From assembly GCF_001522545.3 (NCBI RefSeq), contig NC_031768.1, forward strand, positions 3,648,341 through 3,712,340: a stretch of 64,000 nucleotides of DNA. Direction: 5' to 3'. The notes under the pieces were generated by a model that worked only from the letters and a program-made list of their open reading frames with translations, made no database searches and was not told the origin of the DNA. This stretch comes from Parus major (Eukaryota > Chordata > Aves > Passeriformes > Paridae). Positions 1-64,000 of the stretch are shown here, piece after piece; the first letter of the stretch is position 1, and every line of letters begins with the position of its first letter. The position numbers and the translations under genes are program-made.

Positions 1-127
1 TGTGTGAGGGAGCTCATGTCAGGGAGGAGCTTTGGGGGCTGTGACCCCACCCTTAAGAGGGGAAAAACTCTTCTTTAGAAGATCCCTGCCACTGATGATC
101 AAACTTTTGTGAAGTATCCCCTGCATA

Positions 128-345
128 AAATCATAGAATGAACACAAAAATTATTTGGGTTGGAAGGCAACTTAAATATCTTCCAAAACCCTGCCATGGG
201 CAGAGACACCTTCCACTAGACCAGGTTGCTCAGAGTTCCATCCATCCTGGACACTTCCAAGGATGGGGCATCCACTGAGAAACCTGTGTCAGCAAAAAAC
301 TTCTTCCCTACATCCCATTTAATTTTCCCCTTTCAGTTTGAATCC
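128..345 (-). mobile_element. CR1 LINE fragment
   Basis: Reads ATCATAGAATG, TTGGGTTGGAAGGCAACTTA, CCCTGCCATGGGCAG, ACCTTCCACTAGACCAGGTT and GGATGGGGCATCCACTGAGA, the reverse complement of the 3' end of avian CR1. It is an old copy with many substitutions. Confidence 0.85.
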
Positions 346-1599
346 AAACACACACATGAAAATATCTTGTCCATGGTCACAGAAATTGCCAAACAACACA
401 TGATTATATAAATGGCCAGCTTTGAACACACAACCCATGCTGAAGTGTTATAAATAATACACATGTGGACAGTTTAATGGACATCCAGAGTAGAGCTGTG
501 AATTTAATGAAGTACAAACAAGCACTGCCTGATGTGACCCAAGGCCAGCAAGTGCCACAATGTGTGAGCAGACACTTCCCCACACAGAATCCTGTCCCCT
601 GCCCTGCCCTCAGCAGCTCACACCTCTCTCTGGCACTGCAGCATATCTATTTCTCTAACTACAGCACTTATCTATATAAACCATCAAAATTATCACAGAT
701 ATAAAGCTAAAAAACTCCAAACCTCCTGTCTTAGAACCACGTGGAAAGAGCTTCAGCTCAGAAATGTTAAAATCTTGCTGTGTAATCTTAACTACATCCC
801 TTTGCAGCCTTGCATTTTGGGAAAGGTTTTCATTTCATGAGCATATGCTGTTTTTCAAACACACATTACACTGTATGATGCTCTCCAGCTTTGGAAACAC
901 TCTTTCACTAATGTGCAAAATTGCTAGGGTTTTTTTTTTCCTGGCATGCTGGAATGTAACATTACACATAAGCTTGTACTTACAACAAAACAAAGGCTAC
1001 ATTTAACATCAGAATAAATGGGTTTAACATTTCCTGAAAAACACACCTTGTGTCAAAATAAAAAAAAAAAAAAAATTTAAAAACTGTGAAAATAAATAAA
1101 TATATTTTAACACTGTGTGTGGTCAATACTTATGTCAAAATATTAAAATAGATATGTTGTATTGAGAATTGCTACATTGAAGACCAAATGAAACAGTTTT
1201 CTGTACTTTGTTCTACAGAAGTACAGCTTTGTGAGGAATCTGATAATTTTGTCTGATTTCAAGTAAAACTACCAAAATGTTACAATTTCTAGTGCTATCA
1301 TCACTGCAATGCTTGATCAGCTTTCTTTACTTTCACAGAAAACAGTTATTGTGCAGCAGAGGTACAAAATCCCTTGTCCAGCAAGCTGATAATTGTAGAT
1401 AAATTCTGAATCTCTGTTTTACCTCAATTCAGCAAGCAGATATTATGCTGCTACAGAACTTTGCCCATAAAGAGAAGTCAGCCAGCCTGGCATCTAAATC
1501 TGCTCCTCTTTTGTGTAAAAATAATGTGAGGAGACCCTCAATTTTATATCTACATAGGTGGTCCTGGAAGATGTGAGAAAACTGACAGGCACCACTCAG

Positions 1600-1960
1600 T
1601 GCAACATCTCTGGATGTGCATTTTCTATTTATAGTGTGCTGAGAGAGCTAATTAGGCATCAAGTGAGAACGTCATGATAATTGCATGCAAACCCAGCCCC
1701 TCGCTGCAAAGGGGCTAATTCAGTTAGCAGCTCTATCCAATGCAGAGTAAATATTGATGCTTGACAGCATCCAACTTGTTATTTATACCCAGCTCATTAG
1801 GAATGCTATTTGCTCCTGCTGCTGAGGAGTGAAAGCTGGCTCTCCAGGGTAATTACCTAACCCACAGGAGGATTCCTTTATGGATAGCAACGTTTTCTGG
1901 AAATCACTGCAAATAGATGGATGAGGTTAATGCAATTTATTGTTAAATTAGGGTGTGATC
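1600..1960. promoter_or_regulatory. Candidate conserved non-coding block
   Basis: Dense in homeodomain-type cores (TAATT, ATTAG, ATAATTGCATGCAAA) with balanced composition and no repeat signature, as in many vertebrate intronic enhancers. This is a judgement from texture only; conservation was not measured. Confidence 0.25.
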
Positions 1961-4900
1961 TATAGGGACAGGTTCTGATGGTAATTGGTCATGGCTGTGA
2001 TTGTTGAGGGATTAACTCAGAATTCATCTGGCACTTTCCAGTCATTGGGGCTATGTGGGAAACATTCCTTGTCACTGCTGTGTTGATGTCTGGTGTGAGA
2101 CCAGCAGAAAGAGGGGCCAGTAAGAGTCAGGAAGCCAGACAATAAAACTTTCAACCCAACCTCCACCTCACTGGGTTGGAACCAGGCAGCAGTTTTTGCA
2201 GTGCTGCAAACATTATTCTGTATACTTGTTTATTAACCCTCTTTTTTGCTGCACTGCTGGGTTGTGCCTGTGAAAGCTGTGTCATTCCACTGTTTGTGTG
2301 GAAGTGTTCACATTTCCTTGGCAGGAATCCTGCAGAATCTCACCTGGTGCTCCACAGACCCCCCCACTGTCCTCTGTCCAGAGGGCAAAGTCATTGATCA
2401 AACCCATATGAGTTCTCTCAGCATTAACTGAAGCATTTCTTACTCATCTGGGTTCCTTGGGCATCTGAAGAAGTTGTGGCTGGGGAATGTGGTGCCTGCC
2501 TCATCCTGAAGAGGAAAATCCTGAGTTTTGCCAAGCAAACTCAAGGTATTTTCCCTCATTGCCAATGGCTTCAGTCAATATAAGCCAGCAGTACCAGGAG
2601 ACCTGAGCTGTCTTACTGAATTCTCCCTGGACCTTTATCTATCACACTGACTCCCACAGCTCCCAGAAAGACAAACTGAATTTGCACAATGCCATAGATC
2701 CCCCTTTTCCCCCCCATGGTCACCAGGGGTAAAGCTATGGTGAGAACCCAGAGGACAACCTGGGCTGAGCACTGTGAGAAGCTGAGGACTGCTTCTAAAC
2801 AACTTTGCAGCCTTCCAGAGAGCAGATGTGGCAAATTTAAGATCAAAGATGGCCTCATTCTCCAGCTAGCAAGGCTTTGAAAAACACGGAAATAGCATCC
2901 TGCTTTCATGTGGAGGAGAACACTTTGTATTCCTGACAGTGCAAGTGAAATGCTAAAGCAGAGCAGGCAATTATCCTGATACGACAGGGCTGGGAAACAG
3001 CATTTAGATGTGCCAGATAATGGGGAGGAGCTCCAGGAACTTTCTCATTCTCCTTTTCATAAGCAGAGAGATTATCACCATTTTTCTTCACAGTACTGAG
3101 CAGCAGGGAAGCAAATGCACAGACTGTGGTGCACTTAAGAGTGAGATCGCAAATAAATCAGAAATCTGAGCCTTGTTCTGTAATAAGGTTTTAATTCTGC
3201 ACAACACAAGACTATTCCATTGCTGGTTGCACTTAGAAAAATCAAAATAAACACAATTCCTGACTGCTGCTCATATAGATATCCCACCTAAAATGTAGAT
3301 CTGTGCCAGCCAAAACACATCCACACGTGAATTTACTCTGAACTGGCCTCATATTAAGTGCACCATTTCTATCAAATCCTGCCAGTTTCCCAAGGGGAAC
3401 ATTTACTATTCTGTGAATTTTCCTTCTTAGTCAAAAAGATAAAATTGAAGATCTTTACCACTAGAAAAAAAAAGTGCATTAAGGGGTCATCAAGGGCAAT
3501 TTTTCATCACAGAGCCCAGTCACCCTCATCAGCTGAACAAGCCCAAGTGGAGCTCTGCTCCAAGGAGTACTGAACATGCACCTGACTGGATTTCTGCTTA
3601 ATCATTTTAGAATAAAGGTAAAGTTTGCCAGATGCTGTCTGTGCCTCTCGTGCCAATGGTCAGGAAGCTTGGTGTCCAGGGAGAGGAAGGAGAGGAAGAA
3701 AATCTCTCTGGATTCCTGCAGAGTGGGGCTGGCAGAGGGATTTTGTACTATTTTCCCTTCTTTCCTGCTGCAGCTTTTGCCTGGCTCTGAATTCCAGAGA
3801 GCTGGAAGCACAGCACTGCTGCAAAGCCTTCTGTGACACACAAACAGCTTGCTGTGCACAGGAATGCATTTTTTTAAAAAAAAAATAAAAATAAAAAGAC
3901 ACAAGAGAGAAATGTGCATCCTCCTGTGTGACAGGCAGCCCAGATGCCACATCTGACAGACACCCAGAACAAATTCCCAGCTGCAGGAAGCTTCCCTGGG
4001 ATGGGGGCTCTGGGGTCTGTGTCCTCCCAGGGTCTGCTCAAGGTTGGGGCACTGCTGCCAGCCAAGGTGCTGTGTCATGTTTTAGCCTTGTTCAGACAGC
4101 AAATTCCTTGTTTCAGCTGTACTTTTCTCACATTGCACTTGCAGCACATGAGCAGAGAGGGAATTTGTCACACACGCTTCCCTCTTGCTCCAAATTGAGA
4201 AGATTTTCAAACTGCATTTTGATCACAGCAGGGAAAAGAATTGGAAGAGCTGCTTTAATTTTTAATGGTTTATTAAATCAAGTCTCCAGGTGAAGAGGAT
4301 GAGCAGCTTATTAGAAACTATAAAATGGAAAAAGTAAGGGACAAAACCAGAATGTATTTTTAAAAATTGGACATTTCTTCTTGGCTTGTTTTTCTACCAG
4401 GAGGAATTCCAAAAGGAGCAGCATCTTTTTCTGAAGTAAGCTTTCAGAAAAGGGGGGTGGGGAATGCTAGATAAAACCCATAAATATGATCACATTGAAA
4501 GGGAAGCTCATTTCTTGAAAGCTCATTTCCAATTATTTGCTCGAGTTGTTCCCATTTCCTTTGCTGCTCAGCAGCAGTGTCTGACCTCTGGTGTCTAAAA
4601 TCAGTATCAAACATTACAAGAAATCAAAAGCATCAACTCATTCCATCCAGGATGAGTGCTTCACTCCCTGAGTAACACTTATTTTGCCCCATTGGAGATT
4701 TCAAGACTGCAGAAGAAATTTTGGGCTGATGTCTTTAGCTGAACACCAACAGAGAAGTCACAGGAGGCCATGACTGGCTTTTCCAGCAGCAGTGGAAAAT
4801 GCTGCACCATTGCTTTTACAAAGAAAAGTTTCCTCTCATGTAAAAACAAATGAAAAAAAGAGAAAGGAATTAATGAGGTGATATGGCCTCATAGCAATAA

Positions 4901-5654
4901 TGACATGGAGGGCTTGGCAGCCACTTAAAAATATCCCAGACTTCCAGATTTTATTAGAGGAGGGTGGAATATCTTGTGTCATAATTTTATCCAGAAAAGG
5001 TCCAAGAGAAGAGATAGAAGGTTTCCACTTCTAAGCTCTGTTAGGATTCCAATTAATTTATTTCCCATGCCAAGAAGTGCTTAAACTCACTTCAGGCCAG
5101 GATCTTTTAGGTGCACTGGAATTAGTCCTACTGAATAATCCTCTACTTAGAAAATTACAGTGGAAATATCTGTTCTTCTGAGGAATGAGGCACCTGTTTG
5201 GTGCATGGAGTTTGGCAGTGTGAATGCTTTTTTCCTCTTTAACTTCCACACCCTTCAGGATGCTTAGATCCAGGATTTTGGGTTTGGCTTATGCAGGTCT
5301 CTGTATATTCCACTCCAAATCTTTCCTGCCCTTAATAAAAAGTTGTGACGCTGAAGCTGAACATGAAATCATTGTATTTTCTGGAACACCTTTCCATTTA
5401 GTTTTCTGGACAAAAGATTTAATGAAAGGAACCAGTGTGAGGCATCAGAAAATCTCTGGAAAGTTTCATCAGGCTGCCTTAGGGTGAGTTACTGCTGGGC
5501 TGCCAGGAGGATTAACGGTGAGAGAAGAGCGTTTGCACTGCCAAACATTGTCTGATGTGCTCCCCTCATCAGAGCATGTCTGATCCCAGGGATGGAGACA
5601 GCAAAAGAGCCACCAGCAAGAACTGGGATGGGCAAATGAGGAAAAGATGGGCTA

Positions 5655-6240
5655 AGGGGAGAAGGAGAAGGAAGGAGAAGAAGGAAGGAGAAGAAGGAAG
5701 GAGAAGAAGGAAGGAGAAGAAGGAAGGAGAAGAAGGAAGGAGAAGAAGGAAGGAGAAGAANNNNNNNNNNNNNNNNNNNNNNNNNNNNNNNNNNNNNNNN
5801 NNNNNNNNNNNNNNNNNNNNNNNNNNNNNNNNNNNNNNNNNNNNNNNNNNNNNNNNNNNNNNNNNNNNNNNNNNNNNNNNNNNNNNNNNNNNNNNNNNNN
5901 NNNNNNNNNNNNNNNNNNNNNNNNNNNNNNNNNNNNNNNNNNNNNNNNNNNNNNNNNNNNNNNNNNNNNNNNNNNNNNNNNNNNNNNNNNNNNNNNNNNN
6001 NNNNNNNNNNNNNNNNNNNNNNNNNNNNNNNNNNNNNNNNNNNNNNNNNNNNNNNNNNNNNNNNNNNNNNNNNNNNNNNNNNNNNNNNNNNNNNNNNNNN
6101 NNNNNNNNNNNNNNNNNNNNNNNNNNNNNNNNNNNNNNNNNNNNNNNNNNNNNNNNNNNNNNNNNNNNNNNNNNNNNNNNNNNNNNNNNNNNNNNNNNNN
6201 NNNNNNNNNNNNNNNNNNNNNNNNNNNNNNNNNNNAGAAG
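5655..6240. repeat. Purine microsatellite with assembly gap
   Basis: A 12-bp unit AGAAGGAAGGAG runs to 5760 and is cut by a run of N at 5761-6235. A few matching bases (AGAAGG) follow. The true repeat length is unknown. Confidence 0.95.
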
Positions 6241-7487
6241 GAATGTTTGAGGATTCTGACATGAACCAGATGTCCCCAGGACCAGCCTGTCTCCAAGCTC
6301 CTGGAGCAATGTGGGACATTACTCCTGGCTCCTGGTGGCTCAAATCCCACTCCCAAGGCTGAGGGCTGAGAGCCTTTGTGTTCAGAGAGAATTCAGGGAA
6401 GGTTTGCTATGCTGGGATCAACTTGAAAAAAGTAACTTGAAAATGCAGCATGTATTTTACAGTTCTGTTACATTTTAGTTTTTACACTTTAGATTTTTTT
6501 CATTGAAATAAATCCATCTACTTCCAAGCACTAGGTGTCCCAAGAGCATCTGATTAAGGACCTGGGTGCTCCAAAGTAACTGTTAAAGGACATGAGGCTG
6601 ATATCAGGACATTCACTGTTTGAGACACACAAGTCTAGAGCTGAGCAATTTTCATTTACTGAATCCTCTGGACACAGTTACAGCTGGGGCCAGGTGACCT
6701 GACAAACTATGTAAATTTCTGAATGAGTCCCTTAATATTTAATTGGAAAAAATTTAATAACTTCAAAAATGAATAACTTTCACCATGTAATTTTTTTATT
6801 GGCAAAAAAGCACTGAAAATTCATCAAGTCAGTTAATTTACTGAACCTGCTCTCTTGTCACTTTTGTAAATCTCATTACAAATAAAAAAAAGTTGGCAAA
6901 TGTATTCATATATCCACAAGTGACCAATAAAGTGGATAAATAAGAAAAATCTATTGACTAATCTCCTTGAAAACCTATTGTAGAACTCATAGGAGAATTT
7001 ACAAATTAAGCAGTATTCAAGTAACCTCATTGAACAGGACTGAGGGCATTTTTATCTGTACCACAAAAATTCTTGATCCAGTTTTTCAAAAGCATTTAGT
7101 GGATCCAAAAATATATATGTACATCTCATAGCATTTTCAAGGCATTAAAAAAGGTTAGGGACAAAACCTCCCCTGAATTTGGAATTTTAGTGCTTCAGAA
7201 ATAGATCAGTGCATGGCATCCTACTGAGGTGACCTGAAGTGATTATAATAGTTACAATTAAAATAAAGTGATTATGGAATCTCATGTGTCTGTGCATGAT
7301 TAAAGTTCTTAAACTTCAGCATTAGGAATTGAATTTTCCATGCTTTGGTCTAAGAACAAAGGTGAGACATTTTTGTTCTTTATTTTGCTTATGAGGGAAG
7401 AGGTATTTGGAAGATATATCTATATATACAAATATGTATATAATATAAGACAGTCCCACAAAAGTCTCGTCTCCTTTCCCCATTTTC

Positions 7488-7975
7488 ATAGATTACCAGG
7501 ATGGTTTGGGCTGGAAGGGACCTTAAATCCCACCCAGTGCCACCCCAGCCATGGCAGGGCCACCTCCCACTGTCCCAGGAGCTCCCAATGTCCAGCCTGG
7601 CCTTGGGCACTGCCAGGGATCCAGGGGCAGCCCCAGCTGCTCTGGCAATTCCATCCCAGCCCCTGCCCACCCTGCCAGGGAACAATCCCTGCCCAAGATG
7701 CCAAGATCCAGCCCTGCCCTCTGCCCCTGGCAGCCATTCCCTGTGTCCTGGCCCTGCAGCCCTTGGCAATTGTCTCTCTCCAGCTTTCCTGGGGCTCCTT
7801 CAGGCCCTGCAAGGCCACCCTGAGCTCAGCCCAAAGCTTCTCCTGGCCAGGCTGAACAATGGCAGCTGGGCCAGCCTTTCCTGCCAGCAGAGCTGCTCCA
7901 TCCCTCTGCTCATCCTGGAGCCTCCTCTGGGCTCTCTCCAGCAGCTCCAGCTGCTCCCTGGGCTGGGATCCAGGG
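7488..7975 (-). mobile_element. CR1 LINE fragment, GC-rich songbird type
   Basis: Contains GGTTTGGGCTGGAAGGGACC, CAGCCATGGCAGGGCCACC, GGCAATTGTCTCTCTCCAGC and GCTGAACAATGGCAGCTGGG. It lies 92 bp beyond the donor of the 8067-8222 exon. Sister copies with very similar text lie at 15124-15395 and 55100-55650. Confidence 0.92.
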
Positions 7976-8058
7976 TTTTCTATCCCTGCATACCTGTGTA
8001 CAATATTTACCTGAGACAAACAAACATTTCCTGGAAGTGGGAATGGAATGTGCTTTCA

Positions 8059-10888
<2,830 letters not shown>

Positions 10889-11035
10889 CTCCATCCAAGA
10901 GGTTGGCCCAGTAGATAACCCTGAATCCCTGCAGGATCCCGTTCAGGGTTTCCTTTGCCAGCGTGGACCAGGAGATGGAGATGGTTTCTGGGGACGTGGC
11001 AGTGGCTTGCACATTCCCTGGAGGGCAACTGGGCA
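10889..11035 (-). CDS. DSCAM: DSCAM internal exon: first half of fibronectin III domain 3
   Basis: This exon is 147 bp, phase 1 at both ends, entered after CTTATTCCAG and left at GATGGAG|GTGAG. It encodes [20 protein letters not shown], then [19 protein letters not shown], then [10 protein letters not shown]. Trp of ISWS is the strand-B tryptophan. [14 protein letters not shown] distinguishes DSCAM from DSCAML1, which I recall as GVLKGYRVIFWSLY. A cysteine replaces the tyrosine I recall in the mammalian PSYPPENV segment, and glycine replaces glutamate two residues later. Confidence 0.96.
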
Positions 11036-12884
<1,849 letters not shown>

Positions 12885-14559
12885 CTAAACAGAAAATGGG
12901 AAGTTACACATTAAGTGCACACATCTGAAGTCAAGTTGTTCCCCTTAAAATTTTTGAAAAAAACCCGAGTTTAACTTCTGTTTTTTTCCTATTGAATGCA
13001 AATCTTCTTCTAGGAAACAATTAAAAATACTTCCTGCACATGAAACAGCAACTTTTTTCAATCATATAAATTTATAAGTGTGTTTTTTTCAAATTTGTGC
13101 TGAAAGACCTTTAAATGGTTCATGCACAGAGAAATCCAATAATGTGACACCCATGAATTTGAATTTATAATGTTCTCTTTTCAGGTGAATCAATCCAAGC
13201 TGGGTTGGTAAGGGTATTTTTGCATTCCACCATTCACTACTAATTATTTTTGCCAGGAGCCCCCACCATTCACTGAACCTTTAGGAAGGCATTTATTGAT
13301 CAGTGCAAGGCAGCCACAGGAGTTTATTCACTCCTGTGCATTAGGAAAATTTTATGCTGTGCTTTGAAATATGCTTCTGTTCATCCTGTGTGTAGTGTAG
13401 AAAGATGATTAGATAATGAGTGCTGAAGGCAACAGTGATTTGGAAAGCAGGGATTTGCATACTGAATAGCTACAATATATCTGGGATTCTGGGATAGGGA
13501 CAGAACAAAATGGTTGGTCATAATTATGTGCCACATTTCTCAGTCACAGTGCAAGATTCCCTGCTCCTGACTAGTGGAAATCATTTGTGTGCTCTGCAAT
13601 ATAAAATGTGATCTAGTGCAAAGCCGCGATTTTCAGCTCAGGGAAAAAGCCTGTTATTGACAGCAATACCTATAAAAATTCTATTTAAATAGTACTGGAC
13701 TAATTTCCATATATGATAATGCTCCTGCCTGATTTTCTGTCTATACAAGGTGCAATTAGTGTGTTTTAGGACACAGTTTATAATCTAGGAGTAAAAATCT
13801 CTTTCCAATCCTCCAAACCTCTTTCAAACTCCCAACAGATGCCCACAAGCTCATCTGTTCCAGTGCCCCACAAAAAAAGGTTTTTGTGACACAATTTATC
13901 AGCAATGGGTTGGACTGGCAGAGGCAGCAGCTTCTGTTGCTTCTATATCCCATTAAATCTCCTGAGTTACAGATTCTCAAGAAAAACACTCATTTCTGTG
14001 ACAGGACCTGCCTGATTTGGGGAGTTTATAGTCCACTGGAGGTAATATAACCAGGGTGAGATTTCTCATTCATTCACTACCATCAAAACCATTGCTCTGC
14101 AAAAGCCTCTCAAATTTAAAATGTGTGTCACTGTATGCAACTGATTGATTGAATAATCTCTCCAGATGGTTTTTTTCCTCCCTCTTGCCTGAGAAATGGA
14201 CCCAGAACTTGAAGTGATGATATCATTTCAATTCCCATTGTATTACTTTGATCAGATGTAGCTGATCGAATTAGCAGATTCAGATCTTGAGATCCTTGTA
14301 AGTCACACAGCAGGGATAAGGATTGTGTTTTGGGAATCTAAGAGTATAATTGTTTCCTGTTTGAATATTTCTCTTGATTTTTTGGTCAAAAACTCCTCAA
14401 CTGCTTTAGAAACATCAAAGCCCTTTGTAAGTGTGTTACCTATTCTGGACAATTCCATGGCTTTCTGATCTTTGAATGTTTGCAGAAGGAGGAACTTTTA
14501 AGCTGGGTAGAAGTTAAGGTCAGATTTTTGCTGTTTGTTAGAGTTCAGATATATTGACC

Positions 14560-14704
14560 AAAAGGCTTGGGTTAGAAGGGACCATAAAGCTCATCCAGTT
14601 CCATCCCCTGGTGTGGGAGGAACACTTTCCACTGTCCCAGGCTGCCCCAAGCCCAAATATCCAGCCTGGCCTCGGACACTTCCAGGAGCAGCCAGCCACA
14701 GCCA
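14560..14704 (-). mobile_element. CR1 LINE fragment, left part of an interrupted copy
   Basis: GGCTTGGGTTAGAAGGGACC and CACTGTCCCAGGCTGCCCCA match CR1 in reverse orientation. The copy is cut at about 14704 and probably continues at 15124. Confidence 0.85.
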
Positions 14705-15106
14705 GCTTGATTATACCACAGGATCTGTCAGACTACATCCTTGGCACACCAAGCCTTACCTTCAAGCCCTGGGAAACATTCAGAAATCAGGATAAACCTG
14801 AAATCGCCTCCCAGGAGCCTTTTGGAGCTGTTATGTTAATTAATCCAAGTTCTACACCCCTTTGGTTACTTGTGTTCCATATGTGGTATTGTTTCTAGAA
14901 AGTTCCACACCCAAGATTATACATTTTTACTACTCCCTCATTTCTGCTCTTTGGAGCTTATCCCTGTGCTGTGTTTGGTTTCTGGGCTTAGTTCCTATTT
15001 TTATTTCTCAGTAAAATAATTTTCTTTTTGGGCACGCCATCGTTCCTGCTCCTTTTTTCTTATTTCACGCTGTATTCACCTGAAGTCAGGAGACACAAAG
15101 ATTTGT
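14705..15106 (+). mobile_element. Insertion of ~402 bp inside a CR1 copy (possible solo LTR)
   Basis: A CR1 fragment stops at about 14704 and CR1 sequence resumes near 15124. The direct repeat CACAGCCA occurs at 14697-14704 and 15107-15114 and could be a target duplication. The inserted sequence contains GTAAAATAATTTTC followed by a GC-richer tail, loosely like an LTR end, but lacks clear TG...CA termini. Some CR1 sequence is also missing at the junction, so a deletion plus insertion is possible. Confidence 0.35.
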
Positions 15107-15123
15107 CACAGCCACCCTCACTG

Positions 15124-15395
15124 TGACACCAGCCCTGCCCTCTGCCCCTGGCAGCCATTCCCTGGCTCCTGGCCCTGCAGCCCTTGGCAATTGTCTCTCT
15201 CCAGCTTTCCTGGGGCTCCTTCAGGCCCTGCAAGGCCACCCTGAGCTCAGCCCAAAGCTTCTCCTGGCCAGGCTGAACAATGGCAGCTGGGCCAGCCTTT
15301 CCTGCCAGCAGAGCTGCTCCATCCCTCTGCTCATCCTGGAGCCTCCTCTGGGCTCTCTCCAGCAGCTCCATCCCTCTGCTCATCCTGATTAACGA
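15124..15395 (-). mobile_element. CR1 LINE fragment, right part of an interrupted copy
   Basis: Nearly identical to 7714-7945 over more than 200 bp (TCTGCCCCTGGCAGCCATTC onward). CCATCCCTCTGCTCATCCTG occurs twice in its last 75 bp, a small internal duplication. Confidence 0.9.
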
Positions 15396-18300
15396 CAAAT
15401 TGACTTCCAGACAGTTTGAACAAAGCAGCCACTACAAACTCTTCACTGGGAATTCTACAATTATACTTTCTCACTTTGAATAAAGTGACAAACTTTGGAA
15501 TAAAATGACAAACTTTGGAATTTTTATGAAGTTCTTCAGAAATCCTTTAACTTAAAACAATTATTTCTTTAAATAAAATATTAACATTTTACTTCTCCCC
15601 CTTTTGAAACAATATAAAACAAATCACTTCAGGACAAAACATTGGAATATTCTTCTTCCCAACAATTCCTACATTCCTTGTTACTATGACCTGAATATTG
15701 CATTTTGAGTTGACTTTTTGCACACAACTCATTTGATAAATATTTCTTCTGGTGTATAGACACATTTTTGGTAGAAAATTGAGTGAAACAACTTAGTGTT
15801 CTTGGGGAAAAATATTGTAAACCTTGTCAGTAGCCACAGAACATTATGAAAAAGTAAGTTTCAGTCCATGACCTGCATTTCTCACAACATTCAGTATTTG
15901 TAAAACAAGGTATCAATGACTTTTGTAAAATATGACATTCTATAGTTTTGTGTGTGTAAAAAGGAATAAAGATAAAAAGGAATATTCTCCATGTCTAAAT
16001 TTAATGGCTTCACTTACCTAATATAAAAGTACTACACAAAAAAAGAGAATATTTTTATCCTCTTCTCTAAATGAAAATTCCAATTTAATTCCCACTATGT
16101 CTGCAACAGTTTAAAACTACCAAAATGTAGTGATTTTTATTTAACAGTCTGAAACCAAATGTCCTACATGGACACACAGATACTGGATTAAACAAATCAC
16201 AGACCAGTACAACTTTGCTTAACTGGGATTTTCTAAGAGTGGGCTCAGACAAAACTTTAAATGAAGATTTACAGCCAAAGCAAGCTGCAGAAATGGGATT
16301 TAATACAAGATGAAAGATAATCAATGTGTTATTCCCTTCTCCTTTTGCTGTTATTGACACTGTATTTTAATAAAGGTTGCCAGCTTTAAATATAACCATG
16401 GCTTTCACCACAATCCTGTTTGTTCAATGTCATCATAGCCTCTCATGGATAAAGCTCCACACGCCTCCAAAATTAAAATTACCAAAGTCAGGTTCTTTTC
16501 TTGTTTTTTGGCTTCCATGACAACGTAGGATTGATCTCATGGGGTATTTCTTTATTCTTAATTACATTTTATTAAACTCTCAATGATTCTGCACATCATC
16601 ATAGGAATCTACCCCAAAGTTAGGATTCAGCATGGAACCAAAACTGGATTATGTCTGTGGGACCATCTTAAAGTTCCTTTTTTAGAAATGAACCAAAACT
16701 GCTCTAACCTGGAGAAAACTGCAAGAAATCAAGGGAAGTAAGTGGCTCACTCCTGGTTTGGGACTTCTTAATAGGGAAGAGAAGATTTGTTTAATCAGCT
16801 TACAAACTGTAATTCAGGAAATAACTCTTCCAATAAAGGGAGGACTACACAAGCTCTAACCCTGCCCAGCGACTTCACCTTAAGCTCATTCCAAATTGTA
16901 AAAATCCATCTCTCCCTTCAGCTCATGAACCAGGGAAATGAAGTATATATTCAATATATAACTCATTTCTGTGAATGTCTTGTTATATTAGATACTGAAC
17001 TTTGCTTGACAAGAATTCTCAAATCAAATTCCAAACATGATCCTGAAAACACAACCTTCATTTGATATCCTTCAATATCAGACAACACCCAGAGCCCAGG
17101 ACGCTCTCAGCTGTACTTGAAGTGTCCTCAAAATACAAATTGAACTATATTTTAGGCAGTTATTGAAATGGGAATTCTGTTTGTCCTGTAGCTGCCTGTT
17201 CACATCTGCATCTATAAAATTTAATGGCAAAACTTGACAAACAGCAGATATAAACTCCAGCAATGAGGGAGTGATGTCCATCTCCTCTTGCTGCTTTTAA
17301 AAACATCCCCCAAAGTGAACTTTCTGAAAAAGCAAACAAAGCCTTTCGATCTGCCCACCTATATATCCATAAAAATAAGTTTGGGCATAAAAGCTTGAAG
17401 ATTATAGTTGACTTGATCAGATAGTCACAGTTCTTAAGTGGTTTAAAAAAAGAAAAAAAACTATTAAGCATTTATTTAAGTTGTTGAGAACAACTGTATA
17501 CTCTTGCATGGCTTCAAAAACTACTTCCATTGCTCTACTGACTGTGTGTTGGATTTAAATCCATGCCTTCTCTAAGTACATTGTTGTGTTTCACTCCAGG
17601 TAAATCTGTGACCACACAGCTTTTTGTTTTGGAAACCATTCCATGAAAAGCAAGACTTATATCAATTTAAGATGTGGACAAGATCCAAGAATCAGCACTG
17701 TATTTTTTGTGACCTGTGCAGAAGAGGTTCTGAACCTACCTTTAAGGAACTGGCTTAAACCTACAATATATTCATTATTCTGCAATAAATAACCAATCAC
17801 CCATATTTTTTTAGTTAATAAGTAGAACCTCACTGCTCCTGCCTTTCTGAATAATCCATATAATAGGACAAAAGCCAAGTCACTCACATTTGCAGGAGTA
17901 ATTATATAGAGATTAATCATTATTATACCACTTTGGCTCTTAATATTCCATATTTCAGAATTGTAAATATATGGAATTATCAACACAATATACAAGCAGT
18001 ATATATATCAAAACCATTTAAAACATGGCTTAAGTACCTCTGGTATCATACCAAGGCATTTAAAACTTTCTGTCATTGTCAAAATACTGGGAAAAATCTA
18101 GAAAAATTGAGTCACATGACATGCCAGATTTTTAAATTATACCACCTGATGATATTTTTATAATAATTACTCTTTATCAGTCCTCGTGGCCTATACTGAG
18201 ACACTCATAATGCTCTCTCTTTGCAGAAAAAAATCTGTCCCAAAGTCTATTGCAATAGTAAAAAGATTCCATTGGTTCCAATGGCTTCTGGGGAAGTTTT

Positions 18301-18561
18301 GAGAAGAACCATGGTGAAATTTTATGAGTGTTCATTTCCTAATCATGTGGCCTTAGATCTGAAATCAGAAAAAAAAAGGAAATGCAAGCAGCTGCTTCTT
18401 TACTCTCCAATGGAAGGCTTTCTTTGCAGGATGCTCCCTTAAATGGCAAATATTTTAAAATTTGTTGGCAAAGAAAACTGCAATGTCACTCCTAAATAAA
18501 ATAACCATGGCACAGTTGTTATAATATTCCCCTGAAAGCATGCAAATACTGACAAATATTA

Positions 18562-18684
<123 letters not shown>

Positions 18685-19022
18685 TCAAAACTGGCTCTCA
18701 TAGCCCAGGGAATTCTGCATTTCACATAAAATGTTACCACCTTTACACCTCAGTAACCAACCACAGAGGCTGGAGTCAGTGTCACATGGAAAGCTTCACC
18801 AAATAAAAGCAGGGCCAGGAATCTTCTGCATTCAGGTGTCACCTCTGGCCAACAGCAAAATACAGCATGTGCCAAACCACACCAAGCTGGTAAATCTAAT
18901 GAATACAATAAAATGGATGCTAGTGGTTTTCTTGGCTAGAGATGCTCTCACAGTGCTGTTTCTGCATATCTGGAGATAGTGCAAGAGGAATTCTCAAGAG
19001 TTCCCTGTTGGTGATAGAAAAG

Positions 19023-19132
19023 CAGCAGAGTTCATTTAAAGTAGGTGAGGCAGAAGCTCCTAATCCAGACAGAAACGCAGCAGAACCCATTTAAAGCAAG
19101 TGAGCCAGCAGCTCCTAATCCAGCTTTCAACC
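19023..19132. repeat. Imperfect 55-bp tandem duplication
   Basis: GCAGCAGAGTTCATTTAAAG at 19023 and GCAGCAGAACCCATTTAAAG at 19078 begin two diverged copies that both continue to AGCTCCTAATCCAG. Confidence 0.8.
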
Positions 19133-21639
19133 TGTTGCAAGTTTTCCAGTGGGATCCCCTTTGTTCACTGGAAACTGAGCACATTCAGTCCAATATCAGC
19201 TATTTTACACAAAATCCTGCACACTTTACACCCATCCCCTCCCCAGTAAGAGTTCCAGCCTGGAAATCAGACAGAAAATAACTGGTAGATAGGAAACCAG
19301 GGAAAGTTTCATGGACCATCAACACGGTGCCAAAGGTGTGCAGGAGGCTTTAAATGTGAGTGAAAAAAAAGGAAGCTCCTCATCAGCTGGGCAGCTACAA
19401 AGTAGATCAGGATCAGCTGGGATTGAACAGAGAGATGTGCAGTAAATTGCTTGCTCAGCGAGGTAAATCAGTGCAAAGGGAAGATCTGAGGAGAGGGATG
19501 GAGGCATCTTGAGCTGCTGCAGAGGGTTCCCTTGATGCAGAATACGGCCTCGGTAAAAGGTATTAAATTAGGTTTAATAGCAGGACAAAGGAAGGAAAGC
19601 AATAAAAAGGGTGAGATGGGGCTGTTAGAGGTGGAGCAGCAATAAATGACAGCTGTGGTGAAAGGAACCAGAACATTTTGCTTTAACTGATGAAAGCAGA
19701 GACACAGAATACAGCCTATAATATGTTTAAGTTATTAAAATGCCCTATTCTCTGCCATTCCTGACTGTCCTTCATATGGGAAATTTCCAAAGCTTGAAAG
19801 AACTTTATTTCCATTCTCCTTGCATTAATACAAAGGAAAGAGAAGAGGATACAGCCCACTGGCAAAAATGAGATCTCTATGATTTTTTTGAAGCCTGACC
19901 TTGATTCTGTCCCCCTGTTGACAAAAATGAATGCCACTTCTCCGGGGTACATTATAATGTAGTGGAATTTGAGCAAAGCATTTGATCCTAAAAATGGGGT
20001 TTAAAATTTGCCCCTAAAACTCCTGACTTTTCCTCAAATAAAACCAATTTTTTTTCACAGACCTGAATACTTAGGTGCTCCCAACAGACCATATGGAGAT
20101 GTTAAATAAGAAGTCATTTGTTTTACACACTTAATGTCATACAGAGTTTGTGGCAAGGACATAAAGAAAACCCAGATAATCCCCATTTCCTCTATTGATT
20201 TCAGTATTAGCAATGGCCATAATGCTTCTTTTTTTCTGACAGGCATTAGTGCAAGTGTGTACTGGCATCTATTTTCCAACACATGAGCTAATTGGGGTAG
20301 TATGGAAAGAAGGATATGGTCTGCAAGCTTTGAAATCATTCCATCCTTACCTATCTTTTTGCCACAGAGACCTTTTACATGTTTCTTTATAACAGAGATA
20401 TTTCTTTGCAATATGTAACACAGAATCTGTGCCCTCCCCCCTCCCCCTTTCCAAGTTGCTTGGTTTTTATCTTGTGTTTCTTGGACCTTTATTTTGCTCC
20501 CTGCTCATTACCTTCTCTCTCAGCCCCTGCACCCATGCTGTTCTCTACTGCCCGCTGTAAAAGGAGAGAACAGAAGTAAACAGTGATCAAAAAAATTATA
20601 TTCCTATACTTTGTGCATCCCCTGAAATAAAAACCCAGGAGAAAAACATCACAAACTGCCTAAGCCTGACCTCCTCTCTCCCAGTCCTTCCCTAGGTAGA
20701 TCAGTGACTTTTGAATACAGTTCCACACTGCTGGTCTTTTTCTACCAACAAACAGCTCCTCAAAAGACAGCAACAAAAGGATCATTTATTCTGAAACCTG
20801 GTTACAAAGAACTGAATAAAATGTGATGTTAACGTTCCACCCTGCTCATGGGGAAGCTGTATTTTTTTATTCCAAGGGCAGCTGCTGATCCTGACAACTT
20901 AATTACCAGTCAGGAAAAACTTGGCAAGTAAAAAACATTCCAAGCATGGGTGAATAAGGGAGCATGAGAGAGCTGATCCAAGACCCAGCCTCTATTTTGC
21001 ACAGGGAAGGATGGGCATTTTTGGGTTATAGATGACTGGCTGGAAGAATGCATAGTCTGTTTTCACTAGTGATTTCACATTTTTTTTGCATAAAAGAAGA
21101 GAAAATTTCTGATAAAAAAATAAGTATTTTTCAAACAAACTATTCACTCTTAAATCTGTTCACTGCATGCTTTTCTTCTGTTGGAATGATGATAGAAGAA
21201 ATGCAGCTTACATTGTCTCCAGCTTATTCTGCTTTCCACTGTGAGCCCTTGTGTCCTGCTCCTACTCAGGAAGTCCCTCAGAACGAAAACCATGTTGTCC
21301 TGACAAGGAATGTGTTTTCATTGTAAGAAACTCCCAGAGGAAAATAAGCGGGAATTACACAGTTGTTCAAAGGAGCTGAACTAAAAATCAATCTCTGGGA
21401 GTTCAAATCCAAGACTGACATGAATCTTGAAAGAGAAGGGGAGTTTTTACTGCCAGGACACTGTCACCATGCTGTTGTCTCTAAACTCCCAGGAAGGAAG
21501 CACTGCTGACTTGTCATAAGGTAAAGAAAGGCAGAAATTCCATGTACATGAGAATAGCTCCAGCCACCAGAGGGAAAATGCCCACACAGTACTCCTGGGG
21601 CTGATGCAGAAGAATAAAAGGTTAAAGGTAAAAATAAAG

Positions 21640-21698
21640 GTCAGACTTGATGATCTTGGAGGTCTTGTCCAACTTAAATGATTCTGTGATTCTGTAGT
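21640..21698 (+). mobile_element. CR1 LINE 3' end
   Basis: GACTTGATGATCTTGGAGGT followed by CAACTTAAATGATTCTGTGA, ending in the ATTCTGTG repeats that terminate avian CR1 elements. Confidence 0.85.
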
Positions 21699-21777
21699 AC
21701 AACAGAAAGATCAGCGGGATGACATTAACAAGTGAAAGCCAAGAGACAAACAGAGGCCAGAAAAAGAAATGGTGGGT

Positions 21778-21838
21778 GGGTTGAGTGAGGGAATAATTAA
21801 ATGAAAGTTGGGTTGAGTGAGGGAATATTCAAATGAAG
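21778..21838. repeat. Imperfect 32-bp tandem duplication
   Basis: GGGTTGAGTGAGGGAATA occurs at 21778 and again at 21810, each followed by an A/T-rich stretch ending AAATGAA. Confidence 0.85.
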
Positions 21839-22228
21839 AGTTAATCTCAAAAGGGAGAAATTTAAGTTATTTACCTACATTAGTATATAAACATGTAAGG
21901 AAAGCCACAATACCCACAGGGTAAACACCACTGCTAAAAACAGGATGTTGCTGATTGAGTAGCCTCACTGTAGATACAGGTGTGTTATTCCAAGATCTGA
22001 AGCTGAAAATTTGGAGCACAATGTCTTCTTTGACCACTAGATGCCACTGAACAGCTTTAATCACAGCCCTGCACAATGAAGTTGCAAAAGTCACAATGTT
22101 CTATGGGAATAACTCAGTATTCCTTTTGATACAGCTGCAGACACATAAACAGCATTTCATGCAACAATTCCTGTCGTCAAAGAGAGATAATTCCCAGAAA
22201 ATTTAGAGGTTTCAAAGCCAGGGCATAC

Positions 22229-22396
22229 CTGCTTCATCAGTGGTGATGGTGAGCTCGTTGCTGGCCTCGCTTTTGCCGATGCGGTTCTTGGCGTACATGC
22301 GGATGTTGTAGGTGGAGGACGGGTGCAGGTCGATGATGGTGGCTTGGTTTAGCTGAGGAGAAACGTCTCTGGTTCTCTGGACAGAATCCCAAGAGT
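22229..22396 (-). CDS. DSCAM: DSCAM internal exon: second half of fibronectin III domain 1
   Basis: This exon is 168 bp, phase 1 at both ends, entered after CTTATCAAACAG and left at GAAGCAG|GTATG. The translation runs [55 protein letters not shown]. The Tyr of [11 protein letters not shown] and the N-x-x-G turn (NRIG) are the standard strand F/G features of a fibronectin III fold. It follows the 37285-37413 exon across the intron that hosts the nested gene, so any transcript from the nested locus lies between these two exons. Confidence 0.97.
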
Positions 22397-22794
22397 CTGT
22401 TTGATAAGAAATATCAGTAGAAACAGACAAATAAATGGTGGTGTTCATGTGGATAATACAAGCAAGAAGTTACACTGTTTCATGCTGTCGCTGTGTTAAT
22501 CCAGAAAACACATTTTGGTCCAAGCAAATCTAGTGATCCCTTACTTGACAGCACTCCTGACTGCTCCAAAGGTGCTGCTCAGAACAATGACATCTTAGCT
22601 CTGGGGTCATCAGCAAATCCACAGAAATAGCTACTCTTTGAGGAGGTGGTGAGAGCAGCAAAGATTCCCCAGTTTTTGTGATTTTTTTGCCACTGAGACA
22701 TTGGAACAACTGCACAAAAATGTGAGCTGCTGCCCCAAAGGGATCTTCACTCAGTGAGAAAGTTGGCTGTGCTCAAAAAGAAAGGGAGGGAAGG

Positions 22795-23147
22795 GAGTTA
22801 ATAAACAGGAATGTTTTAGGGGAGACCTCATTGCCTTAAAGGTAAAGCTACCCCACCCATGACACTCTCCACAGCTCCCTGACAGGAGGGTGCAGACAGG
22901 TGGGGATTGGCCTGTTTTCCTGGCCAACAAGTGACAGGATGAGAGGACACAGCCTCAACCTGTGCCACAGGAAAGTCAAGTTGGATATCAGCAATAATTT
23001 CTTCATGGAAAGGATGGTTAAGCATTGGAAGGGGCTGCCCAAAGAGGTTTGGAGTCCCCATCCCTGGACATGTCCAAGGAAGGCCTCTGACAAGGACTCC
23101 ATGGACGGGGAGGGCTTTTCCAACCTCAGTGATTCTGTAATTCTGTG
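22795..23147 (+). mobile_element. CR1 LINE fragment
   Basis: GGGGAGACCTCATTGCCTTA, GGATGAGAGGACACAGCCTC, AATTTCTTCATGGAAAGGAT, CATTGGAAGGGGCTGCCCAA, and a terminal GATTCTGTAATTCTGTGA follow the CR1 3' region in order. Confidence 0.92.
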
Positions 23148-23424
23148 AAAGTTACCCCAGAAGAAGTAAAAATCAATCCTGCAGAAACCTCCTGCCTTGG
23201 AGCAGCCCTGAGGCTGGAGGTGCCAAGAGCAGGAGCAGCACAGCCCCAGGGCTGTGGGGCTGGACCAGCACCGCCTGTGAACTCATTTGGGGTCTTTGGG
23301 GGCACCAAAGCCCTGAGCAGCTGGAGCAGCTGTCAGGAACAGCACAGAGCTGCTCAAGGCAGGCAGGACCGGTGAGGAACACACCCAGCCTGGCTCCAGC
23401 GGCAGAACTGAGAGGTTTTTCTTC

Positions 23425-23571
23425 AGGAAGTGATTCTTCTCTGTGAGGGAGGGGAAGCTCTGGCACAGGGTGCCCAGAGAAGCTGTGGCCACCTCATCCT
23501 GGAAGTGTCCCAGGCCAGGTTGGACACTGGGGCTGGAGTCAGCTGGGATAGTGGAAGGTGTCCCTGCCAAT
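23425..23571 (+). mobile_element. CR1 LINE fragment, truncated
   Basis: CTCTGGCACAGGGTGCCCAG, GAAGTGTCCCAGGCCAGGTT and GTGGAAGGTGTCCCTGCC match CR1. The expected 3' end is absent; the copy stops where the possible LTR end begins. Confidence 0.85.
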
Positions 23572-23800
23572 GTGTCACAATGTGATGAGGGAGAGATGCC
23601 TTTGCCCTGATTAAGAGGCAAATGAGACCATAGAACATCAACAGAAGGATTTTATTCAACAGCATGGATTGGATTGCACAAGTGTGAGGTATGGAGAGAG
23701 AAATAAAGAGGAAACATGTCAGAGACTGGGAGACACAGAGAAGGAGATAATCAGCTGGAACTACATGAGCTTTAAGGCCCCTGCTAACCCCAGCTGCTCT
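23572..23800 (-). mobile_element. Possible LTR 3' end abutting a CR1 fragment
   Basis: The CR1 fragment at 23425-23571 breaks off abruptly at GTGTCCCTGCC and is followed by TGTCACAATGTG. Read on the minus strand the new sequence ends CACATTGTGACA, and AATAAA lies about 80 nt before that end (23656-23651), as in the R-U5 part of an LTR. I could not find the other end or a target duplication, so the right-hand border is arbitrary. Confidence 0.3.
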
Positions 23801-24105
23801 GTCAGTGTAGAAGTTGTACGGACTCCAGAAGTGACTCCACAGCTGCTTTCTGCTGAGCAGGCTCTGGGCAGGGACAGGGGAGTAGAGGGTGCACAGCTTT
23901 AGCCACGGGGTCAGCTGCAAGGTCCTTCTGGTGGAGGTTTAGTGTGAAAACCACAAGTGAGGATGGTGGGAAGAGCTTTTGCAGCACCTTTACAGCCACA
24001 GCAAGGCTGGGAAGGAGCAGCCGCTGCTCCTCGGCCACACCAAACTCGCGCTGCCTTCCTAACCCAGCCCGGCTCCCCGGCCATGGGGCTGGGCTGGCTC
24101 GGCTG

Positions 24106-24225
24106 CCCTGCCCTGCTGCAAAGGCTTCCCAGCACACTTCTCTCTCCAGCCCTGCTGCAAAGGCTCCCCAGCACACTTCTCTCTCCAGCCCTGCTGCAAA
24201 GGCTCCCCAGCACACTTCTCTCCCA
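24106..24225. repeat. 39-bp tandem repeat, three copies
   Basis: Three consecutive copies of a 39-bp unit beginning CCCTGCTGCAAAGGC and ending CTTCTCTCTCCAG, nearly identical to one another. They sit in a GC-rich patch (about 24000-24360) within the large DSCAM intron. The repeat is open in more than one frame, but I see no gene. Confidence 0.85.
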
Positions 24226-24431
24226 GCCGGCCTCAATGGGAGCCTTTCGTTTGCCTGCACAGAGCAGGGCCAGCCCTGCCCTGCCGGCCCAGCCGGGAAC
24301 TCTCCCGCTGCCGCTGGGGCTCAGCACTCCCTGCTCACAGGGGACTCACTGGCACCCAGCGTCAAAATCCATGGGGACCTCTGACAGACAAGATATGAAA
24401 TCTGGAGACTCTTTTCTTGTGTCTTACAAAC

Positions 24432-24437
24432 TTTATT
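24432..24437 (-). promoter_or_regulatory. Candidate polyadenylation signal AATAAA
   Basis: AATAAAG on the minus strand lies about 2.4 kb beyond the present stop of the nested ORF and about 1.7 kb beyond the orphaned unit. It could be the original 3' end of the nested transcript, or part of an unrelated insertion. The LTR-like element contains a closer AATAAA at 26500-26495. Confidence 0.25.
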
Positions 24438-24834
24438 AGAAAATACACAAATTCATCAGTAATTGGAACAGTTCTGTCTTTCTTCAGTTATTTTCTGGGA
24501 AATTATAATGTTTAATAATTACAACATGTTGTATATTCATGTTTTTATATCATAGATTGTAATATAAATATACAATATGTAATAAAAATAAATTTGCTGG
24601 TTTTACTTCTGAATTAAATTTTTCATTTTTTAAAGTATTCTTCTTTTTTTTACTCTCCTTGTTCTAACTACTCTTCTTTGCTATTCTAACTATTCTTCTC
24701 TGTTTCTTCCATGTGTTTCTAAATTCTTACTCTTATTACTTCTCCTATGTATTTTTAAATTCTTATCTTTATTACTCTTCTATTTTAAAATAGTTATTAC
24801 TCTTCTTATATGAATTTTAAAATTATTCTTCTTC

Positions 24835-24970
24835 ATCTTCTCTGTCTCCTTAGTCTTCATCTTCATCATCTTTGTCTTCATCTGCTTTGTCTTCATCTTC
24901 ATCTTCTTCATTCTTTGTCTTCTGTGTCATCTTCATTTTCATTGTCTTCTTCGTCGTCTTCGTCTTGTCT
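24835..24970. repeat. CTTCAT-type microsatellite (acidic on the minus strand)
   Basis: Imperfect CTTCAT/TCTTCATC repeats. Read on the minus strand they encode an acidic run such as KADEDKDDEDED within a 94-codon open frame (25134-24850). A shorter similar patch recurs at about 25787-25830. This could be a decayed acidic tail of the nested gene or just a simple repeat; the second is more likely. Confidence 0.7.
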
Positions 24971-26109
24971 TTCTCTTCTTTGCCGTTGTCTTGGAGTGGT
25001 TTATGCTGAGAGTCCATTCCAGAAGCCTCTGCTTTATGCCCAAGAAATAATTGTTGCATCTCCCAGGCCCAGGGCCTGGTGTGTGCAGGGCTGGGGAAGG
25101 GGAGCTTTGGGCTCTTTGGGTGAGCATTTTCCAAGCCTCACTGCCCAGGTGTCCGTGGTGCTGCACGGTTCGGTTTGGCTGGGCTTGCTTGGCTTTTTTG
25201 GCCCGTAAAAAGCTTTTCCCTTCCCTGGCCTGGAGGAGCTGCAGCAGCAATCTTTCTTTCAGCTCCTTGAGCTGAACCGAACAGCCACTGCTCCAACACC
25301 ACAGAGTGCGACCAGCAGGAGTAGGGCTGTCCTATTCCAGCCCCAAGCCTCGGGGAGCCGAGCTGGGCAGAGAAAGCACAGCAAGAGACTCCAGCCGAGC
25401 TGCTCGGTCTGTCCTGGACAGGAGGTCAGTGCCAGAGAGCCACCAGGGCTGTGCCTCCTGCTGCCTGGAACTCATCAATGGAATGTCCACTTCCCTCGGT
25501 GTGAAAGATGGCGCCATCTCACACCCTGTGTCAGGAAAGGGGTTTTCTTCCATGTTTGCCCCATTCTCCAGGAGCTTTTGGGTCTTTGTAGGGCAGGGGG
25601 TGAGTTCTGTGAGTATTCTGTTGTTAATTAACTATTGGTTTTGGTTTTTTTCACTTCCCTCCACTGGTATTCATTTTCTGTTTGTGGAGGAGGACAGTTG
25701 AAACTCTTTGGAGGAGACTATTCTTTGGAAGAATAGCATAGAAGGAGCATCCTCTCTTAAATTTGTTTCAAAACTGAGGCAGTCATCTTCATTGCCTTCT
25801 TCATCACCATCTTCATCTTCTTTTGTCTCCTTGTTTTATTCCTCCAGAAGTGGCCTCAGGCAGGGACACTGGAACAGCCTCTGTGGTGCCCACATGAAGC
25901 AGGAGGGATGTCTCCTGGGGACAGCCAGCTGCTCCCTGGGGGCCCTGGCTCCCAGCTGGGGGGGCTGTGCGGAGGCACAGAGCTCAGAGGAGGCTCAGAG
26001 GCACTGAGCTCTCTTCCATTTTGGCTGTGACTACTGATTCTACCTTTACAGCCAACCACTGCTGAAGGGCATAGACTTCTTTCAGCTGCTGCTTCAGTGC
26101 CTGGATCTC

Positions 26110-26378
26110 CTACAGCACCTGGCTCAGCATCTCCCCGGTCTGTGGGAGTCTGTGAGGCAGGAGAGGCGCTAGGCAGGGCAGGTGCTGCCTCTGCTGTGAC
26201 CTCCACATCCAAGGGGCTGGGAGAGCTGGGCTATGTTTCTTCTACAGTCATCTGTTGTTGGAAGACATACTCTTCCAGCTTCTGCCTCATGTGATGGAAG
26301 TCCATCAATCCCTGGATCAGGAACGCCTCGGTGATGTTCTGATCCTGGCTGCTGCTCGGGGTGTTGGAGGGGACACTG
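26110..26378 (-). pseudogene. Orphaned, inactivated repeat unit beyond the LTR-like insertion
   Basis: This is the continuation of the array on the far side of the insertion. It encodes QDQNITEAFLIQGLMDFHH, then MRQKLEEYVFQQQMTVEET, followed at 26233-26231 by an in-frame TAG where other units have CAG (Gln of EETQP). Past the stop the frame continues with PSSPSP and AAPALPSASP, then drifts out of register around 26150. It is separated from the long ORF by the insertion, so it has probably decayed since being cut off. Confidence 0.75.
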
Positions 26379-26911
26379 CATAGCAATGCGCTATGACCAG
26401 GTCCCTGAGGCTGCCTGTGTGTTCGGATCTGGAGCTCACTGCTAAAAGCCGACGATGGTAGATGAGACAGGTCCTTGTTTGGATATCCAAAAGCTTTATT
26501 GCCTTGAAGGGGGTCCAGGGACAAGAACAAAAGTGGGTGGAGGATCCAGGGTTTTATGTGAGTAAGAGGGGGCGGATCAGAGTCCAATGGGAACAGGGGA
26601 AAACAGTGCAGAGGTGGGGTTAGGGACAGGAACGACCAACAGGAAAACAGGGGTGGCAAACCCAAGCCAATGGGGATCAAGAGAAGAGAGAGGATTCTAG
26701 GGATTAACCATACAAGGTTATGGGGGCTGAACTGGGGCGACATCAACTTGATAAACCAATGCAGAAATCAGCTTAACAGTACATTAACATATAGCTGCAA
26801 AGACCTGGGAGAGAGGCATTCTCTCACCCCAGCTCAGGAGAGGCTATTTGTTGCTTCCTTTCCAAAACTGGGATATGGGTTTTTTAATCACAGGCCCTCG
26901 GGCCTCCAAAG
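26379..26911 (-). mobile_element. Solo-LTR-like insertion interrupting the repeat array
   Basis: About 533 bp unrelated to the array splits a repeat unit: the text before it (GAGGGGACACTG) and after it (GTGTGGGCTTTGTG) are adjacent in other units. CACTG occurs at 26374-26378 and again at 26912-26916, a plausible 5-bp target duplication. Read on the minus strand it has a TATA-like CATAAAAC at 26560-26553 and AATAAA at 26500-26495, the order expected of an LTR promoter and polyadenylation signal. The exact termini are uncertain because the standard TG...CA ends fall a base or two outside the repeat-defined borders. It supplies the present stop codon of the nested ORF. Confidence 0.7.
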
Positions 26912-29900
26912 CACTGTGTGGGCTTTGTGTCCCTCCTGATGGCAACAGAAGGAGCTGCTTCCTTTACCTGCTCTGGAGTAAGAGGCTTAGGCACCTCTTC
27001 CTCCTCAGCAGATCTAGACAGGGCAGCACCTGTCGGCTCGGACTCTGTGGGACAGCCTGGGACAGGAGAGCTCCCGGTGCTGCCACCTACATGGCCAAAT
27101 GGCCAGGAGAGCTGGCCTGTGTTCCTTCCATAGCCATCCATTGCTGGATGTCGTACTCTTCCTCCACCTTCTGCCTCAATTTGTAGGCCTCTATAATTTC
27201 CAGGATCATGATCTCCTCGGTGATGTTCTGATCCTGGCATGCTGAAGATGGGCTGGAGGCCACGGTGTTGTAGGGAACACTCTGAGCTCTGTGTCCCTGC
27301 TGACAGCCTCACCTCATTGACAGCAGAAGGAGTTGCTGCCTTTACCTTGTCTGGAGCAAGCAGCTCAGGTGGCTCTTCCTCCTCATCAGTTCTGAACAGG
27401 GCAGCAGCTCCTGGCTCGGACTCTGTGGCACTGTCCAGGGCAGGAGAGGTGCTGGGAAGGGCAGGTGCTGCATTTACTGCCACCTCCACAGCCACATGGC
27501 TGATGGAGCTGGGCTGTGTTTCTTCTACAGTCACCCAGAGTTGGAGGTCATGTTCTTCCTCCCGATTCTGCCTCAAGTGATGGAACATGACCAGTGACAG
27601 AAGCAGGATCTCCTCGGTGATGTTCTGATCCTGCCATGTTGAATAATGGCTGCAGGTCATGGTGTCAGAGAGGACACAGGGTGGTCTCAGTGTCCCTGCT
27701 GATGGCAACTCCTCACTGAAAACAGAAGAAGCTCCTGCATTTACCTCCTCTGGAGGGAGAAGCTCAGGAAGCTCTTCTACCCCATCAGCTCTAGACAGGA
27801 CAGCAGCTGCCAGCTCAGCCTCTGTGGGACTGCTTGTGACAGGAGAGTCAATGGGCAGGGCAGGAACTGCCTCTGCTGCCACCTCTATGCCCTTGAGGCT
27901 GGGAAAGCTGGGCTGTGTTTCTTCCACAGCCATCCATTGATGGAGGCCATACTGTCCCTCCAGCTTCTGCCTCTGTTTGTACACCTCCATCAGATCCAAG
28001 CTCATGAATTCCTCATTGATGTTCTGATCCTGCCATGCTGAAGCCTGGCTGCTGGTCAGGGTCTCAAAGGGGACCCAAGGTGGGCTCTGTGTCCCTGCTG
28101 AAGGCAGCTCCTCACTGATAACAGAAGAAGCTGTTGCCTTTTCCTCCTCTGCAGTGAGAAGTTCAGGCAGTTCCTCCTCATAAGCTTTGGACAGGGCAGC
28201 AGCTGCTGGCTCAGCCTCTGTGGGACTGCCCAGGACAGGAGAGGCACTGGGCAGGGCAGGCACTGCCTCTGTTGTCACCTCATTGACCCCAGGGCTGTGA
28301 GACCTTGGCTGTGTTTCTTCCAAAGCCATCCATTGTTGGACATCATACCCTTCCTCCAGCTTCTGACTCAGGTGATGATACAACACCAGCCCCTCCATCA
28401 GGAACTCCTTGGTGATGTTCTGATCCTGCCGTGCTGAAGAACAGCTGCAGGTTGGGGTGGCGAAGTGGACACAGGGTGGGCTCTGTGTCCCTGCTGATGG
28501 CATCTCCTCACTGATAACAGAAGGAGTTGTTGCCTTTACTTCCTCTGAAGTGAGAAGCTCAAGCAGCTCTTCCACCTCATCTGCTCTGGACAGGGCAGCA
28601 GCTGCCAGCTTGGCCTCTGAGGAACTGCTAGTGTCAGGAGAAGTGATAGGCAGGGTGGGCACTGCCTCTACTACCACGTCCGTGACCACAAGAATGTGAG
28701 AACTGGGCTGTGTTTCTTCCACAGCCATCCATTGTTGGAGGTTATACTCTCCTTCCAGCTTCTGCCAGAACTTGTACTCCTCCACTAGTTCCAGGATCAG
28801 GAGCTTGTCGGTGATGTTATGATCCTGCCAATCTGAAGCCTGGCTGCTGGTTAGGGTGTCAGAGGGGACACAGGGTGGGCTCTGTGTCTCTGCTGATGGC
28901 ACCTTCTCACTGATAACAGGAGTTGCTTCATTTACCTCCTCTTCAGTGAGAGGCTCAGGCAGCTCCTCCTCATCAGTTCTGAACAGGTCAGCAGCTGCTG
29001 GCTTGGTCTCCATGGTGCTGCCAGGGACAGGAGAGGTGATGGGCAGGGCAGGCGATGCTTCTGCTGACACCTCCAACGCTGCAGGGCTGTGAGACCTTGG
29101 CTGTGTTTCTTCCACAGCCATACATTGTTGGAGTTCATACTCTTCCTCCAGCTTCTGCCTCAGTTTGTACACCTCCACCAGTCTGTCCTCTGTGATATTT
29201 GGATCCTGGCATGGTGACCCCTTGCTCATGGTGTCAGAAGGAACACAGGGTGGGTTCACTTTCTCTGTTGATGGCACCTCCTTACTGACAACAGAAGGAT
29301 CTGCTGTCTTTACCTCCTCAGGAGTGAGAGGCTCAGCCAGCTCTTTCTCCTCAGCAGCTCTGGACAGGGCAATAGGTGCCAGCTTGGCCTCAGTGGGACT
29401 GCCTGTGACAGGGGAGGTGATGGGCAGGGCAAGCACTGCCTCTGCTGCCACTTCTGTGCCCTTGGGGCTGGGAGTCCTTGGCTGTGTTTCTTCTGCAGCC
29501 ATCCATTGTTGAACTCCATAGTCTACTTCTAGCTTATGCCTCACTTTCTCTTCTATCAGGTGTATGGGACTGCCCAGGACAGGAGAGGCACTGGGCAGGT
29601 CAGGTGATGCCTCTATTTCCACCTCCACAGTCACAGGGCTGGGCGAGCTCGGCTGTGTTTCTTCCACAGCCATCCACTGTTGGACGTTATACTCTTCCTC
29701 CAGTTTCTGTCTCAGTTTGTACATCTCCATCACTTCCAGGATCAGGAACTCTTCTGTGATGTTCTGATCCTGGCCTGCTGAAGCATGGCTGCTGGTCATG
29801 CCGTCGAAGGGGACACAGGGTGGGCTCTGTGTCCCTGCTGATGGCACCTCTTCACTGACAACAGAAGCTGCTGTATTTACCTCCTCTGGGGTGATAGGCT

Positions 29901-31011
29901 CAGGCAGCTCTTCCTCCTCATCAGCTCTGGACAGGGCAGCAGCTGCCAGTTCGGCTTCCATGGGACTGCCAGGGAGAGGAGAGGTGCTGGGCAGGGCAGG
30001 TGCTGCCTCGGCTGCCAGCCCTGTGCCCTCAGGGCTGGGAGAGCTTGTCCCCACCAGGGGACAAGGCTCAGCCTCCTTGCTCCTCTGTGGTTGCAAGGGT
30101 CTCTCCTGGATCTTGGAGCTGATGTCATGTCTCAATTGGGACAGCTCCTGGCTGCTCTCACGCTCCTCCCGTGTGGGCAGTTTTCTGTCACTCATATCTG
30201 CCCCCTGAGGCAACTCTTGGCATCTGGCGTCTGGTCTTTTTGACAGCTTATTTTCATTGCTGTCTCTCACTTCGGACAATTCTGCTTCTCTGCTGTCTTT
30301 CAACTGGGAGACATGGGAGTGCACTTCTTGTTCCAATGGTGATAGTTTTTCATACCTCTCACCTTCCCTTTGAGATGGCTCTTGGATATCATCCCGAGAA
30401 ATGTGGGAGTGCACATTTTCCCTTGGTGAGAGGTCTTGTTGCCTCTCATCTGCCCTCTGGGACATCTCCTGGGCATTGTCCCATTGAGAGGTGTGGGAGT
30501 GCTCGTCTTCCCAAGATGAGGTATCTTGGTACCTCCCACGTTCCCTCTGGTCCAGCTCTCGGATGTTGTCCCATTGGGAATCCTCTGGGACACTCGCATG
30601 TCTCCGTAAGGACAGCTCATGGGATCTCTCGTCTTCTTCCCATTCCAACTCCTGCTGCTCACTCATATCTATTTCCAATTGGAGTATCTCTTGGGTTGTG
30701 ACACATTCTTCCCATTCGAGCACCTCTTGGTATATCTCACCATCCTCTTCCCACTGGTGCAGCTCTTGGACTCTTGTAGTTTCTTCCCATTCACAGAGCT
30801 CTTGGTGTGCCTCACTGCAGTACTGGGAAACCTCTTGAACACTCACATGTACCTGGCATTGGTAGAACTCTTGGCTCCTCCTGGCTTCCCACTGGGAAAT
30901 TTCTTGGACTGTCATTACTTGCTGTTGGTACCTGTTTCTCGCTGTCATCTCTTCCCTCTGGGAAAGCTCCTCATCACTATCACTTTCCATCTGGGAAAGC
31001 TCTTGGTCCAT
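26884..31011 (-). CDS. Nested intronless ORF, about 1,375 residues, tandem-repeat protein of unknown function
   Basis: This is a single unspliced frame inside a DSCAM intron, on the same strand. I do not recognise the family. The first ATG, at 31011, has a strong context (A at -3, G at +4). The frame is open to a TAG at 31206-31204 but has no earlier ATG. Residues 1 to about 317 are polar and repetitive, rich in Glu, Gln, Ser and Trp, with segments such as QEISQWEARRSQE and LEWEEDERSHEL, probably helical. The remainder is a head-to-tail array of units of about 132 residues. Each unit carries QDQNITEEFLI, YKLRQKLEEEY, QQWMAVEETQP, an Ala/Pro/Ser-rich stretch and LPEPLTPEEV. One unit is shortened (near 29570). 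About 73 residues (27065-27285) are read out of frame relative to the other units. The last nine residues and the TAA come from an LTR-like insertion. I see no signal peptide or membrane segment. The array could be a decaying recent gene or a live lineage-specific one; the length of the open frame favours recent constraint. Confidence 0.6.
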   Translation of the reverse strand: MDQELSQMESDSDEELSQREEMTARNRYQQQVMTVQEISQWEARRSQEFYQCQVHVSVQEVSQYCSEAHQELCEWEETTRVQELHQWEEDGEIYQEVLEWEECVTTQEILQLEIDMSEQQELEWEEDERSHELSLRRHASVPEDSQWDNIRELDQRERGRYQDTSSWEDEHSHTSQWDNAQEMSQRADERQQDLSPRENVHSHISRDDIQEPSQREGERYEKLSPLEQEVHSHVSQLKDSREAELSEVRDSNENKLSKRPDARCQELPQGADMSDRKLPTREERESSQELSQLRHDISSKIQERPLQPQRSKEAEPCPLVGTSSPSPEGTGLAAEAAPALPSTSPLPGSPMEAELAAAALSRADEEEELPEPITPEEVNTAASVVSEEVPSAGTQSPPCVPFDGMTSSHASAGQDQNITEEFLILEVMEMYKLRQKLEEEYNVQQWMAVEETQPSSPSPVTVEVEIEASPDLPSASPVLGSPIHLIEEKVRHKLEVDYGVQQWMAAEETQPRTPSPKGTEVAAEAVLALPITSPVTGSPTEAKLAPIALSRAAEEKELAEPLTPEEVKTADPSVVSKEVPSTEKVNPPCVPSDTMSKGSPCQDPNITEDRLVEVYKLRQKLEEEYELQQCMAVEETQPRSHSPAALEVSAEASPALPITSPVPGSTMETKPAAADLFRTDEEELPEPLTEEEVNEATPVISEKVPSAETQSPPCVPSDTLTSSQASDWQDHNITDKLLILELVEEYKFWQKLEGEYNLQQWMAVEETQPSSHILVVTDVVVEAVPTLPITSPDTSSSSEAKLAAAALSRADEVEELLELLTSEEVKATTPSVISEEMPSAGTQSPPCVHFATPTCSCSSARQDQNITKEFLMEGLVLYHHLSQKLEEGYDVQQWMALEETQPRSHSPGVNEVTTEAVPALPSASPVLGSPTEAEPAAAALSKAYEEELPELLTAEEEKATASSVISEELPSAGTQSPPWVPFETLTSSQASAWQDQNINEEFMSLDLMEVYKQRQKLEGQYGLHQWMAVEETQPSFPSLKGIEVAAEAVPALPIDSPVTSSPTEAELAAAVLSRADGVEELPELLPPEEVNAGASSVFSEELPSAGTLRPPCVLSDTMTCSHYSTWQDQNITEEILLLSLVMFHHLRQNREEEHDLQLWVTVEETQPSSISHVAVEVAVNAAPALPSTSPALDSATESEPGAAALFRTDEEEEPPELLAPDKVKAATPSAVNEVRLSAGTQSSECSLQHRGLQPIFSMPGSEHHRGDHDPGNYRGLQIEAEGGGRVRHPAMDGYGRNTGQLSWPFGHVGGSTGSSPVPGCPTESEPTGAALSRSAEEEEVPKPLTPEQVKEAAPSVAIRRDTKPTQCFGGPRACD
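30110..31011 (-). repeat. Degenerate Glu/Gln/Trp repeat region, N-terminal part of the nested ORF
   Basis: The N-terminal part of the nested ORF is built from short related segments such as QEISQWE, QEVSQY, QELCEWEE, QELHQWEE, QEILQLE and QEMSQRAD. Phrases of the type HSHxSQ recur at spacings of roughly 86-90 bp: GTGGGAGTGC-like plus-strand words lie near 30312, 30402 and 30487. The pattern suggests decayed tandem duplication and a mostly helical, acidic polypeptide. I cannot assign a function. Confidence 0.75.
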
Positions 31012-31249
31012 ATTGGTGAAGGGCTTCTCCTCCTCCTCCTCAGTCCCTGTCAATGGCAGGACTGACCTGACCACTGCCCCTGACCACTGCCCGCTGGAGC
31101 TTCCAGCCAGCTGGGCAAAGGGCTGGGGGACCAGGAGTTGGAGCTGGCTTTGTCCTTGTTGCTGTTGGCATCTGTCGCGATCAGCGTCTATCACTGTCGG
31201 CGTCTAGCGCAGATGGGTTCAGGGAGCTGCTTCCTCCTGAGAGAGCAGC

Positions 31250-32250
31250 TCCCCTGGGACTGGGGACCTCAGGGCTCTGCGCCCCTTGGATCCCCTCAGC
31301 CAGGCTGGGGCTCCCTGATGTCACAAGGGCCTCTGGCCACCACCGTGTCCCACATCACAGAGGGCCCTGACCCCACGCGCCCAACGTGTCACAAAGGGCC
31401 ACCCCCGGCAGCCCAACACCAGCGCAGCGGGCAGGCAGCGGCCCGGAGCAGCCCCCGGACCCCCTCGTGGCCTTGTGGCCCCTGCTGTGCCCAGAGCCCC
31501 GAGAGGCTTTGGCCACGCTGGCACACGTGTGCCAGCCCCAGCCCCGCACTGCAGAGCCCGGCCTTTGCAGCCTGCGCTGCGCCGGCCACGAGCAATTGGC
31601 CTTTGCAGCGACGTGCCGGGGAGCTGTGGGCAGCGGCTGCAGGTGCCGCGGGAGGCCGGGGAGCAGGGCCGGCCCTCAGGGCTCTGCCCGGCCAGCGGGG
31701 CTCGTCGCTGCCTTCAGCAGTGACACGCAGGGGCACCGAGCGCAGCCGCGGCGCCTCGGCCGGGCCCGGGGAGCTCAGCGGCCCAGGGGCACCACGCGAG
31801 GCCGGGGCCACCTGGCTCGGGGCAATGGCCGCGGCCCCGACTCTCGCAGCTCTCCCCTCGGCCGTGCGGCGCCACGGGGCCAGAGCCCGGGCCCGGGGCT
31901 CGCTCCCTGCTGCCAGCAGGGCGCTGCCGAGGGCTCCCCGCCCGCCGGGGCCGGGGCCGGCCGCTGAGGGAGCGGCGCCGCCATTGCTGCCGCCCTCAGG
32001 GGCTCTGAGGGGAGCGCGGCTCCCGCCGGCCCCGCTCCGCCCGCACGGGCAACAAAAGCACGGAGCACAAAGACACACGGAGCACAAAGACACACGGAAC
32101 ACAAAGACACACGGCGCTCAAAATGTGTCCGTGCCCTTCCAAATGCATTCGGACAGGGCTGGGGTCGGCTGCGGCAGCATCGGCACACGGCTGCTCCCGG
32201 GCCAAATCCCCTGTGCAGATACCGGGGCTGTGTGAAGCGACACCAAACGA
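31250..32250. promoter_or_regulatory. CpG-rich block just upstream of the nested ORF (candidate promoter)
   Basis: This stretch of roughly 0.9-1 kb is strikingly GC- and CpG-rich compared with the AT-rich introns around it, densest at about 31400-32050. It lies directly 5' of the nested ORF's ATG (31011, minus strand), where an intronless gene would keep its promoter and 5' UTR. A CRE-like TGATGTCA sits at 31315-31323. Long open frames on both strands here are probably a by-product of few stop codons in GC-rich DNA. No TATA box is evident. Promoter activity is inferred, not shown. Confidence 0.5.
32064..32114. repeat. 17-bp tandem repeat, three copies
   Basis: Three consecutive copies of AGCACAAAGACACACGG lie at 32064, 32081 and 32098, the third with one change (AAC for AGC). 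A partial copy precedes them. They lie at the edge of the CpG-rich block. Confidence 0.9.
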
Positions 32251-33194
32251 ACGGGGTTTAGTCTCTTTGGGAGAAAGAAATGCACTTTGGGAGTGTTTTA
32301 GCTTCCTTGAGGATCAAAACTATTTTCGATGGCACTCGTCTGTTGTACCTGGAGTTCAAAAGATTCAATAAATAAGTAATTACGAACGTGTGTGGTTCAA
32401 AAGTCATAGAGGGGTTGTTAGGAGCAACAAAGATTAAGTAAAGAAAAACTGCACTATAAAAAACTTAGACAGTTTTGTCTCTTGTTGTCCTTATGTTTTT
32501 AAACTTTTAAATTTGTTTCCTGTGCTCTTTATTTTGGAAACATTGCAGCAAAACTGAGCAACATCTGAGAAAAAAAAATCAATATTTGGGTGCTAAGCTT
32601 CGATGTGGAACTCCTGGAGGATTCAAACGCTTCAGACCTGTCTGTGCACAAAAGCACCTCTCGCTTCCAAGGCTGCATGGCAGCACGCGAGGAGTAAAAT
32701 CAGAGTTACTCCTGATTTCATCGCCTTGCAGTGCATCATTTATCCAGAACCTCCTCCAAGTGCGCTGAGGGAGAGGAGACAGATCAAGTGTGGTTTGGAT
32801 AATCTGTTTTCTCTCAAATTTTCCCACTCCTGGCACTGCTTTGAAGTGCCAGCCTGGAGGTGGGACCATGCCTGATGTCCCCCAAGCCTCTCCTCTGGCC
32901 CCGCAGGGCAGCTCCACCTGAACAACTCCTTTTCCCATTGTGGGAGTCTCCTTTGGTGTGGAAAAGAAAGAAAGGAGAATTCCTGCCCTCCCCTCTCTCA
33001 GGGCTGCAGAAGTGCTCAAACTTCATTCCTGCTGTTCCCACATAGAGGAACACTGGCCTAGGGACTCTGCTCTTGGATATTGGGCAGGGGAGAAGGGAAA
33101 CACCTGGCTTGTCCCTATGGATAGAAGAAATGGGTGAACATCCCATCCCAAACAGTCATGTGGGATTTCTTTGCCATCCTTCAGTCGTTCTTAT

Positions 33195-33545
33195 TTGGTT
33201 TTGGAAAGCAGAGAGAAGGAGAGGGCCTAGGAAAGGAGCAATCCTTCTGTACCCCCTGGCAGGAGGGGACAGCCGGGGGGGTCGGGCTCTGCTGCCAGGG
33301 AACAGGGACAGGAGGAGAGGTCAGGCCTCAGGCTGGGCCAGGGGAGGCTCAGGGTGGGCAGCAGCAGGAATTTGCCCATGGAAAGGGAGCTCAGGCCTTG
33401 GCAGGGGCTGCCCAGGGAGCTTTGCAGTGCCCATCCCTGGAGGTGTCACCTGGACGTGGCACTCAGGGCTCTGGGCTGGGGACAAGGTGGATATCGACCA
33501 CAGGTTGGACTCGATGGTCCTGGAAGTCATTTCCAGGGTTATCTC
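33195..33545 (+). mobile_element. CR1 LINE fragment
   Basis: GGGGACAGCCGGGGGGGTCG, GGGCTGCCCAGGGAGCTTTG, CATCCCTGGAGGTGTCACCT and GGTTGGACTCGATGGTCCTG are in CR1 3' order. Confidence 0.9.
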
Positions 33546-34623
33546 CTTGTTGTGTTTACAATAAATTATCCAGACATATAATAGGAAAAGGGATGGAAAT
33601 CACCTAAATGCACTAACCATTCTTTTTCACCCGAGCATTGAATTGCTGCTGCTACTACAAAAAAAAAACAACAACCAGAATTTATCAGTTTCAAGCATCT
33701 TGGTGTCTTTGTGAGTTGGCATCCTTCATTTCTGCCTTACTGCAGGCAGTGTTCCCCCTTTAACCTCTGCAGCTTTCTGTGGGGATGTCCCTGGAGGCTC
33801 TCAGGAGTGTTTTACAGATGGGTCACTGTGGGCAGGGTTGCAGAAAGCTCAGCAGATAACAAAGATGAGTTTAAAAATAGAAAGCTCACCCAGATACAAA
33901 GTATTTGCAGAAACTGTGTGAATTCTTTTGTAAGGGTTTGCTGGAAGTGGCACAAGTTGTCACAGTGGCACCTGCACTCAGCTGGTTTCAGGGCTTGTTT
34001 CCTTATCCAGGTGGCTTTGCTTAAACACAGAATATTTAGGAATCGACATTCAAGTGCTTTTGGTTAGTACTAAAATGTATTTTTACTTTGGTAACTGAGT
34101 TTGTCACAGCTTCCTCTGTGGGATGTTTTCAGGAAAGGAATTTCAAAAAAGACCTGCTTGGTATGGAGATTGTATAAAATTTCCTTGGAGGATGATGAGA
34201 AATTTTTTTTTAAATGTAGTCAAATTCCTGTATTTTTCACTTGGTTGTTTCAAATAATGACCTCAGAGTGGCAGGACTCTGTAGCTACTGAAATTAATAC
34301 TTACTGGCTACTGAAATGAAAGAAAGATGTTTTAAAATTTCTGATGATTCTTTGTAGGTTAAGTAATGACATCATAAAGAAAGAACAAGATGAAAACCCA
34401 GTCTCCTTTCTATTGTCTATTTATGATATGCATGGACTTCAGGAGCTTCTTTCGATACCTGTACCCCTTTTTTTGAGGGCTAAAATAAACCAAGTGCAAT
34501 CCTTTTAAAATTAAGAAAATTAAGTCAGTCCAGATAGAAAATAATTTCTCTTCATTTTTTTTTTTTATTTTTTATTTTTAAATCTGTGTTAATAAGAAAT
34601 AAGAAAAAAACCAAAACTTTATT

Positions 34624-34963
34624 TCAGGAGGGAGGGAGNNNNNNNNNNNNNNNNNNNNNNNNNNNNNNNNNNNNNNNNNNNNNNNNNNNNNNNNNNNNNN
34701 NNNNNNNNNNNNNNNNNNNNNNNNNNNNNNNNNNNNNNNNNNNNNNNNNNNNNNNNNNNNNNNNNNNNNNNNNNNNNNNNNNNNNNNNNNNNNNNNNNNN
34801 NNNNNNNNNNNNNNNNNNNNNNNNNNNNNNNNNNNNNNNNNNNNNNNNNNNNNNNNNNNNNNNNNNNNNNNNNNNNNNNNNNNNNNNNNNNNNNNNGGAA
34901 GGAAGGAAGGAAGGAAGGAAGGAAGGAAGGAAGGAAGGAAGGAAGGAAGGAAGGAAGGAAGGA
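34624..34963. repeat. (GGAA)n microsatellite with assembly gap
   Basis: GGAGGGAGGGAG precedes a gap of N at 34639-34896, followed by about 67 bp of perfect GGAA repeat. Confidence 0.95.
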
Positions 34964-35129
34964 AAATTTTAACTGTATTCTTTATTATGCTCATAAAATA
35001 TGAAGTCCTGGTATTTCTCACTGTTATACAAATTACATGCTTACAGAATGATCTATTTAAAAATCACGTTTTAACGAAAACTATCAGCTTTCCCGTTCCC
35101 AAGAGGAAGGCTGAAGCTTTGGGCTGTTC

Positions 35130-35345
35130 ACGGGGAATTGGGGATTTGGGGTTTTGAGGGATTTGGGGAAGCGGTCGCAGGTTCGGTCCGGCGCTGCCAC
35201 CCCGTGGCCGTTTGTGGTACTGCAGCGGCCCCGGGCCCGGCCGGAACCCCCGCGGCTCCCGGGGAAGATTTTGGGAACGCCCAACTCTGCGAAAGCAGCG
35301 GGGACCCGGGGGATGCCCCGATCACACCAGAGCACAAGAAAGCGC
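35130..35345. promoter_or_regulatory. Small isolated CpG-rich block in the large DSCAM intron
   Basis: About 200 bp of dense CpG (for example GGCCCCGGGCCCGGCCGG near 35228) stand alone in AT-rich sequence. No ORF with a recognisable product and no tRNA fold was seen. It could be an intronic CpG island or the edge of an unrecognised insertion. Confidence 0.35.
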
Positions 35346-35739
35346 TGTTAAACTGAGCTGCTCAAAGTGTGCCTTTAAGACTGCCCTAATGACATAAAAA
35401 ATTCAAAAGGATGCTGAGATACACAAAGGAGGACCCACACCCCCTTTCCTGTCTCCAGAGCTCTTTCCACACCTCCGATGGAAAGGTCTGGAGGCTGCAC
35501 AGGGCTCTTCTCCATGCAGGGCCAGGTGTGAGTGCCACAGGTGAGTTTCTGTACAGGTAGGTGATGTCTCTAAGTACCAAAAAGTGCTGAAACACCAAGT
35601 TCCTGCTATTCATAGTGCTCTGCAGTGGCAACTTGACCCTACAGGGCAGGCAACTCCACACTCCTTCCATGAAGTAACTAATTCCATTGGGGTAATTAAT
35701 GTATCTTTTGTGTCTTAAGGGGTAGATAGCAGCAGTTCT

Positions 35740-35806
35740 GAGCTAACATTGGACTCAATGATCTCAAAGGTCTTTTCCAACCTAATTTCTGTGATTTTAT
35801 GATGAG
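35740..35806 (+). mobile_element. CR1 LINE 3' end
   Basis: TTGGACTCAATGATCTCAAA, GGTCTTTTCCAACCTAATTT and TCTGTGATTTTATGATG form a short 3' terminal CR1 piece. Confidence 0.85.
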
Positions 35807-37284
35807 ATATGTGAGGGCTGCTAAACATAGTCCATGCTTTCTTTGTGGTCACCTGCACCTTCTCTGTAACAGAAAAGTTTTCCTGCTTGAGAAGCCTGAA
35901 TTGTGCATCTGATCTGAACTCATTCCTGAGTCCTCAGGAAACGCAACAGAGGTAGAAAATTCTCACAAAACACATCTGTGCAATTTACAGCTTCGCTTTG
36001 GTCTTGGCAGGATGTTCCTTGAATATATAATCTAGATCTTGTGCCATCCCTTTAATATCTGGAAACTGAGAAGCTTTCTTAATTCTTCCTTTTTGTTCTA
36101 AATTCCCCCAACTACCCCATGCAAGTTCTCCATTAACCATCTTTGGTATTTCACCTTCTTGGTGATTTAATTAATGACAGAATTCATATGCAAGAACTCA
36201 AAGACCTGATCCAAGTTTCTCCAAACATTCTGCCTCAGACTCTATAAAATGACATTTCTGTTGTTTGCAGTACGAAGATAATCTACTCTTGTTAGGACAT
36301 GACCTCCAGGATTTGTCTTCAGATACAAAGAAATATTTTCTTTGATACCAATTCTGCTGCTCACTTCTTTTACTTTCTTTAAGTTTTTAAACTTAAATAA
36401 ATATATTGTGTCTTGGTATTTCCATCCAACCTGATGATGCTTCTTTTGCTGTCTTCCTCTTGTTTTATCATTCCATATTAAAGAGAAATAATTTTTCAAT
36501 GCACGTTCATGGTGACACCCACTTAATCTTTGCCTGCATTCTGCATTATCACTTGAAAATATCAAACTTAATCTAACAAAGATGTTTTAGAGCTCTGAAA
36601 TCCCTTCTTGTCACTGCTTTAATAGAAGGGAAGCACCTCAGTCATCCTGAATGGGGTTGTGCTGAGTTATATCTTTCTTAAATATTTGCTATTGTATTTG
36701 AGAAATACAAGAGGTGTTTTAGTGTAAGAAAAGAGTTGGTCAGGCAAGAATGACTTTCAAAAACTTTTCTGGAGCAGGGGGTGGTTGGAAAGAAAGGAAA
36801 ACAATCAAAAAGAAAACAGAGCCCAGAAACTTTTAGGTGAGCGTATCTCTTTAAGGCTTCCTTTCCCAATCTGCATCTCCAAAGCTGCAATTCCTGACTT
36901 CAGTGGAGAATTTCCACTTCTCATCTTTCAGGTATATTATCAATTTCTCCTGTACATTATTGATTTCATTTACAAAGCCAGGGCTAAAATGATTACTGAT
37001 GATTCAACACCCTTGAAAATATCTACTAATGAAAACATCACAAAAGTTTTGCCTCAGTAAATATAGCGTGAAGTTGTAAAAGAGAAAAGCAGCAATTGCT
37101 AAATCTGATGTCTTTACCACAAAACAAACTAAAAGAACAACAAATGAAGATAAATTTTCCTGTGGAAGATTAAACAAACCATGATAAAAAATTCCATCAG
37201 GCAGTTTCAATTTATGAGTTACCTTTTACAACACAATCTGGTGGTGAATGACCAGCAAGGGCAATTCCTGAGATTGCTCCTTAC

Positions 37285-37413
37285 CTGACTTGTTCTTGCA
37301 CTCGATGTCGTAGCCGGTGATGGGGCTGTTGCCATCGAAGCCCATGGTCCACCTGAGGGCGATGCTCCGAGCTCTCACCTCCCGGATCTCTATCTCAGGG
37401 GGGTCGGGGGGTT
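37285..37413 (-). CDS. DSCAM: DSCAM internal exon: first half of fibronectin III domain 1
   Basis: This exon is 129 bp, phase 1 at both ends, entered after TTTGCCCAG and left at AAGTCAG|GTAAG. It encodes [17 protein letters not shown], then [20 protein letters not shown] with the conserved strand-B tryptophan, ending ECKNKS. It is continuous with DSWDSV at 22396. The 14.9-kb intron that follows holds the nested repeat-protein ORF on the same strand. The motif [18 protein letters not shown] is diagnostic of DSCAM. I recall DSCAML1 as having FDGNSIITGFDIEYKNKS. Confidence 0.97.
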
Positions 37414-38830
<1,417 letters not shown>

Positions 38831-40047
38831 CTATAGGAGTTGGAAAAGAGGTGATGGATTGAACAGCACGCAGAGAAAATAAACCAACAGCTTGTCTGAG
38901 TGGCGCAAGAAAAATCGCACAGACTGTTCTCCTTGACAGCAATAAATAGATACTGCAGGTTACACACATACATTTGCATAGGGAAACTTCCAAAATGCTG
39001 AGATTATCAAAGCCAGCAGCACCTGGGCTGAGGGCACAGGCTACCAGCTCGACATGTGTAGTCAGGAGCTGGAGTTCCACCTATTCCTGCAGCTTCTCCT
39101 TAGGAGCCTTGTTTCCAGTTCCTCACAAGTTTGCCAAGTGTTTAACTGTTGGCTGAAATTTGCCATACAAAATGCTGCCTCCTGCTGCCTCCAAATTTTT
39201 CTGGCTATTTCTGAAAATAATTCAAGTGGCTGAAGTCTGTGTGGAGGAAACAAAGGTTCAAACACTGGTGTGAACCCTGTAGTGTTCAGCATGGTACCTC
39301 ATAATAAAGTTTTGTGTGGTCTTTCTTTTCAATTTGTTGTTTAACAGCAAGGAAATTTATATATAATATTTAAAACCATGATCATAATGATATTTTTCTG
39401 CAGGACCACTGCTTCATTCAAGGTACAAGAAAGAAATAATTTTTTTTAAACGAGCAGATATTTGAAATACTATTTCCTTCTCATTGTTCAGTGTGCTGCT
39501 CCACAAATTATTTACAGCACACTGTTCAAACTGTGCCCTGCAAACAGACATTCATTTTCTCACAGCACTTTCCTGTGAATTCACCCATTGCAGAAACACG
39601 AGTGAATTTATTTACACCAGCCCTGACACCATGGAGAGCATTGCCACCATTTCATGTAGGGAATTAAGGAAGCAGATGCATGATAACGTTTGTGGCTGCT
39701 TGACAAGTTGCCACATATTAGCTGAGCCATGGAAACTCCACGTGCTCTTTATTCCTCAGCAAAAACCAGGTGATGTGAGCACAGCTCCCAGTCACCACTG
39801 GTTAAGATAAATGGATTCATTTCCCACTTGCTGGAAGGAAATGGGAGAGTTATCATCTGAGATGTGGCAACTTGTCAAGCTGTGCTCACCTGCACGTGTG
39901 GCTGAGCTTGGAGACAGGGAAACAAAAATTTCCAGAGCCCAGTTTGAGACATGTAGGGCCTTCCTCCCCTTCCCTCAGAGTCCTGAGCAACAAGTAACCT
40001 TTCATGTGTTCATAACAGCTTCCACTGAGCTCAGCTGCAGCCAGGAG

Positions 40048-40305
40048 GGCTCAGTACTTCTGCAGATCAGACCCCAAGGGCTCAGTACTTCTTCAAATCA
40101 GACCCCAAGGGCTCAGTACTTCTTCAAATCAGACCCCAAGGGCTCAGTACTTCTGCAAAATCAGAGCCCAAGGGCTCAGTATTTCTGCAAATCAGAGCCC
40201 AAGGGCTCAGTACTTCTGCAGATCAGACCCCAAGGGCTCAGTACTTCTGCAGATCAGACCCCAAGGGCTCAGTACTTCTGCAGATCAGACCCCAAGGGCT
40301 CAAGG
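40048..40305. repeat. 31-bp tandem repeat, about eight copies
   Basis: Units begin GGCTCAGTACTTCTGCA and end CAGACCCCAAG. They start near 40048, 40079, 40110, 40141, 40173, 40204, 40235 and 40266, with a partial ninth. One unit carries an extra A. Because 31 is not a multiple of three, the long plus-strand open frame across it cycles through three peptide versions and is probably accidental. Confidence 0.95.
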
Positions 40306-41219
40306 CCAGTGTCCAGAAAACAAAGAACAATTATTGGCCGCCTGTGAAAAATCTGGTCTCAAAAATCAGCTTTGCATCACACAGTGCCATTCATTACTCA
40401 AACGTAATTCAGCCCCAGCAAAAATCCAAGTCCTGTCTCACTGAGGCAAGGGGTCCTGCAGAAAAACATGAAAGCTGAGTACACAACTAAAGATCACATC
40501 ATCATGCAAAATCACTGAGCTCAAAGCTTCAGAGACAGCCTTAATCTGGAATTTTCTGCTTTTTGGGGTGTTTTATCTCTCAGAAGTGAAAGGTTTTATA
40601 TCTAACACATGGATGTAGAACACCATTGCTGGACACAGCTGCTTCAGAAAACTCTCCAAGCAGGACTCCAGCCTTCCAAATAGAAGTATTGTTGTGTATC
40701 CAGGGGTTATCTTATTAAAACCAACAAGAAGAATGATGGCAGAGCGGCATAGGGGTCAATCCTATAACTAAATATTATTTGTATCACAAAAATACTAATA
40801 GGAACAAAGTCACACATACAATTTATTCTTTCTTGTAGAAATCAATGAAAAAAGTCCCTCACAGAGAGCAAACCATAATTTTACTGGATATTGTCCAACA
40901 CCATTTTTGGCTGGTAAAGAAAGAAATCTTTCATAAGAGTTACACTAAAATTTAGACAAGAACTAGACATCTAGAGAATTAGTTCCTTGGGCCTGAAAAA
41001 TATGCTTTTCAAATGTGACTTAAAATGTATAATGAAGATTTTGGAGTGAGAAAAAAGAAGAAAAATATTTTAGATTTCATAAAAACACATGTAAAGCAGC
41101 ATTTTGAATCCTGACTTTATAAAGTGGTCTCTCACAAGCCCCACCAAGTGAAAAGGAGGGAGAGGAAAACTCGAAAAAGGCAGAATTTTTTCTCAAAGCA
41201 GTTTAGCGATTTTGGTAAG

Positions 41220-42019
<800 letters not shown>

Positions 42020-43574
42020 TCATTTTTTTGGCAGGGCAGCTTGCTACATAATTCAATATTCAATATTCACAGCACATAAAGGGACTGAACTAATAAGTGT
42101 TCAGATATGTGGACAATAAAGAACTGATAAAAATGTCTGCATCTTTCTGATGGGCTGCTGTTGTACTTGCTGACTGCTACATGTTTTACCAGTGTGTGTG
42201 ACAGTAATGATCTATCAAAATGAGGGCTCAATTAAACCAGGAGCTGCATTAAATTAAAAGAAAGGCTCTGCACCAAGGAGCTTACATGGATGTGTTGAGT
42301 GCGTAGCTGAACTGTGCTGAACTGAAAGTATAATTAAACTGACAATAAACCTAGCTAGATTTGAGTTTTTATTGTACTCAGAAGGTATTTGCAGAACAGT
42401 TTGGACATACCTGTCAACTTCATAACCATTCTTTTAAAAGTGACTTAAATTTTAATGTTGAAAAAGGTAGCCTTCTTAGAAAGAATTGTCTTAAACCTTA
42501 AGTATTTTCATGTTTTGGAATTAAAATTTCCTGCAACAGGAAAAATAAATAAATAAGAAATGCTTGGAATGTTTTATTGCAAACCCCAGACATGGCATCT
42601 TTGAATGGATGATCCCTTTGGTGTCCTTTGCTGGGTGTCATCCCCACATGGTTTGTCCACCACTGAACAGCACCTGGATTTCTGTCTCTGGAAAGCATCA
42701 AAGCCCACGAGTCTCTCAGTTCAGGCCCAGGAGAAGCTGGAAAGCCCTGGACAGCACACAGAGCTGTTCTTTCTGAATGACTCTGTCTACACTTCTAAAG
42801 CATGTGAGGCATCAACCATGAACCCCCTCCCTGAGCTCCTGCCCTCTGCAGGAGACTGGGGCTGCCTCCTGCAGTAGCCCCTTGTTTTTATGCATGAATG
42901 GTTGCCTCTTCTTATCAGAACAACTCACTCCTTCCATCTGAGCTTCTCTGGGTCCCTGTTTTAATCAGATGACACTGGCAGAGGATCTGATTTGAGGCCT
43001 TCCAATCTTTGCCCTTGCATCGGTTGTGTTTGTTGCCGCACAGCAGAATAAAAACCCTTATTTAAATGAATTACTTTAATTGCCAGCCTGTAATGTTAAT
43101 GCTTGGTGGCATGACCTTTTCACATGCCAGAGCTGCTAATGCTTGGATATGACAATATGTCAGGATGCAGCCTTTTCTGTTCAAAGGCTTCCTGAACCAA
43201 ACCAAACTGAGCTGGGGATTAAAAGGGCCCGTGGAGCCGTGGGTTTGAGTTACCAATGGGATCTAATTCCAGGAGGGACTCTGAGAAAGGTCTTGTGAGA
43301 GGCAGGAGGCTCCACTTGCACTAGTAATGAAGTACATCTTATTTAACTATTTGGCTATTAGGTACTCATCAGTGTTGTCCAAGAGGAGAATTTGAAGAGA
43401 ATAAATTATGAATAATCTAAATAGAAAATTAGGATGAGTCTGACTCTACATTCCAAAGAATGGAAATAGCCTCAGTTTCATCTGGTGTGTGCCCACATAC
43501 CCACAAGGTTACTTTCAGAAAGTTGGTTTTTTTGTGGCCATCTGCTTGTTCCTCCAAACCCAGAACAACCAGTG

Positions 43575-43790
43575 CTGTACAAGATCACAGAATGATTTAG
43601 ATTGGAAAATCCTTCCCAGCCCATGGAGTCCAATCTGTGGCCTGTCCCCACCTTGTCCCCAGCCCAGAGCCCTGAGTGCCACGTCCAGGTGACACCTCCA
43701 GGGATGGGCACTGCAAACCCCCCTGGGCAGCCCCTGCCAAGGCCTGAAAACCCTTTCAGTGAAGAAAATTCTTCCTGATTTTTTTTTTCC
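43575..43790 (-). mobile_element. CR1 LINE fragment
   Basis: GATCACAGAATGATTTAGAT, CCTTGTCCCCAGCCCAGAGC and CCAGGTGACACCTCCAGGGA match CR1 in reverse. It belongs to the same subfamily as the 33195-33545 copy. Confidence 0.9.
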
Positions 43791-45410
43791 TGAAATGCAT
43801 ACATCCTTTTAGGCATTTTGTAAAATAGGAGACCAAATTCACAAGAGTGCCAGGCTATTGAGGAGTCCACATTACCATCATTAGCTTGTGCCACCTCCTT
43901 TCTTCCTTCCACAATGTCCCCAGCCTCCCACATGTCCCTCCCTCTGCACTTCTCTCTCCTCTCAGCACAACAGGCTCTAGACCCCTTCACCTGTCCCTCT
44001 TTCTTCCTGCTTCAACCTCCTCAGGTTCTCACATGCCCCCTAATCCTTTATATTTTTCTCCTCCAGCCTCATTTCCTGTCCCTGGTTAACTCAGCCAACC
44101 TCCCAAGCCCCCTGAAGGGTTTTCCCCTACAGCTGCAGTCCTCCTTCCCATCGAGATCTCCTCCTTGGAGTTTCCCTGGTGGTGGTGGGAATGTTCTGAG
44201 CCCACACAGGAGATGAGGGGTGAGGGGTTTGTGCCTCCCCACGAGGTACCAGAGCTCCTCTGCAGGTGAGCCTTGCTTTTCCCTGCTTCACCAGTGGGAT
44301 CACACAGAAAATGGGACATCTGGACTTGGATTGAAATCCCACAGATACCCAGGAGCCTGTCCCAGACACTCCTGCCTCCCTTTCAGGTCCTGCTCTGGGT
44401 GACAGTGCCAAACCAAATCCCATATCTTGCTTTTAAAAACCAAAGGCCACCTTGCAAAGCTCATTTTTTCCCCACAACAAACTTTCTTAATAAGAGCAGC
44501 ATAAAAACATGTAAAGAAAGATGACTTTATTCCTCAGATACTGCTTTATCCCTGCTTATCCTTCCCTTCTCCTCACATAATCTTCCACACGGATTCCTTA
44601 TTGCCATAGCAATGCCTCACAGCTAAATATTTCCCCTTCCTCCAAAGCTGATTTTTTACTCTTCACAATTTATCTCCAATGATCCTAAACTGTAAGCTCT
44701 TCTTTTTATCTTCCTCTATGTCAAAAGATTTCTGGTAACAAAGCCACATTCCCAAGGATATTTTAGGCAATGCATTTCTTCATCCTCCAACTATCTTTAA
44801 TCAAATTACTGATGCAAATAACTGAGATAAATATGCTGGTTCTTTACTGACAAAATAATCTAGAAAACTGTAAATAAGCAAGCTAAATCTGCACTACATA
44901 TGCATGAGATATTCTCTTAGGAAATCTTAAAAATAAGCAAAAGCATTTAGAAATGTATTTAGATGATTCAGATGCCATATTAAGTGTGTCTGTGCCTTAT
45001 ATCCCTTCAAAAGTGCATTATATCCAGAAACATAATTATATTTATATATATACATTTAGATCAGAGGATTTTGGAAGGGAAGGGCATGTTGCTGTGCAGG
45101 TTCAAGGAATGGATATTGCCATGTTCCACAATTTTGGAGTAGTTTCACCACGGGAAAAATTAATCCAGTTCTGTTTTCTTTAGGGTTCTCCATGCCTTTG
45201 TCTGAAGCTGAGTGGTGCTGGGCACAGTTAGAGATCTATTGGTCAAAACTGGACAAAGCAGAAGCTACAATTTATAAATCATGGAAATTTCCATTTTCAA
45301 GGTATGAATATATCTGCCAGCAGCATTAATTCAGGAGTTTTGCCTGTTTAGAGTTGGGCTTTCTTTTTTTCTGTTTGCCCCTTTCTTCATGGCAACCCAG
45401 CAAGAAAATG

Positions 45411-45465
45411 AAAAAAAAAAAATAATAATAATAATAATAATAATAATAATTATTATTATTATTAA
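45411..45465. repeat. (AAT)n/(ATT)n inverted microsatellite
   Basis: Poly-A followed by AATAATAAT and then ATTATTATT, forming an imperfect hairpin in the long 5' intron. Confidence 0.9.
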
Positions 45466-48400
45466 TCATAATCATCACCATTTTTATTATAGCACTAAAT
45501 ATAATTGCTATACTAATGCATATCAAAATATTAGATGATACAATTGTATTAATTAGCAATTATATTGCTTGTTAAGATAATGATTGCTTTATAGTGTTAA
45601 CTTTATCATTAAAATCAAAGTGCAAAATTCTGTAGTCAGGATTATATTTAAGAATTGCAAAAGTTGCTCAGACAAAAGAAGAACTTTTTGTCCTGCTCTT
45701 GAAAGAAACTGAATCTGAGCCTTTCCTAAGATTCAGTAAAAATTACCTAATCTGACTTATTTTTCTCTGCTACTGGTGAATGTTTCATTAGGAACTGAGT
45801 ACAAATAAAAAGGAAAATATTTAATTATCTTAATAAAGACCAGTCTCATTATCCAGAATAACAAGACTGTAGGAAATTTGAGTAAAGCTTGTGAAGGGTA
45901 TCAGAAACTGCTGAACCTTTTAGAATAAATCTTTATGAATTAATAGAAAACAAAAAATTCACATCAATTTTAAAATAATGTGGAGAGCTGGGATGGAGGG
46001 AGATATTTTTTCTCTCTTTCAGCTCATAGATGGGAATAGCCACATTGGAAAAAGCAAATTAAAATTCTCCCTGCCTTTCAGTTTGTAATTAAACCTTAAA
46101 TATCCATGTACCATTTAAAAATGATTGTAAGACTGATTAGAGTACTCAGTATTTTTAAGAATTATGGTCCTTTCTAAGCCAAAACCATTCTGAGATCCTG
46201 GGGTTCTCCTGGTCTGAAGACCTCTGTCCTGGCAGAGTGTTCTCATATTTTGGCTCTGGATCATGCTCAGACTGGCCAGCTTGGGGAAATATCTGTAACC
46301 ACGAGAGACTCATCTTGCAAACATTGAAAAAAAATACTGAAAAAATGAATTGAAATTTGAGTTTAACATTTAAGCCAAATTCAGCTGTTCTTTGATTCTG
46401 GTCAGCCACAGTGAGAACAGTCTTCTCTCCATGACAAATGGGATTTCCCTACCTCAAAAATTCCCTCTTCCTCCATCCACTTTTGCTCAGGCAGAGAAAG
46501 CCCACACAAATATATTACTTATATTTAAGGGAGCCTAGCTGTCACACTTGCATTTCTTGATACATATATTTGTTAATTTATTTTCACATTTAGTAGACTT
46601 TAAGGAGTCAGCAAGAGCTTTCCTAAAATTCATAACTTCAGTATTTCCTTTCTGATAAGAGACCTTTGTGTTTATTTAAATAACTACTCTCTGAAATTCA
46701 AATGGTGAAGAAAAGAGAATTTAAAATCAGTGGGATTTCCCAAACACTTCAATTTAAACTCATAGTTGTTTGGTAAAAGTCAAAACTGTTCAGTAGGTGG
46801 AAATCATGGTCTTAATCCTCATCCTCAGGAGATGTCCAAGATTAGGAAACAAATTCCATGTCTCAGAGGGTCAAAGAAATATGTAAACACAAAGAAAAGT
46901 ATCCCATTTTTATCTATACAAATTATTATATATAATAATAATGGGCATATAATTAATGACAACTTCTTTCTACAAATATTCACTAATTTTGAAAATTAAT
47001 CTCACATTTGGAACCTTCTCATGTTTGTTTATTGTGAAAACCTCCTCAGAGACAGATTTTCTTAGGATAAATATTAAAAAAAACCTCGATTTGAATTATT
47101 CAATCATTTCATGAAGGTGATTTTAACATAGAATATTTTATTATATTGCTTGGAATCAGTAAAGAATTTTCTGCCCAAGCAATGCAACTCTTAGAAACCA
47201 TTCTGGGTGAATTGTGCCAGTACATGAATTTTAAATTTAAAAAGCCAGTGTTTTGAAATTAATAGCCATTGATGTTTCAGATTAGAAAAAATAATTTCAA
47301 ACATGTAAACCTGAGAAATTCGAGGAGAGAATTAAAGATTTGATGAATTCACATGACAGACTGAATTATTTACTCAGTTTTAGTTTAAGGAGTCTGTAGG
47401 GTATAGGAGATACACTCCAAAAATTTGTTAATAAATATATTCCTGAAAATATTTTTTAAAATAAAACTGAACAAAGGAAATTACCTTCTACCCCTAACCT
47501 GCCCTAAAGGAGCAGTAGCTTTTTTATACAAATGAATTGCTGGACAAAAGGAAAGAGATTCATTAGCACTTCTATTAGCAAAATAATTTTCTGCCAGAAA
47601 ATTAATAAATTAATAAATTAATAAAAACCAACATTGCTGTGTAAAAAAAGAGAAATTAAACACAGGCATGGCAGGTCCTGTCCCAGCTTCATAAATTTGC
47701 ATTACAAATCCCATCTCAAACCAAGGCACTCAGTGGTTTGTAAAAACTGCATTACTGGGACACCCATACAAAGTAATCTTTGGGGGAAAAAAAAAATCTA
47801 AAAATAAATAAATACTGAGTGGGAATGAATATGGATTCTGTACATCTTAAAATAGCATTTCAGCCAACTGGTAGAAAGGAAGTTACTATGATTATAAATC
47901 CTATTCCAACATGTGTTTCCATGCTTGAGCAGGCCTGGTTTGATGCTGAGCTCGAATAAAATGACGATGATATCCTGAGTCCTTGGCAGCTCCTGATCTG
48001 ATTGAATGTGTCAGGGCAAAGGCTGTGAACATTTAGGGTTCATATCTTATTCACTCACAAGTGGTTTCAGGTCACATTAGAGGAAGAGAAGTTGATTTAT
48101 TTTGCATGACAACTATGAATTTTAACCAAAAGGCACATTAATAAAATAAAAAAAAGGGCTTTTCCCTCAAATCACAAAGGCAATTCTTTCCTCTTCCTGA
48201 GGTCTTTCCTTGCATTAGTTCTGTGTTTGTACAGTGCAGACTGATGATGCACAGGAGACCAGCAGCTGCTGCTATTTCTCACTCCTTCCTTTGACTTTGA
48301 CATGGTTCTGAAATGAAAGTGACTTTCTCTTGCTTTTCCATTCACTTCTATTCCCATTTTGTCCAGCTGCACTTCCCAGTAAGCAAGGGGAAGGGAATGG

Positions 48401-51400
48401 GGGATGATAAGCTGACAGCTTTGTCCCCTGAAGTCACCTGCAGTAAAAGCCTGTGGAAATTATGTACAAAATGTGGGAACTCACACCAGGCACTGGGTAA
48501 TCAGTCTCATCCAAGCTTGGCTAATTGTCAAAACAAAAATTAGTGAGCAAAAAACCAATGTATTACCATGTATGTAATTTTGATTCTAAAGACTTAGACA
48601 AAGATCATCTTCCCACAGAAGAAATTTATGGACTTTTCTAATACTTTAAATTTAGAATTTAAAGTATTAGTTTTACCACTGTTGACATTGTTGGGAAGTG
48701 TGGATGCCTAAAAATTAGCACCAAAAACACGTCTCCATTAATTACAAATTCCTTGGGCCACTTTCTATTCCAAATCAATTATCATCTTTCATCAGCCTGT
48801 TATAAAAGCCAGGCTGGAAAGAGCAGGAATGTTAAATAGTTAAAACTAGCAATACATAATTTCAGATAACTTCTCCAATGCTTTGATCTTAAATTGAATT
48901 CACTCTGCCATCAAGATGGCATCAAGTTTTAATGTGAAATGAGAGGGTTACAGCTATCATAATTGTAAAGCACAGCACTCTAATTTTTGGTGACTTACTG
49001 AATGCAAATCAGCTAAAAACAGAGACTGTGGAATCCCATGGGAGAGTGAGGTTTTTTGTTTGTTTTGCTTTTTTTTAACAAGTTTTTATGCTTTAAATAT
49101 TCTATTTGTCTCCTTTCATTAAAATCACCAGAACAGTTTATAAGTTTAAATGGAAATACAAAAAAAAAAAAAAAGCAGAAAGTCACTGGAAAGCCCAAGC
49201 TTTAATCAGGCTTTATTTTATGACCCAGCAGCTCCTGTAAGTCTATTATATTTGGGAGGCTGTGAAGTGACATGTGTAAATGTCCCTCCCTGGGGAAGAG
49301 AAGCAAACACTAATTGGGGTATTGACAGGTTTAAATGAAGCAGAAACACACGAAGAAGAAACTCTGGCTCCAACAAAAATGAGAATTGGGGAGTGGGGCA
49401 TGCTGGGACATTAATGGTTTTCATTCACTGCTCACTCATGCAAGTAAATATACTTTTAAGCACGGTGACCTGGGTCTATAACAGCTCAGTTCTGAGCTAA
49501 AAAGCCATGAAATGCTATCTGCTGATGTATAAGAAAGAGGGCTTTGGTAGAACCAGTCTCCTCTAGCTGTTCAAAGGGAATTATAATTTTATTTTCTATG
49601 TAGTTGCAGATAGACCAAGATCATCTGATGCTGTGATGGCAGGAACATCACATCAAATGTATTTAAATCAGCCAGACACAACTCTCTCTATATTTATCAG
49701 CCATTGTCTATATGAGTTTATTAGCATAACTGAGATTAATATATATATATTCTGTATATTTACACTGACAGAGAGGTGTTGTTGCATTGGGTGAATATTT
49801 TAAAGCATTCACCTGGACACAGGGGTCAAGCATGGTCATAAAACCCATCAGTGCCTCACCACAACTGGTCTTCAGGTGGCTGAAAATTCTGTAGTGGACA
49901 TTGAGGGGACAAAAAAAGGCATTCCAGAGGGTCACTGATCTTAAAGATGACAAACACCTTCTTGTTGATGATAGAAGAACCTCAGGGTGAGCTGAGCAGA
50001 CTTTTGCAACCATCCTTCAGAAGTCCAGCTTAAAGTCAAGGAAATCAAGTGAAAAGGTCTGATCTCAAACTCCAAATTCTCTCAACTAAGGAGATTCACA
50101 ATGTTAATAAATGCTACAAACCCAGGAAAGACAGGAAAGGAGATTAGATGAGGGAGAATAAGATCCTAATAAAAAGCTCTGAATATATTTATTTTAATTT
50201 TATCTGGTTTATCCAGTAAAAATTCTCCCTCTTTTTAGAGAGACCATGTGGGAATAGTTTGGGAATAGTCTGATCACCTTGGTCTGCTTGTTTCTGCAAA
50301 AGCAAAACCCTAATTCTCAATCTATTTTTTCTTTTCCTCTGTATAGTCTGGTTTCTACTTTTACTGCTCAGCACACCACGAGTTTCTAGAGGGGAAGCAA
50401 ATCTCAATAAAAACAGAAAAAAGAAGAGTGGGGAACCATCCTAAAGGCTGCAGAGCCTAGGAAAAGCTGACGGGTAACTGGTGTGTTTAACCATTTATTA
50501 ATACCTGTCTCATGGAAAGAGGGAATTACTAGCAAAGAGAAACAAAGAGGGCTTAGAGAAGCACAATATTCATAAATTAAAGATATTAAAGGTAATACTT
50601 TTTGAGACACAATCACCCATTAATTAGAAGCAGCTCTTACCACAAAAAAAAATAAATCAGGAAGTGCAAGTCTCACTTTTTTGAAATCTAAAATTAGGAA
50701 CCTTCCTTAGGAATTTGTTGTGATTTTTACATTCTTTGTTATTGTGCCAGTGCAGTGTTTTATGAAATCTGAATTCTAGGCCTGATGTGCTGAGTATTTT
50801 GGGATTGTTTCACTGAGTTGTTAACACTTGCAGACAAAAGCAGTGGCTGATAATTTGGCTCCAGAGCCCAAACGTCTGAGGCCAGAGGAAGAGGACCCTA
50901 ATTTGAACCTGGATTATAGTTATTTTATCTCATTCAGAGCTGCCAATGTGCTCATCCAGCTGTGAGCCAGAGAACAGCTGAAAAGGAGTTTTAAAGCTAA
51001 ATTTTACAGTACTGATGTTGACAGTACTTTGCTGCACAGGAGATTTATCACCTCTATAACTTAGGTCAAGATGTTTTTGTGCTTGCACATGCACAGGCAC
51101 ACGTGTGTGAGTGAGTAAAAAAAGAAAACCAGGAAAAAAACACTAAATATTTTACAGAAAGGCAAACAAGGAGAATTATTTTATTACCTGGGGAAAAAAA
51201 AAAAAGGACAAAGCAACCCTCATTGTATCCTTCCCTTGACTTTCAGCTGCCCCACACATCCCTCTTTTCAATATGCTCTTAAACAGAAATGTTTCTGTTT
51301 CTCTGGAGACCATTTTTACCCCTCAGCCAAGGGGAGGCACCATAAATACTCGTGTTTGAGGCAGGAGTAAATTATAGCCATCCATCTCCTGGACAGAGTG

Positions 51401-53379
51401 TGGCACAGGGCTGGGGGTCACTTTCCTCTACGGTCCCTTCCCACGTTACAAGGAGTTCAAAGGACTTGGTTTATAATTCTTTTTCCCCCTTCAATTGTGT
51501 TTTAAGGGAATAGGAACTCCCATTGTTCCATGTGCCCAAAAGCAGAGGCCAAAATGGCACTGCTGATAATGTAACCACCAGAAATGGAAGAAGAAAGTCG
51601 TGTTTCCAAGCAAGGTTTGACATATTGCAGATGACAAATGCTGAGTGTGATAAATGAAGCTGCTGGTTACAAGGGCAATATGAAAATGCATCTCTGATTT
51701 TTTGTTTTTATCACATTGTCAAGTGGTTCTTTATTAATCAGATTCTTGAAACACCCAAACACAAAATCTGTGCTTAGATCTAAGCTTTGTACCTCAATTA
51801 TTAAATTATCTTCATTTGGCCTTAGGAAATCCAGGAGGTTTAAGGGCTGATTTGGTCATTCTGGGTTTTGTTTTTTGAGGGTTTTAAATTATATTTCATT
51901 ATAAAAAGAATAATGACAAAGGTATAGTGTGAGTTTTTACACTCTATAACAGCCTTAATAGTCACATCCCCAGGGGGATTTTATGTTCAAATTTTATTGC
52001 TTTTTTTTATGATACATTTTAGAGTTTCTTATAAGTTGGTAGAAAGGTTTTTAGAACCAATCATGTTGAGGCTTTGAACTGTAAGTTATTTTATTTTTAG
52101 AGAACAGCTAATTTCTTTAAACCAAAACTTTTTTATAAGACTGCGGTCTCTTTGACAAAAGGCATTTCTGAGAAGGCTTTATTAGCTCAGCATTCAAAAA
52201 TCAAACCAACATGCTCAAAACATCTTCAAAATGCAAATTCTGGCAGAAAAGGAAAAAAGAAAAAGCTATGAAAATTGATGAGAATTTCAAAACTGAGTCT
52301 TTTTTTCAGCCAAATAATATTGGCAAAACCATCCAAATTCATGCAAGCTGAAATCACTCTAAGGGACACAGATTTCCTGGTGGTCACCTGCGAATACATT
52401 CCCAAATTTAAATTCTATGAGGAACTGAAGGAATAGTTTTGACAAATGAAATACAAAACAGAAGGCTGAAGCAAAGGTAGAAACTTCTTTATTCATCATG
52501 AAGCAAAGTTGTCACTAGTTTATAGTTGTCTTCTAGTCAGCTTCTTATTGAATGAATTTCACCATGGATGAATTCTTGTGTTTTTTGCTAAAAAGAGAGT
52601 GCAGGAGTGATGGGCAGGATGGTCTCGTGTTGTACATCCATACTGCTCCTCCTTTGCAAACAACTCCTCTAAACAACCCCTTTTCTCTAGCTGTAGTGAA
52701 AAATTGATCATATTGCCCAAGATCTTGGGAAAAAATCATCCTGAGATTCAATCTTGAGAAGCTCCTGCGTTTCTGCTCTCTCCTGACTGATGGAAAATCT
52801 GTTCTTTGGAATTTAGCATGAAAAATCCCTCGTTGTTGAAGTGCTACACCTTTGTCTCACAGAGTTTCACAGTGGAAAAAATGCTGGAAAATGATGTGAC
52901 TTTTAAACTTTCCTTACCAGTAAGATAAATTGAAGTAATAACAGAATCAGCAGGATGCCAAACTAATAACTGGATATGAATGTTCTAAAAAGGAAGATGC
53001 TGCCACTGTCAAAGCTGCAACTACAGCTCCAAACTGGGACAAACCCAGTGGATTCCCAGCATTTCGACCACTTGTGCAAAGAAAAGGGTGAAAAAAGCAG
53101 TTTCTCCAGCCCAATTTTGTTTTCTTTTCCTTCTTTTCCCTCCAATAAAAGGGTCATTGATAACATTGAGCAACTTCACTCCTGATGATGTGGACATCAG
53201 GTTTTGCCCTCTCAATTCCTAGGAAGGAAAATGGGGGACTGCTCAACTAGGCTGCTTTGTGTGAGTTTCCAGATGCAACAATTGTCTAAAAGAGTTTGTT
53301 CCATCTCCCTTTGGTATGGAATCCTGCAATTTGAATTACAGAAGTCTATTTTCAGGAGTAACAACTGAGATTTTACTGC

Positions 53380-53427
53380 ATCACAATCATCTAGGTTGGA
53401 AAAGACCTCCAATCAAATCTCTCATCT
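53380..53427 (-). mobile_element. Short CR1-like remnant
   Basis: TCACAATCATCTAGGTTGGA followed by AAAGACCTCCAATCAAATCT resembles the extreme 3' end of CR1 in reverse orientation. It is only about 45 bp. Confidence 0.6.
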
Positions 53428-54249
53428 ACTGGTTGCCTTATGAAGCAAAAAAAAAAAAAAATATATATATACACATATAACAATAAGGTGTCTCCTCTGG
53501 ATTAATTTATGTGGATTTTAAGAAAAGAAGATTTAAATGGCAAATTCAAGCATCCAAAATTTCAGTATCTTGAGACATCTCCAGCGAGACTTTTGTGATC
53601 ATGTTTGATGAGATATTGTTTAATTACACAAATGTTTCCCCACAGGAGAAGTTCTTTAGTGGAGGGACTACACAGTACTCAGGGTTATGAAGTTGGTGAA
53701 TGATGCTACTTCTATTTTTGCCTTATTTTTGATGATGCACTGGGCTAGAAAATAGTAAATGAAAGGAAAATAAGTCTTTTCACTAGTCCTTGATGACTGC
53801 AACATTGAATATTCTCATTTTACACTTTTTCTGTATCAAAATTAAGGATTTCTAGACTGTTACCTCCTACCTTCTTTGACAGATGTTGTGTTCCTTCACT
53901 TATTTTTAAGTGTTTAAGTGACTTTGCAGAGTTGCTGAACATCCCTGAATGCTATTGAAGTCTTCCTAAAAATATGCCCTGATTGTCTCCACAGTAAATC
54001 ATTCCTCAGATAATATGTGGGGTATGTTTGCTGTCTTTTAGGTAATTTCATTTATTTAAACTCATACTTCACAAAGGTTTTCCAAGAATAACTTGGAAGC
54101 ATCTTAGAAGTGTGTAGTTCCTGAAATGCTCCTGTATTTATGCTCTGTTCTTGACTCAGTTGCTCTGCATGAGCAGCATCAACAGAGTGCCCAGAATTGG
54201 CCTTAAAAAGAACAGCTCATTAAGAAGCTGAACTCTGGTGAACTGTAAA

Positions 54250-54282
54250 AAATATTTATATATATATATATATATTTATAAA
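54250..54282. repeat. (TA)n microsatellite
   Basis: A TA run of about 26 bp flanked by ATTTATA words. Confidence 0.9.
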
Positions 54283-55099
54283 TGCAACCAAATCTGCAGC
54301 TCTGAAGAAAGGAAAAGCCTTCTCAGCCCTCTGTCAGTTAAATATATTTTTAATACTGCTGCTAACAAATAATAATCCTTTGATTTTCTGTCCTGAAGAT
54401 TGCAAAGTTGCTGGCAGCTCCAGTAACTCTTCCAATTTCTATTGCCAGCTCTGCCAGTCTCTCATAAATCTCACTGGTCTCTTCCACCTCTGCCTCCAGG
54501 CTCTTCCTTGCCTCAGATTTTGCCAGAATAAATTCTGGTAATGTCAGGAGGCATCTCCCCCTCCTGCCTGAGAAAGCCCCTGTTGTGGTGTTTAATTGGA
54601 TGGTGTTCTTTGCAGGAATGGGAATTTAAGGCAAAGAGGTGAAAAAAGGGTCACTGGTAATTTATTGTGTGTACCAGGGCTGAGCAAGATGGTAACTGCA
54701 ACACTGTAAACCTGAATAATGACTTGAGTAGGGAGCACTGGAAGGTTTGGAACTCCAGGTGAAAAAAGAAAGGCATCTGAATCCTTATTTAATCTTACTG
54801 AGTCCTCTCTGGAAATGTAAAACCAAGTCATCTGTCAAGAATTCCCATGCCATTATTACTGGTAAGGAAAGATGTAATTCAAAAGCAGCCTCTGAGATGG
54901 TTTTCTCTTTCTCCTTTGGGGTCACTTAGAACCACAAAGTCCAAACATGTAAACTAAGATGTTACTTTACAGACTTTCACCTTTAAATTTTTTTAAATAT
55001 TTGCATGTCAGCTCTCTTGGGCTTGCTGCAGGGAGAAGGCTCATGTGAACCTTTCATGTAAAGGAGCAGCAGCATCAGGAGCACACAGGGTTTGAAATT

Positions 55100-55650
55100 A
55101 TCATTGAATTATAGAATGGTTTGGGTTAGAAGGGACCTTAAAGATCATCTCATTCCCAGTTTCTGCCATGGCAGGGACACCTCCCACTGTCCCAGGCTGC
55201 TCCAAGCCCTGTCCAAACCTGGCCTTGGGCACTGCCAGGGATCCAGGGGCAGCCACAAAATCTCTGGGCAACCTGTGCCAGTGATTCACCACAAACACAG
55301 GGAAGATTTTCTACCTAACATCTAATCTAACCCTGCCCTCTGTCAGTTTGAAACCATTCCCTGGCTCCTGGCCCTGCAGCCCTTGGCAATTGTCTCTCTC
55401 CAGCTTTCCTGGGGCTCCTTCAGGCCCTGCAAGGCCACCCTGAGCTCAGCCCAAAGCTTCTCCTGGCCAGGCTGAACAATGGCAGCTGGGCCAGCCTTTC
55501 CTGCCAGCAGAGCTGCTCCATCCCTCTGCTCATCCTGGAGCCTCCTCTGGGCTCTCTCCAGCAGCTCCAGCTGCTCCCTGGGCTGGGCTCAGGGCTGGGG
55601 CAGCTCTGCAGGTGGGGTCTCACCTGAGCAGGGCACAGGGACAGACTCTT
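55100..55650 (-). mobile_element. CR1 LINE fragment, GC-rich songbird type
   Basis: At about 550 bp this is the longest CR1 piece in the window. ATAGAATGGTTTGGGTTAGA starts it, GGGCACTGCCAGGGATCCAG lies within, and it ends past GGTGGGGTCTCACCTGAGCA. It shares about 230 near-identical bases with 7750-7960 and 15155-15370. Confidence 0.93.
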
Positions 55651-56599
55651 GATGGAGAAAAGTTTGGGTATCTCCCTTTGTCTGCCTTGCTGCTGATGGC
55701 TAATTACTAAATTACTAATTGCTGCATGACTAAAGCAGTATTATTGTTACCATCAGAGCATCTGGAAACGGAGTTTTGTGGGTTCCCCAAAGCACAGCTC
55801 TGGAGGTGAAGGTGTTGATGGCTCTTTGAGGGAGCAGGTCCCACACAACCCTACAGAGGAGACAGCCCTGGAGGAGAAAAACTTCTGGCATCTGTGTTAG
55901 AATCAGTCCTTGCTGTCCTGGGGAGAACTGTTCCACCTTTCTGTGCCTGCAGAACTCAGTGGCTCTGGGCAATGATTTTGCACAGCTTCCTTCCAGCAGG
56001 AGAATAATTATGTTTTGCAGTTCGGTGGTGAAAGAAAAACAGGAAAACAAAAAATATATTGCCCAATAAATCACCACTTGAGTTGAGGAGGAAAATCCAC
56101 AGAGTTCAGGAGGAAAACTGCAGAAGATGGTAACGCTGCCAAAATCCATGGATGGCAAAAAGGGGGAGTTCAGTCCTGAACTCTGACTTAGCTCTGCTAT
56201 TCTGTCTGCAGCAAAACCCACAGGCTGGCCAGGGGCTTCAAATTTTTGCTGCATCATGGAAAGGATGAAAATGAGATTGCTCAAAAGAGGCCCCAGGATT
56301 GAAATTCTGTTCCCACAGAGGCCTTGAGGAGCTTTGGCACTGACTTTAACTTGAGCAGGATTTAATTTGCTAAAATAAGAGTTAGACTGGCAAGTTTCTT
56401 ACAGTCTTAGTACCAAATCCTCACACAAGCTGAAAGGGAGGTGCTAAAGAAGAAGTAAACTGTAGGATATTAAAAGGAGTAATTCCTTTCTGTCTATTTT
56501 TGATAAATAAGAGAAAATAAAATCTCCCAAGGTGCTTAATATTGCCTATTACTGTGCATATCCTGAATTCATGACTAATGCACTTTAATTCAGTCACAG

Positions 56600-56960
56600 G
56601 ATCTGCTTTAAACAGTTCAGTGCTGCATTATGTGCTGCACTTGAGATGTTCAAGATATTAATTATTTGTTCTCTTCAGTATCCCTCAAGAGCTAATGAAA
56701 AATTCTGTCGTGGTGGTATTTTTTATGATACACATAGCTGTGACACATGATAATTTCACAATCATTTTGAAACACCATGTGGTTTCTTTTGACATTTTGT
56801 GACAGGCTGTGTTATCAAGCACAATTGTTTGCACAGGAAACAACTGTAGCACGTGGTCCTTGGGACATTATGTTATCTCCTGATAATGATGTCATTAACA
56901 TGTGTATACTATAATTAATGACTACAAGAGCGATTCATTTGAGTAAGGCTTATGAATCCA
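56600..56960. promoter_or_regulatory. Candidate conserved non-coding block
   Basis: Non-repetitive text rich in TTAATTA, TGATAAT and ATGATGTCATTAACATG-like words in the long 5' intron. Suggestive of enhancer sequence by composition only. Confidence 0.2.
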
Positions 56961-57417
56961 TTTCATCTAAAAAGGGAAAGAAAACCTATAATCATTTGGG
57001 CTCAGATCCTGAAAGCTACTTACTTGCAACCTGCTGCAGCTACGCTGGGTGACCCGTTAATTGAGGCATATTAACCAAGAAGCATTTATTTCTCAGTTAT
57101 ATTACAGAAGCTTGGATTAGAATCATTATCATAATGATTGTTCTAATAGAGATCAGTGAGAGAAACAGGAACCTAGCAGTGCTCCAAGCCCCTTTGTCAC
57201 CCGATCTCCTACCAACGGGAGCCAGGAAACAATTACAGTTCATCAGTGTGCACAGTGAAATAATGGGGCTGGAGACGTGGAGAGCAAACCCTCTGCAGCT
57301 CAGGCTGTCCCCTCCTGCTCCTGCAGCCCCAAGACAGAAAACACTCTCCTTGCATCCTCGTCTGCATAGAAAGCAGACTGTCACAATGGCAGCTCAGATA
57401 AGTGAAGCATTTTTATG

Positions 57418-57725
57418 TAAGAATCACAGAATCACAGAGTGCTTTTGTTGGAAGGGACCTTAAATCCCATCCAGTGCCAGCCCAGCCATGGCAGGGCCAC
57501 TTCCCACTGTCCCAGGAGCTCCCGATGTCCAGCCTGGCCTTGGGCACTGCCAGGGATCCAGGGGCAGCTGCTCTGGTCACCAGGGCCTCACCAAGCTCAC
57601 AGTAAAAAATTTAGTTCTCAAATCTAACCTGTTATTCCCCTTTTCCAGTTTGTACCCATTCCCCCTTGTCCTGTCACTCCAGTTCCTGATGAATTGTCCC
57701 TCTCTGCTTTCTCATAGATTTTTGC
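57418..57725 (-). mobile_element. CR1 LINE fragment
   Basis: AGAATCACAGAATCACAGAG, TTGGAAGGGACCTTAAATCC and CCCTTGTCCTGTCACTCCAG are in CR1 reverse order. The 5' text is close to 7510-7630. Confidence 0.92.
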
Positions 57726-58647
57726 CATCATATTTTTGCCAATTTATTTGATGGTTCAGTGTCTTGATACAAGTCCTGCCATGCTTTAGGTGTAATGTCA
57801 CCACAATCTCAATTCTCACTGCATAGAGCTTCCCAAGAAAAAAAGATACATTCAGACTGCCAAAATTTGCTTTCAAGCCTGATAATCCACTCTTCTCCCT
57901 TGAGGCAACACAAATTGCACATAGATATTTTTGTGTTATTCGGATTTTCAGAAGGTTCTGTTTGGGAATGCAAAATATTTTCACAGAGATATTTGCATGC
58001 AGGAGCAGCCACACACAAATAGCCGTGGGTAAATGAAATTTCCAACCTGCCACAGAGAGAGTCCTCAGGAAAGCTGCCTACAATGTGTCTAGAGAAATGA
58101 TGATGAGACTGGATCCCTGGGAAGATGCTTGAAAATGGTCTTTGTGCAGAAAAGCTACAACTGATGAAAGATGGATCGTGCTCCAGAAAGGTGAAAACAA
58201 GGCAGGAGGGAGCCAGGGAACCATGAGCTGAGCTGCTCCTCCCAAAGCTGGAATTCAAAGATGCACTCCAGATTTTTCCAGAATAGAGGTGGTGGGATAT
58301 TATCAAAACAAAATCATCAAAGTGGGTTTTTTTTAAGAGATGCTGCTGCATCTCTTGTTCCTTCTCTCTGTGGACAGCAGTCCAGAGGACCCAAGCACAC
58401 CCCTCCTGTCCAGCTGTTTCAGAACTCTGCAAAGGCAATCTCTGTGACTTTACATAGAATTTCCATAGAGTGACCATATGGGTTATGAATATATTGCACA
58501 AATAATTATTTATATGCACCATTAACTTTGCTCTGAGGCTTGAAACACTAAACATGGGTGTACTTAGTTGCCCTTCTCACATTTCACCTCCAGAATAATA
58601 ACTGCATCTAATTCAGGATGCATTAGATTTTTTTTAGTTATAAAATT

Positions 58648-58667
58648 AAAGTTATATATATAACTTT
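58648..58667. repeat. 20-bp perfect palindrome in a TA-rich tract
   Basis: AAAGTTATATATATAACTTT equals its own reverse complement. Further TATATA and AAGTTATAAG text follows to about 58700, so the region could extrude a hairpin. Confidence 0.85.
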
Positions 58668-58792
58668 ATTTTATATATATATATAATATAAAGTTATAAG
58701 ATTTTTTTTTGGTTTAGTAAATAAAATAACAACATGTATTTTCATGATGCAAGCTACAAAATATTTTAAAAGTCAAGAACAGCAAAGTCAGA

Positions 58793-58905
58793 ATTTCAGG
58801 AATAGTAAATTAGAGCAATAATTTCAGGAATAGTAAATTAGAGCAATAATTTCAGGAATAGTAAATTAGAGCAATAATTTCAGGAATAGTAAATTAGAGC
58901 AATTT
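58793..58905. repeat. 28-bp tandem repeat, four copies
   Basis: Four near-perfect copies of TTCAGGAATAGTAAATTAGA plus GCAATAAT sit directly before the (GGGAA)n gap. Confidence 0.95.
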
Positions 58906-58918
58906 ACTAGTAAATTAG

Positions 58919-59388
58919 AGGGAAAGGAAGGGAAGGGAAGGNNNNNNNNNNNNNNNNNNNNNNNNNNNNNNNNNNNNNNNNNNNNNNNNNNNNNNNNNNN
59001 NNNNNNNNNNNNNNNNNNNNNNNNNNNNNNNNNNNNNNNNNNNNNNNNNNNNNNNNNNNNNNNNNNNNNNNNNNNNNNNNNNNNNNNNNNNNNNNNNNNN
59101 NNNNNNNNNNNNNNNNNNNNNNNNNNNNNNNNNNNNNNNNNNNNNNNNNNNNNNNNNNNNNNNNNNNNNNNNNNNNNNNNNNNNNNNNNNNNNNNNNNNN
59201 NNNNNNNNNNNNNNNNNNNNNNNNNNNNNNNNNNNNNNNNNNNNNNNNNNNNNNNNNNNNNNNNNNNNNNNNNNNNNNNNNNNNNNNNNNNNNNNNNNNN
59301 NNNNNNNNNNNNNNNNNNNNNNNNNNNNNNNAGGGAAGGGAAGGGAAGGGAAGGGAAGGGAAGGGAAGGGAAGGGAAGGGAAGGGAAA
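58919..59388. repeat. (GGGAA)n microsatellite with assembly gap
   Basis: GGGAA pentanucleotide repeats flank a run of N at 58942-59331 on both sides. Confidence 0.95.
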
Positions 59389-61079
59389 AAAACCCACTTG
59401 TTTTATGGGGAGAGACAAAAAAGAGTGCAGATACCCTTGACTCAAGCAAGTTGGATGGTTGATAACACTTGCTATATTCTGACTTCCCATTTTCTGGGTA
59501 TGAAAGCAATTTATGCTCATGTGAGAGTGCAGCTCCTCAAGTTCACTCACATTTCAGCATCTTTGAAACACTTTCCTGGGTTATTTTACATCACTGTGCA
59601 TGAGAAATAGGAAAATGCACTGTCAAGCTGAGCTGCCTTGGTGTAAGCAAGCTGGGAGTATGTGACAGATCCCTTAAAAGCACTCAAACTCCTGTACATT
59701 CTGAGCTAAAATATCCCTGGATGGCCCCAAGTTAAATCCCTGGTGTATCCAAACTCTTGCATTTCACAGGTTCAGCTCGCTCTAACTCAAGAGGTGAAGC
59801 AAAATTTTGCTTCAGGTTTATGTTTTGGGCTTCATCTCTCTGTTCTCCTGTCTCCTGCTTTTGGAAGTAATTGTAACTAAGCTGCAAAAAGTCAGCTCTT
59901 GCTCCAGAAACAGTGTCCATGTGAGGAGTTTACAGTTATACATCTAAGCCATGATGTCATTGGAATAAGCTGGAATAATCAGCAAAGGAAAAAGTAATCT
60001 TTAATATGGACAAGATCTAAGGAACTTCCTGGGAAATGCTGCAGATTACATGTGTATATTTATATTAAAAAACCACATTTGTAACATCTGAAGGGCCTGC
60101 TGGGTGTCAGCAAGACTTTGGTAACTGCTCAGGCCTACAAACCCTACAGCAAATGAGAGGAAATTCAACCTCTTTAATTGTCAGGTAATTAGTCTGCCTA
60201 TCCCCCATGCTCAGCAGACACTGGGACACCCAGCACAGCCCAGCAGCTGCCAAGCCACTGGTTTGTACATTTGAGCCCCCTCATTCAGAAGAGAGGCTGG
60301 TTTATTCTGCTCTTGGACCTTGACAGGCGAAATAAGCAGGTAACAGGGAGTAAAAGCAGATCATAGCCAAGGAAAAAGCCAATCTATCCAAGATAAATAG
60401 TGCTTGTGCCAGCCTTTTCCTTCTGGCCAGGCTGTTCTCTTCTTTCTCAGTCTTTGAAATCCACTTGAAGCAGTTTTGGGAGGTCTTCCACACTGAAAGG
60501 TTTAAGAGCCCAAAGGGAGAGAGCTGGCACCTCTGTGCAATGCATTATTTTCATTATATATGCAAATAAAACTCACAAGTCCTCATTCACAGCTGTCTCT
60601 TCACTGGGGAGTTCCCAAAGTAGGACTGGGAACAACCTTAGCTGCTACAGGGAATCAGCAAAAAACTCCTGAGAGCACCCAGGGATTACTGTGCTCTCCT
60701 GAAATGGTCTTCCTCCCTGTTCAGGTGCATTCCCATTTTCCTTAAAAGCCAGGCACTTCATTTAGCTCTTATTTAAATCTCAGACCTGGGCATTTAGCAA
60801 GTGGTAATTGGATTTTCCACAACAATATGCAACCACTTATGGAAAATCTGTTCTCCCTTATTCCAGCTCGGCAAGTCTCCACTTAAAAATCTGATAGCAG
60901 GAGATTTGCCTTGCTCAGAGTGTGGGTTTATGGCTGTAAGTGGGTGGCAAAGAGCCAGCTTGTTCCAGTTGTAAATGCAACATTTAGGTTGCATTGCAAA
61001 GTAGAGACAAAACCAGGGCATATTGCTGCTTTCTTGCAGAGCACTTACAGCAATAGGCACTTATTTTAAAAGCCAGCTT

Positions 61080-61280
61080 TGAGATAAGACTGCAGAAGTG
61101 AGATCTTGCTGCACTATTGTGTGTGTACATGTGGGCAATTACCCAAATCAATGGCTAGTAATTAAAAGCCAGGAAAAATTATCATCTGACAGATGCTCTT
61201 TCTTCTGCTGCGATGATTTGCAGCAAAATGGATTTATGCAATAGTTCTATTTTCTGTCTCTTTCTGATTTTGTGATCACA
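61080..61280. promoter_or_regulatory. Candidate conserved non-coding block
   Basis: Unique sequence with homeodomain-type TAATTAAA, CAGATG and ATGCAAT words and no repeat signature. Weak, composition-based suggestion. Confidence 0.18.
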
Positions 61281-64000
61281 AGTTTATACCATCTCACTTC
61301 CAGAAATGACATTAGATTCCTTGAATCCTTTGCCCTTTGCAAGGAAAGAAATGGAAGCAAGAGAAAAGGATTGTTTCTCAGCTGCTTATCTATCAATATG
61401 GCATGTCTATTGGCAGAAAAATGTTCCTGTTAGGCCACTGATGAGGTGATTTTAGTTTATTTTAACTAATATGAGAAAAGTTCAGGATGGGGAAACAGAA
61501 CTGAGAGAACTTGCAGTGCTGATGGAAAGCCAGGCATTTGACATCAGCTGCTGCTTTACCATTCATTCCCAAAGGATTAAAACTTTTGCTGGAGGACTTT
61601 TTCTTAAAAGTTTAAGCCAAATTTGAAGACAACAACAACAGAAATCCCAAACCTAAACCAAATCTAAGCAACCTTGGTTTAATTTCCTAAATAGCCATCC
61701 CCTTTGCTAAGCATCCTTCAACACACCACTGATTACATGACAGACAACTGTGCAGACTCCTATAAATCAGGGCTCTGATTAAAAAATGGCTGTAAGAACA
61801 AAGTATTTAAGATGCAGTTTTTTAGGTTGATATAACTTTAGGGATTAAATTTCACTGAATCATCCACAGAACCCAAGTCATTCAATAATTCTGTATTTCT
61901 GTGTTGGGAGTGGCCACACATTCATTCAGATGGACACAGAAATATTGGTAATTGAGGCCTTTCATTTCCATAGATCAAACACAGCAAGATATCTTTTACA
62001 GCCTAATAACATTTTTTGCAAAATTATATTTTTATCATTTATCATTAGAAAATTTTTAGCAGAAGTTTCATTTGTAAAAGGAGGGAGTTTAAATTTCACT
62101 GCCAATCCCTGCACACCCTGGGTTGCTCCCACCATCACCTGAGAACACATCACCTTGTCCAATGGAATTTTAAAGGAAAAATCTCTTTCACAAGTCAAGA
62201 ATAGTGGTTGGAACTTTAAAATTTATTCCCTTCCTGAAGGATTGTTTCTCCTTTCTGAATTTGGTGCTGTGCTCACCTATGTCCACAAAATTACAAAACA
62301 TTGCTTTCCCTGGTCAGGAATTTGTTCAGGTGGAAATTAAACACCAAATAATTGATGATAGAGAATCTAAAATTATTGTCACAAAGACACCTAACTGCCT
62401 GGACAACACAGTTCCTACATGATCAAATATTCCAACTCACAATTGGAAAAGAAAACAAAAATTGGATGTAAGAGTAATTATTCTGTGGCCTAATGGAGAC
62501 AGTTAAAAAAAATGGATGGGGTTAGATTAATCATAAGTAATTAGGCCAACAGTAAGAGCTCATTCTTTCATTATCTCCTGGTTTGACAGACCAAATCGAT
62601 TCATTCCTCAGCCCTGCAGGATTCTAATAAGATTTATCTAAAAATGGAGCCATGCTTCTTTATCTATACTGTGAAGACACTCAGAAATCAATTGCTGTGG
62701 CCATAAGTGGACACTTCCTTTTTCTTATTTTCTTTTTTTCTCAAGAAAGAGAAAAGCAACATATTCAGATTTGTTCAAGCATCACATACCCTACAAATAT
62801 TTGAACATTCATTGGGATGGGAGCTCACATGCTGATGCACTGGGTGAATCCCAGGGGTCAGGGAGGGTGATGGGGTGAAGGAAATCTGTTTCCCACAAAG
62901 CAAACAGATTGCTGAAAGATAAAAAATCTGCATTTGTAAATCCTTTCTTCTGATTGCACCTGACATGCACAGCAGGAAGAGGGGTGGGAAGCACTGCCTA
63001 AAATTGCCTTGAGTGCAGCATCTTCAGCTTGCAGGCAGCTCCTCTTCCTACCTTGCATTTCTATTCCTTTTGTGACATAAATGTAATTTTTGTTTATGTT
63101 GATTGTCACAGACTCTATGCACTGTGCTCACACTGAGCACCACTGTAGGATTTTCACAGAGGGATGTGAACAAATCCACTGCACAATTTCTGAAAAACTG
63201 TTTTGAGGATGAAAAGAAAGTGCTACCAAAAAAAAAATATAAAAAGACTCTTTATATTTGAAGGCAAAATTGCTTTCCTTAAAAAAAAAGCTTAAAGTTG
63301 CAATCATGGAAGCAGCTGTAAAAGATCATCTTTGGCTAATAGTGACATGTTATATTATTTTTTTAAAGACATAAACTCTTATCCAAAGCATAAAATATTT
63401 GCATATAAACTACCTTTCTTACCATTTTCTTTTGCAGGAGAAGTATACAGAAAAATGTAGCTGACTCTTGATGTCACTTGATACTCAAATGTAGTTTATA
63501 TACCACATATTTCTTCAGATATTGTGAAATAGTTATTGCTATTTTTGTTACAACTCAGTTTAGGTTTTCTATTCTTCAAATTAAAGATAAGGATAAACAA
63601 TATTAATAAATAAATAAACAAAATAAAAAACAATAAAGAATTATGATGCCGGTCCTATGACAACATTCAATAATTTAAAAAAGAATGAATAACCTTTTGA
63701 AATGTAGGCTTTTTACAGAAAAAGACAGTGACTAAATCATTCAACCTGCAGAAGAAGCTGATATATAAGAAGAAATATAATTTAAGACTCTGCCCTCTAT
63801 TTAGGCTGTTCAGAGAGAATTCTGCAGGTCCTAAATTCATATCAAATAATAATGGGGAGTTCTAAGGCTTTGTCCTGCTGGAACAACACTACTTTCTAGA
63901 TGAGATGTACCTTAAAACTAGCAAGACTGACACAGACAAAAAGAGATTGGGGAAGAAGAAAAGGAAAAGAAAAAGAAAAAGGAGAAAAGGAGAAGGAGAA

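What the first reader, a model, noticed from the sequence alone, without database searches (positions are those of the whole stretch)
26884..31011. Undescribed intronless repeat protein nested in a DSCAM intron on the same strand
A ~1,375-codon unspliced frame with a strong ATG context and a modular layout (acidic Trp/Gln-rich first third, then units of about 132 residues) sits inside a neuronal adhesion gene. I cannot place it in any family. Multi-kilobase frames do not survive by chance in AT-rich avian introns, and the units differ from one another while staying open, which suggests past selection. It may be a lineage-specific gene born or amplified in songbirds.
Basis: partly seen in the sequence, partly recalled or inferred. 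Interest (0 to 1): 0.88.

Follow-up and report, generated by a model that had tools for sequence, protein, structure and literature searches.

The report
Passerine-only gene family inside DSCAM intron
Inside an intron of the nerve-cell gene DSCAM, this bird genome (likely a tit) carries an unbroken 1,375-codon frame of an unnamed, fast-changing gene family whose named relatives in our searches all come from perching birds, and it likely still makes a protein.

Summary
The frame is real and where reported: 1,375 codons, minus strand, between two consecutive DSCAM exons on the same strand. It is not an orphan. Three protein searches gave 84 relatives; the 79 with a named source are all passerines (24 genera, oscines and suboscines), under chance names such as "titin-like". 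The closest is blue tit LOC111929170 (296 of 317 N-terminal residues identical). A barn swallow gene model fuses a family member to the same DSCAM exons, so a copy lies in or near this intron there too. The window's own genome shows at least 23 places (the window included). Nine of 15 other copies read share an upstream block, and at least one also a long 3' flank, so copies moved as DNA, not as spliced messages. The window copy has a strong CpG island at its 5' side. Units hold no stop despite 297 differences from their consensus (about 9 expected), so the frame was selected; unit dN/dS is about 0.76, so loosely. The tit copy multiplied a linker-plus-helix module (six full, one short, one frameshifted) and lost the family's second acidic domain and basic CPC tail. 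Expression and function are untested.

The parts
26884..31011 (-). open frame, 1,375 codons, no intron
30061..31011 (-). N-terminal acidic Trp/Gln-rich domain, residues 1-317; 296 of 317 identical in blue tit
29650..30048 (-). unit 1 (linker + helix)
29479..29649 (-). short unit (57 aa, middle missing)
29098..29478 (-). unit 3
28705..29097 (-). unit 4
28306..28704 (-). unit 5
27910..28305 (-). unit 6; helix predicted at residues 85-129 of the unit
27511..27909 (-). unit 7
26941..27510 (-). unit 8, out of unit frame from about 27290 and back in it by about 27072; the shifted stretch is also in the blue tit protein
31228..31483 (-). upstream block shared with nine other copies on five contigs in all; the TATA-like box of five copies is changed here
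31401..32400 (-). CpG island, likely promoter
26440..26893 (-). LTR-like inserted segment (named from its layout; its repeat search did not complete), limits approximate
26495..26500 (-). AATAAA in that segment, possible present poly(A) signal
26108..26377 (-). relic unit beyond the segment, with a TAG stop
25836..25916 (-). relic of the family's C-terminal basic CPC tail with its stop
25365..25835 (-). 3' non-coding flank shared with the copy at C1:1.70 Mb
37286..37384 (-). DSCAM exon upstream of the host intron
22230..22403 (-). DSCAM exon downstream of the host intron

Best explanation
The frame is an unspliced, C-terminally truncated member of an unnamed gene family whose 79 named relatives in our searches are all passerine; it sits in a DSCAM intron with a CpG island and a family-shared block just upstream, from which it is likely transcribed and translated. 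Copies are inferred to spread as DNA segments that hold the upstream block, the intronless coding region and 3' flank, so a copy can work wherever it lands, including inside another gene. The complete family protein has an acidic N domain with Trp-acidic motifs, a Pro/Ala/Glu linker plus one long helix, a second acidic domain with SDWEE motifs, and a basic helix ending in CPC. Predicted mechanism: a mostly disordered scaffold whose helices and Trp-acidic motifs hold partners, tethered to membrane by the basic, probably lipidated tail. In tits the linker-plus-helix module was multiplied (six full, one short, one frameshifted copy), while a deletion, frame changes and an LTR-like insertion removed the second acidic domain and the tail, so the product would be a soluble multi-helix version. 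Shown: anatomy, family, location, shared upstream block, past coding constraint. Inferred: transcription, translation, scaffold role, lipidation.
For: Relatives: (84 proteins, 79 named, all passerine). Ten-row clade, SH-aLRT 100, with crow, sparrow, Zosterops and the DSCAM-fused swallow model. That swallow model joins a family C-terminal half to the window's DSCAM exons. At least 23 places in the own genome, window included; three N-free frames end in the canonical tail (L024 450 aa from its ATG, L027 839 aa, L037 421 aa). CpG island: of 302 N-free 400-bp windows only the three starting at 31401, 31601 and 31801 reach GC 0.55 and CpG ratio 0.6. Upstream block aligned in 10 of 16 copies; 31250-31429 differs from the C1:1.70 Mb copy at 6 of 179 sites where coding dS is 0.25-0.32. 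No stop in six units against about 9 expected; 81 missense and no nonsense changes against blue tit where about 4.4-4.8 nonsense are expected. Unit helix predicted, pLDDT 66-94 by block.
Against: No transcript data. Unit dN/dS 0.76, bootstrap 0.59-0.99: weak constraint only. The copy lost two conserved family regions and its last unit is frameshifted. The nonsense test uses frames picked for being open. The TATA-like box of five other copies is changed here, and the upstream stretch 31150-31249 differs at 24 of 87 sites from the same paralogue. Six of 16 copies showed no match to the upstream block. Several own-genome matches contain stops. Tree made by a short search; the tit branch is long (1.35) and of odd composition, and the swallow row fills 30% of columns. 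Models are low in confidence outside helices (mean pLDDT 54.5 and 62.1).
Confidence: 0.68

Rival explanations
1. It is a decaying copy: once coding, now a pseudogene whose long frame has not yet been hit.
For: Lost domain and tail, frameshifted last unit, a different end from blue tit, unit dN/dS near 0.76.
Against: First 1,255 codons open in both tits with 81 missense and 0 nonsense changes in 1,077 aligned codons; CpG island kept; part of the upstream block 97% identical to a paralogue.
Confidence: 0.27
2. It is a processed retrocopy of a spliced gene elsewhere.
For: No intron; A/G-rich run after the relic stop; 13-bp direct repeat at 32519 and 25769.
Against: Homology to the C1:1.70 Mb copy includes the upstream block and goes about 470 bp past the stop, beyond the A/G-rich run; the 3' copy of the direct repeat lies in that shared sequence, so it does not mark an insertion site.
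Confidence: 0.03
3. It is part of a transposable element.
For: Dispersed copies.
Against: No Pfam transposon domain in 8 members scanned; found copies number in the tens; copies share an upstream block and a protein tail, and no terminal repeats were seen (not searched for systematically).
Confidence: 0.03
4. It is an alternative exon of DSCAM.
For: Same strand, same intron; the swallow model joins the two.
Against: Own ATG and CpG island; paralogues far from DSCAM; the swallow join is a gene prediction that also ends in an interspersed repeat.
Confidence: 0.02

Closest known systems
Blue tit LOC111929170 (predicted, 1,217 aa)
   Same: Same start; 296 of 317 N-domain and 700 of 760 aligned unit residues identical; same short unit and same shifted last unit
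   Different: Lacks stretches of 127, 20 and 31 aa; ends differently after ..VKE
Barn swallow DUI87_15597 (predicted, fused to DSCAM FN3 exons)
   Same: Family C-terminal half placed upstream of the same DSCAM exons on one strand
   Different: Keeps part of the second acidic domain that the window copy lost; the N part is not in the model
House sparrow 'titin-like' P0003/P0004 and crow P0046-P0048
   Same: Same 10-row clade; one to two linker-plus-helix units
   Different: Second acidic domain and CPC tail kept; no large unit array
Passeriformes-specific genes of the B10K survey (154 reported; DNAJC15L the most widespread; PMC7759463, passages seen)
   Same: Genes restricted to perching birds
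   Different: DNAJC15L is described as a retroduplicate of a known gene; no parent was found for this family. Whether it is among the 154 could not be read

Membership tests
the unnamed passerine family described here | acidic N domain with Trp-acidic motifs and shared start | tested here: met
the unnamed passerine family described here | linker plus helix unit | tested here: met
the unnamed passerine family described here | second acidic domain (SDWEE) | tested here: not met
   sparrow P0003 residues 457-893 have no tblastn match below 26884, while residues on both sides map to 25964-25926 and 25964-25839. Lost in this copy; filing rests on descent, shown by the other parts
the unnamed passerine family described here | basic helix and CPC tail | tested here: not met
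   only a relic at 25916-25836, outside the frame
the unnamed passerine family described here | shared upstream block | tested here: met
   10 of 16 copies read, the window included
processed retrocopy | copy stops at the transcript ends | tested here: not met
titin, trichohyalin, RP1L1, unc-89 (names given by sources) | Pfam domains of those proteins | tested here: not met
   no hit above cut-off in 8 members
kinesin light chain Trp-acidic ligands | recalled Trp-acidic pattern enriched over shuffles | tested here: not met
   2 matches against 1.15 in the window protein; in 7 proteins tried none passed the shuffle maximum, the highest being P0020 with 5 against a mean of 1.69
lipid-anchored membrane proteins | C-terminal lipidated cysteines | not testable with these tools
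   tail sequence only

The most novel reading that the evidence does not exclude
Perching birds own a private, self-promoting gene family that copies itself as complete DNA units, rebuilds a different protein module in each copy (linker-helix array here, Trp-acidic array at C1:5.40 Mb, SPGE array at C32:15.69 Mb, a large array in swallows), and has kept one copy running inside DSCAM since before tits and swallows parted.
Probability: 0.45. Interest if true: 0.82.

Novelty: new variant of a known kind. Interest (0 to 1): 0.64.

Why it matters
Few genes are known to be shared by all major passerine lineages and missing elsewhere (an abstract start listed, PMC10016047, calls the growth hormone duplicate the only one known). 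A multigene family of that kind, scattered in databases under wrong names, would be a concrete candidate for what is genetically special in over half of all bird species. It also offers a nested gene inside DSCAM whose effect on its host gene can be tested, and points to gene models that likely fuse family members with DSCAM and DONSON.

Tried and rejected
Target-site duplication: a 13-bp direct repeat flanks the locus; random pairs of equal size reach 13 bp in 2.3% or 3.1%, and in 0.3% when the stretches are short. Dropped, because the 3' copy lies in sequence shared with the copy L024. The idea that the stop codon overlaps a poly(A) signal in all copies was dropped: other copies read GAGTAAA or GATTAG. 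Kinesin light chain binding: pattern not enriched. Pfam and PDB: nothing significant. Viral contigs: 9 stretches matched a pattern, none a relative. No fold search was made because the models are mostly low in confidence. Papers: nine searches, judged from listed titles and abstract starts; lists were capped (searches matched over 3,000 papers each, 10 listed). Two papers were opened, one in outline and passages, one in passages. Six locus names gave no paper. Supplements could not be opened. Absence outside Passeriformes is not proven: each protein search scored only about 8,000 candidates. Lengths of open frames given for some copies are inflated by N gaps; only N-free frames are cited.

Full report
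What is there. On the minus strand, 31011 to 26884 is one open frame of 1,375 codons. It starts in good context (A at -3, G at +4), has an acidic Trp/Gln-rich first 317 residues, then units of 127-133 residues with one 57-residue short form. DSCAM exons at 37384-37286 and 22403-22230 lie on the same strand and cover consecutive residues of the probe, so the frame sits in one DSCAM intron of about 14.9 kb. The window is part of a 114-Mb contig in a 1.02-Gb, 1,669-contig genome. From its closeness to blue tit and the recalled size of that assembly this is likely great tit; no tool named it.

More than chance. Six full units differ from their majority consensus at 297 sites and hold no stop. Random change of the same amount gives 9.5 (kappa 2) or 8.8 (kappa 4) stops on average, and zero stops in none or in 0.02% of 5,000 runs. 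Pairwise dN/dS among the six units has median 0.76, bootstrap range 0.59-0.99; the helix part is lower (mean dN 0.23, dS 0.47) than the linker (0.25, 0.28). So selection kept the frame, but loosely. Against the blue tit protein there are 81 amino-acid changes in 1,077 aligned codons and no stop, where 4.4-4.8 would be expected (P about 0.01). Both frames were picked for being open, and the blue tit model may hide difficult places as introns, so this test is weaker than it looks. No blue tit DNA is held, so dS between species could not be measured.

What it is. Three protein searches returned 84 distinct relatives. Five come from unnamed sources; the 79 named ones belong to 24 genera, all passerine (Pithys looked up, the other 23 placed from general knowledge), among them suboscines: Pithys, manakins and tyrant flycatchers. 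The weakest hits had E = 1e-23, 1e-15 and 7e-23 although the limits were 1, 0.01 and 0.1, so the edge of the family is sharp; but each search scored only about 8,000 candidates. Sources call the proteins titin-like, trichohyalin-like, retinitis pigmentosa 1-like 1, SRCAP-like, FLO11-like and so on; Pfam finds no such domain in 8 members scanned. In a tree of 56 of the 85 proteins (near copies left out, the swallow fusion cut to its first 260 residues) the two tits fall in a 10-row clade (SH-aLRT 100) with crow, sparrow, Zosterops and that swallow protein; the 10 suboscine rows form their own group. The search was a short one, the tit branch is long, and the swallow row fills 30% of the columns, so inner order is unsure. 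In the swallow, nine clusters standing for 36 member sequences lie on one 6.45-Mb scaffold, a large local array.

Same place in the swallow. Protein P0079 (barn swallow DUI87_15597) begins with the family's helix, linker and part of the second acidic domain, runs through an acidic stretch, and continues as DSCAM FN3 exons that match the window at 98% (22397-22230), 100% (12884-12645) and 96% (11045-10890). It is a gene prediction that fuses two things, but it needs a family copy upstream of this exon on the same strand. The same intron is the simplest reading; another upstream intron is not excluded.

How copies spread. In the window's own genome searches show 23 separate places, the window included (8 on contig C1 counting the 1.11-Mb cluster once, 4 each on C32 and C33, 2 on C2, one each on C3, C4, C7, C8 and C17). 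Two are weak (C1:43.43 Mb, C3:51.46 Mb), several matches contain stops, and the tool calls such counts lower bounds. The copy at C1:1.70 Mb (L024) is a complete, stop-free member of 450 residues from its ATG. It matches the window from 31429 through the start (80% over 608 bp) and again at 25961-25365, about 470 bp past the relic stop (75%); L025 and L034 share shorter 3' pieces. Of 15 other copies read (L024-L038), nine match the upstream block, in whole or in part, and align with the window; six do not (L025, L026, L029, L030, L033, L036), some beside N gaps. Five copies have a TATA-like box there; the window, L024 and L034 read ATCCAAGG instead. Between window and L024, 31250-31429 differs at 6 of 179 sites but 31150-31249 at 24 of 87; coding dS is 0.25-0.32 and dN 0.19-0.26. 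So one part of the block is either constrained or homogenised. Over all, 5' non-coding divergence is 0.116 and 3' 0.185. These copies moved as DNA with their upstream region. Among 23 pairs of paralogous frame pieces (none includes the window), dN/dS ranges from 0.23 to 1.09, one undefined.

Own promoter. Of 302 N-free 400-bp windows across the 64 kb, only those starting at 31401, 31601 and 31801 reach GC 0.55 and CpG ratio 0.6; those at 32001 (ratio 0.94) and 35001 (0.83) just miss the GC limit. The median ratio is 0.08. A CpG island kept at such a ratio is usually unmethylated in the germline (general knowledge), which speaks for an active promoter just upstream of the start. Pieces of the island recur at 11 other places; at C1:5.40 and C1:17.11 Mb they lie upstream of a family copy in the same direction, at C32:15.69 Mb downstream of one.

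How the tit copy changed. Complete relatives end in a second acidic domain and a basic helix with CPC, for example KRPSRFRRALRALRGLFRCPCLRPRPEE in Sylvia. In the window, beyond the present stop, there is an LTR-like segment (named from its layout; no second copy in the window; the genome search did not complete), a relic unit with a TAG stop, a relic of the QALKQQLKEVYALQQ helix with stops, and the relic tail 25916-25836; the second acidic domain is missing. The last unit is out of frame from about 27290 for some 70 residues, a change shared with blue tit, whose final residues differ again. Meanwhile the linker-plus-helix unit, present once or twice in crow and sparrow, was multiplied. Other copies expanded other modules: a Trp-acidic motif at C1:5.40 Mb and an SPGEA array at C32:15.69 Mb.

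How it may work. AlphaFold gives a long N helix, the unit helix, two short helices (one in the tail) and 316 of 551 residues under pLDDT 50 in a crow member, and a 45-residue helix with block pLDDT 66-94 in the tit unit. The best guess is a disordered scaffold with helix beads and Trp-acidic contact motifs (284 of 493 Trp in 27 members are followed by Asp or Glu), membrane-tethered in complete members by the basic CPC tail and soluble in tits. A kinesin-binding reading was tried and not supported. Everything from transcription onward is inference.

What is known. No title or abstract start listed describes the family; those lists were capped and the library lacks most subscription papers. The B10K paper (PMC7759463, passages seen) reports 154 Passeriformes-specific genes; its table could not be opened, so members may be listed there. 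The songbird novelty paper (PMC4377847, outline and passages) does not hold the word DSCAM in its main text and set aside 28 intron-less candidates, which could include this family.

Noticed in passing
window 40046-40302: 31-bp minisatellite, 8.3 copies at 95% match, inside an open frame, in another DSCAM intron.
   Followed up: no
window 7486-8019, 15126-15371, 55355-55576 (minus): Three copies of a repeat encoding ELLERAQRRLQDEQ...; the swallow DSCAM-fused model ends in the same repeat.
   Followed up: partly
window 33073-33564 (+) and 43478-43990 (-): Two ORFs in opposite directions share a stretch like FAVPIPGGVTWTWHSGLWAGDKV; probably an interspersed repeat.
   Followed up: no
L030 (C1:5398000-5405500): Family copy whose N-terminal Trp motif is multiplied (EHSQWGDVRVQELFPWE...) instead of the linker-helix unit.
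   Followed up: partly
L027 (C32:15686000-15693500): Open 839-residue family member with an SPGEA-type array on a 74.5-Mb contig; related sparrow, hawfinch and whydah proteins lie on contigs of 73-84 Mb, perhaps the Z chromosome (guess).
   Followed up: no
P0033, P0079: Public gene models that fuse family members with a DONSON-named gene (Empidonax) and DSCAM (swallow); likely annotation errors.
   Followed up: partly
window 31250-31429 against L024: 97% identity to a paralogue 2 Mb away although neighbouring and coding parts differ far more; constraint or gene conversion, not decided.
   Followed up: partly
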